IMG/VR virus record: IMGVR_UViG_3300034101_001503
Span: 1 to 44,811 of that record
DNA: 44,811 nt
Strand: one strand, 5' to 3'
Origin: a virus
Numbering within the stretch: position 1 is the stretch's first letter; the number at the start of each line of letters is the position of its first letter. The notes beneath the pieces are model-generated. The model worked only from the letters and a program-made list of their open reading frames with translations, had not been told where the DNA came from and did no database searches. This document shows positions 1 to 44,811 of the stretch, piece by piece. A program made the translations under genes and the position numbers.

Positions 1-127
1 TCGAACGTCTTGTTGTTCATTCCTCGACCCCTTCTGCGGCTTCGCCGCTCATCAAAAGTTCGTTCTCGTCCTGCTCCGCCGTCTGATCCCAGTTGGTCGC
101 GACGTGGTGCACCAGTGCAACCACCTC
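1..127. repeat. Terminal overlap, left copy
   Basis: This segment is identical to the last 127 bases of the window. A 127-bp identity is what a de Bruijn assembler run at k=127 leaves at the two ends of a circularised contig, so it is more likely an assembly overlap than a biological terminal repeat. The cut falls inside a gene, which also argues against a natural genome end. The real T7-style direct terminal repeats would be collapsed elsewhere, most plausibly in the gene-free region after the large terminase gene (about 3040-3700). Confidence 0.9.
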
Positions 128-313
128 TCGATGCTCACCGTTCCCGACCAGCCGCAGCGCAGCCATGACCGGATTACGCAGCCAGTCCACCACGAAAATC
201 GTGCGCTCTGAGCCATCTTCTGCCAGGATGTTGATCGCCTTCTCCCAATCGCCGTCCTCGTTGACCACCCACGCCGTCGCGACGGGGTACAGCAGACACT
301 GATTGCCCTTCAT
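17..313 (-). CDS. Hypothetical early protein, 98 aa
   Basis: I do not recognise this protein. The start is placed at the ATG whose complement is 311-313 because an AAGGAG ribosome-binding site lies about 6-7 bases upstream; a longer in-frame reading up to 349 has no such site. The product begins MKGNQCLLYPVAT, contains the segment ERTIFVVDWLRNPVMAALRL, and ends with an acidic tail. Its stop overlaps, as ATGA, the start of the 714-aa gene on the other side of the contig seam, so the two are probably translated in a coupled way. It is the first gene downstream of tRNA-Arg. No membrane segment or metal-binding motif is visible. Confidence 0.75.
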   Translation of the reverse strand: MKGNQCLLYPVATAWVVNEDGDWEKAINILAEDGSERTIFVVDWLRNPVMAALRLVGNGEHREVVALVHHVATNWDQTAEQDENELLMSGEAAEGVEE

Positions 314-376
314 AGCAGACTCCTTGGGGCCGTGCCCCGGTTCAGTCATTCACGCAGCCGACACGATATCGGCAAA

Positions 377-449
377 CACCCCGAGCAGGATTCGAACCTG
401 CAACCACCGGCTTAGAAGGCCGGTGCTCTATCCGTTGAGCTATCGGGGC
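377..449 (-). tRNA. tRNA-Arg (anticodon TCT)
   Basis: Read on the minus strand this folds as a normal 73-nt tRNA. It has a 7-bp acceptor stem (GCCCCGA with TCGGGGT, one terminal G-U pair), a D arm GCTC...GAGC, a 5-bp anticodon stem CCGGC/GCCGG with loop CTTCTAA, and a T arm GCAGG-TTCGAAT-CCTGC. The anticodon is TCT, which reads AGA. The discriminator is G and no CCA is encoded. Its 5' end lies five bases after the stop codon of the upstream zinc-finger gene, so it is probably cut out of the operon transcript by RNase P. It may supplement a codon that is rare in the host. Confidence 0.93.
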
Positions 450-454
450 AGCTC

Positions 455-664
455 TTATCTAGCCCGTTCGTAACCGCGACGGGCGATGCGGACCGCTTCC
501 TTGTCCCCACCGTCTACCATGACGATGTCGGGAGCGGTTTTATGCGAGAACACAAGAAAACCCACACGCTTCTGCTCAGTCGAGCAGCCCGTGCAGGTCG
601 TCGTGTGTGGTAGTATTTCTAGTCTGATTGGGTCAATCTCTGACCCGCACGACTCGCATTTCAT
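455..664 (-). CDS. Small zinc-finger protein, 69 aa
   Basis: The protein has two CxxC pairs, CESC near residues 3-6 and CTGC near 24-27, separated by about 20 residues. They are followed by a short basic/hydrophobic stretch (STEQKRVGFLVF), and together they form one four-cysteine zinc ribbon. Small phage proteins of this shape are often annotated as DksA/TraR-like or generic C4 zinc fingers. The long helical coiled coil of true DksA is absent, so a role at RNA polymerase is only a possibility. Its ATG overlaps the stop of the 76-aa gene as ATGA, and tRNA-Arg begins five bases after its own stop. Confidence 0.8.
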   Translation of the reverse strand: MKCESCGSEIDPIRLEILPHTTTCTGCSTEQKRVGFLVFSHKTAPDIVMVDGGDKEAVRIARRGYERAR

Positions 665-891
665 GCGTTCATCCCGTAGTTGTACGGGTCGATGTCCTGG
701 AAGATGATGCGATCATCCTCCTGGCCGCGCTGCTCGTCACGCGGCCCAGCTGGGTGATGTGATTGGGTTGGCGGCTTGCCGAGCAGCAGCCGCATGTCGA
801 TCTCGCCGCGCTGAATGGCAGCAGCGAGACCCTTGTTCTGACCGCCTAGAACTCGTTGAGCGATCTCCGTCGCAATACACTTCCTGCACAT
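661..891 (-). CDS. Hypothetical early protein, 76 aa
   Basis: The start is the ATG at 889-891 because a near-perfect TAAGGAGGT ribosome-binding site precedes it; the longer open frame upstream has no such site and would overlap the small membrane-protein gene. The product begins MCRKCIATEIAQRVLGG and ends FQDIDPYNYGMNA. A single CRKC pair at the N-terminus is too little to call a zinc finger. The C-terminal half is polar and probably flexible. Function unknown. Its stop overlaps the zinc-finger start as ATGA, placing it in the early operon. Confidence 0.72.
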   Translation of the reverse strand: MCRKCIATEIAQRVLGGQNKGLAAAIQRGEIDMRLLLGKPPTQSHHPAGPRDEQRGQEDDRIIFQDIDPYNYGMNA

Positions 892-902
892 GCTGGACCT
901 CC

Positions 903-1031
903 TTAGATGAACATGCTGATGATCCGGTCGACGACGATACAGAAGATGCTGGCGATCACGACACTTCCCGCCAAGAGATATGGCGATAGCATGACCAACA
1001 TTCCGATCCTCTCGCTTGTCTTTTCTTTCAC
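903..1031 (-). CDS. Small single-pass membrane protein, 42 aa
   Basis: This short gene starts with GTG at 1029-1031, six to seven bases after a GGAGGT ribosome-binding site. The GTG overlaps the stop of the upstream 93-aa gene as GTGA. The product has a charged N-terminus (VKEKTSERIG) followed by one long hydrophobic helix (about residues 11-31, containing LSPYLLAGSVVIASIFCIVV) and a short tail DRIISMFI. The positively charged N-terminus suggests it stays in the cytoplasm. Early phage membrane peptides can interfere with superinfection or host membrane functions; here the role is unknown. The hydrophobic helix, good start site and tiling between two genes support it being real. Confidence 0.68.
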   Translation of the reverse strand: MKEKTSERIGMLVMLSPYLLAGSVVIASIFCIVVDRIISMFI

Positions 1032-1309
1032 CACGCACCTCCAAACTGAATGAGGTTGTGGCGCCGCTTCTTCTCCTCATCTGACAGAGCAGCCCACTCA
1101 GCCGCTTCGGCGTCTCGCTTTGCAGCCAAAGCAGCCAGCCGGTAGTCTTCCTGCTCCTTGACCCACTCAGCATGGGCCAGGGCGTGCATCTCGCGCGCCT
1201 CCATCGACGCCCATGCCTCAGTTCTTTCCGGCGACATGCAGCGCAGACCGTTGATGAAACGGCTGCGCTTTGCCACAGACAGATTGTTCCACTTTCTTTC
1301 GTCCATCAC
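1028..1309 (-). CDS. Hypothetical early protein, 93 aa
   Basis: The protein is mostly charged and predicted helical. The N-terminal part (DERKWNNLSVAKRSRFINGL) resembles a short helical hairpin, and the C-terminal part is rich in Ala, Glu and Lys (LAALAAKRDAEAAEWAAL). I recognise no family. Its ATG overlaps the stop of the Csx16-like gene as ATGA, so it is translationally coupled to that gene and could act with it, but this rests on position only. A second methionine directly follows the first, so the exact start could shift by one codon. Confidence 0.7.
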   Translation of the reverse strand: MMDERKWNNLSVAKRSRFINGLRCMSPERTEAWASMEAREMHALAHAEWVKEQEDYRLAALAAKRDAEAAEWAALSDEEKKRRHNLIQFGGAW

Positions 1310-1674
1310 ACACCTTCCTTTCCGGAATAGGTGCCGCCCATTCCCTGATAGCCCGAGTCAAGGGCATCGTTGAGCAGCTCGCGCTGCTTCTCGAGCGTGC
1401 GGATCACGAAGGTCCGCAGCCCGACCATGTACTGCCGCACTTCGTCGGCAGAGAGCTCTGCTCCCCGCTTGTCTGCGGGGAGATTGAGGGTGACTTCTGT
1501 CACGCTGGCCGCACATGCGGCCAAGTGCAGCGGAAGGACGCCGTAGACATCCTTTCCGCGCACCGAGCCTTCCGTCGCGTGAGCGACAACCTCGCCCACG
1601 ATCCCGAAGTCCTGCGCGAGGACTTCGACCAGCCCGGCATGTCGGGTTACAATGACGATTTCACGCTGCTTCAT
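1306..1674 (-). CDS. Csx16-like protein (candidate ring nuclease, anti-CRISPR)
   Basis: This 122-aa protein carries the landmarks of the Csx16 (VVA1548) family of type III CRISPR accessory proteins: IVIVTRHAG at the N-terminus (first strand and TRH motif), a conserved His followed by a V-G-x-x-V-x-G-x-LP block (VYGVLPLHLAA), and the segment LNLPADKRGAELSADEV. Csx16 is one of the accessory families proposed to degrade cyclic oligoadenylate signals. In a phage such a protein would switch off type III CRISPR signalling, as the unrelated AcrIII-1 enzyme does; that role is inferred. The ATG at 1672-1674 is preferred over an upstream one because GGAG lies six bases before it. It is the first gene after a strong terminator. 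Confidence 0.75.
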   Translation of the reverse strand: MKQREIVIVTRHAGLVEVLAQDFGIVGEVVAHATEGSVRGKDVYGVLPLHLAACAASVTEVTLNLPADKRGAELSADEVRQYMVGLRTFVIRTLEKQRELLNDALDSGYQGMGGTYSGKEGV

Positions 1675-1737
1675 GTCACGCTCCTGACTTGCAGCCGATT
1701 GATTCACGAAACGATCGCGAAATGTCGGATGCTGAAA

Positions 1738-1773
1738 TGAAAATACCCCCGTCGACCGTTAGATCGACGGGGG
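1738..1773 (-). terminator. Strong rho-independent terminator
   Basis: A perfect 10-bp GC-rich stem (1746-1755 with 1764-1773) with an 8-nt loop is followed on the minus strand by TATTTTCATTT. It sits at the 3' edge of the gene-free structured region and about 65 bases before the Csx16-like gene. It would therefore end an upstream minus-strand transcript and give the presumed noncoding RNA a defined 3' end. Read-through or a separate promoter is needed for the operon below. Confidence 0.85.
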
Positions 1774-1918
1774 CAGAGTTGGCTTATTATGGCTAGCCTT
1801 CATATCATACCTATGGCATGATATAACTTCCCTTGAAGTTTGCCTGTCCTTATTAATTACAGCCGCCCCTGCTCGCTTGCGCTTAGAGGGGCAGCACGCC
1901 GTACAGCCTTACACGCGA

Positions 1919-1934
1919 GCAGCCGATTGACTCG
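1919..1934 (-). repeat. Hairpin motif within structured RNA, copy 2
   Basis: This is the second copy of the 16-nt motif at 2295-2310. On the minus strand it can form GUCGA...UCGGC with one wobble pair. Part of it overlaps the arm proposed to pair with 1869-1876, so it may take part in alternative structures. Confidence 0.55.
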
Positions 1935-2294
1935 ACGACGAAACGCCGGAGCCCTGGCCGGTACGCGCTAGGTGCTGTTGTGCAGTCTACACTTGTCCTT
2001 CCGCAGCGTAGGCCAGTCGTGCACGGACAAGTGCACGGCCAACCTACAGACGCCGATGCTTTACGCGCACCGACTCCACAGAGGCTACTGCTTTATAGTC
2101 GCTTTCCTAGGATCGATCCTAGCCGACTCTGACCACCTACATTCTGCTTCCGCCTGTTACAGCGGCCAACGCTTTAGCGTTAGTCCCTTATTAGGTTTCG
2201 GCGTACATCTCGCCTATACGCTATGAGGCCAGCTGGCCGTTCTGCTATTCCTAGCAGTCGATAGCGTCCCACTCTCGGTCACAAGCCTAGACAC

Positions 2295-2310
2295 GCAGCC
2301 GATTTACTCG
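2295..2310 (-). repeat. Hairpin motif within structured RNA, copy 1
   Basis: This 16-nt motif recurs at 1919-1934 with one mismatch. Both copies are preceded on the plus strand by ACACG and form the same 5-bp hairpin on the minus strand (GCCGA...TCGGC here). The other copy keeps the stem through a G-U pair, so pairing is preserved where sequence changes. Confidence 0.6.
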
Positions 2311-2535
2311 GCGCGCCGCTCCGCTCCCTACCCATGGGTACGGGTCAGCCTTCCAATAGGCTGGCGGATTCGTCCCCACCCCCTGGCCGTGCATACGCAC
2401 GAAACAACCCCACGCCGGACGAATCCGATGTGGGGCGGAGGAAGTGTCAACCGTTCCGCAAACGCATACAGAAAGTAGCCTAGTTGGTGCAAGCCAACCT
2501 ATCCCGAATCTCGGGACGCTAATAAGATACAGGCT

Positions 2536-2576
2536 ACGCTTGCCCGTTCCCGAAGGTTTACAGGGGCGCGCCGCGC
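2536..2576 (-). repeat. 41-bp exact direct repeat, copy 1
   Basis: These 41 bases recur exactly at 2632-2672, with a 96-bp period. On the minus strand the unit contains CCTTCGGG, a C(UUCG)G-type tetraloop, followed by GAACGGGCAAGCG. Exact identity next to diverged spacer suggests a recent duplication or selection for two equal modules in the RNA. Confidence 0.85.
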
Positions 2577-2631
2577 ATCTTATCCTACTCTCGCCGTTAC
2601 CCGCTCATTCGCTACTTATCCGCACACGACA

Positions 2632-2672
2632 ACGCTTGCCCGTTCCCGAAGGTTTACAGGGGCGCGCCGCGC
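2632..2672 (-). repeat. 41-bp exact direct repeat, copy 2
   Basis: This is the second exact copy of the unit at 2536-2576. It lies at the 5' end of the presumed structured RNA on the minus strand, directly followed by a GC-only stretch and the hairpin at 2696-2725. Confidence 0.85.
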
Positions 2673-2695
2673 GCGGGGTAGTGGGGTTGTGGAAG

Positions 2696-2725
2696 GGGGC
2701 GCGCGCCGTTCCCGACGCGCGCCCC
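2696..2725 (-). other. GC-rich hairpin after the 98-aa gene
   Basis: A perfect 10-bp stem GGGGCGCGCG/CGCGCGCCCC with a 10-nt loop begins about 17 bases after the stop codon of the 98-aa gene on the minus strand. No T-run follows, so it is not a typical terminator. It could be an RNA processing site that separates the 98-aa message from the structured RNA. Confidence 0.6.
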
Positions 2726-2742
2726 GTAGTGGGTTCTCAGAG

Positions 2743-3039
2743 TCAGCGGGCCGACACGGCCCACGAGCGACCGCCCTCGCGGATGCCGAGGATTCCGTCG
2801 GCCCACACCTTGAACGGCACGGCGGTGCCGTCCGACATCACGATCGCGAAGGACGCCCACGCACACGCGCGACCTTCGCGGATGGCGGCATTCGCCAACA
2901 GCACGCTGACTCGCGCCTCGACGCGGATCGGGCGGGACACGGGGTCGAGGCCTTCCGCCTTGAGGACGGACGCGGGAGTGAGGGCCTCGATGACAGAGAC
3001 GAGGTTGTCGAGAGTGTAAACGGTTTCGGGAGTCTTCAT
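2743..3039 (-). CDS. Hypothetical early protein, 98 aa
   Basis: The protein begins MKTPETVYTLDNLVSVIEAL and ends in a compact region (FKVWADGILGIREGGRSW). No family is recognised. A TAGGA element about nine bases before the ATG can serve as ribosome-binding site. The predicted mix of helix and short strands suggests a small globular cytoplasmic protein. It is the only convincing gene between the repeat-rich leader (3040-3700) and the structured RNA, so it is probably the first gene expressed on infection. T7 uses this position for anti-host or anti-restriction proteins; nothing in the sequence shows that role here. Confidence 0.7.
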   Translation of the reverse strand: MKTPETVYTLDNLVSVIEALTPASVLKAEGLDPVSRPIRVEARVSVLLANAAIREGRACAWASFAIVMSDGTAVPFKVWADGILGIREGGRSWAVSAR

Positions 3040-3180
3040 CGGTCGTTTCCTAGGGGCCGCGCCCCGTTCGGGTTTCGTTCGCCCCTACCCGCAACGCGCG
3101 GAGAAGGGCGACAAGGGATCCTATCAAGTATCGACCGACGCACAAGGGATCTTGAACACAATCCCGAAAAAATGTCGCTC

Positions 3181-3232
3181 CCAGCTTGTGAATCTTTATG
3201 CATGAATGCATACATGATTATGCACAAGCTGG
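3181..3232 (-). repeat. 10-bp inverted repeat with inner hairpin
   Basis: The arms CCAGCTTGTG and CACAAGCTGG pair perfectly around an AT-rich loop that itself can form ATGCA-TTCA-TGCAT. On the minus strand a run of six T follows, but eight bases after the stem, so it is only weakly terminator-like. It could instead be a protein-binding or replication-origin element. Confidence 0.6.
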
Positions 3233-3345
3233 ATGCATCGTAGTATTATGAGCATAACATTAGGATCGTAGTGCTATGTTAGGTTGCATGATCCTAATAC
3301 TAAGGTACATCCTAATACTATGTCCCACAATCATAATATGTAAGG

Positions 3346-3415
3346 GAATCCGGCGTGGCTTACATTCTCCCATTGTCAACCTATCCGGCTAGGCTGACAC
3401 TTGCCTATTGTCAAC
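3346..3415 (-). repeat. Two imperfect 35-bp tandem repeats with TTGACA
   Basis: On the minus strand two 35-bp units follow each other, each starting GTTGACAAT and sharing GG, TGT, AGCC and GCCGGAT at the same positions. TTGACA matches a consensus -35 box in both units (3409-3414, 3374-3379), but no convincing -10 hexamer lies 16-18 bases downstream. They may be host promoters with an unusual -10, or repeated binding sites. Confidence 0.6.
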
Positions 3416-3434
3416 TCCGGCCAGGGCATTAGAC

Positions 3435-3450
3435 AAAAAGGGGAAGCCCC
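3435..3450 (-). terminator. Weak candidate terminator after the late genes
   Basis: On the minus strand GGGG-CTT-CCCC is followed directly by TTTTTG. The stem is only 4 bp, so strength is doubtful. Its place downstream of the large terminase gene would suit the end of late transcription. Confidence 0.35.
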
Positions 3451-3694
3451 AGCTCACCCCCATGCAGGCCCATCGTACCCCCACCGGCCCCCTTCGAGAT
3501 CCAATGATCCCGCAGGTAGGGGGCACGGGGGGAGACGACTGCAGTTGGTGGCTTCATGCCCTCGTTCGAATCAGTGACCCCATGTCGATTTTCCATCGGA
3601 TGGTCCGCACGTCGAACTAGGTTGACGGGGTGGATCCTTAGCACGGCCCATAGGTACCCATAGTATCTAGTAGATCTATAGGAGAGTTCGGGCT

Positions 3695-3719
3695 TCGCCC
3701 TCACTCTAGTCGGCTCAAA
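3695..3719 (-). promoter_or_regulatory. Putative phage RNA polymerase promoter (site D)
   Basis: On the minus strand this reads TTTGAGCCGACTAGAGTGAG..., matching the element at 41127-41151 for its first 13 bases. It overlaps the stop codon of the large terminase gene and points into the leader and early region. The putative +1 region folds into a short hairpin (3683-3707) with GA/GA mismatches. It is the most divergent of the four copies after position 13. Confidence 0.5.
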
Positions 3720-5412
3720 CCCCCCATCGGGTTCTCACCCCACGTCCTCTGTTCCATTCCTCACGGGCTCTACGACCCAGAAGTCCTCCTGTGACAGGCA
3801 GGACCCATCGGCTTGGAGTAGGCTTCTTGTATTCCTTCAGGAACTCCTTAGCTACCTGCTCCACCTTGGCGGTATCCATGTCCTGGATCCTACGACTACT
3901 GTCCAACGCCATCTGATCCTTGAACCAAGCCACAGCTCCAGCCATGGCCTCGATCTGATCGTCATGCCTGAGTGAACCCCTGTCACGGGTGATTCGTGTG
4001 ATCTGATTCCCCAGGACCATGTTGCTGGCTACCTTGTGGGAGATGCAGATCCTGTGCTGGGCCATTGCAGGCTCCAGGGTGTCGATGATCCGGATCTCCT
4101 TCTGACCGGTGTTCCTCTTCTCCTCAACCGCGATGTTCCCGACACGCAGGAGATGGGGGATCAGCAGCTTGGCGTACATTCCGTCGCCCCAGTTGCTCTC
4201 GACCACCACCGCCTTGACGTTGTGGAACGCAGCGATGTCAGCCAGCTTTCCGAGGACTGAATCCTCATGTCCTCCATCCAGGCCATCGCACTCCGGGATG
4301 TGGATCAGTCCGTTCAGGATCCTAGCCACGCAGTATCCCGTCTGATCCTCTCCACGGCCTGCAGGATCGACATACATGATCGTGTTCTCGTACTCCTCCC
4401 ACCTGTTGTCTTGGTATACGGCTCCGTTGAACCTGTCTCCTGACAATCCCGGACATTCGATCTGTACGGGATTGGTGGTTCCCCAGATCATGTTCCTGGG
4501 TGCCTGGTTACCTGCCATGTCCCACACGATGAAGTTGCTCAGCTTCAGCGGATACCTGTCACGATCGCTGAGCGTCGTGTCGAGCAGCATCTGAAGGGCG
4601 AACATCGAGGGGCCCATGATGGCCTCTCTCTCGATCAGCAGGTCGTCCGGATAGTAGGACGGGTAGGTCGGATCTCCCGGCTTGACGTCACCATCAATCA
4701 GGTCCTCCAGCAGCATCGGAGCGATCCTCTGCATGGATGCCTCGTCGTTCGGATCTGGATACCGGGCAGGCCACTTCATGCACTCGTAGTGAGCCGCCAG
4801 TCGATTGTAGACCGAGTCCTCCGACTGTGGGGTTCCCAGGTAGATGATGTCCCCGCCTGGATTCAGGATGTTCTCGAACTCCCGGAGCCGAGACATCAGC
4901 ATGTCGCGTGCCTCGACGGTTCGGCTGTTGTCCGGGATCTCCACGTCGTCGTTGATGATGACGTCCACGTGGGTACCGGTGATCATGCTCTTGATTCCGT
5001 ACGCCGCCACGGAGGGGTTCTTGGACGGGGTGGTCCTGCACCCGACGTCGAACCGGTCGGCACCATCTCGGTCCCATTCACCGGGACGGAGGTGCTGGAG
5101 CTCGTCCATGCTGTCGATCAGCTTCCTGGTCAGCAGGATGAACTCCCGGGCTCTGGTCTGGACAGCCGACACGCACAGGATCGTCGTATCGGGATTACGG
5201 TACAGCCTCCATGCGGCATAGGTGGCCGTCAGGTACGACTTGCCGAATCCTCGCATGGCCTGGATCATCCGTCGCTCGGGACCGCTCTGCAGGTAGCTGG
5301 CCACGTCGTACTGGATCCGGGCAGGCTCCGGAAGCCCCAGGGTCTGCCACGCCCGGAACACGAAGTTCCGGAAGTCGTCCCTCAGCATGTCTGCGTATTC
5401 GTTATTGGTCAT
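3715..5412 (-). CDS. terL: Terminase large subunit (T7 gp19-like)
   Basis: This is the 565-aa DNA-packaging motor; T7 gp19 is 586 aa. The N-terminal ATPase has the Walker A loop RGFGKS (residues 54-59) and the Walker B segment VDVIINDDVE (149-158). The C-terminal RNase H-like nuclease shows YVDPAGRGED (347-356), with Asp349 as likely metal ligand. It translocates DNA into the prohead through the portal and cuts the concatemer. AGGAG lies about ten bases before the ATG. A 137-nt gap separates it from the small subunit, where T7 carries its spanin gene; none is found here. It is the last late gene. Confidence 0.96.
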   Translation of the reverse strand: MTNNEYADMLRDDFRNFVFRAWQTLGLPEPARIQYDVASYLQSGPERRMIQAMRGFGKSYLTATYAAWRLYRNPDTTILCVSAVQTRAREFILLTRKLIDSMDELQHLRPGEWDRDGADRFDVGCRTTPSKNPSVAAYGIKSMITGTHVDVIINDDVEIPDNSRTVEARDMLMSRLREFENILNPGGDIIYLGTPQSEDSVYNRLAAHYECMKWPARYPDPNDEASMQRIAPMLLEDLIDGDVKPGDPTYPSYYPDDLLIEREAIMGPSMFALQMLLDTTLSDRDRYPLKLSNFIVWDMAGNQAPRNMIWGTTNPVQIECPGLSGDRFNGAVYQDNRWEEYENTIMYVDPAGRGEDQTGYCVARILNGLIHIPECDGLDGGHEDSVLGKLADIAAFHNVKAVVVESNWGDGMYAKLLIPHLLRVGNIAVEEKRNTGQKEIRIIDTLEPAMAQHRICISHKVASNMVLGNQITRITRDRGSLRHDDQIEAMAGAVAWFKDQMALDSSRRIQDMDTAKVEQVAKEFLKEYKKPTPSRWVLPVTGGLLGRRAREEWNRGRGVRTRWGV

Positions 5413-5450
5413 TTTAGATTTGCTCCTATACGCCCATTACAGACGTTCCT

Positions 5451-5494
5451 TGGTTGACCCCTCCGATGGTACCCCTGAGACGCAGGAACGTCTC
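5451..5494 (-). other. Two competing hairpins upstream of terL
   Basis: A 9-bp perfect inverted repeat (5451-5459 with 5485-5493) and a 6-bp hairpin (5477-5482 with 5489-5494) share bases 5489-5493 and cannot form together. They lie between the small terminase stop and the terL ribosome-binding site. This could be an RNA switch, a processing site, or part of a DNA-recognition element. Confidence 0.45.
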
Positions 5495-5550
5495 TACGGG
5501 GCTCCTAGGGGCCTTAGAATCGATCTGGGGACCGGTAGGCCCCCGAGATC

Positions 5551-5760
5551 TTAACTTACCTTCTTGAATGGCAGCACATTCCTGAGCTGCTCCAGCTTGC
5601 CGTTGGGGACGTCCATGGCCTGAATGCCATTGTCCTTCAGGAACCGAAGGGCCGCTTGGGCCCATCCCGGGGACACCCGGTCAGGATCCTTCATGGCGTC
5701 GATGATGGCGTCGGCGGTAAGGTGCCACATGACATCCGACTTGTCTTCTTTATTGGTCAT
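5551..5760 (-). CDS. terS: Terminase small subunit (T7 gp18-like)
   Basis: This 69-aa protein occupies the T7 gene 18 position, directly after the candidate holin and before terL. The segment DRVSPGWAQAALRFLKDNGI is typical of the helical small terminase subunits of T7-like phages. It recognises the concatemer and regulates the packaging motor. T7 gp18 is 89 aa, so this copy is short but has no visible break. It overlaps the upstream gene by 11 nt, and AGGGA lies nine bases before its ATG. Confidence 0.8.
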   Translation of the reverse strand: MTNKEDKSDVMWHLTADAIIDAMKDPDRVSPGWAQAALRFLKDNGIQAMDVPNGKLEQLRNVLPFKKVS

Positions 5761-5992
5761 CGTGAGTGATTCCCTTTCTAGCCAGCAGAAGAGTGATGGC
5801 TGTCAAGGAGTTTCTAATCTCATGGATGTGACGATCGTGTCGAGTCAGGATCTCATCTACCTGTCTCTTCTCAAGGTCAAGACGCTGCTCAATCTTGTCC
5901 AATCTGGAATTGATTGTAAACAACATCTTGAACAATGGAGCCAACATCACGAAAATAGGCACCAGGATCTTGAGTACATCGTCAAACATCAT
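5750..5992 (-). CDS. Small membrane protein with coiled coil, candidate holin
   Basis: The 80-aa product has one N-terminal transmembrane segment (about residues 6-27, with ILVPIFVMLAPLFKMLF) followed by a charged, heptad-like helix (residues 30-70) and a polar tail. In T7 the same slot between tail fibre and small terminase is held by the holin gp17.5, so a holin is the best guess. The single membrane segment plus coiled coil would also suit an inner-membrane spanin, although no outer-membrane partner is seen. Its ATG overlaps the preceding stop as ATGA. Confidence 0.6.
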   Translation of the reverse strand: MMFDDVLKILVPIFVMLAPLFKMLFTINSRLDKIEQRLDLEKRQVDEILTRHDRHIHEIRNSLTAITLLLARKGITHDDQ

Positions 5993-6492
5993 GCTTGCAT
6001 GTCCTCGAAAGCGGTGATGCGGAGGCCACCAGCACCGGGCCAGTCCAGGCCCAATAGAGAAGCCGGACCAGTGGTAGGAGACACGGTTGAATACCGGTTG
6101 ACCCTGGAGACAACCACTCTAGTACCAGTCGTGTCCCTATCGACTTCCATCGTGTACGCTCCACCGGTATCTCCGTGACCAATGCACAATCTATTGGACA
6201 CATTAGCGGTCTTGGTGCCGCTGTACGATCTAAGGTTGACCCACGAAGCAAACGAAACGGTACTGTCGTTAGCGCCGTTGGTTGTCAGGATCTCGATGTA
6301 GCACATTCCAACGACGAACGCAAAGGTTGCCGTCTTGTCGGTAGAGCCGCCAGACAGGGTCTGGTGGATGGTTGCGACCTGTCCACCTCCAGTGGCGTCA
6401 GCTGCCCAAGCCGTGGCAGAGCCATTGTACTTGGGGATGTTGCCGGACGATGCACCAGTGGTCTTGAATTGATTGACGTTGATCTGCTGCAT
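5989..6492 (-). CDS. Fibre-tip or fibre-associated protein, 167 aa
   Basis: The protein begins MQQINVNQFKTTGASSGNIP and continues with PKYNGSATAWAAD, a pattern common in short phage fibre and receptor-binding proteins that start with a trimerisation/head segment. The rest is rich in Gly, Ser, Thr and short beta strands, consistent with a jelly-roll tip. It overlaps the tail-fibre stop by one base (TGATG) and is probably made together with it. Likely roles are distal receptor recognition or fibre assembly; the sequence does not decide. Its base composition is lower in GC than the proximal fibre segment, as often seen in exchanged tip genes. Confidence 0.6.
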   Translation of the reverse strand: MQQINVNQFKTTGASSGNIPKYNGSATAWAADATGGGQVATIHQTLSGGSTDKTATFAFVVGMCYIEILTTNGANDSTVSFASWVNLRSYSGTKTANVSNRLCIGHGDTGGAYTMEVDRDTTGTRVVVSRVNRYSTVSPTTGPASLLGLDWPGAGGLRITAFEDMQA

Positions 6493-7883
6493 CAGTCTCT
6501 CCTGAACAGGGTCGCGTTTGCCGCCCTAGTTGTAATGGTAGCGTTGCTTCCGGTCGCGGATACCCGCAAAGAAATAGACGTGGTGGTCAGGCGATCCCAT
6601 GTAAGGCGCCAACCGTGGCCAACACCTCCGGGAGAAATCGAGTAGACATGCACCGCTCCATTAGTGCTGCTGTTTGCATGAGATCCGGAGATAGCCGGAA
6701 CAACAAACGTCAAAGTAAAGTCTATTCCGGAGTCAACCAGTGGAACATTAATCATCGCCCCTCCAATCTCAAATGGAGCACCTGTGATGATATATGTTCT
6801 GTCCTTGTTAGTTCCAGTTCCATCGTTGAACACGGGAACCGAATAACACCACTTGTAAGTTGTGATGTTATCGACGTTTGCAGCATCGGTTCCAGACACA
6901 CCTGTCGCAAGAGACGTGATCTTGTTGCTGTTCATCGACACAGATGCCGTTGGGGAGGTCATCTGGTCAAGGCGGTTCTCACGGACTCCGGTGTCGAAGT
7001 CACTGATGTCGGTATGGACTGGAGTGGCCCACACGACATTCGGAGCTACGGTCTTGAGGAACTGACCATCAGTGCCTTCGTCGATCTTGGCAACGGTGAC
7101 GGCATCGTCCTGAATGGCGGACGTAGCCACACTGTTTGCTGTGATGATTCCGGAGATCACACCCTCGGGCCACGACAACAGAAGGTTGTCTGCATTGGCG
7201 GGAGCTGGAATGAAGGTGATGTTTCCAGATGCAATGGTGTAGTCGGTCGTGGGTCGCTGGCGAATGCCATTGACGTAGACAGACACATCCGAGGTATCCG
7301 TGATCGTGGAGATCGAGGCCGGAAGGCTGAACACCGAGGTGCTGCCATCTCCGGTGTAGGACGCGGTTCCCTGACCCGACAGAGTGGCAGGAAGGGCTCC
7401 GACCACAGCAGCCTGAAGTTGGTTCAGGGTGACGGCATCGGTGCCGGAGGTAGCCGCACCAAGGTTGGTGATGCGGTATCCACGACCCTCCCACTGGCCT
7501 GAGGTGTTGCGGACCATGGCATCGCCTTGGATGTCAATGGCCTCCTGGGCAATGAAGAACAGCTGGTTGCTGTCGAGGTCGAGGAGCTCGCTGGTCACGT
7601 TGGTGCTGTCGACGTAATCGACATACCGACTAGACTTGCGGGTGTCACGTGCGATCCGAAGGGTTTCCGACGACAGCAGGTTGGGCTGCGCACCGGTGAA
7701 GGTCACCGTCTTGCTAACGGTGTTGATCGTATAGTCCGTGGTGAACGTCAGGAGGACGCCATTGCGGTACACGTCGATCTGAGAGCTTACCGGTTCGACC
7801 GTCCCCTCCAGCAGCTGGATGCTGCTGAAGGAGAACGGTCCACTGGTCCCGGTTCCAGTATGATCGATGTATGAGTAGGCCAT
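6492..7883 (-). CDS. Tail fibre protein (T7 gp17-like N-terminus)
   Basis: The 463-aa protein starts with a domain like the T7 gp17 tail-attachment region (about residues 1-150: YIDHTGTGTSGPFSFSSIQL, DVYRNGVLL, TLRIARDT). A middle shaft follows with a second, related beta unit (VYVNGIRQRPTTDYTI) and a variable C-terminus rich in Thr, Ser and Gly. It attaches to the tail tube and binds the host surface. T7 gp17 is 553 aa. GC content falls from about 62% in a sampled line of the proximal part (7381-7440) to about 45% in the distal part (6781-6840), suggesting exchange of the binding end. Confidence 0.88.
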   Translation of the reverse strand: MAYSYIDHTGTGTSGPFSFSSIQLLEGTVEPVSSQIDVYRNGVLLTFTTDYTINTVSKTVTFTGAQPNLLSSETLRIARDTRKSSRYVDYVDSTNVTSELLDLDSNQLFFIAQEAIDIQGDAMVRNTSGQWEGRGYRITNLGAATSGTDAVTLNQLQAAVVGALPATLSGQGTASYTGDGSTSVFSLPASISTITDTSDVSVYVNGIRQRPTTDYTIASGNITFIPAPANADNLLLSWPEGVISGIITANSVATSAIQDDAVTVAKIDEGTDGQFLKTVAPNVVWATPVHTDISDFDTGVRENRLDQMTSPTASVSMNSNKITSLATGVSGTDAANVDNITTYKWCYSVPVFNDGTGTNKDRTYIITGAPFEIGGAMINVPLVDSGIDFTLTFVVPAISGSHANSSTNGAVHVYSISPGGVGHGWRLTWDRLTTTSISLRVSATGSNATITTRAANATLFRRD

Positions 7884-10800
7884 TACTTGAATCTCTCCAT
7901 TAGGAGCCTGGAGTACCAGGAGTTTACAACCGGTGTGTGTCCCTTGACGATGTTGTACATCGCCTCGTCGGGCTCTTCCTTGAAGAACCTGCCGACCGTC
8001 TGATTGTAGGTCGACAGGATGGTGCTGATCGAGCTGTTGCCTCTGGTGGAATCAAAGTTGAGATCACCAGGGGTAAAGGCATCGATCATCGACATGTAGG
8101 TGCTGTGGTGACCACCGAGCCACGGAGACTTCAGCCCGTTCTTGAAGTAGAACGCCGCCGGGTTGGTCTCGTAGTCGGAGATCACGTCATCCCATGTCTT
8201 CTTTCCCTTGGCCACGTCACGCGAGTTCTGGTAGATGGTCTCTCCCAGCATGACGGCACCGAACGTGAGGGCTGCTGCTTGCAGCGGCATGTTCGTGGCA
8301 CCGCGCATGGCGACGGTGGTGGCAAAGGATCTGCTGTACGAAGTGAGCTGGAAGAAGAGACGTCCAAGCGCATTCGCAACAGGAACCGACTGGGCAATGC
8401 CAGCGGTGGGAACGTGGAAGTTGTGGGCATCCGTCAGATAGCTGACAAGTCCCATGTATGCACGGTCTCCAAGACCATGCAGTCTGTTCAACTCGAACAC
8501 TCCGCTAGGGGACACCCCTGGGAGCGAGAGGGCGTTCTCAAGCTGATCCACGACCTCCCTGTTGAGGAGGCCACTGTGGTTCATCCTAAGGGCGACATCG
8601 TATGAGATACCGGCTCTGGAGCACGCATCCCGGAACCGTCTGGCGGTCTCGGGAGTCTGGCGTGCGACAGGACCGATGGCTTCGAGTTCCTGAACAAGCG
8701 TTCGCATCCCACCGATGCTGTTCATCAGGTGGCGCTTCGCCATTCTGTCTGCCGTGATACGAGCAACGCCCGAGGCCCACTGGAGCAGACCGCCTCTGAC
8801 GGCTGTCTCTCCGAGCGCCTCGATTCCAGCGATTGCCGATCCCTTGACGCGGCCCATGGTCTGGTTGGTGCCGTAGTTGAGCTCATGCTCGGCTCCGGTC
8901 ACGACGTTCCTGAATCGGCGCCAGGGCTCGACGAACCGATCCCACATGGTGAGACCGACCGACGATCCGGCTCCGACGTGGGAGTGGGTCATGGTGGTGT
9001 ACTGGTCGACGGCATGCGCAATGTCCTGCATCGCGTTGATGTCGTTGGTGCGCCACAGTGCCTGCATGGCCTCGAGGACGCCTCTGATCGGACCGCCGTG
9101 GCGGTTGGCAAAGGCGGCTCTCGGAACCTCTCCGACGGTACCGGCAAGACCCCAGAACGAACCGGTGGCAGTTTTGATCAGTCCTGCGCCTGCACGGAAG
9201 GACGTGTCAAGCATGTCGGTGTGGGTGTACTGGGTTCTACCGAAGGCCATGTCGGCCTTCTCGCGGACAAGACGGACGATGTTCGCCGCCTCAGCCGTGA
9301 TCTCGGGATCACCGACAGCAGCAAGCCGCTCGGCGACAATGTCGAGGAGCTCGTTGTAGGTGACGTTGGTCTGACCCGTCAGACGACACAGCTGGGCCTG
9401 GAACATGAGTTCAGGACCGGTCGTGTGGATGTACTGACGGAGACCTTCCAGGGGATTCTGGATGAAGTACTCGCTGAGACGGGGATCTGAGAACGTATCG
9501 TTGTCAAGGACTCGACCGCGTGCGGAGTTGGTGGAGTGCGTGTAGCGCCATCCTCCCATTCCGTCCGTGGTCATGGAGTTGCTGAGCCTGTTGACCGACT
9601 CCGTTCCCATGCGGGTGGCATGGGCATCGATGATGGGACCAAGAGTGGCTTCCATCGACGGATCGTAGGCGGTTCCTCTGGCAAGTCCTGCCTCGTCGCA
9701 GATCTCGGGAGTCAGCTCCTGTCCCGGTCGGCGCATGCGGTCTGCATACACGTCTCGGAACTGCTGTGCTGCCCTTGTTCTGTTTCCTGCAATCTGATCG
9801 ACGACCGGAAGGCGAGGACGGTAATGCTCGACCTGAGGATCGCGTCCGTGGACGGTCCTGTAGGCATCTGCATACGCATCGTACGCTTCTCGGAGTCGTG
9901 TGTAGACATCTAGTTCTCCACCCCTGAGGGCAGAGACATCTCCACTGTCTAGGGCTGCGTTGATTCTTGCAAACGCATCCGGAGTGCTGTGGCTGAGACC
10001 TGCTGCCTGTGCTGCACCTGCGGCACGGTTCAGGTACATCTTGCCCTTGCTTCTGTAGGTCTCGAGCGTATGGACAACATTGCCGACAAGGCCATGCGAC
10101 CGCTCAAGCGCCTCAGGCCTGTCAAGCATGTTGAACACGGTGACAAGTAGGTCAAGGTCACGGGACACGGCATGGACCTTTCCGAATCCAGTGCCGATCG
10201 TCATGAGCCTGAGCATCTGGCCACCGAGCCGTCTGAAGAACGGACTCTGGGCCATGCTGGCCATCAGTCTGTTGGTGGCGACGATTCTATCGCCTTCACC
10301 TCCGGAGACCGATCCAAGCCAATCTGCAAGAGCACTCTTTCTATCGTCTGCGGTTTCCTTGGCAGTCGCCTTTTCAGGGGTTGCCTTCTTGGCCTTGGCG
10401 GCTGCTTCCTTGACAGTCATTTGAGGATCGGAGACGACCTTCTTGAAGCGGTGTGCTTCAAATCCAGACGTCAAGTCTGGATAGAGTGTAGGTTCTTCTC
10501 TTGCAATCTCATCGATCGTGTTCATCACGCGATCAAGTTGAGTTTCTTCTCTGGTTCCTCTCTTGATGCCAAGAAGATCCTTAACAAGATCCACAAACTC
10601 TTCCCATGCGCTTCTGTTGGTATCCTTTAGCTTGATGCTTTTCAGTAGATCTCTAAACCCTGAATCAGAGTAGGCTTGAGCCATGAACTCGTCAAGGTTT
10701 CGCATGGCATATTCAGTGCCAGTTGCCCTGTCAATCAGCCTACCACCTCTAAGGTTGGCTTCTCCACCGGCGTTTAACGTTCTGGCTAGATCGGAATCGG

Positions 10801-13800
10801 CTCCAATATGCTCAAGTACATCTCGATAGGATCTAATTAGGCGCTTTACCGCTTCATTAGTTCCATTCTTGAGATATGTATCCAGCATCTTGAAGTAATT
10901 TCTGCCAGTCAGCCTTTCGTTCAATCCAGCTTCCCTGATGGCTTTGACAACCTGATGGTAAGTCGCAGCGTGGGTTGCTTCATGGACAAACGTTCTAGAA
11001 CCCGCTGTAGGTGTCAGCTGGATACTACCGGATGAATTGTAATTAGATCTTTTAGTCGATGCTGAAACCTCGTATGGAGTCCTAGCTGCCTCATCCGAAA
11101 GATTTCTATCTAGACGCGTAGCTAGTTCGCCAAACTCAGGGTCAGACGCAAGTTCCTTGAGACCTGATGTTACCGTTCCTGACTCGGATATGCGCGTTCC
11201 CGTAGCAGCAGCAGCCCCTGAAGGAGTAGTGTAGGATGTATCGGGATACTCTACAGTGATTGCGGCTCTTCTGCCACTCATGCTTACCCTGATCTGTGGC
11301 ACACGCTCTCCACGCTGAATAGCGGAGAGAGCCTCTGCATAGGCGTCCTCGAGTTCAACCCATCTGGGAAGATTCGAGATGTTGCCGAACTCGTCGTAAA
11401 GACGAGCCGTAAGGGAGGCGATTGGTCGTCCAGCTTCCTGTGCGACCTTGATTGCCGCCATCAGCCTTGACAGGGCAACGACATCGTCGGACCTTGGGGT
11501 GTTCCCATGGAGCGATGAACGCCTGACATAGACTTCCTGCGCGCTCTCGACTCTGGTGATCTTCTTGGAAAGGCTGTCCCTTTCCTTGGTCACGCTCTCG
11601 AGTTCCCTTCGTGCAGCCTTGACGGAAGGAGACTTGTCTGTGTTACCCTTAGCGAGAAGGTCCCTTAGTTCTACCTGCAACTTGTCGACAGCATCCGTGG
11701 TGGAGGCGAGCAGACGACGGTTGGCATCGAATGCAGTCTGTGCACCAAGTTTGGCTACTGCCTTCCTAAGGTCGGCTCTTAGCTTTGGACCGTCGGCACC
11801 ACGCTCGCCGAGTTGACGCTTGATGTCTGCGATCTTATCACTGAGCCGTGCGTTGGCCGTAGTTACGGTAGGTGCTTCGGTGATTCTGGTGGTCTCGGGA
11901 CGGGGAGGAGGGGTAAAGGTACCGGCTCTCTTGTCCATCTCGGTCGTAATGCGCTTTGCCGCTCGATCCAGGGCCTTGGCCTTGCGTTCGAACTTCTCGG
12001 CCATCTTGACGACCTGAGCCCTACGATCGGCAGACATGATGGAACCATTGGCCAGTTCACGGGCCTTGGCGGCTCGGGACTTGAGGTCATTGGCCTCGAG
12101 AGTCATAGCGACTCTCTTGGCATCCATCTGAGGATTGTCCGCTGCTTCTCGCTTGAGCTGATCGACCTGATCTCCCAGATTGCGCTCGAACAGTGCCATC
12201 TCGTCATCAATGCTGGGAAGCGGTCTGACGGTGGTCTTGGTTCGGACGGGTCGGCTGGGGAACATTCCCCGTGCCAGCATGTCTTCGGCAGATCCCGCTC
12301 CGTAGACCTCGTCGACAAGGGAGACGTTGTGTCTCTGATTGTCGACGACGCTGCGAGCGGTCTGGCGCATGATGGAACGGAATCCGTTCTCGGTCATGTG
12401 ATACTGTTCGACAGGAAGACCGAACTCCATGGAGAACTCTTTGCGGAGGTCTCCTGCCTTTCGGTATACCTTCCTGATGTTGCTGATCTTGGTACCGAGG
12501 TACTGACCTGCACGATCCTCGAACCGATGCATGTCCTCGATTGCCTTGAGTAGACGGGCCTGAGCGGCCTCGAACTCCGCACGGTTGAGCGGGGACACGG
12601 CATTCATGTTGCCAGGATCCATGCGACGGGCATCGTCGGCAATGGCCTCTCTGGCCATCACATGGAGATCATTGGCAGTAGCATCCGGATCCATCAGCTT
12701 GTTGAGGATGCGGTTGGTGCCATCCTGCGGATACAGGACACGACCATTGATCATGTTCTTCAGATCGTCAGCGGCCCTGCGGACATTGGAATAAGCCTTG
12801 ATCTTGCGGTTGAGGTTGCGACCCCAGCTTCGATCTGCCTTGTTGGCCTCGTCGATCAGGGAGTCGAGGTTGGCGAGGACGCTTCCAGCCTTGGCCTTCT
12901 GCTTCTCCCACATCCGCTCCATGGCTTCGACTGCCTCGAACCAACGGGCTTCCTTGATATCGTCGATGGCCTTGACAAGGTCTGCCTGAACCGCATCGTC
13001 CCAGTGGGCGCTACGCTGAGCAGAGACCTCGTCAAGGGTCTTCTGAAGGGCATCGGCCTCGACCTTTGCCACACGGGCGTCCAGATCTCGGACGGCTACG
13101 AGACGATCAAGGTGGTCCTTGTCGGCATTCATCAGCCAACGTGCGAGACCCTCCTCATCGACTCCACCCGCCCTATTCTTGAACCAGTCAAGCATCCACT
13201 TGTAGTTGTTGTACTCACCGTCGCCAACGATGCGGCGAAGGTACTCGGATGCCTTCATGCCATACCACTGGGAGGGATTCTCACCACCGGCTGCAACCCA
13301 GTCATCCAACTCAGACTGCCATCGCATGGACTCGGCGTGGTTTAGGGCGCGAAGACGGAACTTCTCCGTGAGCTTCTCGCCAAGCTCCGCAGAGTTGGGA
13401 CGGTTGGCCTTGATCCAATCGGAGAGTTCCTGAATCTGATCCGGGGTACGATACCCAAGACGACTCATCTCATCCGCATTGCGGATGGTGCCCATGATCG
13501 GGCTATTGCTGTCCTCGGTGAGCCCGACGACAGACTCCAGATTCGATCTGGATCGATACATACGGTCCTGGAACGCAATGTCACTGGGAGTAGACAGGTG
13601 ACCGTTGCCATGGGCACCGAGCTGCTCCAGGTCTCTGGCTGCAGAGATTGCATCCTCGGATCCCGGACGCCCCATGCTCTTGAAGCCACCCGACAGTGCG
13701 GTGACACCAGCCGTGAATCCGGCTGCAATGCCTGCACCGATCAGGACGTTGTCGACCCAGTTGTCATCCAACTGCGACGAACCGTAGATCTTCTGCTGAT

Positions 13801-14599
13801 CGAGATTGAACGCCACGTAGTACGAGTAACCCGCCTGGGATCCGTCCATCGTGTTCCAAAGAAGATTGCCAGCAAAGGAATACGCCTTGTTCTGCTCGAA
13901 GAAGTACGCGATCCTCTGGGCTCGGCTGAGGCTGTTGACGGCAGTTCCTGCACGTACAGCCGTAGCGGCTCCTGCTCCGATCCTGGCCGTTGCTGCCGTT
14001 GCTCCAAGCGGAGCGACAATCAGGGGGTCGACCGTGACGTAGTTGAGCACGGCAGAGGTCGACTTCATCAGACCGTAGGTGACGAAATTGGAGTCGGCAT
14101 CGTATGCCTCAATCCTCTTCCGGGCCTTGAAGACCTCCGTGATGTGACTGACTCTGGAGCTAAGGTTCTGAACCGAGGTCGCGGTGTTGCTGAGATCCTT
14201 GACCAGCTGCTCGTAGCCACCGGGTCGTTCATCGCCAGCGGCGACGAGAAGACGTCTGGTCATCTCATCGACACCGTCGAGGTACTCCTTGACCTTGGTG
14301 CTGCGATTTTCAATAAACTGGGGGTCGACTGTTTCATCGGCGCCCAGTACGATGTCTGTGATGTAGCGCTGCGGAGTTCGGAATGCACCGAACAACCAAC
14401 GTCCACTCCCACCCTCGGTGGAGCCGTAGATGGCTCGGTCACCGAGGGTGGAAATGAACGACTGCTCGCTAGTATCGACAAACGGGGTAGCCGTATCGAT
14501 AAAATTCGTTGGCTGAGTGGGAACGATTGGAGCCCTAAGCCCAGGAAGCTGCTCTTCGACCTTAGGATGAGAATACCAACTGTTGTTAGGGTTGTCCAT
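7883..14599 (-). CDS. Giant internal virion (ejection) protein with embedded zincin
   Basis: At 2238 aa this far exceeds T7 gp16 (1318 aa) but lies in its position between the gp15-like and fibre genes. The N-terminus has hydrophobic stretches near 180-310, the middle is long charged helix and coiled coil (about 450-1050), and the C-terminal part (about 1500-2238) resembles gp16-type proteins (ALGRLFFQLTSYSRSF). No lytic transglycosylase motif is seen. Instead an HEATH zinc-binding motif occurs at residues 1206-1210, with a likely third ligand Glu1304 (NLDEFMAQAYSD), as in phage polyvalent-protein metallopeptidases. The DNA of this domain (about 10440-11260) is visibly poorer in GC, suggesting insertion. 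It probably helps carry the genome across the envelope. Confidence 0.85.
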   Translation of the reverse strand: MDNPNNSWYSHPKVEEQLPGLRAPIVPTQPTNFIDTATPFVDTSEQSFISTLGDRAIYGSTEGGSGRWLFGAFRTPQRYITDIVLGADETVDPQFIENRSTKVKEYLDGVDEMTRRLLVAAGDERPGGYEQLVKDLSNTATSVQNLSSRVSHITEVFKARKRIEAYDADSNFVTYGLMKSTSAVLNYVTVDPLIVAPLGATAATARIGAGAATAVRAGTAVNSLSRAQRIAYFFEQNKAYSFAGNLLWNTMDGSQAGYSYYVAFNLDQQKIYGSSQLDDNWVDNVLIGAGIAAGFTAGVTALSGGFKSMGRPGSEDAISAARDLEQLGAHGNGHLSTPSDIAFQDRMYRSRSNLESVVGLTEDSNSPIMGTIRNADEMSRLGYRTPDQIQELSDWIKANRPNSAELGEKLTEKFRLRALNHAESMRWQSELDDWVAAGGENPSQWYGMKASEYLRRIVGDGEYNNYKWMLDWFKNRAGGVDEEGLARWLMNADKDHLDRLVAVRDLDARVAKVEADALQKTLDEVSAQRSAHWDDAVQADLVKAIDDIKEARWFEAVEAMERMWEKQKAKAGSVLANLDSLIDEANKADRSWGRNLNRKIKAYSNVRRAADDLKNMINGRVLYPQDGTNRILNKLMDPDATANDLHVMAREAIADDARRMDPGNMNAVSPLNRAEFEAAQARLLKAIEDMHRFEDRAGQYLGTKISNIRKVYRKAGDLRKEFSMEFGLPVEQYHMTENGFRSIMRQTARSVVDNQRHNVSLVDEVYGAGSAEDMLARGMFPSRPVRTKTTVRPLPSIDDEMALFERNLGDQVDQLKREAADNPQMDAKRVAMTLEANDLKSRAAKARELANGSIMSADRRAQVVKMAEKFERKAKALDRAAKRITTEMDKRAGTFTPPPRPETTRITEAPTVTTANARLSDKIADIKRQLGERGADGPKLRADLRKAVAKLGAQTAFDANRRLLASTTDAVDKLQVELRDLLAKGNTDKSPSVKAARRELESVTKERDSLSKKITRVESAQEVYVRRSSLHGNTPRSDDVVALSRLMAAIKVAQEAGRPIASLTARLYDEFGNISNLPRWVELEDAYAEALSAIQRGERVPQIRVSMSGRRAAITVEYPDTSYTTPSGAAAATGTRISESGTVTSGLKELASDPEFGELATRLDRNLSDEAARTPYEVSASTKRSNYNSSGSIQLTPTAGSRTFVHEATHAATYHQVVKAIREAGLNERLTGRNYFKMLDTYLKNGTNEAVKRLIRSYRDVLEHIGADSDLARTLNAGGEANLRGGRLIDRATGTEYAMRNLDEFMAQAYSDSGFRDLLKSIKLKDTNRSAWEEFVDLVKDLLGIKRGTREETQLDRVMNTIDEIAREEPTLYPDLTSGFEAHRFKKVVSDPQMTVKEAAAKAKKATPEKATAKETADDRKSALADWLGSVSGGEGDRIVATNRLMASMAQSPFFRRLGGQMLRLMTIGTGFGKVHAVSRDLDLLVTVFNMLDRPEALERSHGLVGNVVHTLETYRSKGKMYLNRAAGAAQAAGLSHSTPDAFARINAALDSGDVSALRGGELDVYTRLREAYDAYADAYRTVHGRDPQVEHYRPRLPVVDQIAGNRTRAAQQFRDVYADRMRRPGQELTPEICDEAGLARGTAYDPSMEATLGPIIDAHATRMGTESVNRLSNSMTTDGMGGWRYTHSTNSARGRVLDNDTFSDPRLSEYFIQNPLEGLRQYIHTTGPELMFQAQLCRLTGQTNVTYNELLDIVAERLAAVGDPEITAEAANIVRLVREKADMAFGRTQYTHTDMLDTSFRAGAGLIKTATGSFWGLAGTVGEVPRAAFANRHGGPIRGVLEAMQALWRTNDINAMQDIAHAVDQYTTMTHSHVGAGSSVGLTMWDRFVEPWRRFRNVVTGAEHELNYGTNQTMGRVKGSAIAGIEALGETAVRGGLLQWASGVARITADRMAKRHLMNSIGGMRTLVQELEAIGPVARQTPETARRFRDACSRAGISYDVALRMNHSGLLNREVVDQLENALSLPGVSPSGVFELNRLHGLGDRAYMGLVSYLTDAHNFHVPTAGIAQSVPVANALGRLFFQLTSYSRSFATTVAMRGATNMPLQAAALTFGAVMLGETIYQNSRDVAKGKKTWDDVISDYETNPAAFYFKNGLKSPWLGGHHSTYMSMIDAFTPGDLNFDSTRGNSSISTILSTYNQTVGRFFKEEPDEAMYNIVKGHTPVVNSWYSRLLMERFK

Positions 14600-14608
14600 G
14601 TTCTTGCC

Positions 14609-17080
14609 TTATGGGGTTATCTGAAGATTGAGCATTGGGGTCACCGGCTTTTCAGGATTGACCTTCTGCCATCTTTGGAAGTTGTACTGGCTGACGGAGA
14701 TCCTGTCAAGCGGAACGCGGTACGTTGCTCCGGTCTTCGTCGTCGCCACGACGGAGCATCCACCGGACTCGATGTCGATCGGATCGTGACTGACGCGGAT
14801 GGACACCACGGTGGTATCCTCTGGAGTAGGACGTCCGTTGCTCGGAAGACTGCCAATGAACTCCGAAGCAATGGGCTTCAGGTCATCGAGGTACCTGTTC
14901 CACTCGAGTGTTCCGGTGTTCTCCGGAAGAACGCGCATCGTGGATCCGTTGTCGTACCTCTTTGGAGGATTGTAGACAAGATCAACGGTAGGCTGTCCAT
15001 TGACATTCGATGACAGTATGGTGTATCCGAGATCCCTGGTCATGACCTTCTGTGCGAACTCGACCGCATTCTTGGCATTTCCACCGGTAGCAATGTGCAT
15101 CTCGGCAAGGGACATCAGGAGCATCCTGTCGTCTCCGGGAAGCGTTTCATGGGCCTTTTTTCCATACGCCGCCTGAAGACCCTTAACAACTGCTTCCTCT
15201 GTCTTCTTCTTGGTCTCGGTGGACACAAGTCCACTGGCGACTTCGCTCTGGTATCCCTTGAATTCTGAGAACCTCTGGTTTGCCGCTCTGATCGCGCCTT
15301 CCTCATCGCCTTGAGATTCTTGGATCACCTCCCGATAGAAGACAGTCTTGACCCAGGCATCCCGTAGTTTTGAATCGCTGGCGATTTGGGTGCTTACGAC
15401 TGGGTTTGAGGGAGGAAAGTGCGCGAAGAACGAGTTGACAACTCTGAATGCTCTAGGATCGTCCCCGAGAGAGGAGACGGCTCTTGTCAGTTCGTCAGGA
15501 GGAGCTGAATTCGAATATCCAGTCTCCTGTATTACGAGACTGTCAATCTCCTGCTGATTCATGTTCAGGTACGACTTGGTATCCAATGCAATCTTCAGCG
15601 GAGAAGCCGCCCATCCATCGTTGGCCATCACGGACTTCTTGATAGATGGATTACGGTTGGCAGAGGCATTGGCCACACGAATGTTTTCAGCTGTCTTAGC
15701 ATCGTCCTGATCGAACTCCCTGAGGAGATCGGCTACCATGGGTTGTAGTCCAGCGTATCGAGGATCATTGGCATCCTTTGGTTCGATACCCATCTTGTCC
15801 TTGTAGAACCAGTCCACAAGTTCTGCCTGGGTGTCGAATTGCATTCGCCATCCGACCTCATTGCCTTGAGGATCGAGCTCCACCAGATTGCCGTATGACG
15901 ACATTGAGGCGTCTCTGCGCGAAATATCGAGTTCTGCCTTGATCTCGGCATTGGCTCGATTGAGGCCGGTGAAGGCCGCTGCTGCAACCTCTGGCTTGTC
16001 GGCATGTTCAGACAGCAGAGCCATGGCCCTGGTTGATCTCTCTTGTGGCGTCTTTCCCTCTGAGATGTGAGACTTGGCTCCTAGTGCCAGTCCTCGCCGG
16101 AAAGCCTCTGTGTTGATGTTGCCGTTCTGAAAGCGATCGCTCAGTTCGTTGAACGACTTGGTAGGATCTTCTCTTGCGGTGTTCACCGCCGCGTACATCA
16201 GTCGACTGGACTCAGCGTTTCGTTCCTGAGTCATCCTGCGCTGAAACATCTGATCGTACACGCGATCTACTTCTCTGTCGATGACTCTGTTGACTGCTCG
16301 CTTTTCGGTATCCGATCCTTTTCCCATGACAACGCTGAGGAATTCTGGATCCTTTTCCACAACACCTTTGACAATGACGTCTTCGATAGCATTTCTCCAG
16401 GATTTTGGATTCTGGGAGAAGATGCCTTCCGATACCTCATCATCAACAAGCAGTGCTTCAGCGTTTCCTGACACCAACTCGGACGCACGTTCAGAAGCCG
16501 CCTCCGCAGCTGCTGATTCGTACTTCTTGTTGTTTTCGTCTAATTCATTGTCGACGATGGACAGAGTGGAGTCGGTTTCCTTGAGGAGCTTGCTGTGCTC
16601 TTCAAACTTGTAGATGTTTCCTGAATTCTTGACTTCGTCCTGCTGCTCAAGAAGATCGCCTCGAAGTTGAACTAGTCCGTCTCTGTTGTTGCTAGCCCGA
16701 AAGGCTGCAATCTGAGCATTCCTGTCCGCACCCCAGACGTTGGCCTCCTGACGGAGAGCTCGTTCTTCCTCGACCCGGGCCTCTCTGGCCTCGGCCTTCT
16801 TGTAGCGCTCCTCCTGCCTTGCCTCGCGCTCCTTCTCCTCTTCCATGCGGATCATGGACAGTTCGCCCTTGATCTTTGCCGTCTCGTTGTCGAGAACGGC
16901 TGAGGTGACAGCGCTGGCGGTACCGAGGATCTTCTGGAGATACTCGAATGGATTCTCTCCGACGTCCACTGCGGTCTGTGCCCGGTAGACTGGATTCTGG
17001 AGGTTGACCTCCGCTGCTCCAAACGACCCGACATTGGGAGCCGGGGGGCCCACCGGTCTCATCTGTGTCTGTCTAGGCAT
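14609..17080 (-). CDS. Internal virion protein (T7 gp15-like)
   Basis: This 823-aa protein lies between the gp14-like and gp16-like genes; T7 gp15 is 747 aa. The N-terminus (MPRQTQMRPVGPP) is followed by a strongly charged coiled-coil stretch at about residues 75-120 (MEEEKEREARQEERYKKAEA) and then mostly helix. A beta-rich C-terminus ends near residue 820. In T7 this protein joins gp14 and gp16 in the ejectosome tube crossing the periplasm. The assignment rests mainly on order, size and the coiled coil, because ejection proteins diverge quickly. Parts around 15150-16700 look somewhat lower in GC than the flanking late genes. Confidence 0.78.
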   Translation of the reverse strand: MPRQTQMRPVGPPAPNVGSFGAAEVNLQNPVYRAQTAVDVGENPFEYLQKILGTASAVTSAVLDNETAKIKGELSMIRMEEEKEREARQEERYKKAEAREARVEEERALRQEANVWGADRNAQIAAFRASNNRDGLVQLRGDLLEQQDEVKNSGNIYKFEEHSKLLKETDSTLSIVDNELDENNKKYESAAAEAASERASELVSGNAEALLVDDEVSEGIFSQNPKSWRNAIEDVIVKGVVEKDPEFLSVVMGKGSDTEKRAVNRVIDREVDRVYDQMFQRRMTQERNAESSRLMYAAVNTAREDPTKSFNELSDRFQNGNINTEAFRRGLALGAKSHISEGKTPQERSTRAMALLSEHADKPEVAAAAFTGLNRANAEIKAELDISRRDASMSSYGNLVELDPQGNEVGWRMQFDTQAELVDWFYKDKMGIEPKDANDPRYAGLQPMVADLLREFDQDDAKTAENIRVANASANRNPSIKKSVMANDGWAASPLKIALDTKSYLNMNQQEIDSLVIQETGYSNSAPPDELTRAVSSLGDDPRAFRVVNSFFAHFPPSNPVVSTQIASDSKLRDAWVKTVFYREVIQESQGDEEGAIRAANQRFSEFKGYQSEVASGLVSTETKKKTEEAVVKGLQAAYGKKAHETLPGDDRMLLMSLAEMHIATGGNAKNAVEFAQKVMTRDLGYTILSSNVNGQPTVDLVYNPPKRYDNGSTMRVLPENTGTLEWNRYLDDLKPIASEFIGSLPSNGRPTPEDTTVVSIRVSHDPIDIESGGCSVVATTKTGATYRVPLDRISVSQYNFQRWQKVNPEKPVTPMLNLQITP

Positions 17081-17631
17081 TAGGTACCCGCTTTCAGTTG
17101 CTGCTGCGCCAGTGCGTTCTGGTTGATGGAGTTGGTCACGCTAAGGCCAAGCTGAAGGCCCTGAAGGCCTCCTTGGATACCGGCAAGGAACGGACTACTC
17201 GACTGACCAACCTGCCACTGGGGCATGTTGGAGATGGCGAACGACTGTGCTCCGAGCTGCTCCTCGAGGCTGACCTTTGCCGACTCACGTGCTGCTTGGA
17301 TGCCAAGGGCCGTGCCAAGCTGCTCTGTCGATCGGCTGTCTCCGACGCCGCGTTCTGCGGCGCTGGTCGCCACGGCACCCTTGTAGGCGTCGTAGCGGCT
17401 CTGGATCTGACGGCGCTTCTCGATGGCCTGGATGCGGCCCTGCTCGCGCTGGACTGCGACCGTCTTGGCGTAAGCCGCCTGCTGCTGTGCATTCTGGTAT
17501 GCAGCGGCGTCTTTCGATTGCTTCGATGCGTACATCGACGAACCGACAGACACCGCCGTGCTGGCTGCGAACAGGCCGAGGATAAGCGGCACCTCCGCTC
17601 CCGTTGCAAGTATGGCTGTTAGTTCAATCAT
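17080..17631 (-). CDS. Internal virion protein (T7 gp14-like)
   Basis: The start at 17631 is chosen because it overlaps the tail tube B stop as ATGA; a longer frame exists but lies inside that gene. The 183-aa product (T7 gp14: 196 aa) begins MIELTAILATGAEVPLILGL, giving one N-terminal membrane segment. A Gln/Ala-rich helix (QSKDAAAYQNAQQQAAYAKT) and a glycine-rich hydrophobic C-terminal part follow. T7 gp14 forms the outer-membrane portion of the ejection channel, and the hydrophobic N-terminus suits that. Three ejection genes follow in T7 order. Confidence 0.8.
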   Translation of the reverse strand: MIELTAILATGAEVPLILGLFAASTAVSVGSSMYASKQSKDAAAYQNAQQQAAYAKTVAVQREQGRIQAIEKRRQIQSRYDAYKGAVATSAAERGVGDSRSTEQLGTALGIQAARESAKVSLEEQLGAQSFAISNMPQWQVGQSSSPFLAGIQGGLQGLQLGLSVTNSINQNALAQQQLKAGT

Positions 17632-19751
17632 GTGCTTGCTGCACTTCTCTTTGATGCGACGAACTCTCCGACAAACTCGAGATTCGTCAGGTTGCATGGC
17701 GCAGGAGACGTGGACTTGATGTTCAGGTCCACTCCACCTGCCGATGCCATGATCTTGAAATTCTGCATGTCGCTGTCCGACAGCACGTTCTGGTTGGTGA
17801 TGAATCCGATGGATCCAAGCTGCTTGCCTGTGTACTTCCACGTCCTGTTGCTGGCCGGGGATGTCTTGGGATCGATGACGAACTCGAAGTATCCCGTGTT
17901 TCGGTGGAACACCGAGCACTGCTTCAGTTGAAGCGTACCGACCGCAGGGACTCCCTGCTGGTCACGGACATACTGACGGGACAGCTCGACGTTCATCTCG
18001 AACGACGATCCGATCCTCATGACCTTGGGCGAACTGTCGACAAGGTATCCATTGAAGATCAGTACGGTGTTTCCCGGGGCGTATGTTCCGGAAATGGCGG
18101 TGAACCGCGATCCTTCCTTGTTGCCCCATTCGGATCCCATGTAGGCGGTATCCAGCTCAGGGGCGAAGAACGGAAGGGTGAAGGACGTAGTCTTGGTACC
18201 AGCGTCATAGACACCGGCAACTGAGTACAGGCAATCCATTCTGGGACGGTACGACGGATACGCATCCGAGTTGCGGATGGGCATCCGACTGATCCTGAGA
18301 ACCGTGTCTCCACCTGCCGAGACCCTGGCAAGGACATACAGGTAGTCGTCGATGATGTGACAACCAAGGACCGTGTGGGTGCTCGGCTGTGTGATCTTCG
18401 ACCATGCTGCCTGGATCTTCTTGTCCGAGTTCCAGAACATCGTGTTGACGTACAGGTTGTTGTCTCCACCGCGAACGACAAGTAGGTCGTTGGCGACGGA
18501 TGACTTCAGTTCCTTGGCTGTCGACGGGATGTAGCTGTCGACGTGGGCCGCGATGTCAACCGCATTGCTCTGTGCTGTACTGTCGTCCGTGAGGTATTCG
18601 TAGATCTGCATCCACGGCCCCTTGGCCGCTGCCCAGTACAGCTGGGAACCGACAATCGTTGGCCTGCTGATCGGGGAGGCATAGGTGGTGGACGGGACGA
18701 TCGACACGGTACTTGGCGTCATGGCCTCTGCGGCACGGATCTCGTACTGCTGGCCCGACTCGGTGAACACCACGATCATCCGCTGGAATGGAGACATCCA
18801 GGAGATTTTGGTGACCTGCGCCGATCCAAGCTTGACGTCGATCGGATCGGAATCCACGACGGTGGCGTACGAGTTCAGCCAGAAGTTGTAGAACTCACCA
18901 GCAACGGACGCACAGACATTCTCACCTGCTGAGAACCACAGTCGGTTGCGATGGACGCAGACGTCGGTGATCTTCTTTCCGACGAAGGTCGGACCGGGGT
19001 TGGTGATGGAGTCGCCGCTGTAGCGGGGAGCCCAGGGACAATAGCGGACCTCGAAGGTCGTATCTGCGGTTTGAACGATCCGAATCGGCATCGTGGAGTC
19101 GCTGAATGTCGAGTACGCCATGGGAGCGCGGACGCGCTGATACCAAGGTTGGGACGTATCGCTGATAGCCTTATACCAACCTGCTGGATGACCAAGCGCA
19201 TCGTCTCTGGCGTACCAGAATGTATTGACATGTGCCGCAGACGGTGGAAGATCGAACTGCTCCCACGACAGCTTGTTGTGGGAGTTACCAGATTCGTCGA
19301 CCATGTGACCACTTCCAGACGGCTGGTCGTACGTCACCGTGCTGTTGCTGAGGGCCGTGGTAATTGATGTGTTCACGACAAGCGTCGTGTCGTCGACCGT
19401 GATGACCCGAAGGTTCTCGGGGGTGGTCTGGAGATACGTTCCGGCTCCGGCATCGACAATGGTCACGGTACACAGGGTACCGTCCGTCTTGTAGATATGG
19501 ACCGGAGTCGCATTGTTTCGAAAGATCACCCAGTACTTCTGAGTACTGGATCTCTCGATCCAATGCACGAACATGTCGCCGGAAAGGTTCGCAAGTTCCT
19601 TGACGAACTCGAAGCCGGGACGCTTCTCTAGGCCCTTCGACAGATGGAGGGTCACATTGGTAGCCTCCTCCACCTGATTGGGAAAGCGCTGGGAGTCAGG
19701 CTGCTTGCTGACTCCTCCGGTGAGATCTGGAATTGCGATCCGTTGAAGCAT
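17628..19751 (-). CDS. Tail tubular protein B / nozzle (T7 gp12-like)
   Basis: The 707-aa protein starts IAIPDLTGGVSKQPDSQRFP, which is characteristic of the T7 gp12 nozzle family, followed by the typical N-terminal segment EATNVTLHLSKGLEKRPGF. T7 gp12 is 794 aa. The protein is beta-rich throughout, consistent with the propeller-like nozzle that closes the tail and contacts the fibres. Its start overlaps the tail tube A stop as TAATG. Confidence 0.94.
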   Translation of the reverse strand: MLQRIAIPDLTGGVSKQPDSQRFPNQVEEATNVTLHLSKGLEKRPGFEFVKELANLSGDMFVHWIERSSTQKYWVIFRNNATPVHIYKTDGTLCTVTIVDAGAGTYLQTTPENLRVITVDDTTLVVNTSITTALSNSTVTYDQPSGSGHMVDESGNSHNKLSWEQFDLPPSAAHVNTFWYARDDALGHPAGWYKAISDTSQPWYQRVRAPMAYSTFSDSTMPIRIVQTADTTFEVRYCPWAPRYSGDSITNPGPTFVGKKITDVCVHRNRLWFSAGENVCASVAGEFYNFWLNSYATVVDSDPIDVKLGSAQVTKISWMSPFQRMIVVFTESGQQYEIRAAEAMTPSTVSIVPSTTYASPISRPTIVGSQLYWAAAKGPWMQIYEYLTDDSTAQSNAVDIAAHVDSYIPSTAKELKSSVANDLLVVRGGDNNLYVNTMFWNSDKKIQAAWSKITQPSTHTVLGCHIIDDYLYVLARVSAGGDTVLRISRMPIRNSDAYPSYRPRMDCLYSVAGVYDAGTKTTSFTLPFFAPELDTAYMGSEWGNKEGSRFTAISGTYAPGNTVLIFNGYLVDSSPKVMRIGSSFEMNVELSRQYVRDQQGVPAVGTLQLKQCSVFHRNTGYFEFVIDPKTSPASNRTWKYTGKQLGSIGFITNQNVLSDSDMQNFKIMASAGGVDLNIKSTSPAPCNLTNLEFVGEFVASKRSAAST

Positions 19752-20350
19752 TACCAGGGTCCTTGTGTTCTACGAGCGCCGATCCAAGGCCAGGCGCTCT
19801 TTGTGTTGCTCATGAATGAACTGTCCATGGAGCGCATGTTGGCCGCTCGGCTCTTGGCTCTGGACATGAATGCCGTTTCCTGCAGGAGTCTGTCCTGCTG
19901 CGGCTCTCCGACGGTGGCCATCTGGTACATCCGAGCGGCCTGATCGACGACCTCGAACTGCTCGGCGGTCGGAAGGTCCTCGAAGGACAGGGCGTAGGTG
20001 ATCTTCACCTTGACGGTGGTCGTGAACACATCGGTGTTCTCGTCGACATCGAACAGGTACGTGGGATTGCGTCCACGCTGGACGATGTTGCGGTTGATGT
20101 CAATATCTACGGTGTCCACCGCAAGGACCGTGTCCGGAATATAGATCTTGCCGTTGGAATCCGGCGACAGGGTTTCGATGACGGTGTTGCAGTTCAGCCC
20201 AGTGAGCTGGCACTGCATCGTGATCTCGTCGAGGGTCTGGATGGCCATCGACACGTCGTTGCTTCCTGTGACCGCCAGCGTTGAGACTGGATATTCTCCG
20301 GAAGCACGGAGCATACGGTTGATGGCATCGAGCTTGCTTAGTGCGCCCAT
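19751..20350 (-). CDS. Tail tubular protein A / gatekeeper (T7 gp11-like)
   Basis: The 199-aa protein (T7 gp11: 196 aa) has the family's N-terminus ALSKLDAINRMLRASGEYPV, a central RNPTYLFDVDENTDVF segment, and a C-terminal helix ending SAWPWIGARRTQGPW. It forms the ring joining the portal to the nozzle. It is the first gene after the terminator at 20362-20401, so read-through or a separate promoter is needed. An AGGAGA ribosome-binding site precedes the ATG by six bases. Confidence 0.93.
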   Translation of the reverse strand: MGALSKLDAINRMLRASGEYPVSTLAVTGSNDVSMAIQTLDEITMQCQLTGLNCNTVIETLSPDSNGKIYIPDTVLAVDTVDIDINRNIVQRGRNPTYLFDVDENTDVFTTTVKVKITYALSFEDLPTAEQFEVVDQAARMYQMATVGEPQQDRLLQETAFMSRAKSRAANMRSMDSSFMSNTKSAWPWIGARRTQGPW

Positions 20351-20361
20351 TGAAATCTCCT

Positions 20362-20401
20362 AAGATGAAAACCCCCCTGGGGTCGTAAGACCCCAAGGGG
20401 G
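20362..20401 (-). terminator. Rho-independent terminator downstream of the capsid cluster
   Basis: A 13-bp stem (20372-20384 with 20389-20401, one pair a G-U on the minus strand) with a 4-nt loop is followed on the minus strand by TTTTCATCTT. It lies between the SGNH-fusion gene and tail tube A, which corresponds to T7 Tphi after gene 10. It would make capsid messages more abundant than tail messages. Confidence 0.9.
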
Positions 20402-20411
20402 AAGGTAGCGA

Positions 20412-20430
20412 CCTCTGGTAGCGCCAGAGG
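20412..20430 (-). other. Hairpin next to the capsid-cluster terminator
   Basis: A perfect 7-bp stem CCTCTGG/CCAGAGG with a 5-nt loop lies ten bases before the terminator stem on the minus strand. It has no T-run. It may protect the 3' end of the transcript or be an RNase III site like those that flank T7 genes. Confidence 0.6.
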
Positions 20431-20461
20431 ATCGTTCTCGGAACGAATCCCGAGACTATGG

Positions 20462-22204
20462 TCAGGTGAGACGCACCACGTTGACCGGCTGCGTCGAGCC
20501 AGGATTGGCGAAGGTGGCGTTGGCCGTCAGCGTGATCACACCAGCCGAGATTGCCGGTTCAATCGTGTTGGCTGCAGCGGTGGTCGAAACCTTGCTACCA
20601 GCGAGCACAACGAGCTTCGCGGCGGTGACGGCGCAGATGACGCCAGCGCGGCTATTGGCCTGCGTATCGGCTTCCGAGGTGATCAGGAACGTAGCAGGGT
20701 ACGACTCGATCTTCGGAAGGGTGACGGCGCCACCGGCGGCGAGAACCGGGGTCTGCCAGGCGTTCTTAGCCTCGCCACGGAAGTCCGGAGCGTAGGCGGC
20801 GACGGTCGAGAGGGGATTGAGGGATGCGACGGTATTTGCCATGATTGGGCTTTCTGAGTAAGAGAGAAGTTCTTGGATGACTTGGGTGGATACTCTTCGG
20901 TATCCTTCCGGGGTGAGGTGGAACGGACCACCGCCATCATATAGACCATTGGAGGTCAGCACGGTATAGGTAAAACCAACCTGAACCTGATCGATGACGG
21001 TGATATCCACGCTGTTTCTGACGTAGTCTGCAAGGTACTTGCGGAAGTCGCCAAGGACATCGGTGGACGCGGTGACATGCGACGGCATGATCATGAAGGC
21101 CAGCTTACCGGCATCAAGACCCTGCGCGGCCCATGCCGCCTTGCAGTTGGTGATGAACTCGAGCGTGTTCTGGATGTGGGCCTGAGGCGAGATCGAGTTG
21201 AACCCGTTCCAGTCGTTGATGCCTCCATTGAGGAAGATCACGACGCGTCCCTTACCACCACAGGCGACCTGACGGTCGTGCATTTCCTTGAGGTAGATCT
21301 TCAAGGCGCTGATCGCAGTCGTGCAGGAGTCTGCGATCATCTTGATCGTATCGCCACTTGCATACGAGATGCAGTTGATGGCGTACGACGGACGGTTGGG
21401 AACCGCGATGGACTCGAACAGGAATCCGACTTTACCAACAACCTCGTAGGTGTCTTCGTCGACGAATTCGTTGAACCCGAACTTCTTGAAGTACATGTTT
21501 GTACTGGTTCGGGTGGCATCTGCCGCGACGGTGGCGGTAGCGACGGCATATCCATCGGTACCGGTCTGGCAGTTGACGCGACTGGACGTGCTGACGATGT
21601 TCGCTTGCGAGTGATCGGTCTTGGTGCACGACAGTCTGAAACCACCACCACCAGACGCAAACGTCAGGTATCCGACGCGGTGAATGAAAGCCGACGTGGA
21701 ATCGAAGGCATTGTCAGCACCGACCAGATTGATTGCAAACGCGTTCGTTCGCTGATTGATGGCTGTGGACGACACGTACGCCCAGTCATTGAAGCCCGAT
21801 GCCGGTCTGAGACCGCTGCCAGACTTCCACAGGGTGTTGGCCCAAGCTGGACCTGCTGAGCTTCCAAGCGTAATCCATGGATATGGATTACCTTCGGATG
21901 GTCCATTTCCACTTTGTCCTGCTGTACGAGCGACATAGCAGTCGAGTCCAAGGCTGGTGGCGGTGCCGTTACCGTAGTTCGAGGAGTGGGACGAAGCGGT
22001 TGTCGCTGCTCCGGGAAACACGTTGCTGGCGTATGCCTTGATGCGTCTATTCTGGTAAAGTTCGTAGCCGAATCCGTTCGTCCAACCGTAGTTGTTGTAA
22101 CCCGTGTTCGAGTCACCGAAGAACGCAATGTCGACCCAGTCCTTGCCGTTCATTGCCTGTCTGATCCATCCGGGTGCTGTCTTTGATCCGTAGATTCCAG
22201 GCAT
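20462..22204 (-). CDS. SGNH/GDSL hydrolase fused to a capsid- or fibre-like C-terminal domain
   Basis: The 580-aa protein has an SGNH-type catalytic region: FFGDSNTG with nucleophile Ser32 (residues 29-35), NGGINDW around Asn326-Asn330, and GPFHLTPEGY with His429. The Asp usually three residues before His is replaced by Gly, and the nearest Asp is six before. From Met455 a second domain of about 125 residues begins (MANTVASLNPLSTVAAYAPD), Ala/Thr/Val-rich and beta-like. The gene sits directly after the capsid and before its terminator, so the product may be a virion decoration carrying an esterase or deacetylase that acts on surface polysaccharide. The placement is seen; the role is inferred. 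Confidence 0.75.
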   Translation of the reverse strand: MPGIYGSKTAPGWIRQAMNGKDWVDIAFFGDSNTGYNNYGWTNGFGYELYQNRRIKAYASNVFPGAATTASSHSSNYGNGTATSLGLDCYVARTAGQSGNGPSEGNPYPWITLGSSAGPAWANTLWKSGSGLRPASGFNDWAYVSSTAINQRTNAFAINLVGADNAFDSTSAFIHRVGYLTFASGGGGFRLSCTKTDHSQANIVSTSSRVNCQTGTDGYAVATATVAADATRTSTNMYFKKFGFNEFVDEDTYEVVGKVGFLFESIAVPNRPSYAINCISYASGDTIKMIADSCTTAISALKIYLKEMHDRQVACGGKGRVVIFLNGGINDWNGFNSISPQAHIQNTLEFITNCKAAWAAQGLDAGKLAFMIMPSHVTASTDVLGDFRKYLADYVRNSVDITVIDQVQVGFTYTVLTSNGLYDGGGPFHLTPEGYRRVSTQVIQELLSYSESPIMANTVASLNPLSTVAAYAPDFRGEAKNAWQTPVLAAGGAVTLPKIESYPATFLITSEADTQANSRAGVICAVTAAKLVVLAGSKVSTTAAANTIEPAISAGVITLTANATFANPGSTQPVNVVRLT

Positions 22205-22220
22205 GTTTTCCTTTCAGGGA

Positions 22221-22244
22221 ATGGGGGGCCCGAAGGCCCCCCAT
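22221..22244 (-). other. Very stable UUCG hairpin between capsid and SGNH genes
   Basis: A perfect 10-bp stem ATGGGGGGCC/GGCCCCCCAT closes on the minus strand with a C(UUCG)G tetraloop. No T-run follows on that strand. It lies 18 bases after the capsid stop and 17 before the SGNH start. It could stabilise the capsid message, cause partial termination, or limit translation of the next gene. Confidence 0.8.
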
Positions 22245-22261
22245 GTTCCTGTTCTATTTGA

Positions 22262-23296
22262 TTAGGTGCCAGCGATCTCAAAGGCGCAGTACGGACGGAG
22301 CGTACCACCGCCGGTGAGCATCTTGGCAACCATGAAGTCCGACTGACGGCGAACGTCGCGGAACTTCTCGGTGGTGATGCCCATCAGCTGAAGCGCGGCG
22401 ATGGCCTGCTTCTGGAACACGATGCCGCCGGTCTTCGAGAAGTCACCCTGGTACTTCGTCGGACCGGTGGTGATGTTCGCGTTCGGGATGTGGTTCGACA
22501 TGTAGACCGGAATGCCAAGGACATCGATCGGCTTGCCGTAACCCTGGCCATCCTGGATGCGCGGACCGGCAGCGCCGGTATCGTTGCGACCCCAGAGGGC
22601 CTGCTTGTCGAGGTTCACGACAGAGCCGCTGCTGTAGTACGGAAGACCGAGCTTGCGGAGAGCGTAATAGAGCGGGACGTTGACGACCGCGCAGCGATCG
22701 TTCATCGGAACGTCCTTCTCGTCCATGGCCTGGCTGATGGCGCCGATGGCCTCGACGAGCTGAGCGCCGTTCTGCTCAAGACCCCAGCTTGACTCATCGA
22801 AGTCAGCCTGAGCGGCGTAGTAGGTGTTGCCACCGATCGGGAACGAGTTCGTGCCAGAATCTGCAGCGGTCTTGGCGGCCTTGCAGAGGAGGATGGCGAG
22901 CTTGCGGTCGAACTGACGGGCAAGCTCACGACCGCACTCGGCGGCGAGTTCGCTGCGGACGTCGTAGTGCGACATCGCGGTGTCGATGTCATCGACCTCG
23001 AAGTGCGAGACGAGCGGACGATCATCGAGGGTGATCGTGTACTCCTTGGTCTCGACATCAAGACCGAGGAGCTCGGTACCAGCCTCATGGTACTCCGAGC
23101 CGATCTTCCACGTGGCGGGAAACTTCATCGAGTTGCCCGACGTGATCGTCTTGAAGTTCACCAGGTTCGAGAACTGGTTGTACTCCTCGAAGGCGGTGAT
23201 GACCTCACCACCGAAGACGGGGAGCCAGAGGTCGCTGGGGGTGGGGGTGACGTTTGCGTAGTTGGATCCAAAGCGGATCAGGTTGCTAGTTGCCAT
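22262..23296 (-). CDS. Major capsid protein (T7 gp10-like)
   Basis: At 344 aa it matches T7 gp10A (345 aa) and follows scaffold and portal in T7 order. The sequence SDLWLPVFGGEVITAFEEYN near the N-terminus and the SHFEVDDIDTAMSHYDVRSE region (residues 95-115) are typical of T7-like HK97-fold capsids. The ribosome-binding site is weak (AGAGAA rather than AAGGAG), which is unusual for the most abundant virion protein. A tRNA-shaped element about 105 bases upstream may process its message. Confidence 0.95.
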   Translation of the reverse strand: MATSNLIRFGSNYANVTPTPSDLWLPVFGGEVITAFEEYNQFSNLVNFKTITSGNSMKFPATWKIGSEYHEAGTELLGLDVETKEYTITLDDRPLVSHFEVDDIDTAMSHYDVRSELAAECGRELARQFDRKLAILLCKAAKTAADSGTNSFPIGGNTYYAAQADFDESSWGLEQNGAQLVEAIGAISQAMDEKDVPMNDRCAVVNVPLYYALRKLGLPYYSSGSVVNLDKQALWGRNDTGAAGPRIQDGQGYGKPIDVLGIPVYMSNHIPNANITTGPTKYQGDFSKTGGIVFQKQAIAALQLMGITTEKFRDVRRQSDFMVAKMLTGGGTLRPYCAFEIAGT

Positions 23297-23400
23297 TGTC
23301 TGTGTTCTCTGTCTAGTTCATTTTACGGAAACCTCTGCTTCGGTTGTCGCAATCGGATTGTCCGACACCATGTCGGGTCCACGCGGTCTCTGCTTCGGAA

Positions 23401-23466
23401 CAGGCCCAGTGGGATTCGAACCCACATACCGCCAATGGCGGGTAATGTCCGTTATACGATGGGCCT
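23401..23466 (-). ncRNA. tRNA-like element lacking an anticodon loop
   Basis: On the minus strand this 66-nt element has a perfect 7-bp acceptor stem (AGGCCCA/TGGGCCT), a tRNA-Gly-like D arm (TCGTATAACGG...TTAC) and a perfect T arm GTGGG-TTCGAAT-CCCAC. The anticodon arm is reduced to CCGCC-ATT-GGCGG, a 5-bp stem with a 3-nt loop. It is seven bases short of a normal tRNA, and no anticodon can be presented. All stems are intact, so it looks maintained rather than decayed. It begins five bases after the stop codon of the upstream gene and ends about 105 bases before the capsid ATG. A likely role is to recruit RNase P and RNase Z to cut the late mRNA; a degenerate tRNA-Gly is the alternative. Confidence 0.75.
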
Positions 23467-23471
23467 TGCCT

Positions 23472-23981
23472 TCATGCCGCCTTGGGCGGATCTGTGCTCT
23501 TGAGGTCGGCACCGATGGCGATGCCTGCGTTGTACGACTTCTCCTTCTCCTTGGCGACACGCTGGTCTTCACCGGGTCGCTTGAGGAACAAGCCGGTCAG
23601 GAGACCGAGTCCGCTCATGAGAAGGGCTCCACCGGGAATGCCGTTGCTAGCGTCGCCGATGGCACCGATGCCGAGATCGGTAATCTGGACGAGAACGGCA
23701 TATCGATCCTCGGCGTCCTTGACGGCGCGCTGGAACCGCATGCTGTTGCTCTCGACGTAGAACTGCCAGTCGTCCCACACGGCCTGAGCCTCGTCGAGGG
23801 TGATCGTCTCGCCGGTCGGGATGTCAACGACTTCCTTGACCTCCGGCGGAACGTCGACCTTGACGAACGACTGCAGGTTGCAGCCATTGGCAGTCATCAG
23901 GACGAGGAACATGACGGCGGTGACGATGCCGATGAGGACACCGTTCTTATTTTCCTTGATGAAGTTGATGATCGTGTTCAT
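23472..23981 (-). CDS. Membrane protein between scaffold and capsid, 169 aa
   Basis: The start at 23981 overlaps the scaffold stop as ATGA, which selects it over a longer frame. The product has an N-terminal hydrophobic segment (residues 14-33, GVLIGIVTAVMFLVLMTANGC), whose Cys after ANG might be a lipoprotein site, although the -3 to -1 residues are not ideal. A soluble helical middle follows (EAQAVWDDWQFYVESNSMRF), then a second hydrophobic segment near residues 108-133 (GGALLMSGLGLLTGLFLK). A holin or spanin-like lysis role is possible, since no other lysis cassette is recognised. The family is not recognised. Confidence 0.68.
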   Translation of the reverse strand: MNTIINFIKENKNGVLIGIVTAVMFLVLMTANGCNLQSFVKVDVPPEVKEVVDIPTGETITLDEAQAVWDDWQFYVESNSMRFQRAVKDAEDRYAVLVQITDLGIGAIGDASNGIPGGALLMSGLGLLTGLFLKRPGEDQRVAKEKEKSYNAGIAIGADLKSTDPPKAA

Positions 23982-24772
23982 TGCTCTACCTTCAGGTTGC
24001 TGGTCGAACGGATCTTGGCGTAGACCCATTCCTGGTACTTCGAGTCGGTCTTGTAGCGGGGGTCCTGCATTGCGGCCACCATCTCTCGCTTGTTGGCGAA
24101 GGGCTCGATTGCATTGGACACACCGGCCTTGGTGAAGCCGCTGTAGTTGCGAGGCTCGTCCTTGGTCGGAGACGACTGATCCATTCTGGCCTTGAGGCCG
24201 ATCAGTACGTTCTCCCAACCCGGAGACTTGAGGGCGTTGTTCACGCTCTCGCGCTCTGCATCGTTGAGGGTGCTCTGGGCCCACTCGACGACGGACTTGA
24301 GGTTCTCCTGACCACCGACGAGGCTAGCCGCCTTGTCGGCAGTCTGCTTCAGCTTGAGCTGGTAGCCGCTGACGTAGCCGTCGATGACGGAGTCCGGCAT
24401 GCCGAACCGCTGCTTGATGCTGTTGCGGCTCTCCTCCGACAGGATGCCGGTGGCGTTGAGCTCGCCTTCCCATCGACCCCAGTCCTCGTTGGTCGGAGCG
24501 GGCTCCTTCTTCTCGGGAATCTGGAGGTTGTCGATGGACGGTTCTGCCTTGTCCTCGGTCTTTGGCTCTGGAGTCGGCTGCTTGGCCTTCTGCTGAAGAC
24601 GGGTAATCTCGGCTCTCATGTCCTTGTAGGACTTGATGAACTTCTCGGGATCGCCGTTGAACTGCGGAGGAAGGTTCTGAGGACTGGTCTTTGCGAACTT
24701 CTCGACTGCCTGAAGTTCAGCGTCGGTCGGATCGAAGTTCTCGTCGCCGGGCTGAGTCTGGTTCTCTGACAT
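23978..24772 (-). CDS. Capsid assembly scaffolding protein (T7 gp9-like)
   Basis: The 264-aa protein lies between portal and capsid. It is strongly charged, with an acidic N-terminus (DENFDPTDAELQAVEKFA), a proline/lysine-rich linker near residues 60-95, and a C-terminal basic helical region (KIRSTSNLKVEQ), the usual form of T7-like scaffolds. T7 gp9 is 307 aa. It directs capsid shell assembly and is lost on packaging. Its start overlaps the portal stop as TAATG. Confidence 0.9.
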   Translation of the reverse strand: MSENQTQPGDENFDPTDAELQAVEKFAKTSPQNLPPQFNGDPEKFIKSYKDMRAEITRLQQKAKQPTPEPKTEDKAEPSIDNLQIPEKKEPAPTNEDWGRWEGELNATGILSEESRNSIKQRFGMPDSVIDGYVSGYQLKLKQTADKAASLVGGQENLKSVVEWAQSTLNDAERESVNNALKSPGWENVLIGLKARMDQSSPTKDEPRNYSGFTKAGVSNAIEPFANKREMVAAMQDPRYKTDSKYQEWVYAKIRSTSNLKVEQ

Positions 24773-26331
24773 TATTGCTCCTTGTTGAGGGCGCTACGTG
24801 CGCCTTCCTCGGCCATGCTGCCGAGGCTGCTGACCGTCTGCTCCTGGATCATGGCCTGGAGCGACTGCTGTGCCTGTGCCTGCTGCTCTTCCTGCAGCTG
24901 CTGCGGCGTCTTGACGAGTCCGACGGGCTCGAGGCCGAAGGACGATGTCCACTTGATTGCCCAGCCGTACCAATCGATGTACGGTGCCACGGCTGGCTGC
25001 TGACTGATGACCGCTGCCCACTGCGCGAGCAGTGAGTTGGTCACCTCGCGGTTCAGGGCCTCGAGTCCAGTGCGGACCTTGAGGTTGAGCGGACCACGAC
25101 CGCTGATCAGGTCGAGCATCTCCTTGGGAATCATCTTGTCGCGAGCCATGAGAACCATGGTGCGACGGACGATTGGGATCTGGATGTCACGGGCCATGCC
25201 ACTGAAGATGCCGCCGAGGGTCTGATCGAGCTCCTCCGCGACCTCTCTGATCTCGGTGGCCGTGACTCGGTCACCGCTGCGCTGAACCGACGACTGGAGC
25301 AGGAAGGTCCTGCCCAACTGAAGGCTGAGGTCCTGTCGGACGGTAGCCATTGGCGACATGTCGATCTGCTTCAGAAGCTGGATCGGGAAAACATCGACCT
25401 GACGGGCAGGAACGAAGTCTCCGTTCTGGGTGTCCTGAAGATCGGTCACCTCGGTAATGCCGGTTGGATCGACTCCGATGCGGAACTCCGAGTTGGCGGC
25501 TGCTGCCTCGACCATCGCCTTGGTGATGGACTCGAGGGTGCGGATGTCTCCGATGTGCTCTTCCACCAGTGAGCGACCGTAGTCCTCACCGGCGATGCGA
25601 GACCAGACCTGCGGGATGTACGGACAGATGTCGTACGTTCCGCTGTCCACGATGACTCCGCAGTACTCCTTCTCGACTTCCCACTTCTTGGTCTCGGGGT
25701 ACCATTCGATCTCGGTGAAGAACGGCTTGTGGTCGTTGGTCGGACCCATCTCCGATCCATAGGACCGATGATAGTCTTCCTCGAGGTTCCATCCCTCGGG
25801 CACGGCCTTGGGATCGACCCACTCGCGGACGATGATCTTCTTGATGCGACCATCCGGATACCGCTGCACGACGTAGTGGTCGATGCGGTGCACCCGGAAG
25901 TTGTAGTCGTCCATGCACTCTAGGAGGGCATCTCCAAGCACGATCAGGTGCTGGAACAGGACGAACAGTTCCTGACGGAGGTTGGTCCCTGCGAGCTTGT
26001 CCATGATCTTGCGATCAAGTCGAGCGAGCTGGGCGATCGTCTCGGTCGTGTCGGCGCCCTGAGGAATATACTCCTGATCCAACTCGAAGTTGAAGAACGG
26101 AGCCTGGTTCAGGGGATAGATGGCGCTGACCATTCGGCTGGCAAGAGCCATGACGCCTCGGGCCGGAAGGCTCGAGAAGATGTCCGGAAGGTCCATCGTC
26201 TCGGTGAACCCGTCTCGCGGGTACAGTCCAGGGACGGTGAGTCGAGCGCAATCGCGTGCACGGTCGAGCTTGTTGGTTCGACGCGAGTCAAGTCGCTCGA
26301 ACTCCCTTTGAATTTCACCCTTCTCCATCAA
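24772..26331 (-). CDS. Portal / head-tail connector protein (T7 gp8-like)
   Basis: The 519-aa protein (T7 gp8: 536 aa) has the family's N-terminal pattern SSLPARGVMALASRMVSAIYP and a Gln-rich C-terminal helix (QLQEEQQAQAQQSLQAMIQE). It forms the twelve-fold ring through which DNA enters and leaves the head. Two adjacent ATG codons are possible starts; the first overlaps the upstream stop as ATGA. A GGGAGG site lies five bases before it. Confidence 0.95.
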   Translation of the reverse strand: MMEKGEIQREFERLDSRRTNKLDRARDCARLTVPGLYPRDGFTETMDLPDIFSSLPARGVMALASRMVSAIYPLNQAPFFNFELDQEYIPQGADTTETIAQLARLDRKIMDKLAGTNLRQELFVLFQHLIVLGDALLECMDDYNFRVHRIDHYVVQRYPDGRIKKIIVREWVDPKAVPEGWNLEEDYHRSYGSEMGPTNDHKPFFTEIEWYPETKKWEVEKEYCGVIVDSGTYDICPYIPQVWSRIAGEDYGRSLVEEHIGDIRTLESITKAMVEAAAANSEFRIGVDPTGITEVTDLQDTQNGDFVPARQVDVFPIQLLKQIDMSPMATVRQDLSLQLGRTFLLQSSVQRSGDRVTATEIREVAEELDQTLGGIFSGMARDIQIPIVRRTMVLMARDKMIPKEMLDLISGRGPLNLKVRTGLEALNREVTNSLLAQWAAVISQQPAVAPYIDWYGWAIKWTSSFGLEPVGLVKTPQQLQEEQQAQAQQSLQAMIQEQTVSSLGSMAEEGARSALNKEQ

Positions 26332-26813
26332 AGCCTCCCTGTCCAGTAGTTGTCAACCACCATAGGCGGCTTCTGAGGAAATATCGGGGAACCCGTCTGA
26401 CCAAACCGTCCTCCGAACATCGGATGGATGGTCGGGGTCTTCTGATTGATCTCATTGGGCTTTACGGTGGTGCCCTTGCTGATGCCGAGCGACGGAGCCC
26501 AGAACCAACCGGGGGTGTTGGCGTAGGCCTGAGTCGGATCGGTGATCAGGTTCATGTTGACATCACGTGGCTTGAACGTCGGAGAGAATCGCTCCTGACG
26601 CATCAGGCCCTCGGTTGGCATGACGGACAACGAGGGGTCGTACTCGAAGGATCCTGCGGCTCGGTTGGAGTAGTCGGACGCCAGGGTCTCGTAGGCCCCG
26701 ACCCGCTCCCTGAACTGACGCTTCTGATCCTGGTACCTGACTCGCTCTCGTTCAAGCCATGCGTCATACGCCGCCTGCTGGGGGCTTGGCCCCGAAGGAA
26801 TGCTTGCTCCCAT
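26328..26813 (-). CDS. Hypothetical virion-associated protein upstream of portal, 161 aa
   Basis: The protein begins MGASIPSGPSPQQAAYDAWL, has a charged helix (ERERVRYQDQKRQFRERVGA) and a proline-rich C-terminal half (TPTIHPMFGGRFGQTGSPIF). T7 gp7.3, a small tail-associated protein, is encoded in the same place directly upstream of the portal, so a gp7.3-like function is possible. The match is by position, not sequence. It ends in an ATGA overlap with portal and overlaps the preceding small gene by 50 nt. Confidence 0.65.
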   Translation of the reverse strand: MGASIPSGPSPQQAAYDAWLERERVRYQDQKRQFRERVGAYETLASDYSNRAAGSFEYDPSLSVMPTEGLMRQERFSPTFKPRDVNMNLITDPTQAYANTPGWFWAPSLGISKGTTVKPNEINQKTPTIHPMFGGRFGQTGSPIFPQKPPMVVDNYWTGRL

Positions 26814-26976
26814 TTGTCTGTTTCTCGTTTAGGGATTTGAGGAACACGACCACTGAGTGCTGACCTGACTTGAAGTCGATGGTCCTGAGGTCTGTTTCCG
26901 GTGTGTAGGTTACTGGAGCGAAACGCTTCGACAGCCAGTGTACAAGTTCGATTGAGATCGGAGGTTCATCCGACAT
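26764..26976 (-). CDS. Hypothetical protein, 70 aa
   Basis: The product begins MSDEPPISIELVHWLSKRFA and looks like a small globular protein (TDLRTIDFKSGQHSVVVFLK) with a basic tail. No family is recognised. It overlaps the upstream 162-aa gene by 11 nt and the downstream 161-aa gene by 50 nt. Because the C-terminal overlap is long, its exact 3' end could be questioned, but the start fits the compact packing of the operon. Confidence 0.6.
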   Translation of the reverse strand: MSDEPPISIELVHWLSKRFAPVTYTPETDLRTIDFKSGQHSVVVFLKSLNEKQTNGSKHSFGAKPPAGGV

Positions 26977-27454
26977 GGATTGCCCTATCGTTTGTCATCA
27001 GTTCCCTGTAGAGGAACCTGGCGCTTCTGGCCTTGACGTCAAGTCCCATGGACCTGAGCATCCTTGCGACGGCTTCAGCGCATGTGTTTCGTTCTGGAAG
27101 AGGAACATTGATGCCAGCATCGTTCAGGTAGTGGAATGGTTCTGTCAAACCGATCCACCACAAGGGGCTTGTCTTGAAGCCGTGACCGAGCATCGACACC
27201 AGACTCGGATCAAAGTAACAGGGACAGATCAAGAACGAATCCTTGATCTGTCCCCGAAGGAGCCGGTTCATTGGTTCCTGTTGTCTCCATTGGGCCTGTC
27301 GGCCTCTAATGGGAAGAAGGTACCAATCCTCTACTTGGATCCCTACATGAATAGCACTATAGTCTGTAATCAGAGAAGAGATCTTACATAGAACATCATC
27401 TTGTTCTATGAAGTCTACTCTAATGTACCTATCTATGTTATCTATGTATTCCAT
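26966..27454 (-). CDS. Unknown protein, possible permuted papain-like hydrolase, 162 aa
   Basis: I do not recognise the family with confidence. Two features stand out: HVGIQVEDWYLLP around residues 36-48, and a Cys in NTCAEAVARMLRSMG near residue 124. In circularly permuted NlpC/P60 or YiiX-like amidases the catalytic His lies in an HxxI/HVGI motif near the N-terminus and the Cys follows in a helix near the C-terminus, the same order as here. If so, it could cleave peptidoglycan peptides and fill the missing endolysin role. The 5' part is unusually AT-rich. It follows putative promoter site C. Confidence 0.55.
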   Translation of the reverse strand: MEYIDNIDRYIRVDFIEQDDVLCKISSLITDYSAIHVGIQVEDWYLLPIRGRQAQWRQQEPMNRLLRGQIKDSFLICPCYFDPSLVSMLGHGFKTSPLWWIGLTEPFHYLNDAGINVPLPERNTCAEAVARMLRSMGLDVKARSARFLYRELMTNDRAIHVG

Positions 27455-27456
27455 AG

Positions 27457-27481
27457 GGGTCCTTCATGTAGGCGGCCTAAA
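27457..27481 (-). promoter_or_regulatory. Putative phage RNA polymerase promoter (site C)
   Basis: On the minus strand this reads TTTAGGCCGCCTACATGAAG followed by GACCC. It lies between the stop of the 112-aa gene and the ATG of the 162-aa gene. The GAAGGA part would also serve as ribosome-binding site, so the transcript leader would be very short. It would drive the structural genes. Confidence 0.6.
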
Positions 27482-27494
27482 CTGTGTCCGATAA

Positions 27495-27833
27495 TCAGGA
27501 CTTGACCTTCTTGGCGTTCTGATATCGCTTCAGGATCGCACGGCCCTTCTTTACGGCGGATGCCTTATCGCCGTTATGGCCCCAGGCCTTCAGGCTCAGG
27601 GCAAGACGGGTCGGACGTCCCTTCGAGTCGCGCATAGGCCCAGCTGCAGAACCCATCCGGACGAGAAAGGAGCCTTTGCGCTTTGCGGCCTCCGATCCAG
27701 GGGAAGGGGTGCCCTTGACGGGAGCCTTGAGCTTGCCACCGGTGGCCTTGTTGTACTTGTTTCGACCGGACTGGGTGAGTCCGCCCTTGGGGTTCTTGTC
27801 CTTCTTGGTCAACGAGACGTTCTTCTTTGCCAT
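27495..27833 (-). CDS. Basic small protein, 112 aa (DUF6321-like)
   Basis: The protein is very basic and contains NPKGGLTQSGRNKYNKATGG near residues 14-33 and RKGSFLVRMG near 52-61. These blocks recur in a small phage protein family that I believe is DUF6321, of unknown function. The high Lys content suggests nucleic-acid or head binding. It is the last gene before promoter site C. Confidence 0.75.
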   Translation of the reverse strand: MAKKNVSLTKKDKNPKGGLTQSGRNKYNKATGGKLKAPVKGTPSPGSEAAKRKGSFLVRMGSAAGPMRDSKGRPTRLALSLKAWGHNGDKASAVKKGRAILKRYQNAKKVKS

Positions 27834-27834
27834 A

Positions 27835-28629
27835 TTAAGCGATCCTTACTGCCACGATGGAAGTGGCGTTGGTACCAGATGCGTTATTTGGGGTGATTGC
27901 CTTAAGCACATCTCCTGCAATACTACCACAAGCTTGAAGAAGCATTGTGGTGGATCCGGCTAGAACAACAATAGCATTGCATGACAGCGAAGCCCAGTTG
28001 TTGGCTGCGCTTGTATGAAATTGCTGCGTGCTGGCATGATTTGTTGTTCCGTTGCTGTTGATTCTTATGTTGTAGTTTCCGGCTGTAGTTGTCGTTCTTC
28101 CAACTGTTGCGCTTGCCATAATAAGCCAAGTTCCAGCTGACAGTACAAGCGATGGCCCCGTGTACCATACCCCCTGAGTAGTGAGGGCAACATCTGATGC
28201 TAGAAATGCTTGGTCATAAGTAAGAGCACCAGCTGTAACTGTAGATGGAGCCCATTGGGAGCCATTCCAGGTAGCGACTTGATTTGTAGTAGCTCCCGAT
28301 TGCGTCAAATTTGACAGCGAATGCGTGTGATTTACAGCAGCCTTGCCATCAAGAGTTGACTGCAGATTTGTCACGCTTGAAATGACATGGGTGTGGCTTG
28401 ACGCTGCGTATGTAGCGTCCGACTGCGACTTGGTGTAGTACCGGGCGTCTCCACGGGTGTCGTTGTGGTACTGGGCGTGGTCGTCGTCTGCCAGACCATC
28501 CAGGTCTCCGTGATCGGTGGCTCCTCCTCCGCCACCACCCCCACCACTTCCGTTGTTGTTCTTGCGTGTAATCGTTCGATCGATCAGGCGACGGATGTCG
28601 TCCTGCTGCTGTCTGTTGAATGAGCTCAA
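27835..28629 (-). CDS. Receptor-binding / short fibre protein, 264 aa
   Basis: The start is a TTG at 28627-28629 that overlaps the dNMP kinase stop as TTGA and has GGAG eight bases upstream. An N-terminal helix (SSFNRQQQDDIRRLIDR) is followed by a poly-Gly hinge near residues 28-36, and then by the fibre motif GLADDDHAQYHNDTRGDARY. The C-terminal half (about 130-264) resembles a C1q/TNF-like jelly-roll tip of phage fibres (QVATWNGSQWAP, LSAGTWLIMASATVG). GC content drops sharply from about 67% in the N-terminal part (line 28441) to about 43% in the tip (line 28021), suggesting a swapped receptor-binding domain. Lying between replication and structural genes is unusual for a fibre. Confidence 0.78.
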   Translation of the reverse strand: MSSFNRQQQDDIRRLIDRTITRKNNNGSGGGGGGGGATDHGDLDGLADDDHAQYHNDTRGDARYYTKSQSDATYAASSHTHVISSVTNLQSTLDGKAAVNHTHSLSNLTQSGATTNQVATWNGSQWAPSTVTAGALTYDQAFLASDVALTTQGVWYTGPSLVLSAGTWLIMASATVGRTTTTAGNYNIRINSNGTTNHASTQQFHTSAANNWASLSCNAIVVLAGSTTMLLQACGSIAGDVLKAITPNNASGTNATSIVAVRIA

Positions 28630-29258
28630 GTGATCATCTCCTCGAACCACGTCATGGAGTGGCGGTTAAGCTTGCTGCGGAGGGCATCGACGTCATCGTC
28701 GTTGACCATGTAGTAGTCGAACACCTCGTCCGGGATCAGTCCGAACGTGTACTGCCAGGCCATCTGTTCCGATTCATGATGACGCCATTCGGCGAGAGGA
28801 TCGGTGATGCGGGAGATTCCGTCCACGAAGACGGTGATCCCGTTGATCGACGCGATCATCTCGACCTCGTTGGGATAGCGGCAGTCGTCGAAGATGATGA
28901 CCTTGTCCCTGAACAGGGTGGCGGCATCGGCACAATCGTACATCATGTAGTTGTGCTTCTCCTCGATCTTCATCTCGATCAGTTCGGCCAGGACCCGGTC
29001 GGCCCAGTAGTGTGGACCGGAGACTCCAGGTCGAAACTTCGGATCGCGTCTGGTTGATCCCCATCGTTGCAGGGTGTCTCGATACTTGATCGGATCTTTG
29101 TCCTTGTCAAGACCAATGCGCTTAGCTGCCCTCTTCATGGGCTCTGCAAACGACATGATGCGGACGTCGTGTCCGTTCTTCGTGTAGATCTCGGCGAGGA
29201 TGTTGGCGGCTGTCGTCTTGCCAGCTCGGGCAAGACCTGCGAATGCGATTACCTTCAT
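28626..29258 (-). CDS. Deoxynucleoside monophosphate kinase
   Basis: The 210-aa protein has the P-loop GLARAGKTT at residues 8-16 and the phage dNMP kinase signature IIFDDCRYPNEVEMI (about residues 121-135). It phosphorylates dNMPs to dNDPs for phage DNA synthesis, complementing ThyX, which makes dTMP. The start overlaps the DNA polymerase stop as TGATG. The family is known from T4 gp1 and many podoviruses. Confidence 0.87.
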   Translation of the reverse strand: MKVIAFAGLARAGKTTAANILAEIYTKNGHDVRIMSFAEPMKRAAKRIGLDKDKDPIKYRDTLQRWGSTRRDPKFRPGVSGPHYWADRVLAELIEMKIEEKHNYMMYDCADAATLFRDKVIIFDDCRYPNEVEMIASINGITVFVDGISRITDPLAEWRHHESEQMAWQYTFGLIPDEVFDYYMVNDDDVDALRSKLNRHSMTWFEEMIT

Positions 29259-30907
29259 CAGTGGGTCTCCGACCAGTTCTTTCCAACCTTGAACTCACCG
29301 GCAAGCGGACACTTGAGACCAAGCTCCACTCCGGACTCCTTGATCGAATCCACCATGATGGCTCCGATCTTGTCGGCGCATTCTGGAGGACACTCGATCT
29401 GAACTTCGTCATGCACGTTGGCCATGAATGCAAACTGCATCTGGCTGTCGTCCAGCTTCTTCTTCATGATGATCAGGGCCTTCTTCATGACAACCGCACC
29501 AGCTGACTGAAGCAGGAGGTTCAGCGCGCTATGGGCGCTGCGGATGGGGAGCGGACGACCGTCTAGGCCAACCAGCTCGTTGTTCTTGAGGGTGGTGTAC
29601 TGCAACTTCTTGAGGAGCTTGTCGTATGCCGGAACCTTGCGCTTGAAGTCTGTCTTCAGGCGCTCACCGTCGGCTCTGGAACCGTCGACAATCTTGCCGA
29701 CCTTCTCGTCGCCTGCACCATACAGCAGGCCGTAGATGAAGGTCTTGGCCTGATCTCTGGTCTTGAGACCCGCAGCATGCTGATTGTGGGTATGAACGTC
29801 ACCTGTGGTGACGATCTTGACGTAGTCGCCGTTGTCGAACTCGGCGAGGTAATGCGCGAACATCCTCAGCTCCAGTCCGGAGGCGTCGGCACCGACCTGG
29901 ACCCATCCGGATCTGGTCGGACCAAACAGCGCCCTGCACTCCTTACCGTAAGGAGAGCCGCATCGAGGGACTTGAGCCATGTTCGGATTGCTGTGCGTCA
30001 TGCGTCCGGAGATTGCACCGTTGGTGTTGACGTCTCCGTGGATACGCCCATTTACGTCTGCATCGAGCCACTGGGAGAGCTGGCTGATGCGCTTGTCCAC
30101 AAGCAGGTACTCGTTGAGCAGTGGAGCCTCTGGGAACGGAAGCTCGGACAGAATCGATTCGTCGATCTGCGGCTTGCCTGTCTCCGTCATCTTGGTCGGC
30201 TTCCACTTGTACTTTTTGATCAGGGCTGCGCTGATCATGTCTCTGCTGCCAGGGTTAAACGGAATGACCTTGACCTTGGTCTTGAGCGGAATCTCCTTTG
30301 GCGGAAACAGCCGCTGAAGCTCCTCGGTGACGGTGGCCTTGCGCATCGTAAGGTCGGCCATCAGTCCGCTTGCTGCCATCCTGTCGAAGCCGAATCCATT
30401 GCGGATCTGCGCCGAGATGATTGATGCGACGTTAAGCTCGATACTGACGGCACCATTGTGTCTGATCGCAGCGGGAGTCAGCAACCTGAAGATGGCCTCG
30501 GTGATGTCGACATCCTGTCGACAGTACTTGGCCATCTCCGGGGTGTAGGACTCGAAGTTGGTGAACTCGATCTTGGGCATCCTGAGATAGTCGCCCCAGT
30601 TCTTCAGGCTGCTGCCCCCAGCTGGATGCTGGGTTCGATCAGGGTACAGCAACCTGGAGATGATCAGGGTGTCGATGGGGGACGCCTTCGGCTTCCAGTC
30701 AATGAACTTCTGAATAGCCGGAATATCGAAAACAATGCAATTGTGGCCAACAATACGATCGAAACCATCAAGGAAAGCAACCGCTTTTGATACGTCCGTG
30801 AACTCATGGTGCTTTCCCGTCTGGATGTCCTTGACTACGATCACGTGGATCTTGGTCATTTTTTCGATGAAGTTGTCTGCCTCTACGTCGAAGACTGCAA
30901 TGCTCAT
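29258..30907 (-). CDS. DNA polymerase, family A (T7 gp5-like)
   Basis: The 549-aa enzyme is shorter than T7 gp5 (704 aa). The N-terminal 3'-5' exonuclease is present, with Asp7 and Glu9 in FDVEAD, GHNCIVFDIP, and YCRQDVDIT. The polymerase domain shows motif A GADASGLELRM with Asp341, motif B AKTFIYGLLYGAGDEKVG, and motif C VHDEVQIE with Asp500. The shortness suggests a compact thumb; whether a thioredoxin-binding loop exists cannot be seen. It replicates the phage genome with the primase-helicase and ssDNA-binding protein encoded upstream. Confidence 0.96.
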   Translation of the reverse strand: MSIAVFDVEADNFIEKMTKIHVIVVKDIQTGKHHEFTDVSKAVAFLDGFDRIVGHNCIVFDIPAIQKFIDWKPKASPIDTLIISRLLYPDRTQHPAGGSSLKNWGDYLRMPKIEFTNFESYTPEMAKYCRQDVDITEAIFRLLTPAAIRHNGAVSIELNVASIISAQIRNGFGFDRMAASGLMADLTMRKATVTEELQRLFPPKEIPLKTKVKVIPFNPGSRDMISAALIKKYKWKPTKMTETGKPQIDESILSELPFPEAPLLNEYLLVDKRISQLSQWLDADVNGRIHGDVNTNGAISGRMTHSNPNMAQVPRCGSPYGKECRALFGPTRSGWVQVGADASGLELRMFAHYLAEFDNGDYVKIVTTGDVHTHNQHAAGLKTRDQAKTFIYGLLYGAGDEKVGKIVDGSRADGERLKTDFKRKVPAYDKLLKKLQYTTLKNNELVGLDGRPLPIRSAHSALNLLLQSAGAVVMKKALIIMKKKLDDSQMQFAFMANVHDEVQIECPPECADKIGAIMVDSIKESGVELGLKCPLAGEFKVGKNWSETH

Positions 30908-30934
30908 GGGTAGCGCTTACTCCCTGTTGTGTGG

Positions 30935-31099
30935 TCAGTCCTTCTTCTCGATCTTCTTCTCAACCTTGGGCTTGTCCTTCAGGGCTGCGATCTCGGCCTG
31001 AAGCTCGCGAATGCATTGCTTCATGACATCGACCTGCTGGATCAGCGTCTTGGGGGAGTACGAGGAATACGTGGGGAAATTGTCGGGAACCTGGGTCAT
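30935..31099 (-). CDS. Small coiled-coil protein, 54 aa
   Basis: The start overlaps the primase-helicase stop as ATGA. The product begins MTQVPDNFPTYSSYSPKTLI and continues with a helix containing heptad-like leucines (MKQCIRELQAEIAALKDK) and a Lys-rich tail. It lies between helicase and polymerase, so it may be an accessory replication factor, but that rests on position alone. Confidence 0.68.
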   Translation of the reverse strand: MTQVPDNFPTYSSYSPKTLIQQVDVMKQCIRELQAEIAALKDKPKVEKKIEKKD

Positions 31100-32829
31100 G
31101 AGAGACTTTCGTTGGTGAAGATTGCGGTTGGATCAAGTGATGGAACGGTAGGTGCGCTGGGATCAAAGACGTAGTCTCCATCCTCGTTGACGGCGAAGCC
31201 GACCTCGACGAGACGTCCAGTCGAGTAGTCGTAGCGCAGGGCTGTGGCGACACCACTGGCTCCTGTGAACCGGTTCTTGAGGATGCGGACGATGGTCGTG
31301 TTTGACACGTCCTTGTCCTGATGCTGACGGTCTCGCTCGAGTGCGATGACTGTGTTGGGAACCGAGGCAAGGGATCCGGAACCTCTGAGGTCTTGAACCG
31401 TGATCCGGGCTCCTTCTTCATAGCCCTTTCCGGACGACGGCTTCCTCAGCTGGCTGATGACGTCAAGATGGACACCGGTACGCTCGACGATGGATCGCAA
31501 CGACTTCATCATCTCGTCGATGATCAGACGCTCGGAACCACCATCCTCGGAGTTGGACAGCATTCCTGCCACGGCTGCGGTGATGTGGTCAAGAATCACG
31601 ACCTTGCACCCGAGACCAACTGCCATGTACTCGATGCGCGACAGCAGGTTGTCGTATGCCGACGAACCCATGTGGTCGTAGATGTACAGTGGCATCGAGT
31701 CGACGTATGCTCTTGCCGTCGAGTACTCGCTGTCGTTAAGCGACGAGTCGAAGTCGGCTTCCAGCGTCGGCTTGCCGGTTGCAAGTCGAAGTTGGTTGAG
31801 GGCCTTGAACGCGAACGTGCGGCGTACCGGCTTGTTCACGATCAGCGACACGATGTCGTCAACAGTCTCTGATGGAGATTCCTCGAGCATGATCATGCCG
31901 ACAGGACGACCTGCCGACAGGTGATGCATGGCCAGCTCTCGGATGATCGTCGACTTTCCGGAGCCAGTGCCCGAGGTCCACAGGGTGATCTCACCGCCAC
32001 GCTGACCGATCAGGAAGTCAGTCAGTGCAGGCCATGGGAACTCCCACACCTCGGTGTTGGTGTGGTCGCAGGACGGGATGTCCTTGACGTGGAGGATGCC
32101 ATCGGGTCGGTAAGCCTGAGCCTGCCAGAGGGCAGTGTCGAGCGCTCGGGCCTCGCTGTTGAGCCACATCTCGTTGGCGTCCTTGCGAGGCAGCGTGGCA
32201 ATGCGACCCTTGCCGGGAGGCAGGATCTCGGCCACGGCCTTGGCTGCTGCACGGCCCGGCTCGTCGTTGTCAAAGCACAGAACAACCTCCTCGAAGGAGG
32301 AAACAAACTCGTAGTTGTTCTTGATCGCGTTGACGGCTCCCGACGCACCGGTCGGAAGCGACACGACAGGCCACTTGCATTCCTGCATCTGGGCGATGGT
32401 GAGGCAGTCGATCTCGCCCTCGGTGATGACGAGCCGCTTGCCGCCGTGCTTCCACAGGTGCTGGCCCCACAGCGGAGGAGCTCCCATGTCGCCTGTGCAG
32501 GTGAACCGCTTGCCCTCGTATCTCACCTTCTGACCCACGATCACGCCGTCCTTGATGTAGTTGGCGATCTCGCATCCCGTTCCAGACAGGTAGCCGTAGT
32601 GTCGGCATGTCTGGGCGGAAAGCCGTCTGTGAGTCAGGTCCTTGTACTCGCCGCTCATCAGCAGCGTCGTCGGCCTTGGAGTCGTCACTTGCTCTCCGTT
32701 GGATGTGTGGTGTCCGCATGCGAAGCAGTGCGTGTGTCCATCGTCGTACACCACTAGGTTGTCACCCTTGTCGTCATTGCCTGATGCCCGGCACTTGGGG
32801 CATGGCTTTCTGTGTGTTACCTTGCTGAT
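31096..32829 (-). CDS. Primase-helicase (T7 gp4-like), apparent AUC start
   Basis: The conventional reading begins at a GTG (32754) and gives 552 aa, but this loses half of the primase zinc finger. In the same frame 25 further codons encode Cys10 and Cys13 (PCPKCRASG), which complete a zinc ribbon with Cys35 and Cys38 (HCFAC). No ATG, GTG, TTG or CTG occurs before them after the frame's stop; an ATC at 32827-32829, with GAGG seven bases upstream, is the likeliest start, giving 577 aa (T7 gp4A: 566). A TOPRIM region (EGEIDCLTIAQMQ; CFDNDEPGR) and a RecA-type helicase with Walker A GTGSGKS (Lys292) follow. The GTG may give a finger-less form like T7 gp4B. Confidence 0.85.
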   Translation of the reverse strand: MSKVTHRKPCPKCRASGNDDKGDNLVVYDDGHTHCFACGHHTSNGEQVTTPRPTTLLMSGEYKDLTHRRLSAQTCRHYGYLSGTGCEIANYIKDGVIVGQKVRYEGKRFTCTGDMGAPPLWGQHLWKHGGKRLVITEGEIDCLTIAQMQECKWPVVSLPTGASGAVNAIKNNYEFVSSFEEVVLCFDNDEPGRAAAKAVAEILPPGKGRIATLPRKDANEMWLNSEARALDTALWQAQAYRPDGILHVKDIPSCDHTNTEVWEFPWPALTDFLIGQRGGEITLWTSGTGSGKSTIIRELAMHHLSAGRPVGMIMLEESPSETVDDIVSLIVNKPVRRTFAFKALNQLRLATGKPTLEADFDSSLNDSEYSTARAYVDSMPLYIYDHMGSSAYDNLLSRIEYMAVGLGCKVVILDHITAAVAGMLSNSEDGGSERLIIDEMMKSLRSIVERTGVHLDVISQLRKPSSGKGYEEGARITVQDLRGSGSLASVPNTVIALERDRQHQDKDVSNTTIVRILKNRFTGASGVATALRYDYSTGRLVEVGFAVNEDGDYVFDPSAPTVPSLDPTAIFTNESLS

Positions 32830-33197
32830 GGCTTGACCTCAAGCAGAATGTGTCCTTCTTCGTTCTGCTCGGCGAACCGCTTGCTCACTGTCAGCTTGAC
32901 GATCTGGTCGTCGTCGTCCCACAGGACGCCGTTCATGGCGTCAAGAACACCCTTGGCATAGTTGTCGACGTCGCCACGGGGCACGTCGAGGATGCTTGTC
33001 TTCGGCTTCTTGACGACACACTCGACATTGACGTTCAGTCTCTTGTCTCCAAACGACTTGGAGGAGACTGCCATCGATGTCAGGATTGCCGCGATCGCAG
33101 TCTTGAACTTGCGGTACACCGGCCCGTAATACGTCCCGAACCGGCTGACCCTGGGTCTCGAGGCCGGAACGGGGTTGATGTCGATCTTGAGTTTCAT
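32817..33197 (-). CDS. RusA-like Holliday junction resolvase
   Basis: The 126-aa protein has the RusA-family motif GDVDNYAKGVLDAMNGVLWD (about residues 75-94) followed by DDDQIV, which supplies the catalytic aspartates. The N-terminus PVPASRPRVSRFG is also typical. It resolves branched DNA before packaging, a role filled in T7 by endonuclease I. Its stop overlaps the proposed primase start by 13 nt. Confidence 0.92.
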   Translation of the reverse strand: MKLKIDINPVPASRPRVSRFGTYYGPVYRKFKTAIAAILTSMAVSSKSFGDKRLNVNVECVVKKPKTSILDVPRGDVDNYAKGVLDAMNGVLWDDDDQIVKLTVSKRFAEQNEEGHILLEVKPSAR

Positions 33198-33763
33198 CAG
33201 AACGGAATGTCATCGGCCTTGATGCCGGGACCCTCATCGAAGACGTCGGTGGCGTTGAATCCGCTACCGGCCTTGTACGCATTGCGCTCGACGACCTGGA
33301 CGGCGACGAGGTACGGCTTGATGCCAGCGCCGAAAGCCGACTCCCAACCGCCGAGACTGAAGGCGACACGAATGCGGTCATTGGTATTGGCGGTGTCGCA
33401 GGGCTGCTTGTCGCTGTTGACGACAGGGACGACAATGTAGTTGCCTGCATCGTCGCGACGGGCCTTGGACTTGAAGGAGATGCACGGATCGCCGGTCAGC
33501 TTGTCGGCCCGGATGACGGACGACGGATCGATCGTGCGACCGCACTCCTTGCTAAACTCCGCAGCAAATGCGGTGATCTCGGCCTTCATGGCCACGAACT
33601 CAGGATCGTTCTGGTCGAACATGACCGTGACCTTGAAGGTCGGATCGCCACCCTTGTACGAGTCGGGCTCGACGAGTGCGGGAAACTTGGCGATGCCAGC
33701 CGCGCTCTTGAAGCGGGTCTTGCTGAAGTAGATCGAGGGCTTGCCGTTGTTGGTCTTTGCCAT
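33197..33763 (-). CDS. Single-stranded DNA-binding protein
   Basis: The 188-aa protein has an OB-fold-like core (TFKVTVMFDQNDPEFVAMKA; DPCISFKSKARRDDAGNY) and ends in an acidic tail with the terminal residues DDIPF, as in SSB proteins that recruit partners through an acidic, aromatic-ending C-terminus. T7 gp2.5 (232 aa) and the DUF2815-type phage SSBs are the comparison families. It coats ssDNA at the fork. RusA starts at its stop (TGATG). Confidence 0.85.
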   Translation of the reverse strand: MAKTNNGKPSIYFSKTRFKSAAGIAKFPALVEPDSYKGGDPTFKVTVMFDQNDPEFVAMKAEITAFAAEFSKECGRTIDPSSVIRADKLTGDPCISFKSKARRDDAGNYIVVPVVNSDKQPCDTANTNDRIRVAFSLGGWESAFGAGIKPYLVAVQVVERNAYKAGSGFNATDVFDEGPGIKADDIPF

Positions 33764-33776
33764 GTCTTGTTGCTCC

Positions 33777-33956
33777 TTAGACGAGGTCGGTATTGTCGAT
33801 CTCTGCCGAGATGTGTCCGGAGACGGTCTCCAGATTCGAGATGATTCGAGTCAGCTTTGCGTCGATCTTTCGGATCGACATGTACTCAAGGCTGTCGTGT
33901 AGGTTTCGCAGCTCATCGATTTCCTTGATGAGCATGTCGTTCAGCTTGTCGTTCAC
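33777..33956 (-). CDS. Small helical protein, 59 aa
   Basis: This gene starts with GTG at 33954-33956, overlapping the upstream stop as GTGA, with AGGA six bases before it. The product begins VNDKLNDMLIKEIDELRNLH and is helical and amphipathic throughout (KIDAKLTRIISNLETVSGHI), consistent with a small coiled coil. The function is unknown. It lies directly upstream of the ssDNA-binding protein gene. Confidence 0.66.
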   Translation of the reverse strand: MNDKLNDMLIKEIDELRNLHDSLEYMSIRKIDAKLTRIISNLETVSGHISAEIDNTDLV

Positions 33957-34111
33957 TTCTGTTCCTTTGCCAGCGCCGTGTTGGTCAGCGTCATGACGAT
34001 CTTGAGGCCATGTCGGATGCGCTCCTCCCAGTCCTTGGGGTCCGCACCGCTCTCAATCACCGACTTGGTGATGGCCGTGATCATGATCTCCCAGTCCTTC
34101 TGCGATCTCAT
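33953..34111 (-). CDS. Small protein, 52 aa
   Basis: The start overlaps the metallophosphoesterase stop as ATGA. The product (MRSQKDWEIMITAITKSVIE at the N-terminus) is helical with an Ala/Lys-rich end. No family is recognised. It ends in a GTGA overlap with the 59-aa gene, so it sits in a run of coupled small genes. Confidence 0.65.
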   Translation of the reverse strand: MRSQKDWEIMITAITKSVIESGADPKDWEERIRHGLKIVMTLTNTALAKEQK

Positions 34112-34767
34112 AGGTCCATGGTCTCCACGAACGGGGTGCCGTCGATCACCACGCCGCATGCTACGATCGGCTTCTTCAGGAACGCAGCACCGTACTGCAT
34201 TGCCCAGTGGTTGCGGTCGACGCCGCATCCCACGTTCATTCCCCACACCTTCTGTGTAGGTCCTGCCTGATACCACACGCCACATGAACTGTGGTAATGT
34301 CCGATGACGGTAGGCTGCATCCGCATCTTGGCGGCAGAGAAGGCAGGGTGTTGACCACCGCATCCCTCTCCGTGGTAGTAGTACACGCCGTCGACCTCCG
34401 TCGACTCGAGCCAGTTCCAGTTGGATGTCCCGTACAGCACGTTGAACTCCTTGAGGTACAGGGAGGGAATCCCCATCTTGGAGTTCAGCCGACGCACACG
34501 GGCATCGTGGTTGCCGATCATCACGGTCATGTCGGGCCATTCGCTGTACAGCCTGTCGATCTGCTTGACCGACTTCTTGTACTCGACGGCAGCACCCTCG
34601 TTGTCGGGATGCTTGTCATGGAACGAGATGCAGTGATGGTCGACGATGTCTCCGATGTGGATCGTACGCGTCGTCTTCCACTTCTTCTGCACTGACTTCA
34701 GAAACTTGATGTAGTTGTCGTGCATTGCGGGGCAGTGCGTGTCCCCGATCACAAGTACTCTTGCCAT
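34108..34767 (-). CDS. Calcineurin-like metallophosphoesterase
   Basis: The 219-aa protein carries the full set of metallophosphoesterase motifs: GDTH (residues 8-11), HIGDIVDHH with Asp40, GNHD (85-88), a His at 132 and GHYH (156-159). Such enzymes in phages may hydrolyse phosphodiesters or nucleotides; the substrate cannot be read from the sequence. It lies between the DUF4406-like gene and small genes in the replication block. Confidence 0.9.
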   Translation of the reverse strand: MARVLVIGDTHCPAMHDNYIKFLKSVQKKWKTTRTIHIGDIVDHHCISFHDKHPDNEGAAVEYKKSVKQIDRLYSEWPDMTVMIGNHDARVRRLNSKMGIPSLYLKEFNVLYGTSNWNWLESTEVDGVYYYHGEGCGGQHPAFSAAKMRMQPTVIGHYHSSCGVWYQAGPTQKVWGMNVGCGVDRNHWAMQYGAAFLKKPIVACGVVIDGTPFVETMDL

Positions 34768-35093
34768 TAGTTCTCCTGGATCTCCGGAAGAAGGATGACC
34801 TTCTTCCTCATTGCATCGGCCAGTTCCCGAATTGCCCTAGCCTCGGCAATGTCTTCCCATCCACGGATGAACGCGACACCGTTCGAGCCGGACAGCAGGA
34901 TGATGTCGTTGAGGATGGCCTCCACGCGGTATGCAGAGGACGGTTGCGTCTGACTGCCGATCAGATCATCCGATCGGAACACGTCCATCGGGTCGTACCC
35001 ATTGGACTTCAGCCAGTCATAGGCAGACCGAACAACTCGAACGTTGCGTGAGTTGACGGATCGGTTATACCCCGTGATGAGAACTCTGTCCAT
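34767..35093 (-). CDS. DUF4406 / nucleoside deoxyribosyltransferase-like protein, 108 aa
   Basis: The C-terminal pattern GWEDIAEARAIRELADAMRK matches the phage DUF4406 group related to nucleoside 2-deoxyribosyltransferases, whose usual form is an LPGWxxSxGAxxE helix. The N-terminus VLITGYNRSVNSRNVR would form the first strand and loop of a Rossmann-like fold. A possible role is in nucleotide metabolism; activity is unproven. The ATG is supported by AAAGGA six bases upstream, although this makes an 85-nt out-of-frame overlap with the exonuclease gene. Confidence 0.7.
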   Translation of the reverse strand: MDRVLITGYNRSVNSRNVRVVRSAYDWLKSNGYDPMDVFRSDDLIGSQTQPSSAYRVEAILNDIILLSGSNGVAFIRGWEDIAEARAIRELADAMRKKVILLPEIQEN

Positions 35094-35743
35094 TTGATGT
35101 CCTTTACGATTGTGGCACAGACAATCATCTGCGTCATGTATTGAAGGCTCAGGTCCCTTGATTCGTAGCAGTGACGGACGATGGATGGCATGTCAGCTAG
35201 ACAGGCGGCATCCAGCATCTGAAATGCCTTGCGTTCTCCAATGCCGGGAACACCGGGATAGCAGTCGGTTGCGTCCCCTGCAAGGATCTGCATCATCCAT
35301 GTCATGAACGCACGGTCGTCGTCCACGAAGTACGACGTCTGCTTGTCGGGGTTGCAGTGGGGACCCTCGATCTGATCCAGGTCCTTGTCGACGGTCACGA
35401 TGACGAAGTCATTCAGCTCTGCAGCCAGCATGCCAATGACATCGTCTGCCTCGATTCCTTGCATCTCGATCGGGTTGTCGTTGTTCCTGACATGTTCACG
35501 AAGATCTGTCAGGTGCTTGGGTCGGGGCTTCAGTTCTCGAGACGCCTTGTAGCCTTCCCACCAGTTCTTTCTGAACGACACACCCTTGCTCATGCAGGTG
35601 ACGTATGCATCACATCCTGATGCATCCAGCCAAGAGTCTCTGATCCTCTTGTATTCGTCTATTGCCCAGTCAAGAGAAGCATCTTCATTCAGGATGCTTG
35701 ATCTGTAGATGATGATGTCTGTGTCTAGAAGAGCGAGTCTCAT
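35009..35743 (-). CDS. 5'-3' exonuclease (T7 gp6-like, FEN family)
   Basis: The 244-aa protein begins ALLDTDIIIYRSS and has the FEN-family blocks GIEADDVIGMLA (about residues 95-106) and VTVDKDLDQIEG (about 116-127). A helix-hairpin-helix-like segment GDATDCYPGVPGIGERKA follows (about 156-173). It removes RNA primers and degrades host DNA. T7 gp6 is 300 aa, so this copy is shorter at its C-terminus, which lies inside the overlap with the next gene. GAAGGA from promoter site B serves as its ribosome-binding site. Confidence 0.9.
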   Translation of the reverse strand: MRLALLDTDIIIYRSSILNEDASLDWAIDEYKRIRDSWLDASGCDAYVTCMSKGVSFRKNWWEGYKASRELKPRPKHLTDLREHVRNNDNPIEMQGIEADDVIGMLAAELNDFVIVTVDKDLDQIEGPHCNPDKQTSYFVDDDRAFMTWMMQILAGDATDCYPGVPGIGERKAFQMLDAACLADMPSIVRHCYESRDLSLQYMTQMIVCATIVKDIKWTEFSSRGITDPSTHATFELFGLPMTG

Positions 35744-35745
35744 GA

Positions 35746-35770
35746 GGTTCCTTCATATAGGCGGCTTATA
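35746..35770 (-). promoter_or_regulatory. Putative phage RNA polymerase promoter (site B)
   Basis: On the minus strand this reads TATAAGCCGCCTATATGAAG followed by GAACC, and it shares GCCG-CTATATGAAGGAACC with site A. It lies just after the RNA polymerase stop codon and five bases before the exonuclease ATG. The core CTATATGAAGGA resembles the CACTATAGGGAGA end of T7 promoters. It would start the replication operon. Confidence 0.65.
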
Positions 35771-35773
35771 CCC

Positions 35774-38194
35774 TCAGGAAAAGAAGAACGTTGATCGAAG
35801 AACAGCGCTAATGTCCAACGTTCCAGACGGTGGGAGATCTTGGGTCTTGTAACCCGTTTGCTCGACGGAGTCGATGAACAACTTGAGGATGTCGTTTGAG
35901 TGCATCCTGACGAACGACTCGCGGATCTTAACGCCCAGCTCGTCAACATCACAGGCATGGCAGCCGAATGAGTCATGCACGAACTGGTGGTCGGTGATGC
36001 CAGCCGCATTGGCGTTGAGGACCGTGTCGACAAGATGCGATGCGTCGAGGGAGTGGATGAAGTTGGCCACGATCCCACGAACCTGGGCAGACGCACTGAC
36101 ATCGTTGTCGTTGGTTGGAACCTGAACGGAGATTCTAGCCAGACATGTCCTAACCTCCTTTGACTCCCGTACGAAGTAGTGCATGGATACCGGGAAGCCC
36201 GACGGGGCGACCCATGCGATGGGCTTGCCGAGCTTGGCCGTGTCGTCGGCCACTTTTCTGAACCAGTCCATCAGTCTGCCTGCCGAGATGACGACATCAC
36301 GAACGGCAACATCGATCTTCTCGGCCAGGTACCATGCGTTCCTGTGACGGCTACCGGCAATGCCGTCGGTGAAGCCATCTACGATCAGTCCGTCTCGCAT
36401 TCCGGCCTTCGTCACGCCGTACGGGTATGCGAGAACAGAACGCTTGACGATCGATCTGCGCTTCTTCCTGACCTCCAGCAGCGGATGCCACACAAGCGGA
36501 GGAACAGGTTGTCCCATCTCGTCCTTCACCTCTCCGGTTGCCGCAACCATCTCAGCATCACCGCACACGGCGGCATAGACAAGATCGGCTACATCGGCAT
36601 ACAGATCGGATGGAACGATACCATCGGTCAGATTGACCGCAGCTCCACCTTCGGCATCTCGGCCTAGTGCAGACAGATGCTGAAGGCCGTTCTGAGATCC
36701 ATCTACACATACCGAGACGCAGGACATGAACTCCGTCGGCTTGCCGGTCTGATACGCCTCCTTGAGCTCCAGCATGGCCTGAACAAACAGCATCGGGCTG
36801 TCGTACCCCGCCCACCTGAGGTCGACATCGGGGTCGAACTTCAGGTAGTTGTAGTTGTCATCCAGCCACTTGATCCGGTCTTCGATGGAGATCTTGTCCT
36901 GTCCTGCACACGAAGCAGCCCAGATCTTCATCCTTCTCAGGCCCTTGTCCCCAAGCCGCTTGCGGCGACCGTAGACAAGCAGGGCCTTCTGAAGATCGGA
37001 ACCCTGAGGAGACAGGTAGGACGTCAGCGGGTAGATCCTGCCACGCCAATCCAGGTTGTGTGGAAACCAGATCGGAGCATTGAGGAACATGCCAGCCGCC
37101 CTCAGCGCCTTCATGCAGACCATTCTTACCGAAGCCTTGGCCTTGAATGCGGCTAGGATCTGGGCCTTGTCCTGATGCCAGATGCGCTTCTGCTCCTTGG
37201 TGCCATCTGTCGGGAACGGAGGCAGCTTCGGAGCTGTACCGATGAACGGGATGACCTCGTCGTACTGTGTGCTCTTGCTGATCGACAGAGCGAGATCGTA
37301 GATCCGCTTGTCGATCCTCCACTCGACGGACTGGATGGAGTTCAGTGCCGCAAGCACATTGCGCATGTCGGCCTTGCCGTAGTCGACAGGGTGCTCTCCA
37401 AACTTGTCCCTGACAAGAGGCTGCTTGATGAGGCGATAGCCGCCGACGAAGCTGCTGCCGACCATCGACCAATCCACTGGAGGACAGGTCATCGGCTGAC
37501 ATACGGGCCGCAGGATCTCGAGTTCGGAGTGGGACGAGAGCACCAGTTCGATGATCTCGTCCGACATCGTGATCCATGTCGTCGTCTTCTTTCCATCACG
37601 CTTTCGGTCGATGCCCCACAGTCCAGTTGCCATGACGGCCTGTTGGATGAGGCGACATCCGATGCCGAGCCGCTGGTTGTACGTCCACTCCAACGGCTTC
37701 GAGCAGAGTTTCTTGTACAGCTTCCGAACCTTGGTCCTGTCGTTCAGCAGTGCGCTGAAGTTCCTGCTGAATCCCTTCTTGTCCTTCTCGGCTCCTCTGT
37801 TCTTGGCCCTGATCTCGTCGAACTCATGCTCCAGCTTGACCCTGTCCGCGATCGTGAATGCGGTCTTGGACAGCTTGGAGTCCTCGATCGACATCATGCA
37901 CGATAGGGTGATCAACGCCATCTTGTCGGGATCCATCGTCAGGTAGGCCGCAGCCCACTGCTGAGGACGACCTCCTACAGCCCTGCCTTCCATCAGGAGG
38001 CGCTGGTCCTCCTCGATGGCAGACGAGACACGGTCGAACACCGACTTGATCAGCTTGCGAGAGGGTCGGTCGATGTCCTGATGCTCAACCGACCTGCGGT
38101 ATCGCGCGACTCCCTGCTCGATCCCGTCGATCTCCTGCTCGTCATTGAGGACTGTCAGCCTCGTCTTCTCTTCGTCCGTCAGGTCTTTCCACAT
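35774..38194 (-). CDS. DNA-directed RNA polymerase, single subunit (T7 gp1-like)
   Basis: The 806-aa enzyme (T7: 883 aa) has all palm and finger landmarks: VDGSQNGLQHLSA with Asp498 (T7 Asp537), KRSVLAYPYG with Lys584 and Tyr592 (T7 Lys631 and Tyr639, same spacing), and HDSFG with Asp741 (T7 Asp812). It transcribes middle and late phage genes, probably from the four motifs listed here as sites A-D. It overlaps the HNH nuclease gene by 53 nt and its ribosome-binding site is weak. Confidence 0.98.
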   Translation of the reverse strand: MWKDLTDEEKTRLTVLNDEQEIDGIEQGVARYRRSVEHQDIDRPSRKLIKSVFDRVSSAIEEDQRLLMEGRAVGGRPQQWAAAYLTMDPDKMALITLSCMMSIEDSKLSKTAFTIADRVKLEHEFDEIRAKNRGAEKDKKGFSRNFSALLNDRTKVRKLYKKLCSKPLEWTYNQRLGIGCRLIQQAVMATGLWGIDRKRDGKKTTTWITMSDEIIELVLSSHSELEILRPVCQPMTCPPVDWSMVGSSFVGGYRLIKQPLVRDKFGEHPVDYGKADMRNVLAALNSIQSVEWRIDKRIYDLALSISKSTQYDEVIPFIGTAPKLPPFPTDGTKEQKRIWHQDKAQILAAFKAKASVRMVCMKALRAAGMFLNAPIWFPHNLDWRGRIYPLTSYLSPQGSDLQKALLVYGRRKRLGDKGLRRMKIWAASCAGQDKISIEDRIKWLDDNYNYLKFDPDVDLRWAGYDSPMLFVQAMLELKEAYQTGKPTEFMSCVSVCVDGSQNGLQHLSALGRDAEGGAAVNLTDGIVPSDLYADVADLVYAAVCGDAEMVAATGEVKDEMGQPVPPLVWHPLLEVRKKRRSIVKRSVLAYPYGVTKAGMRDGLIVDGFTDGIAGSRHRNAWYLAEKIDVAVRDVVISAGRLMDWFRKVADDTAKLGKPIAWVAPSGFPVSMHYFVRESKEVRTCLARISVQVPTNDNDVSASAQVRGIVANFIHSLDASHLVDTVLNANAAGITDHQFVHDSFGCHACDVDELGVKIRESFVRMHSNDILKLFIDSVEQTGYKTQDLPPSGTLDISAVLRSTFFFS

Positions 38195-38513
38195 CGTCGA
38201 CTTTCTTTCTGTGCTGCTGCACGTAGTCGTAGAACGGGGTGTTCCTGTACCTCTCGATGTCCGCCCCTTCTTTCAGGGCGGCATGCTTGTTGCATCCTTG
38301 GCAGAGCAAGGCGCGCGGTCTTCCGCTGTCGTGGTCGTGGTCAAGGGTATACCCCGACCGTCCTGCCGATCCTGTGTACAGGATGGTCTTGCAGATAAGA
38401 CACAGGCCCTGCTGCTCCTCCCACATCCTGAAGAATAGCCCACGGGTCATGCCTCTGATGCCTTGGTTCCGCCAGACGGCAAGCCGTCGTTCATCCCAAG
38501 GAGGTCTGCTCAT
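38142..38513 (-). CDS. Endonuclease VII-like HNH nuclease
   Basis: The 123-aa protein has a zinc-binding pair CLIC near residues 38-41, the active-site motif LDHDHDSGRPRALLC (about residues 57-71), and a second pair CQGC (71-74). This is the endonuclease VII/HNH arrangement. It may cut branched or host DNA. Its start overlaps the upstream stop as ATGA, and its 3' end overlaps the RNA polymerase gene. Confidence 0.88.
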   Translation of the reverse strand: MSRPPWDERRLAVWRNQGIRGMTRGLFFRMWEEQQGLCLICKTILYTGSAGRSGYTLDHDHDSGRPRALLCQGCNKHAALKEGADIERYRNTPFYDYVQQHRKKVDDVERPDGRREDEADSPQ

Positions 38514-38728
38514 GGGATGTTACCGATGTGCAGATGGCCTGGCCCGTTGCCTTCGGGGTCGCTGAGGAACACCAGTTCCTTCTTCGATCCGTTAGGCAGC
38601 TTGATGATCAGTCCGCAGTAGACATCCGGATCATCCTCGGAATCAACCACGATGGAGACGATCTTTGCTCCGATGAGGGGAAGAAGGCGCTCCTTGTGGT
38701 ACTCGAATGCGTCGTTGTTATTACTCAT
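38510..38728 (-). CDS. Hypothetical protein, 72 aa
   Basis: The small protein (AKIVSIVVDSEDDPDVYCGL in the middle) looks like a compact beta-rich domain with an acidic loop. No family is recognised. A strong AAAGGAG site lies five bases before its ATG, and it overlaps the methyltransferase gene by 8 nt and the HNH gene by 4. Confidence 0.68.
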   Translation of the reverse strand: MSNNNDAFEYHKERLLPLIGAKIVSIVVDSEDDPDVYCGLIIKLPNGSKKELVFLSDPEGNGPGHLHIGNIP

Positions 38729-39650
38729 GGTGCTCCTTTAGAAATGCATATGCGTTTCTGCCCAACCACTCGGCAACATTCACGGTGACTGCGTTGCCCA
38801 ATTGCTTGTATCGAACCGTATTAGATTGACCTTCGGTCCAATTGTCAGGAAAACCCTGAAGACGTTCGCACTCCAACGGAGTCAGCAGCCTGACTTCGTC
38901 CTGCCCGTTTCTATTGATTGCGATGTAGTGACCCACACGAACACTTTCGGCATACTGCTTTGGAATATGGCATGTAAGACAGCCTACGATGCCATTTAGG
39001 GCGTCCCTGTCGATTACTTCTGTGTGAGTCTCCGGCCCACACTTTCCAGGGCCTCTCGAATCACTGGCTTGAGTCGCTTGCCTCGTGTGTCCGCTCTCCT
39101 CAGCAGCCCGATCGATGCTGTCGGAGAAAGAAAGAACCGACTCGACGCATCCTCTTGTAGGACCTGCCACAATGAAGACACGACGGCGTCTCTGGGGTAC
39201 TCCGAAATGCTGACTGTCCAGAACTCTCCATCCGACTTCCGCACCAGACCAGCATGTGGCCAACTCACGGATGACTTCAGCAAAATCGTGTCCGTTATTG
39301 CTGCACAGCAGTCCTGGGACATTTTCGAGTATGACGAGTCTAGGATTGACGTCTCGAACAACCCTGACTGCTTCATGGAACAATCCAGATCTTTCACCAG
39401 CCAATCCTTTCTTGTATCCTGCGATGGACACATCTTGACATGGAAATCCGCCATAGATTACATCGACGTCGTCGAGAACCTTCGATGATACGGTGCGGAT
39501 ATCTCCGTACAGGGATGCGGACGGAAACTTGCCGGCAAGCAGCGCTTGGCAGGAGGCATCGTTCTCTACGCACCATTCCACGGAAAAGCCGGCGCGTTCA
39601 AATCCAACATCAAAGCCACCGATTCCGGAGAACAGGGAGCCTGCTTTCAA
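38721..39650 (-). CDS. DNA cytosine-5 methyltransferase
   Basis: The 309-aa enzyme has the ordered motifs of C5 methyltransferases: FSGIGGFDVGFERAGF (I, SAM binding), GGFPCQDVSIAG with catalytic Cys71 (IV), LENVPG with Glu109 (VI), QRRRRVF (VIII), LLTPLECERLQGFPDNW (IX region) and QLGNAVTVNVAEWLG (X). All are intact, so it is probably active. No restriction nuclease partner is adjacent, so it is an orphan enzyme, most likely protecting phage DNA from host restriction. The target sequence cannot be read from the gene. Confidence 0.94.
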   Translation of the reverse strand: MKAGSLFSGIGGFDVGFERAGFSVEWCVENDASCQALLAGKFPSASLYGDIRTVSSKVLDDVDVIYGGFPCQDVSIAGYKKGLAGERSGLFHEAVRVVRDVNPRLVILENVPGLLCSNNGHDFAEVIRELATCWSGAEVGWRVLDSQHFGVPQRRRRVFIVAGPTRGCVESVLSFSDSIDRAAEESGHTRQATQASDSRGPGKCGPETHTEVIDRDALNGIVGCLTCHIPKQYAESVRVGHYIAINRNGQDEVRLLTPLECERLQGFPDNWTEGQSNTVRYKQLGNAVTVNVAEWLGRNAYAFLKEHHE

Positions 39651-39868
39651 GTTTCACCTCTTTCTTGGTTCCAGTAGTTGGTCTCGATCTCATTGAACAG
39701 ACGCTCATTGCACTCAGACAGCTCACGCTCGAGCTTGTCAATCACAAGCCTCAAGTTCATGATGTCCGTCTTTAGAGCATCGATCTCCTTCTGAAGGAAA
39801 TCGTTGTGGTTCTCCTCCGCAAGCAGACGGCGGTACAGGTTGGCGATCAGCTCTTCAGCGTCATTCAT
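39647..39868 (-). CDS. Small coiled-coil protein, 73 aa
   Basis: The start at 39868 (MNDAEELIANLYRRLLAEEN) is chosen for the AGGAG site nine bases upstream and for its ATGA-type overlap with the 19-aa gene; a longer frame lies inside the upstream gene. The sequence is a near-continuous amphipathic helix (DFLQKEIDALKTDIMNLRLV) and should form a coiled coil. Function unknown. It ends in ATGA with the methyltransferase. Confidence 0.68.
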   Translation of the reverse strand: MNDAEELIANLYRRLLAEENHNDFLQKEIDALKTDIMNLRLVIDKLERELSECNERLFNEIETNYWNQERGET

Positions 39869-39924
39869 CGGTGATTGCTCCTGAAGTAGTCGTTCCAGTA
39901 GTCGGCTTCGTCTTTGTCGTTCAC
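39865..39924 (-). CDS. Possible 19-aa peptide gene
   Basis: A GTG-started reading of 19 codons (VNDKDEADYWNDYFRSNHR) exactly bridges two genes. Its GTG overlaps the upstream stop as GTGA, and its stop overlaps the downstream ATG. GGAG lies seven bases before the GTG. It could encode a micropeptide or act only as a translational coupler between neighbours. The precise tiling is seen; the product is not proven. Confidence 0.45.
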   Translation of the reverse strand: MNDKDEADYWNDYFRSNHR

Positions 39925-40394
39925 TGCGCGACTCCAACCTGATTGACGGACAGAAGGATTGCGTCGTCGAGCACCTTATCGACGAACAGAATGAACGCCT
40001 CGTCGGGGGTGTCACCGAAGAAGCGGCGGCTCTTGATGTCCATCAGGCAATCCATGATCGCGATTCGGACCCTGTCGGAATGGTAGATATCGAAATTGCC
40101 GGGAGTCAACGCGTTCCAGTCGGTGGTGGTCTCGTAGATGGGACTGCCGCCGTGCCACAGGGCAACGACGTTGAGACGCAGGCCCAGCTTCTGACCGTGG
40201 ATCAAGTCGACGTGGAAGATCAGGTCGAACTCGTTCTTGGTCTCGTAATCGCGGTGCAGGAACTTCACGATGTAGGTGTCGTGCTTGTCGTCAACCAGCT
40301 GGTCTTCGACATCGTCGCAGTCTGCGCTGTTGACGATGTCGAGCATGCTGTTGAGGAGGACACGAAGGGAGGCGAAGTCGTTTCTGCGGCTCAT
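39921..40394 (-). CDS. Hypothetical protein, 157 aa
   Basis: The start at 40394 (MSRRNDFASLRVLLNSMLDI) has AAAGGAG upstream and overlaps the ThyX stop as ATGA. The middle is beta-rich (FDLIFHVDLIHGQKLGLRLN), followed by a helical C-terminus. No catalytic motif is recognised. It lies between ThyX and a chain of small genes. Confidence 0.68.
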   Translation of the reverse strand: MSRRNDFASLRVLLNSMLDIVNSADCDDVEDQLVDDKHDTYIVKFLHRDYETKNEFDLIFHVDLIHGQKLGLRLNVVALWHGGSPIYETTTDWNALTPGNFDIYHSDRVRIAIMDCLMDIKSRRFFGDTPDEAFILFVDKVLDDAILLSVNQVGVAQ

Positions 40395-41059
40395 GCGATG
40401 CTCCTTTGGACCAGTGCGGCCCAACTGATGGGGAAGTGACGGGCCACGATGGCTCCGATCTTGTACGCGATGGTGCGGCACTCCTGCTGTGCGTCAGGAC
40501 TGGTGCGCAACTGAAATACTCTGGCATACGAAGCCAGAGATCCTGTCCAGATGAACTCCGTCATGGTGCCGAGCGGCAGGACGAACCTGGCCTGCTCGGG
40601 AGCGACACCCTGTGCAATAAGGTGCTCGTACGTCGTCAGGCAGGTGGCCACGGCCTCACGGTACATCATGTCGACAGACACCAGCATATCAGGGTCGCTG
40701 ATCATGCTACCCGATCCTTGTTTGATGCTTCCGGATGGTTTGCTACGCCAGCTTGGGAAGAACACAGGCGGGGTGGTGCTGACATACCGTCTCGAGACCT
40801 CGTTGATCGCCAGCCCGATTCTCGACTTGTCCAACTGGTTCCGAATGGAGATTGGACACACGATCCGGATCGAGATCTGCGGATGGAAGAACGGGCTGAC
40901 ATGGTTGTGATCAGCAAGATACTTGATCAGCCGTTCGTCGTTTTCCGACATGACGCTGATCTGCTTGTTGAACGACACCCGAGCAGCGTTAACAACCGTG
41001 AGATCAGAACCCATGTGATCAAGATACTCAACGGTTCCCTCGTCGTTAGTGATTGCCAT
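40391..41059 (-). CDS. thyX: Flavin-dependent thymidylate synthase
   Basis: The 222-aa protein belongs to the ThyX family: NAARVSF near residue 24, the signature region ending NEVSRRYV (residues 86-93), and the C-terminal block LPLGTMTEFIWTGSLASYAR. The canonical RHR of the signature is changed (SRI in its place, Ala for the following Ser), a divergence also seen in other phage ThyX proteins. It makes dTMP from dUMP using FAD, NADPH and methylenetetrahydrofolate. It is the first gene after promoter site A, and AAAGGAG precedes it. Confidence 0.88.
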   Translation of the reverse strand: MAITNDEGTVEYLDHMGSDLTVVNAARVSFNKQISVMSENDERLIKYLADHNHVSPFFHPQISIRIVCPISIRNQLDKSRIGLAINEVSRRYVSTTPPVFFPSWRSKPSGSIKQGSGSMISDPDMLVSVDMMYREAVATCLTTYEHLIAQGVAPEQARFVLPLGTMTEFIWTGSLASYARVFQLRTSPDAQQECRTIAYKIGAIVARHFPISWAALVQRSIA

Positions 41060-41079
41060 TGGACTCCTTTAGGTAACCT

Positions 41080-41126
41080 ATATAGTATCTAGATAGGATA
41101 ATCATATCTTTATCTATATACTATAT
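41080..41126 (-). repeat. AT-rich 16-bp inverted repeat in the thyX leader
   Basis: The arms 41080-41095 and 41111-41126 pair over 16 bases with one mismatch around a 15-nt loop. The element lies between promoter site A and the thyX ribosome-binding site. It would form a long AT-rich hairpin in the thyX message leader and could affect mRNA stability or act as an operator. Its base composition is far more AT-rich than the surrounding genes. Confidence 0.7.
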
Positions 41127-41151
41127 GGTTCCTTCATATAGTCGGCTCAAA
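41127..41151 (-). promoter_or_regulatory. Putative phage RNA polymerase promoter (site A)
   Basis: On the minus strand this reads TTTGAGCCGACTATATGAAG followed by GAACC. It lies 22 bases after the stop of the sigma-like gene and about 70 before the thyX ATG. It shares its core with sites B, C and D. It would drive the ThyX to RNA polymerase block. Confidence 0.62.
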
Positions 41152-41172
41152 CCTCGAAGAAAATTTCCAAAA

Positions 41173-41616
41173 TCAGTGGAGATCACGCAGCAACTTGTAT
41201 GCCCTACATCTGTCGACTCTAACAGTAGTCGATTTGACCTGTCGAGCAGATGCCACGGCATGTGCATCCATACCAGACAGAGTCATTTCGACTACCTGTC
41301 TGAGTCCGTCTGGCAGGGACTTGGTGTTCTCGAGCACACGATCGAGTGTTTCTGACTTGATCATGTCGGCCAATTGAGTCGAGCCGCCAATCCTATGGGT
41401 CGGCTTGACTGCAACCGTGGGCTTCTTCTTGCAGGTCGTCTGGATGTGACGCATGCAGGAAATGAAGAGAAAACCCTTGATCTTGTCGTCATCTGTGTCG
41501 ATCCCCTTGGAAAGTGCCGCAACCAGCGCAGCCTGGACGACATCGTCAAGGTCCGTCGGTTGGATGCGGAAGTTGCGGGAACGAAAGACCGTCTTTGCGT
41601 ATGCAGTGTGATTCAT
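41173..41616 (-). CDS. Sigma-factor-like protein (ECF-type region 2 and 4)
   Basis: The 147-aa protein (start MNHTAYAKTVFRSRNF chosen over an upstream TTG without ribosome-binding site) shows a region 2-like segment DLDDVVQAALVAALSKG with FLFISCMRHI, and a C-terminal helix-turn-helix block (LPDGLRQVVEMTLSGMDAHA, then KSTTVRVDRCRAYKLL) typical of region 4. It may redirect host RNA polymerase to phage promoters or inhibit it. A phage that also has its own RNA polymerase seldom needs a sigma factor, so an early-gene role is likely. Confidence 0.72.
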   Translation of the reverse strand: MNHTAYAKTVFRSRNFRIQPTDLDDVVQAALVAALSKGIDTDDDKIKGFLFISCMRHIQTTCKKKPTVAVKPTHRIGGSTQLADMIKSETLDRVLENTKSLPDGLRQVVEMTLSGMDAHAVASARQVKSTTVRVDRCRAYKLLRDLH

Positions 41617-41618
41617 AG

Positions 41619-42563
41619 TCAGTGCCACCAATCCTTGTCGTCCATGTCGTCGAGAACTCTACGCTTCCACTCGCTATCGCTGAAAGTGTCGGGATCGCCC
41701 GATTTGCGGAACAGCCAGCTATAGCCGTAGTTGTCTTCCTCCACCTCAAGCGCCGGATTGCGGCTTGGCATCGGAATGCCATAGCCATCTCGGCACAGCA
41801 GGATCAGAGCAATGCACAGGTCGTACGCAAACTCGACGTCCTGCTGCTCATCGTTCGTGTGTTGCTTGAAGTAACCGACCGAGATGTTGGTGCACTCGGG
41901 GATCACATCGGAGAACTCACGACTGTCTGTGAACACGCCGGTGTTGTCCGGCGAGTACTGAAACGATGGGTTCAGGTCATTGAGTCGACCAGCCAACTCA
42001 GCAGCCCATGCGTCGGATGCCGTACGCGATCCGCACTGATGGGTGATGATGCTGGTGTAGCCCTTGCGGTCGAGCGAGATGCAGCAGTCATAGACACCCA
42101 ACTCGCACTCCTTGGCCAATGCCTTGGACCCTAGACAGCCGACCTCCTCGCCACAGAAGAACACATAGTGGCCAGGAACACCGGCGCGAATCATCATGCA
42201 CATGATGGTCACGCCAGTCTTGTCGTCCGCACCTAGGATCGACTTCTTGTCGGTGCCGACCAGATCGCCGTCCCACACGAACTTGACGGCAGTCGGATCC
42301 CTGTCGGCGGTGTCGCAGTGCGACGTCCACATGACATTCGGGCCGTCGTATCCTGTCGGATACGGAACCCAGACATGCCAGTTTCCGTGCTCGTCGATCC
42401 ACTGCTCGGCCTTGCGGTAGCCAGGGCCGCAGTCAGGAGCAGCCCCACGGGGAGGAATAGGCAGGAACGCCCACACGAACGGCTCGTAGCCGTGCGGCGT
42501 GGTCATCCTGCACATGTTGAGGAAGGTGTCTGTGAACAGTCGCTTCGAGGGAAGCCACATCAT
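41619..42563 (-). CDS. M28/M42-like zinc metallopeptidase
   Basis: The 314-aa protein has the ordered ligands of co-catalytic zinc peptidases: SHCDT with His82 and Asp84, GADDKTGV with Asp113/Asp114, GEEVG with Glu139/Glu140, SLDRKG with Asp165, and a late His235-Glu239 (KQHTNDE). Family enzymes are aminopeptidases or deacylases. A phage copy in the early region could degrade a host peptide, but the substrate is unknown. The start overlaps the 714-aa gene stop as ATGA. An intracellular role is likely, as no signal peptide is seen. Confidence 0.85.
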   Translation of the reverse strand: MMWLPSKRLFTDTFLNMCRMTTPHGYEPFVWAFLPIPPRGAAPDCGPGYRKAEQWIDEHGNWHVWVPYPTGYDGPNVMWTSHCDTADRDPTAVKFVWDGDLVGTDKKSILGADDKTGVTIMCMMIRAGVPGHYVFFCGEEVGCLGSKALAKECELGVYDCCISLDRKGYTSIITHQCGSRTASDAWAAELAGRLNDLNPSFQYSPDNTGVFTDSREFSDVIPECTNISVGYFKQHTNDEQQDVEFAYDLCIALILLCRDGYGIPMPSRNPALEVEEDNYGYSWLFRKSGDPDTFSDSEWKRRVLDDMDDKDWWH

Positions 42564-44704
42564 GCATCTCCATTCGTGAGCCAGTGCTGGATCATCTCGG
42601 CTGTTGGCGTTTCGCCGTTAGCCTTCTTCTGGTAGAACTTCTTGGTTGCACGCTCGAAATCGGCAGCGCCAGGGTACACAGGCACTGTCATTTCGATCAT
42701 GCGACGTCCATGCCAATCGTACGCAGCAACAACCATGTTGTCGCTGGACACGATGAAGTACAGGTCTCCGGAGCTGCTGTATCGAACAGTACCAATAAGC
42801 CGCTTCTTCGCGAATCCCATCATGCGAAGCGTATGCGACTCCATCCATCCAGTTGTAGCGGTTCCAGGATATGCCTGTTCGATGCGATTGAGCATTCCAA
42901 GGCTACCTGAGTCCTCCAGCATCTCCTCCAGCCTGTTGATACTGGTCATGCTTGGAGCGCAGTACGACGAGTCGACTGCCTTTGCCGTGATCTCCGACAT
43001 GACGAGCGGACTGTAGAAACACTCATGCGACGCGTACATCGACTGACTTGACCATGAAATGTACCGACGCACACCGTCGAGGTTGTCCGGGTAGCTCCAT
43101 GTGTTGCAGCCCCGCACCTTCCAGTTACCATCAATCACAGCCCATTCCGGCTTGTTGAAGTACAGCGTAGCCAGGGTCATCTCGTCGCTGCCAAGGAAGA
43201 GACGGATGCGGCCAGTTCCTTCGTCCCACTTGATGGTGGGCTGGATGTGGCAGCGATTAGTCAGTCGATGATCGATGGAAACCAGCTCCTCCTCGCCGTC
43301 GCGCATCGTCACGGTAGTCGCTGTCCACGACCACTCGTCGACCTCGACGAATCCGAACCACATGTCCATTCCTGTGCCAACAACGGTCAGCTTCTTCGTG
43401 ATGTGCACCGGCTCGTCATCTCCGGTATCCCACCAGAGGTGGCCGTCACCAGTCGAGACCGCTTCCTGCTCAGGGACGAAGACCTCGTCACCATCTTTGG
43501 TCTCAGCCAAGACAAACGAAGTACGGCGGTACGAGTCGAACTCCCGACTGGCGTAGCCGTGATAGTTTCCGCACCGCGACCGCACCTCGATTGCGTTGTC
43601 AGACAAGACCGAGATGTCCTCGAACTCGCAGTAGACCGAGTCGCGATAGCAGCAGGGACAGCAGTCCCCGACGTCGTTGATGTAGCCCGACTCGTCGTCT
43701 TCTGAATTGTATGATTCGCCGCAGTGTGCACAGCGCACATCGCTATCGTCAAAGCCTGATCCATACGGATCCGTGGCGTGCGCGTACGCGCTATCCCAGT
43801 ATGGGTGCGGATTCTCGCCCATGTAGATGCATGCCGTGTTGCCCTGATGCACCAGCTCGAGATCTCCGTCGAGATACGGAGTCCAGTTGTTTGGGCCCTT
43901 CCGGACATGCACCCAACCAGTCGGGGTGTCGTACCAGTGCTTGACACCCAGCTTGTCGAGGTGGTTTCTGACGTGGGCAAGTGTCGTCTGGTCGTCACAA
44001 CAACCCATCGACATCCCTCTGCTGTAGATGCGGATGTACTTCCATCCCGCACCGATCTCAGCCGGAATTTCGTCAGACAGCGTGACCTTCTTGTCGTGGA
44101 TCGGCTTGAACAGCATGACACGAGCATATGGCAGTCCGTCGTTGTAGAGGACTGCCAACGCGATCTGCGACGGGTTGCCAGCGTACAGCTCCGTGTATTT
44201 GGAACGGTGCCCTGTCATGCAGGACGTTGACCAGTTTTCCATCTCGCGATACTGGTCGACGATGTCGGTTCCGTGGAAACATTTCATTTCCAACTTCACG
44301 GAACTCATCTTCGCAGCCCAGTCCCTGACGACGATATCCGCGTCAGTTGGGTCAATGCCAGCCTCGACCAGCAGCGTCGCTAGGTTCATGGACTTGCGAG
44401 TGCGCCGACAGTTCGGCACCTCCGGAAAGAACGTCGAAGTCCACTCATGCTGCGGCGGACTGCGCCACTCCTCGCACTTGGGAGCGAAGAATGAGTGAAC
44501 GACGACACGCCGTGGGTCTTCATCGACCCACTCGATGGTTTTGGTCAGCGTGTATGCCCCGGTGTACTCTCCCACCGAATAGTCGTCCAGCTCCTTCCGG
44601 ACGAAAGCCCCGGTACGGAGATTGTAGTACATCTCGTCGGTCATGCGGCCAGCCATGCTGGTCGCCGCGCTGTGAGCGAAGTGCTCGAACGTCTTGTTGT
44701 TCAT
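42560..44704 (-). CDS. Large hypothetical protein with cysteine-rich insert, 714 aa
   Basis: I do not recognise a named family. The segment STSCMTGHRSKYTELYAGNP near residues 164-183, followed by ALAVLYNDGLPYARVMLF, resembles a block seen in several large unknown phage proteins. Near the middle is a cysteine cluster (CAHCGESY, then CCPCCY about 25 residues on) that could bind zinc. The rest is rich in Trp, Asp and Tyr. There is no membrane segment. The start ATG overlaps the 98-aa gene across the contig seam. Confidence 0.82.
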   Translation of the reverse strand: MNNKTFEHFAHSAATSMAGRMTDEMYYNLRTGAFVRKELDDYSVGEYTGAYTLTKTIEWVDEDPRRVVVHSFFAPKCEEWRSPPQHEWTSTFFPEVPNCRRTRKSMNLATLLVEAGIDPTDADIVVRDWAAKMSSVKLEMKCFHGTDIVDQYREMENWSTSCMTGHRSKYTELYAGNPSQIALAVLYNDGLPYARVMLFKPIHDKKVTLSDEIPAEIGAGWKYIRIYSRGMSMGCCDDQTTLAHVRNHLDKLGVKHWYDTPTGWVHVRKGPNNWTPYLDGDLELVHQGNTACIYMGENPHPYWDSAYAHATDPYGSGFDDSDVRCAHCGESYNSEDDESGYINDVGDCCPCCYRDSVYCEFEDISVLSDNAIEVRSRCGNYHGYASREFDSYRRTSFVLAETKDGDEVFVPEQEAVSTGDGHLWWDTGDDEPVHITKKLTVVGTGMDMWFGFVEVDEWSWTATTVTMRDGEEELVSIDHRLTNRCHIQPTIKWDEGTGRIRLFLGSDEMTLATLYFNKPEWAVIDGNWKVRGCNTWSYPDNLDGVRRYISWSSQSMYASHECFYSPLVMSEITAKAVDSSYCAPSMTSINRLEEMLEDSGSLGMLNRIEQAYPGTATTGWMESHTLRMMGFAKKRLIGTVRYSSSGDLYFIVSSDNMVVAAYDWHGRRMIEMTVPVYPGAADFERATKKFYQKKANGETPTAEMIQHWLTNGDA

Positions 44705-44811
44705 TCCTCGACCCCTTCTGCGGCTTCGCCGCTCATCAAAAGTTCGTTCTCGTCCTGCTCCGCCGTCTGATCCCAGTTGGTCGCGACGTGGTGCACCAGT
44801 GCAACCACCTC
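44685..44811. repeat. Terminal overlap, right copy
   Basis: Identical to bases 1-127. Merging the two copies gives a circular map of 44,684 bp. See the left copy for interpretation. Confidence 0.9.
44701..44811 (-). CDS. Partial second copy of the 98-aa gene (assembly overlap)
   Basis: This is the 3' part of the gene at 17-313, repeated because of the terminal overlap, and it is cut by the end of the contig. It is not an additional gene. Its stop overlaps the 714-aa start at 44702-44704. Confidence 0.88.
   Translation of the reverse strand, partial: EVVALVHHVATNWDQTAEQDENELLMSGEAAEGVEE

Follow-up and report, generated by a model that had tools for sequence, protein, structure and literature searches.

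The Csx16-like gene and its early operon

The window, i.e. the whole stretch of 44,811 nt analysed here, is a virus record whose leftward early operon opens with a gene encoding a Csx16-like protein (see Table 1 for coordinates). Both ends of the window carry an exact 127-bp repeat, indicating that the record is complete and that the early genes of the left end run on at the right end. The gene set comprises a single-subunit RNA polymerase of the T7 type, a primase/helicase, a DNA polymerase, an exonuclease and capsid, connector, tail and terminase genes. Since the RNA polymerase displays ca. 30% identity with its nearest GenBank phages and the terminase 40-43% with the nearest known phages, the virus is regarded as a divergent T7-like phage; a pattern search of IMG/VR found no relatives of its RNA polymerase. 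The preliminary description had assigned the gene to a phage and to an early operon, and both assignments agree with this organization: the end repeat and the RNA polymerase, terminase, DNA polymerase, capsid and tail genes on the one hand, and the first position of the Csx16-like gene in the operon on the other.

Table 1. Location of the Csx16-like gene and of the associated features in the window
Feature	Position	Strand	Comment
110-aa early protein	17..349	minus	no assigned function; runs into the genome join
tRNA-Arg (TCT)	376..450	minus	embedded in the early protein operon
DksA/TraR-type zinc-finger protein	455..664	minus	same early operon
Second operon gene, 92 aa	1028..1306	minus	no family; follows the Csx16-like gene
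Csx16-like (PF09652) gene, 122 aa	1306..1674	minus	ATG at 1674, TGA at 1308-1306
Codons of conserved residues	R11-H12, 1644-1639; G45-x-L47-P48, 1542-1531; R70-G71, 1467-1462	minus	
Shine-Dalgarno AGGAG	1681..1685	minus	six bases ahead of the Csx16-like ATG; sequence inspection
Element (G/A)T(C/A)AATCGGCTGC	1691..1703, 1919-1931, 2295-2307	minus	first copy just ahead of the Csx16-like gene
Strong intrinsic terminator	1744..1775	minus	14-bp stem and T-rich tail; pattern match
Terminase large subunit	3715..5412	minus	final late gene; phrog_38, E=1.4e-102
RNA polymerase, T7-type single-subunit	35774..38194	minus	marks the end of the early region; phrog_414, E=1.4e-168
714-aa early protein	42560..44704	minus	no assigned function; first past the 127-bp join

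The Csx16-like ORF is a true coding gene and not a chance frame. Its GC content at the three codon positions is 0.72, 0.41 and 0.74, and comparison with its nearest full-length relative (L009, carried by a 68-kb virus) gave a dN of 0.49 for a dS of 1.48, the latter being close to saturation, with 68, 68 and 34% identity at codon positions 1, 2 and 3, respectively. These values indicate that the gene is under purifying selection. The three peptide blocks from which Csx16 had been recognised in the preliminary description, which named no strand, were found on the minus strand (MKQREIVIVTRHAGL, KDVYGVLPLHLAA and LPADKRGAELSADE). An overlapping ORF on the plus strand (1270-1740, TTG start) was discarded as a shadow of the gene.

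The Csx16-like stop codon and the ATG of the following 92-aa gene share one base (TGATG), which suggests that translation of the two genes is coupled. At the tRNA-Arg located further down the operon, a second Rfam match was rejected because it is antisense to the tRNA and falls under its cut-off. The terminator just ahead of the operon is predicted to insulate it against upstream transcription and is itself preceded by a mostly non-coding region. The element (G/A)T(C/A)AATCGGCTGC has six matches in the window at two mismatches or fewer, versus 1.55 expected by chance; three minus-strand copies lie upstream of the early operon, only weaker matches occur elsewhere, and a role as an early promoter or control site is possible. 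Word counts across the window brought out no clear general phage promoter.

Other features of the window are worth recording. Two long stretches (1740-2740 and 3040-3700) are mostly gene-poor for a phage, and the true genome ends may lie within them; an exact 41-base direct repeat occurs at 2536-2576 and 2632-2672. In the AT-rich segment upstream of the terminator (1780-1870), an ATATCAT...ATGATAT inverted repeat seen by eye could correspond to an operator. Finally, a C5-cytosine DNA methyltransferase, possibly involved in anti-restriction, is encoded shortly ahead of the RNA polymerase gene (38721-39650).

Family assignment and the virus-type branch

The window protein matches Pfam PF09652 (Cas_VVA1548/Csx16) with 67 bits (E=1.7e-18), well beyond the gathering cut-off of 25, and fails the NCBIfam TIGR02620 (Csx16) cut-off of 46.35 with 26.1 bits (E=7.7e-6), a shortfall attributed to its position in a divergent branch. 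The preliminary description is thus borne out in calling the protein Csx16-like at profile level, with a score above the cut-off of the first model and under that of the second. In PF09652 searches, CRISPR-linked Csx16 from two Cas10-bearing records reached 114 and 134 bits, for 55-75 in viral sequences. Profile-profile comparison of 21 sequences of the mobile-element type with five CRISPR-type Csx16 (four from CRISPR-annotated plasmid loci and one from a Cas10-linked locus in genome G279) returned a probability of 99.2 (E=6.8e-20). Because homology is secure at profile level and the curated equivalog test failed, the protein was filed as a Csx16-like member of PF09652 belonging to a separate branch. 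A PHROG family search with the protein gave no match. Sequence matches in the PDB to designed ankyrin proteins were set aside, since the short 'GVLPLHLAA' resembles many ankyrin repeats and most of these matches are insignificant singly.

The predicted structure (pLDDT 90.7, pTM 0.74) consists of five strands with flanking helices, a modelled layout that agrees with Csx16 as described (PMC12409355), for which a CARF-like fold with a five-stranded sheet is expected. A Foldseek search of this model against the PDB and viral models (BFVD) gave no match below E=0.001 and hence no independent confirmation of the fold.

After deduplication, 79 further IMG/VR contigs were found to carry a gene of the same branch, giving 80 with the window, some of these contigs being short and possibly derived from plasmids or prophage remnants. 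Adding one canonical-type viral sequence (L139) brought the alignment to 81 viral sequences, which form 72 clusters when grouped at 90% identity. Scans began from mobile-type queries, so that such counts are biased towards that type; a canonical Csx16 query retrieved one viral contig only. The canonical-type sequence (L139, 5001-5279) lies in a 111-kb record and is the sole canonical-length Csx16 found on a viral contig. Six other loci (L010, L016, L017, L021, L023 and L030) have the Csx16-like domain inside longer frames with additional N- or C-terminal parts, which may represent fusions.

The branch is marked by the loss of a four-residue segment, containing an R-G and located between helix 3 and strand 4, that is missing in 80/80 viral sequences of the branch and present in all five CRISPR-type Csx16 as well as in the archaeal viruses Drs3 and PhiF3. 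The Tyr that follows this segment, constant in the CRISPR-linked Csx16 examined, is mostly Val in the virus branch, and the Asp of a G-D pair is mostly Lys, Arg or Gln. Almost without exception, the 80 viral sequences retain the R-H, G-x-L-P and R-G motifs, the few departures being partial or confined to a single residue. In trees, CRISPR-type Csx16 group with L139, Drs3 and PhiF3 on one side and the remaining sequences on the other; support for this split is 92/82 in the smaller tree, where it holds for a group of 24 mobile-element rows that does not include the archaeal plasmid, and 88 in the larger one. The window gene and L009, whose products have similar C-terminal tails, pair as sisters with a support of 94/84, or 96 when the larger tree is considered. 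With an alignment of ca. 100 columns, the inner branching order is not settled and the root is not fixed. As judged from these alignments, there is a mobile-element branch of Csx16 characterised by segment loss, a point absent from the preliminary description. In the open-access literature, to which the search was confined, no paper was found that sets viral Csx16 apart as a distinct branch, nor any biochemistry on this branch; phage Csx16 itself has been reported and what appears to be new is a widespread virus-specific branch.

Genomic surroundings of the branch

Canonical Csx16 accompanies Cas10 on two plasmids and, in genome G279, on a shared contig. Cas10 (PF22335) was detected in none of the 72 virus records with a branch gene (the window and 71 others), a terminase of one family being present in 41 of the 71 records tested; it was likewise absent from Drs3 and PhiF3 and from four plasmids with PF09652 genes, three of which are typed with conjugation genes. 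Csx16 is expected to be encoded within or close to a type III CRISPR locus, an association that the gene lacks, there being no Cas10 in the window. On plasmid pMESIL02, two Csx16-like genes occur without Cas10 (L005, 10013-12028, and L039, 7989-8774), and one of the products is a 671-aa protein whose gene adjoins an ankyrin-repeat gene.

A scan of 84,980 cellular genomes, made with a pattern set that differed from that used on the viral collection, yielded two matches to the branch, both inside integrated elements: L029 adjoins a serine recombinase gene, and L030 belongs to an element with an integrase beside secA. In each of the two genomes, a Cas10 whose GGDD is intact lies on a different contig, surrounded by Cmr-like genes, and one of these two loci adjoins a 27-repeat array. 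Of the 199 genomes of the phylum to which the L030 host belongs, 17 have strong Cas10 matches (at least 80 bits), as do two of the ten of the other host's thinly sampled group. The presence of Cas10 in both cellular hosts is suggestive, the sample being tiny. The 26 spacers found next to the Cas10 of genome G002, the only array examined, had no convincing match to the resident element or to the viral loci. In the integrated element of L029, two PF09652 matches are adjacent (9998-10282 and G001:C42:15374-15616), the second being weak and located in a 354-aa frame.

Candidate function and comparison with known systems

Csx16 has been demonstrated to be a cA4-specific ring nuclease that cuts neither cA6 nor cA3, and has been modelled as a dimer whose conserved residues surround the nucleotide site (PMC12409355). 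The earlier statement that Csx16 is proposed to destroy cyclic oligoadenylates is thus outdated: destruction is established for cA4, and does not extend to the two other messengers. Given that the virus branch retains the invariant residues of the family, the best reading is that the window gene encodes a candidate virus-type cA4 ring nuclease used as an anti-CRISPR, to which we assign a probability of roughly two in three; the gene therefore stands as a reasonable type III anti-CRISPR candidate, as first suggested. The losses of the segment and of the Tyr and the replacement of the Asp by Lys, Arg or Gln weigh against this reading, since specificity or activity may have changed with them. The score under the TIGR02620 cut-off, the Foldseek search without a match below E=0.001 and the single spacer array, in which nothing pointed to exposure of the phage to a type III system, also count against it.

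As the first gene of an early operon, the Csx16-like gene would be expressed early, probably soon after DNA entry. Its product would most likely form a homodimer binding the cA4 made by activated host Cas10, and would cut it to linear products by attack of the ribose 2'-hydroxyl, probably without metal, with the invariant H12 and R11/R70 as putative catalytic residues. By analogy with AcrIII-1 and Crn4, in which an essential histidine acts as general acid (PMC12830947), H12 could play this part. Removal of cA4 would keep the effectors that it activates off. The present data establish homology to Csx16, retention of the invariant residues, the phage and early-operon setting, recurrence in many viruses and mobile elements devoid of Cas10, and selection on the protein. 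Cleavage of cA4 by Csx16 comes from the literature (PMC12409355), whereas the activity and substrate of the virus branch are inferred, as are dimerisation, the residues involved in catalysis and an advantage during infection.

The main rivals are two unlikely readings of similar standing. In the first, the protein would bind cA4 or another cyclic oligoadenylate tightly and cut it slowly or not at all, in the manner of the phage sponges Tad and Acb or of Csx15, another CARF-like protein, which sponges cA4 well and is very slow as a ring nuclease (PMC13148439). The region ahead of strand 4, unlike that of canonical Csx16, would fit such a protein; the retention of R-H, G-x-L-P and R-G throughout the branch argues against it, and sponging is ill-suited to type III systems because cA4 levels are high (PMC13148439). 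In the second, segment loss would have retuned the Csx16 scaffold to degrade cA3, cA6 or the cyclic nucleotides of CBASS. That the deletion is branch-wide and co-segregates perfectly with the substitutions is in line with this, as is the precedent of Crn4, a small ring nuclease that can be broad (PMC12830947); however, both cellular hosts found carry a Cas10 with GGDD, and the remaining conserved core is that of a cA4-specific family. A third reading, quite improbable, sees a CRISPR-derived protein turned to an unrelated use in the phage, such as the binding of RNA, of a protein or of a host factor, with no nucleotide degradation; several viruses and pMESIL02 do have the domain within longer open frames, and the window phage has no known type III host, yet conservation centres on motifs common to the enzyme family. 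Recent capture of a host Csx16 as functionless cargo, which has no direct support beyond the rarity of the gene among known phages, is already disfavoured to the point of being very hard to sustain given purifying selection, the operon-first place with a ribosome-binding site and a virus-dominated branch as diverse as its 72 clusters.

In a virus-type cA4 ring nuclease, the segment missing between helix 3 and strand 4 may affect which substrate is cut, or how fast. A broader proposal, for which the odds are about even, is that the deep virus/conjugative-element branch, which has a fixed four-residue deletion, was found on 80 viral contigs or more and in no case next to Cas10, constitutes a widespread viral ring nuclease family not separated until now, possibly altered in specificity or turnover for attack and not for resetting the cell's own alarm. 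If the branch is active, viral destruction of cA4 would be far commoner than indicated by the published survey, in which Csx16 was counted in 2 of 28,114 phage genomes (PMC12409355). Cell and virus versions a small deletion apart would then form a natural pair with which to ask how a housekeeping off-switch becomes an anti-CRISPR, and the gene would provide a marker to find viruses facing type III immunity.

By its first place in the early region, the window gene resembles T7 gene 0.3 (Ocr), a comparison limited to position with no claim of sequence kinship. Gene 0.3 is the first early gene of T7 and encodes an anti-restriction protein which is made on DNA entry and blocks host defence, Ocr being a DNA mimic directed against restriction enzymes.

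With Csx16 (PMC12409355), the window protein shares homology across residues 8-90, the R-H, G-x-L-P-x-x-L and R-G-x-x-L motifs and, in its model, an equal number of strands and helices. It differs by lacking the four-residue segment and the subsequent Tyr, by a Thr in place of Ser before R-H, by Lys/Arg/Gln in place of the Asp of the G-D pair, by a C-terminal tail of ca. 30 residues, by the absence of a nearby Cas10 and by its score under the TIGR02620 cut-off. Drs3 and PhiF3 of Methanobacterium, which are probably the two phage cases of the published survey, likewise encode PF09652 proteins outside CRISPR loci; unlike the window protein, these have a canonical length and group with CRISPR-type sequences, which points to a probable separate capture.

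The presumed job of the window protein, viral removal of cA4, is that of AcrIII-1/Crn2 (DUF1874), a separate family to which the protein had no match up to E=10. The suggestion that it would be a second solution after AcrIII-1 does not hold, since it is preceded by the viral SAVED ring nuclease AcrIII-2 (PMC12751052), by phage-borne Crn4 (PMC12830947) and by the two phage genomes in which Csx16 was already counted (PMC12409355). AcrIII-2 is a 230-residue double-CARF SAVED protein close to the SAVED domain of CalpL (PMC12751052), and the window protein has no match to a SAVED domain; the likeness between the two would lie in a virus having taken a CRISPR signalling domain for anti-CRISPR use.
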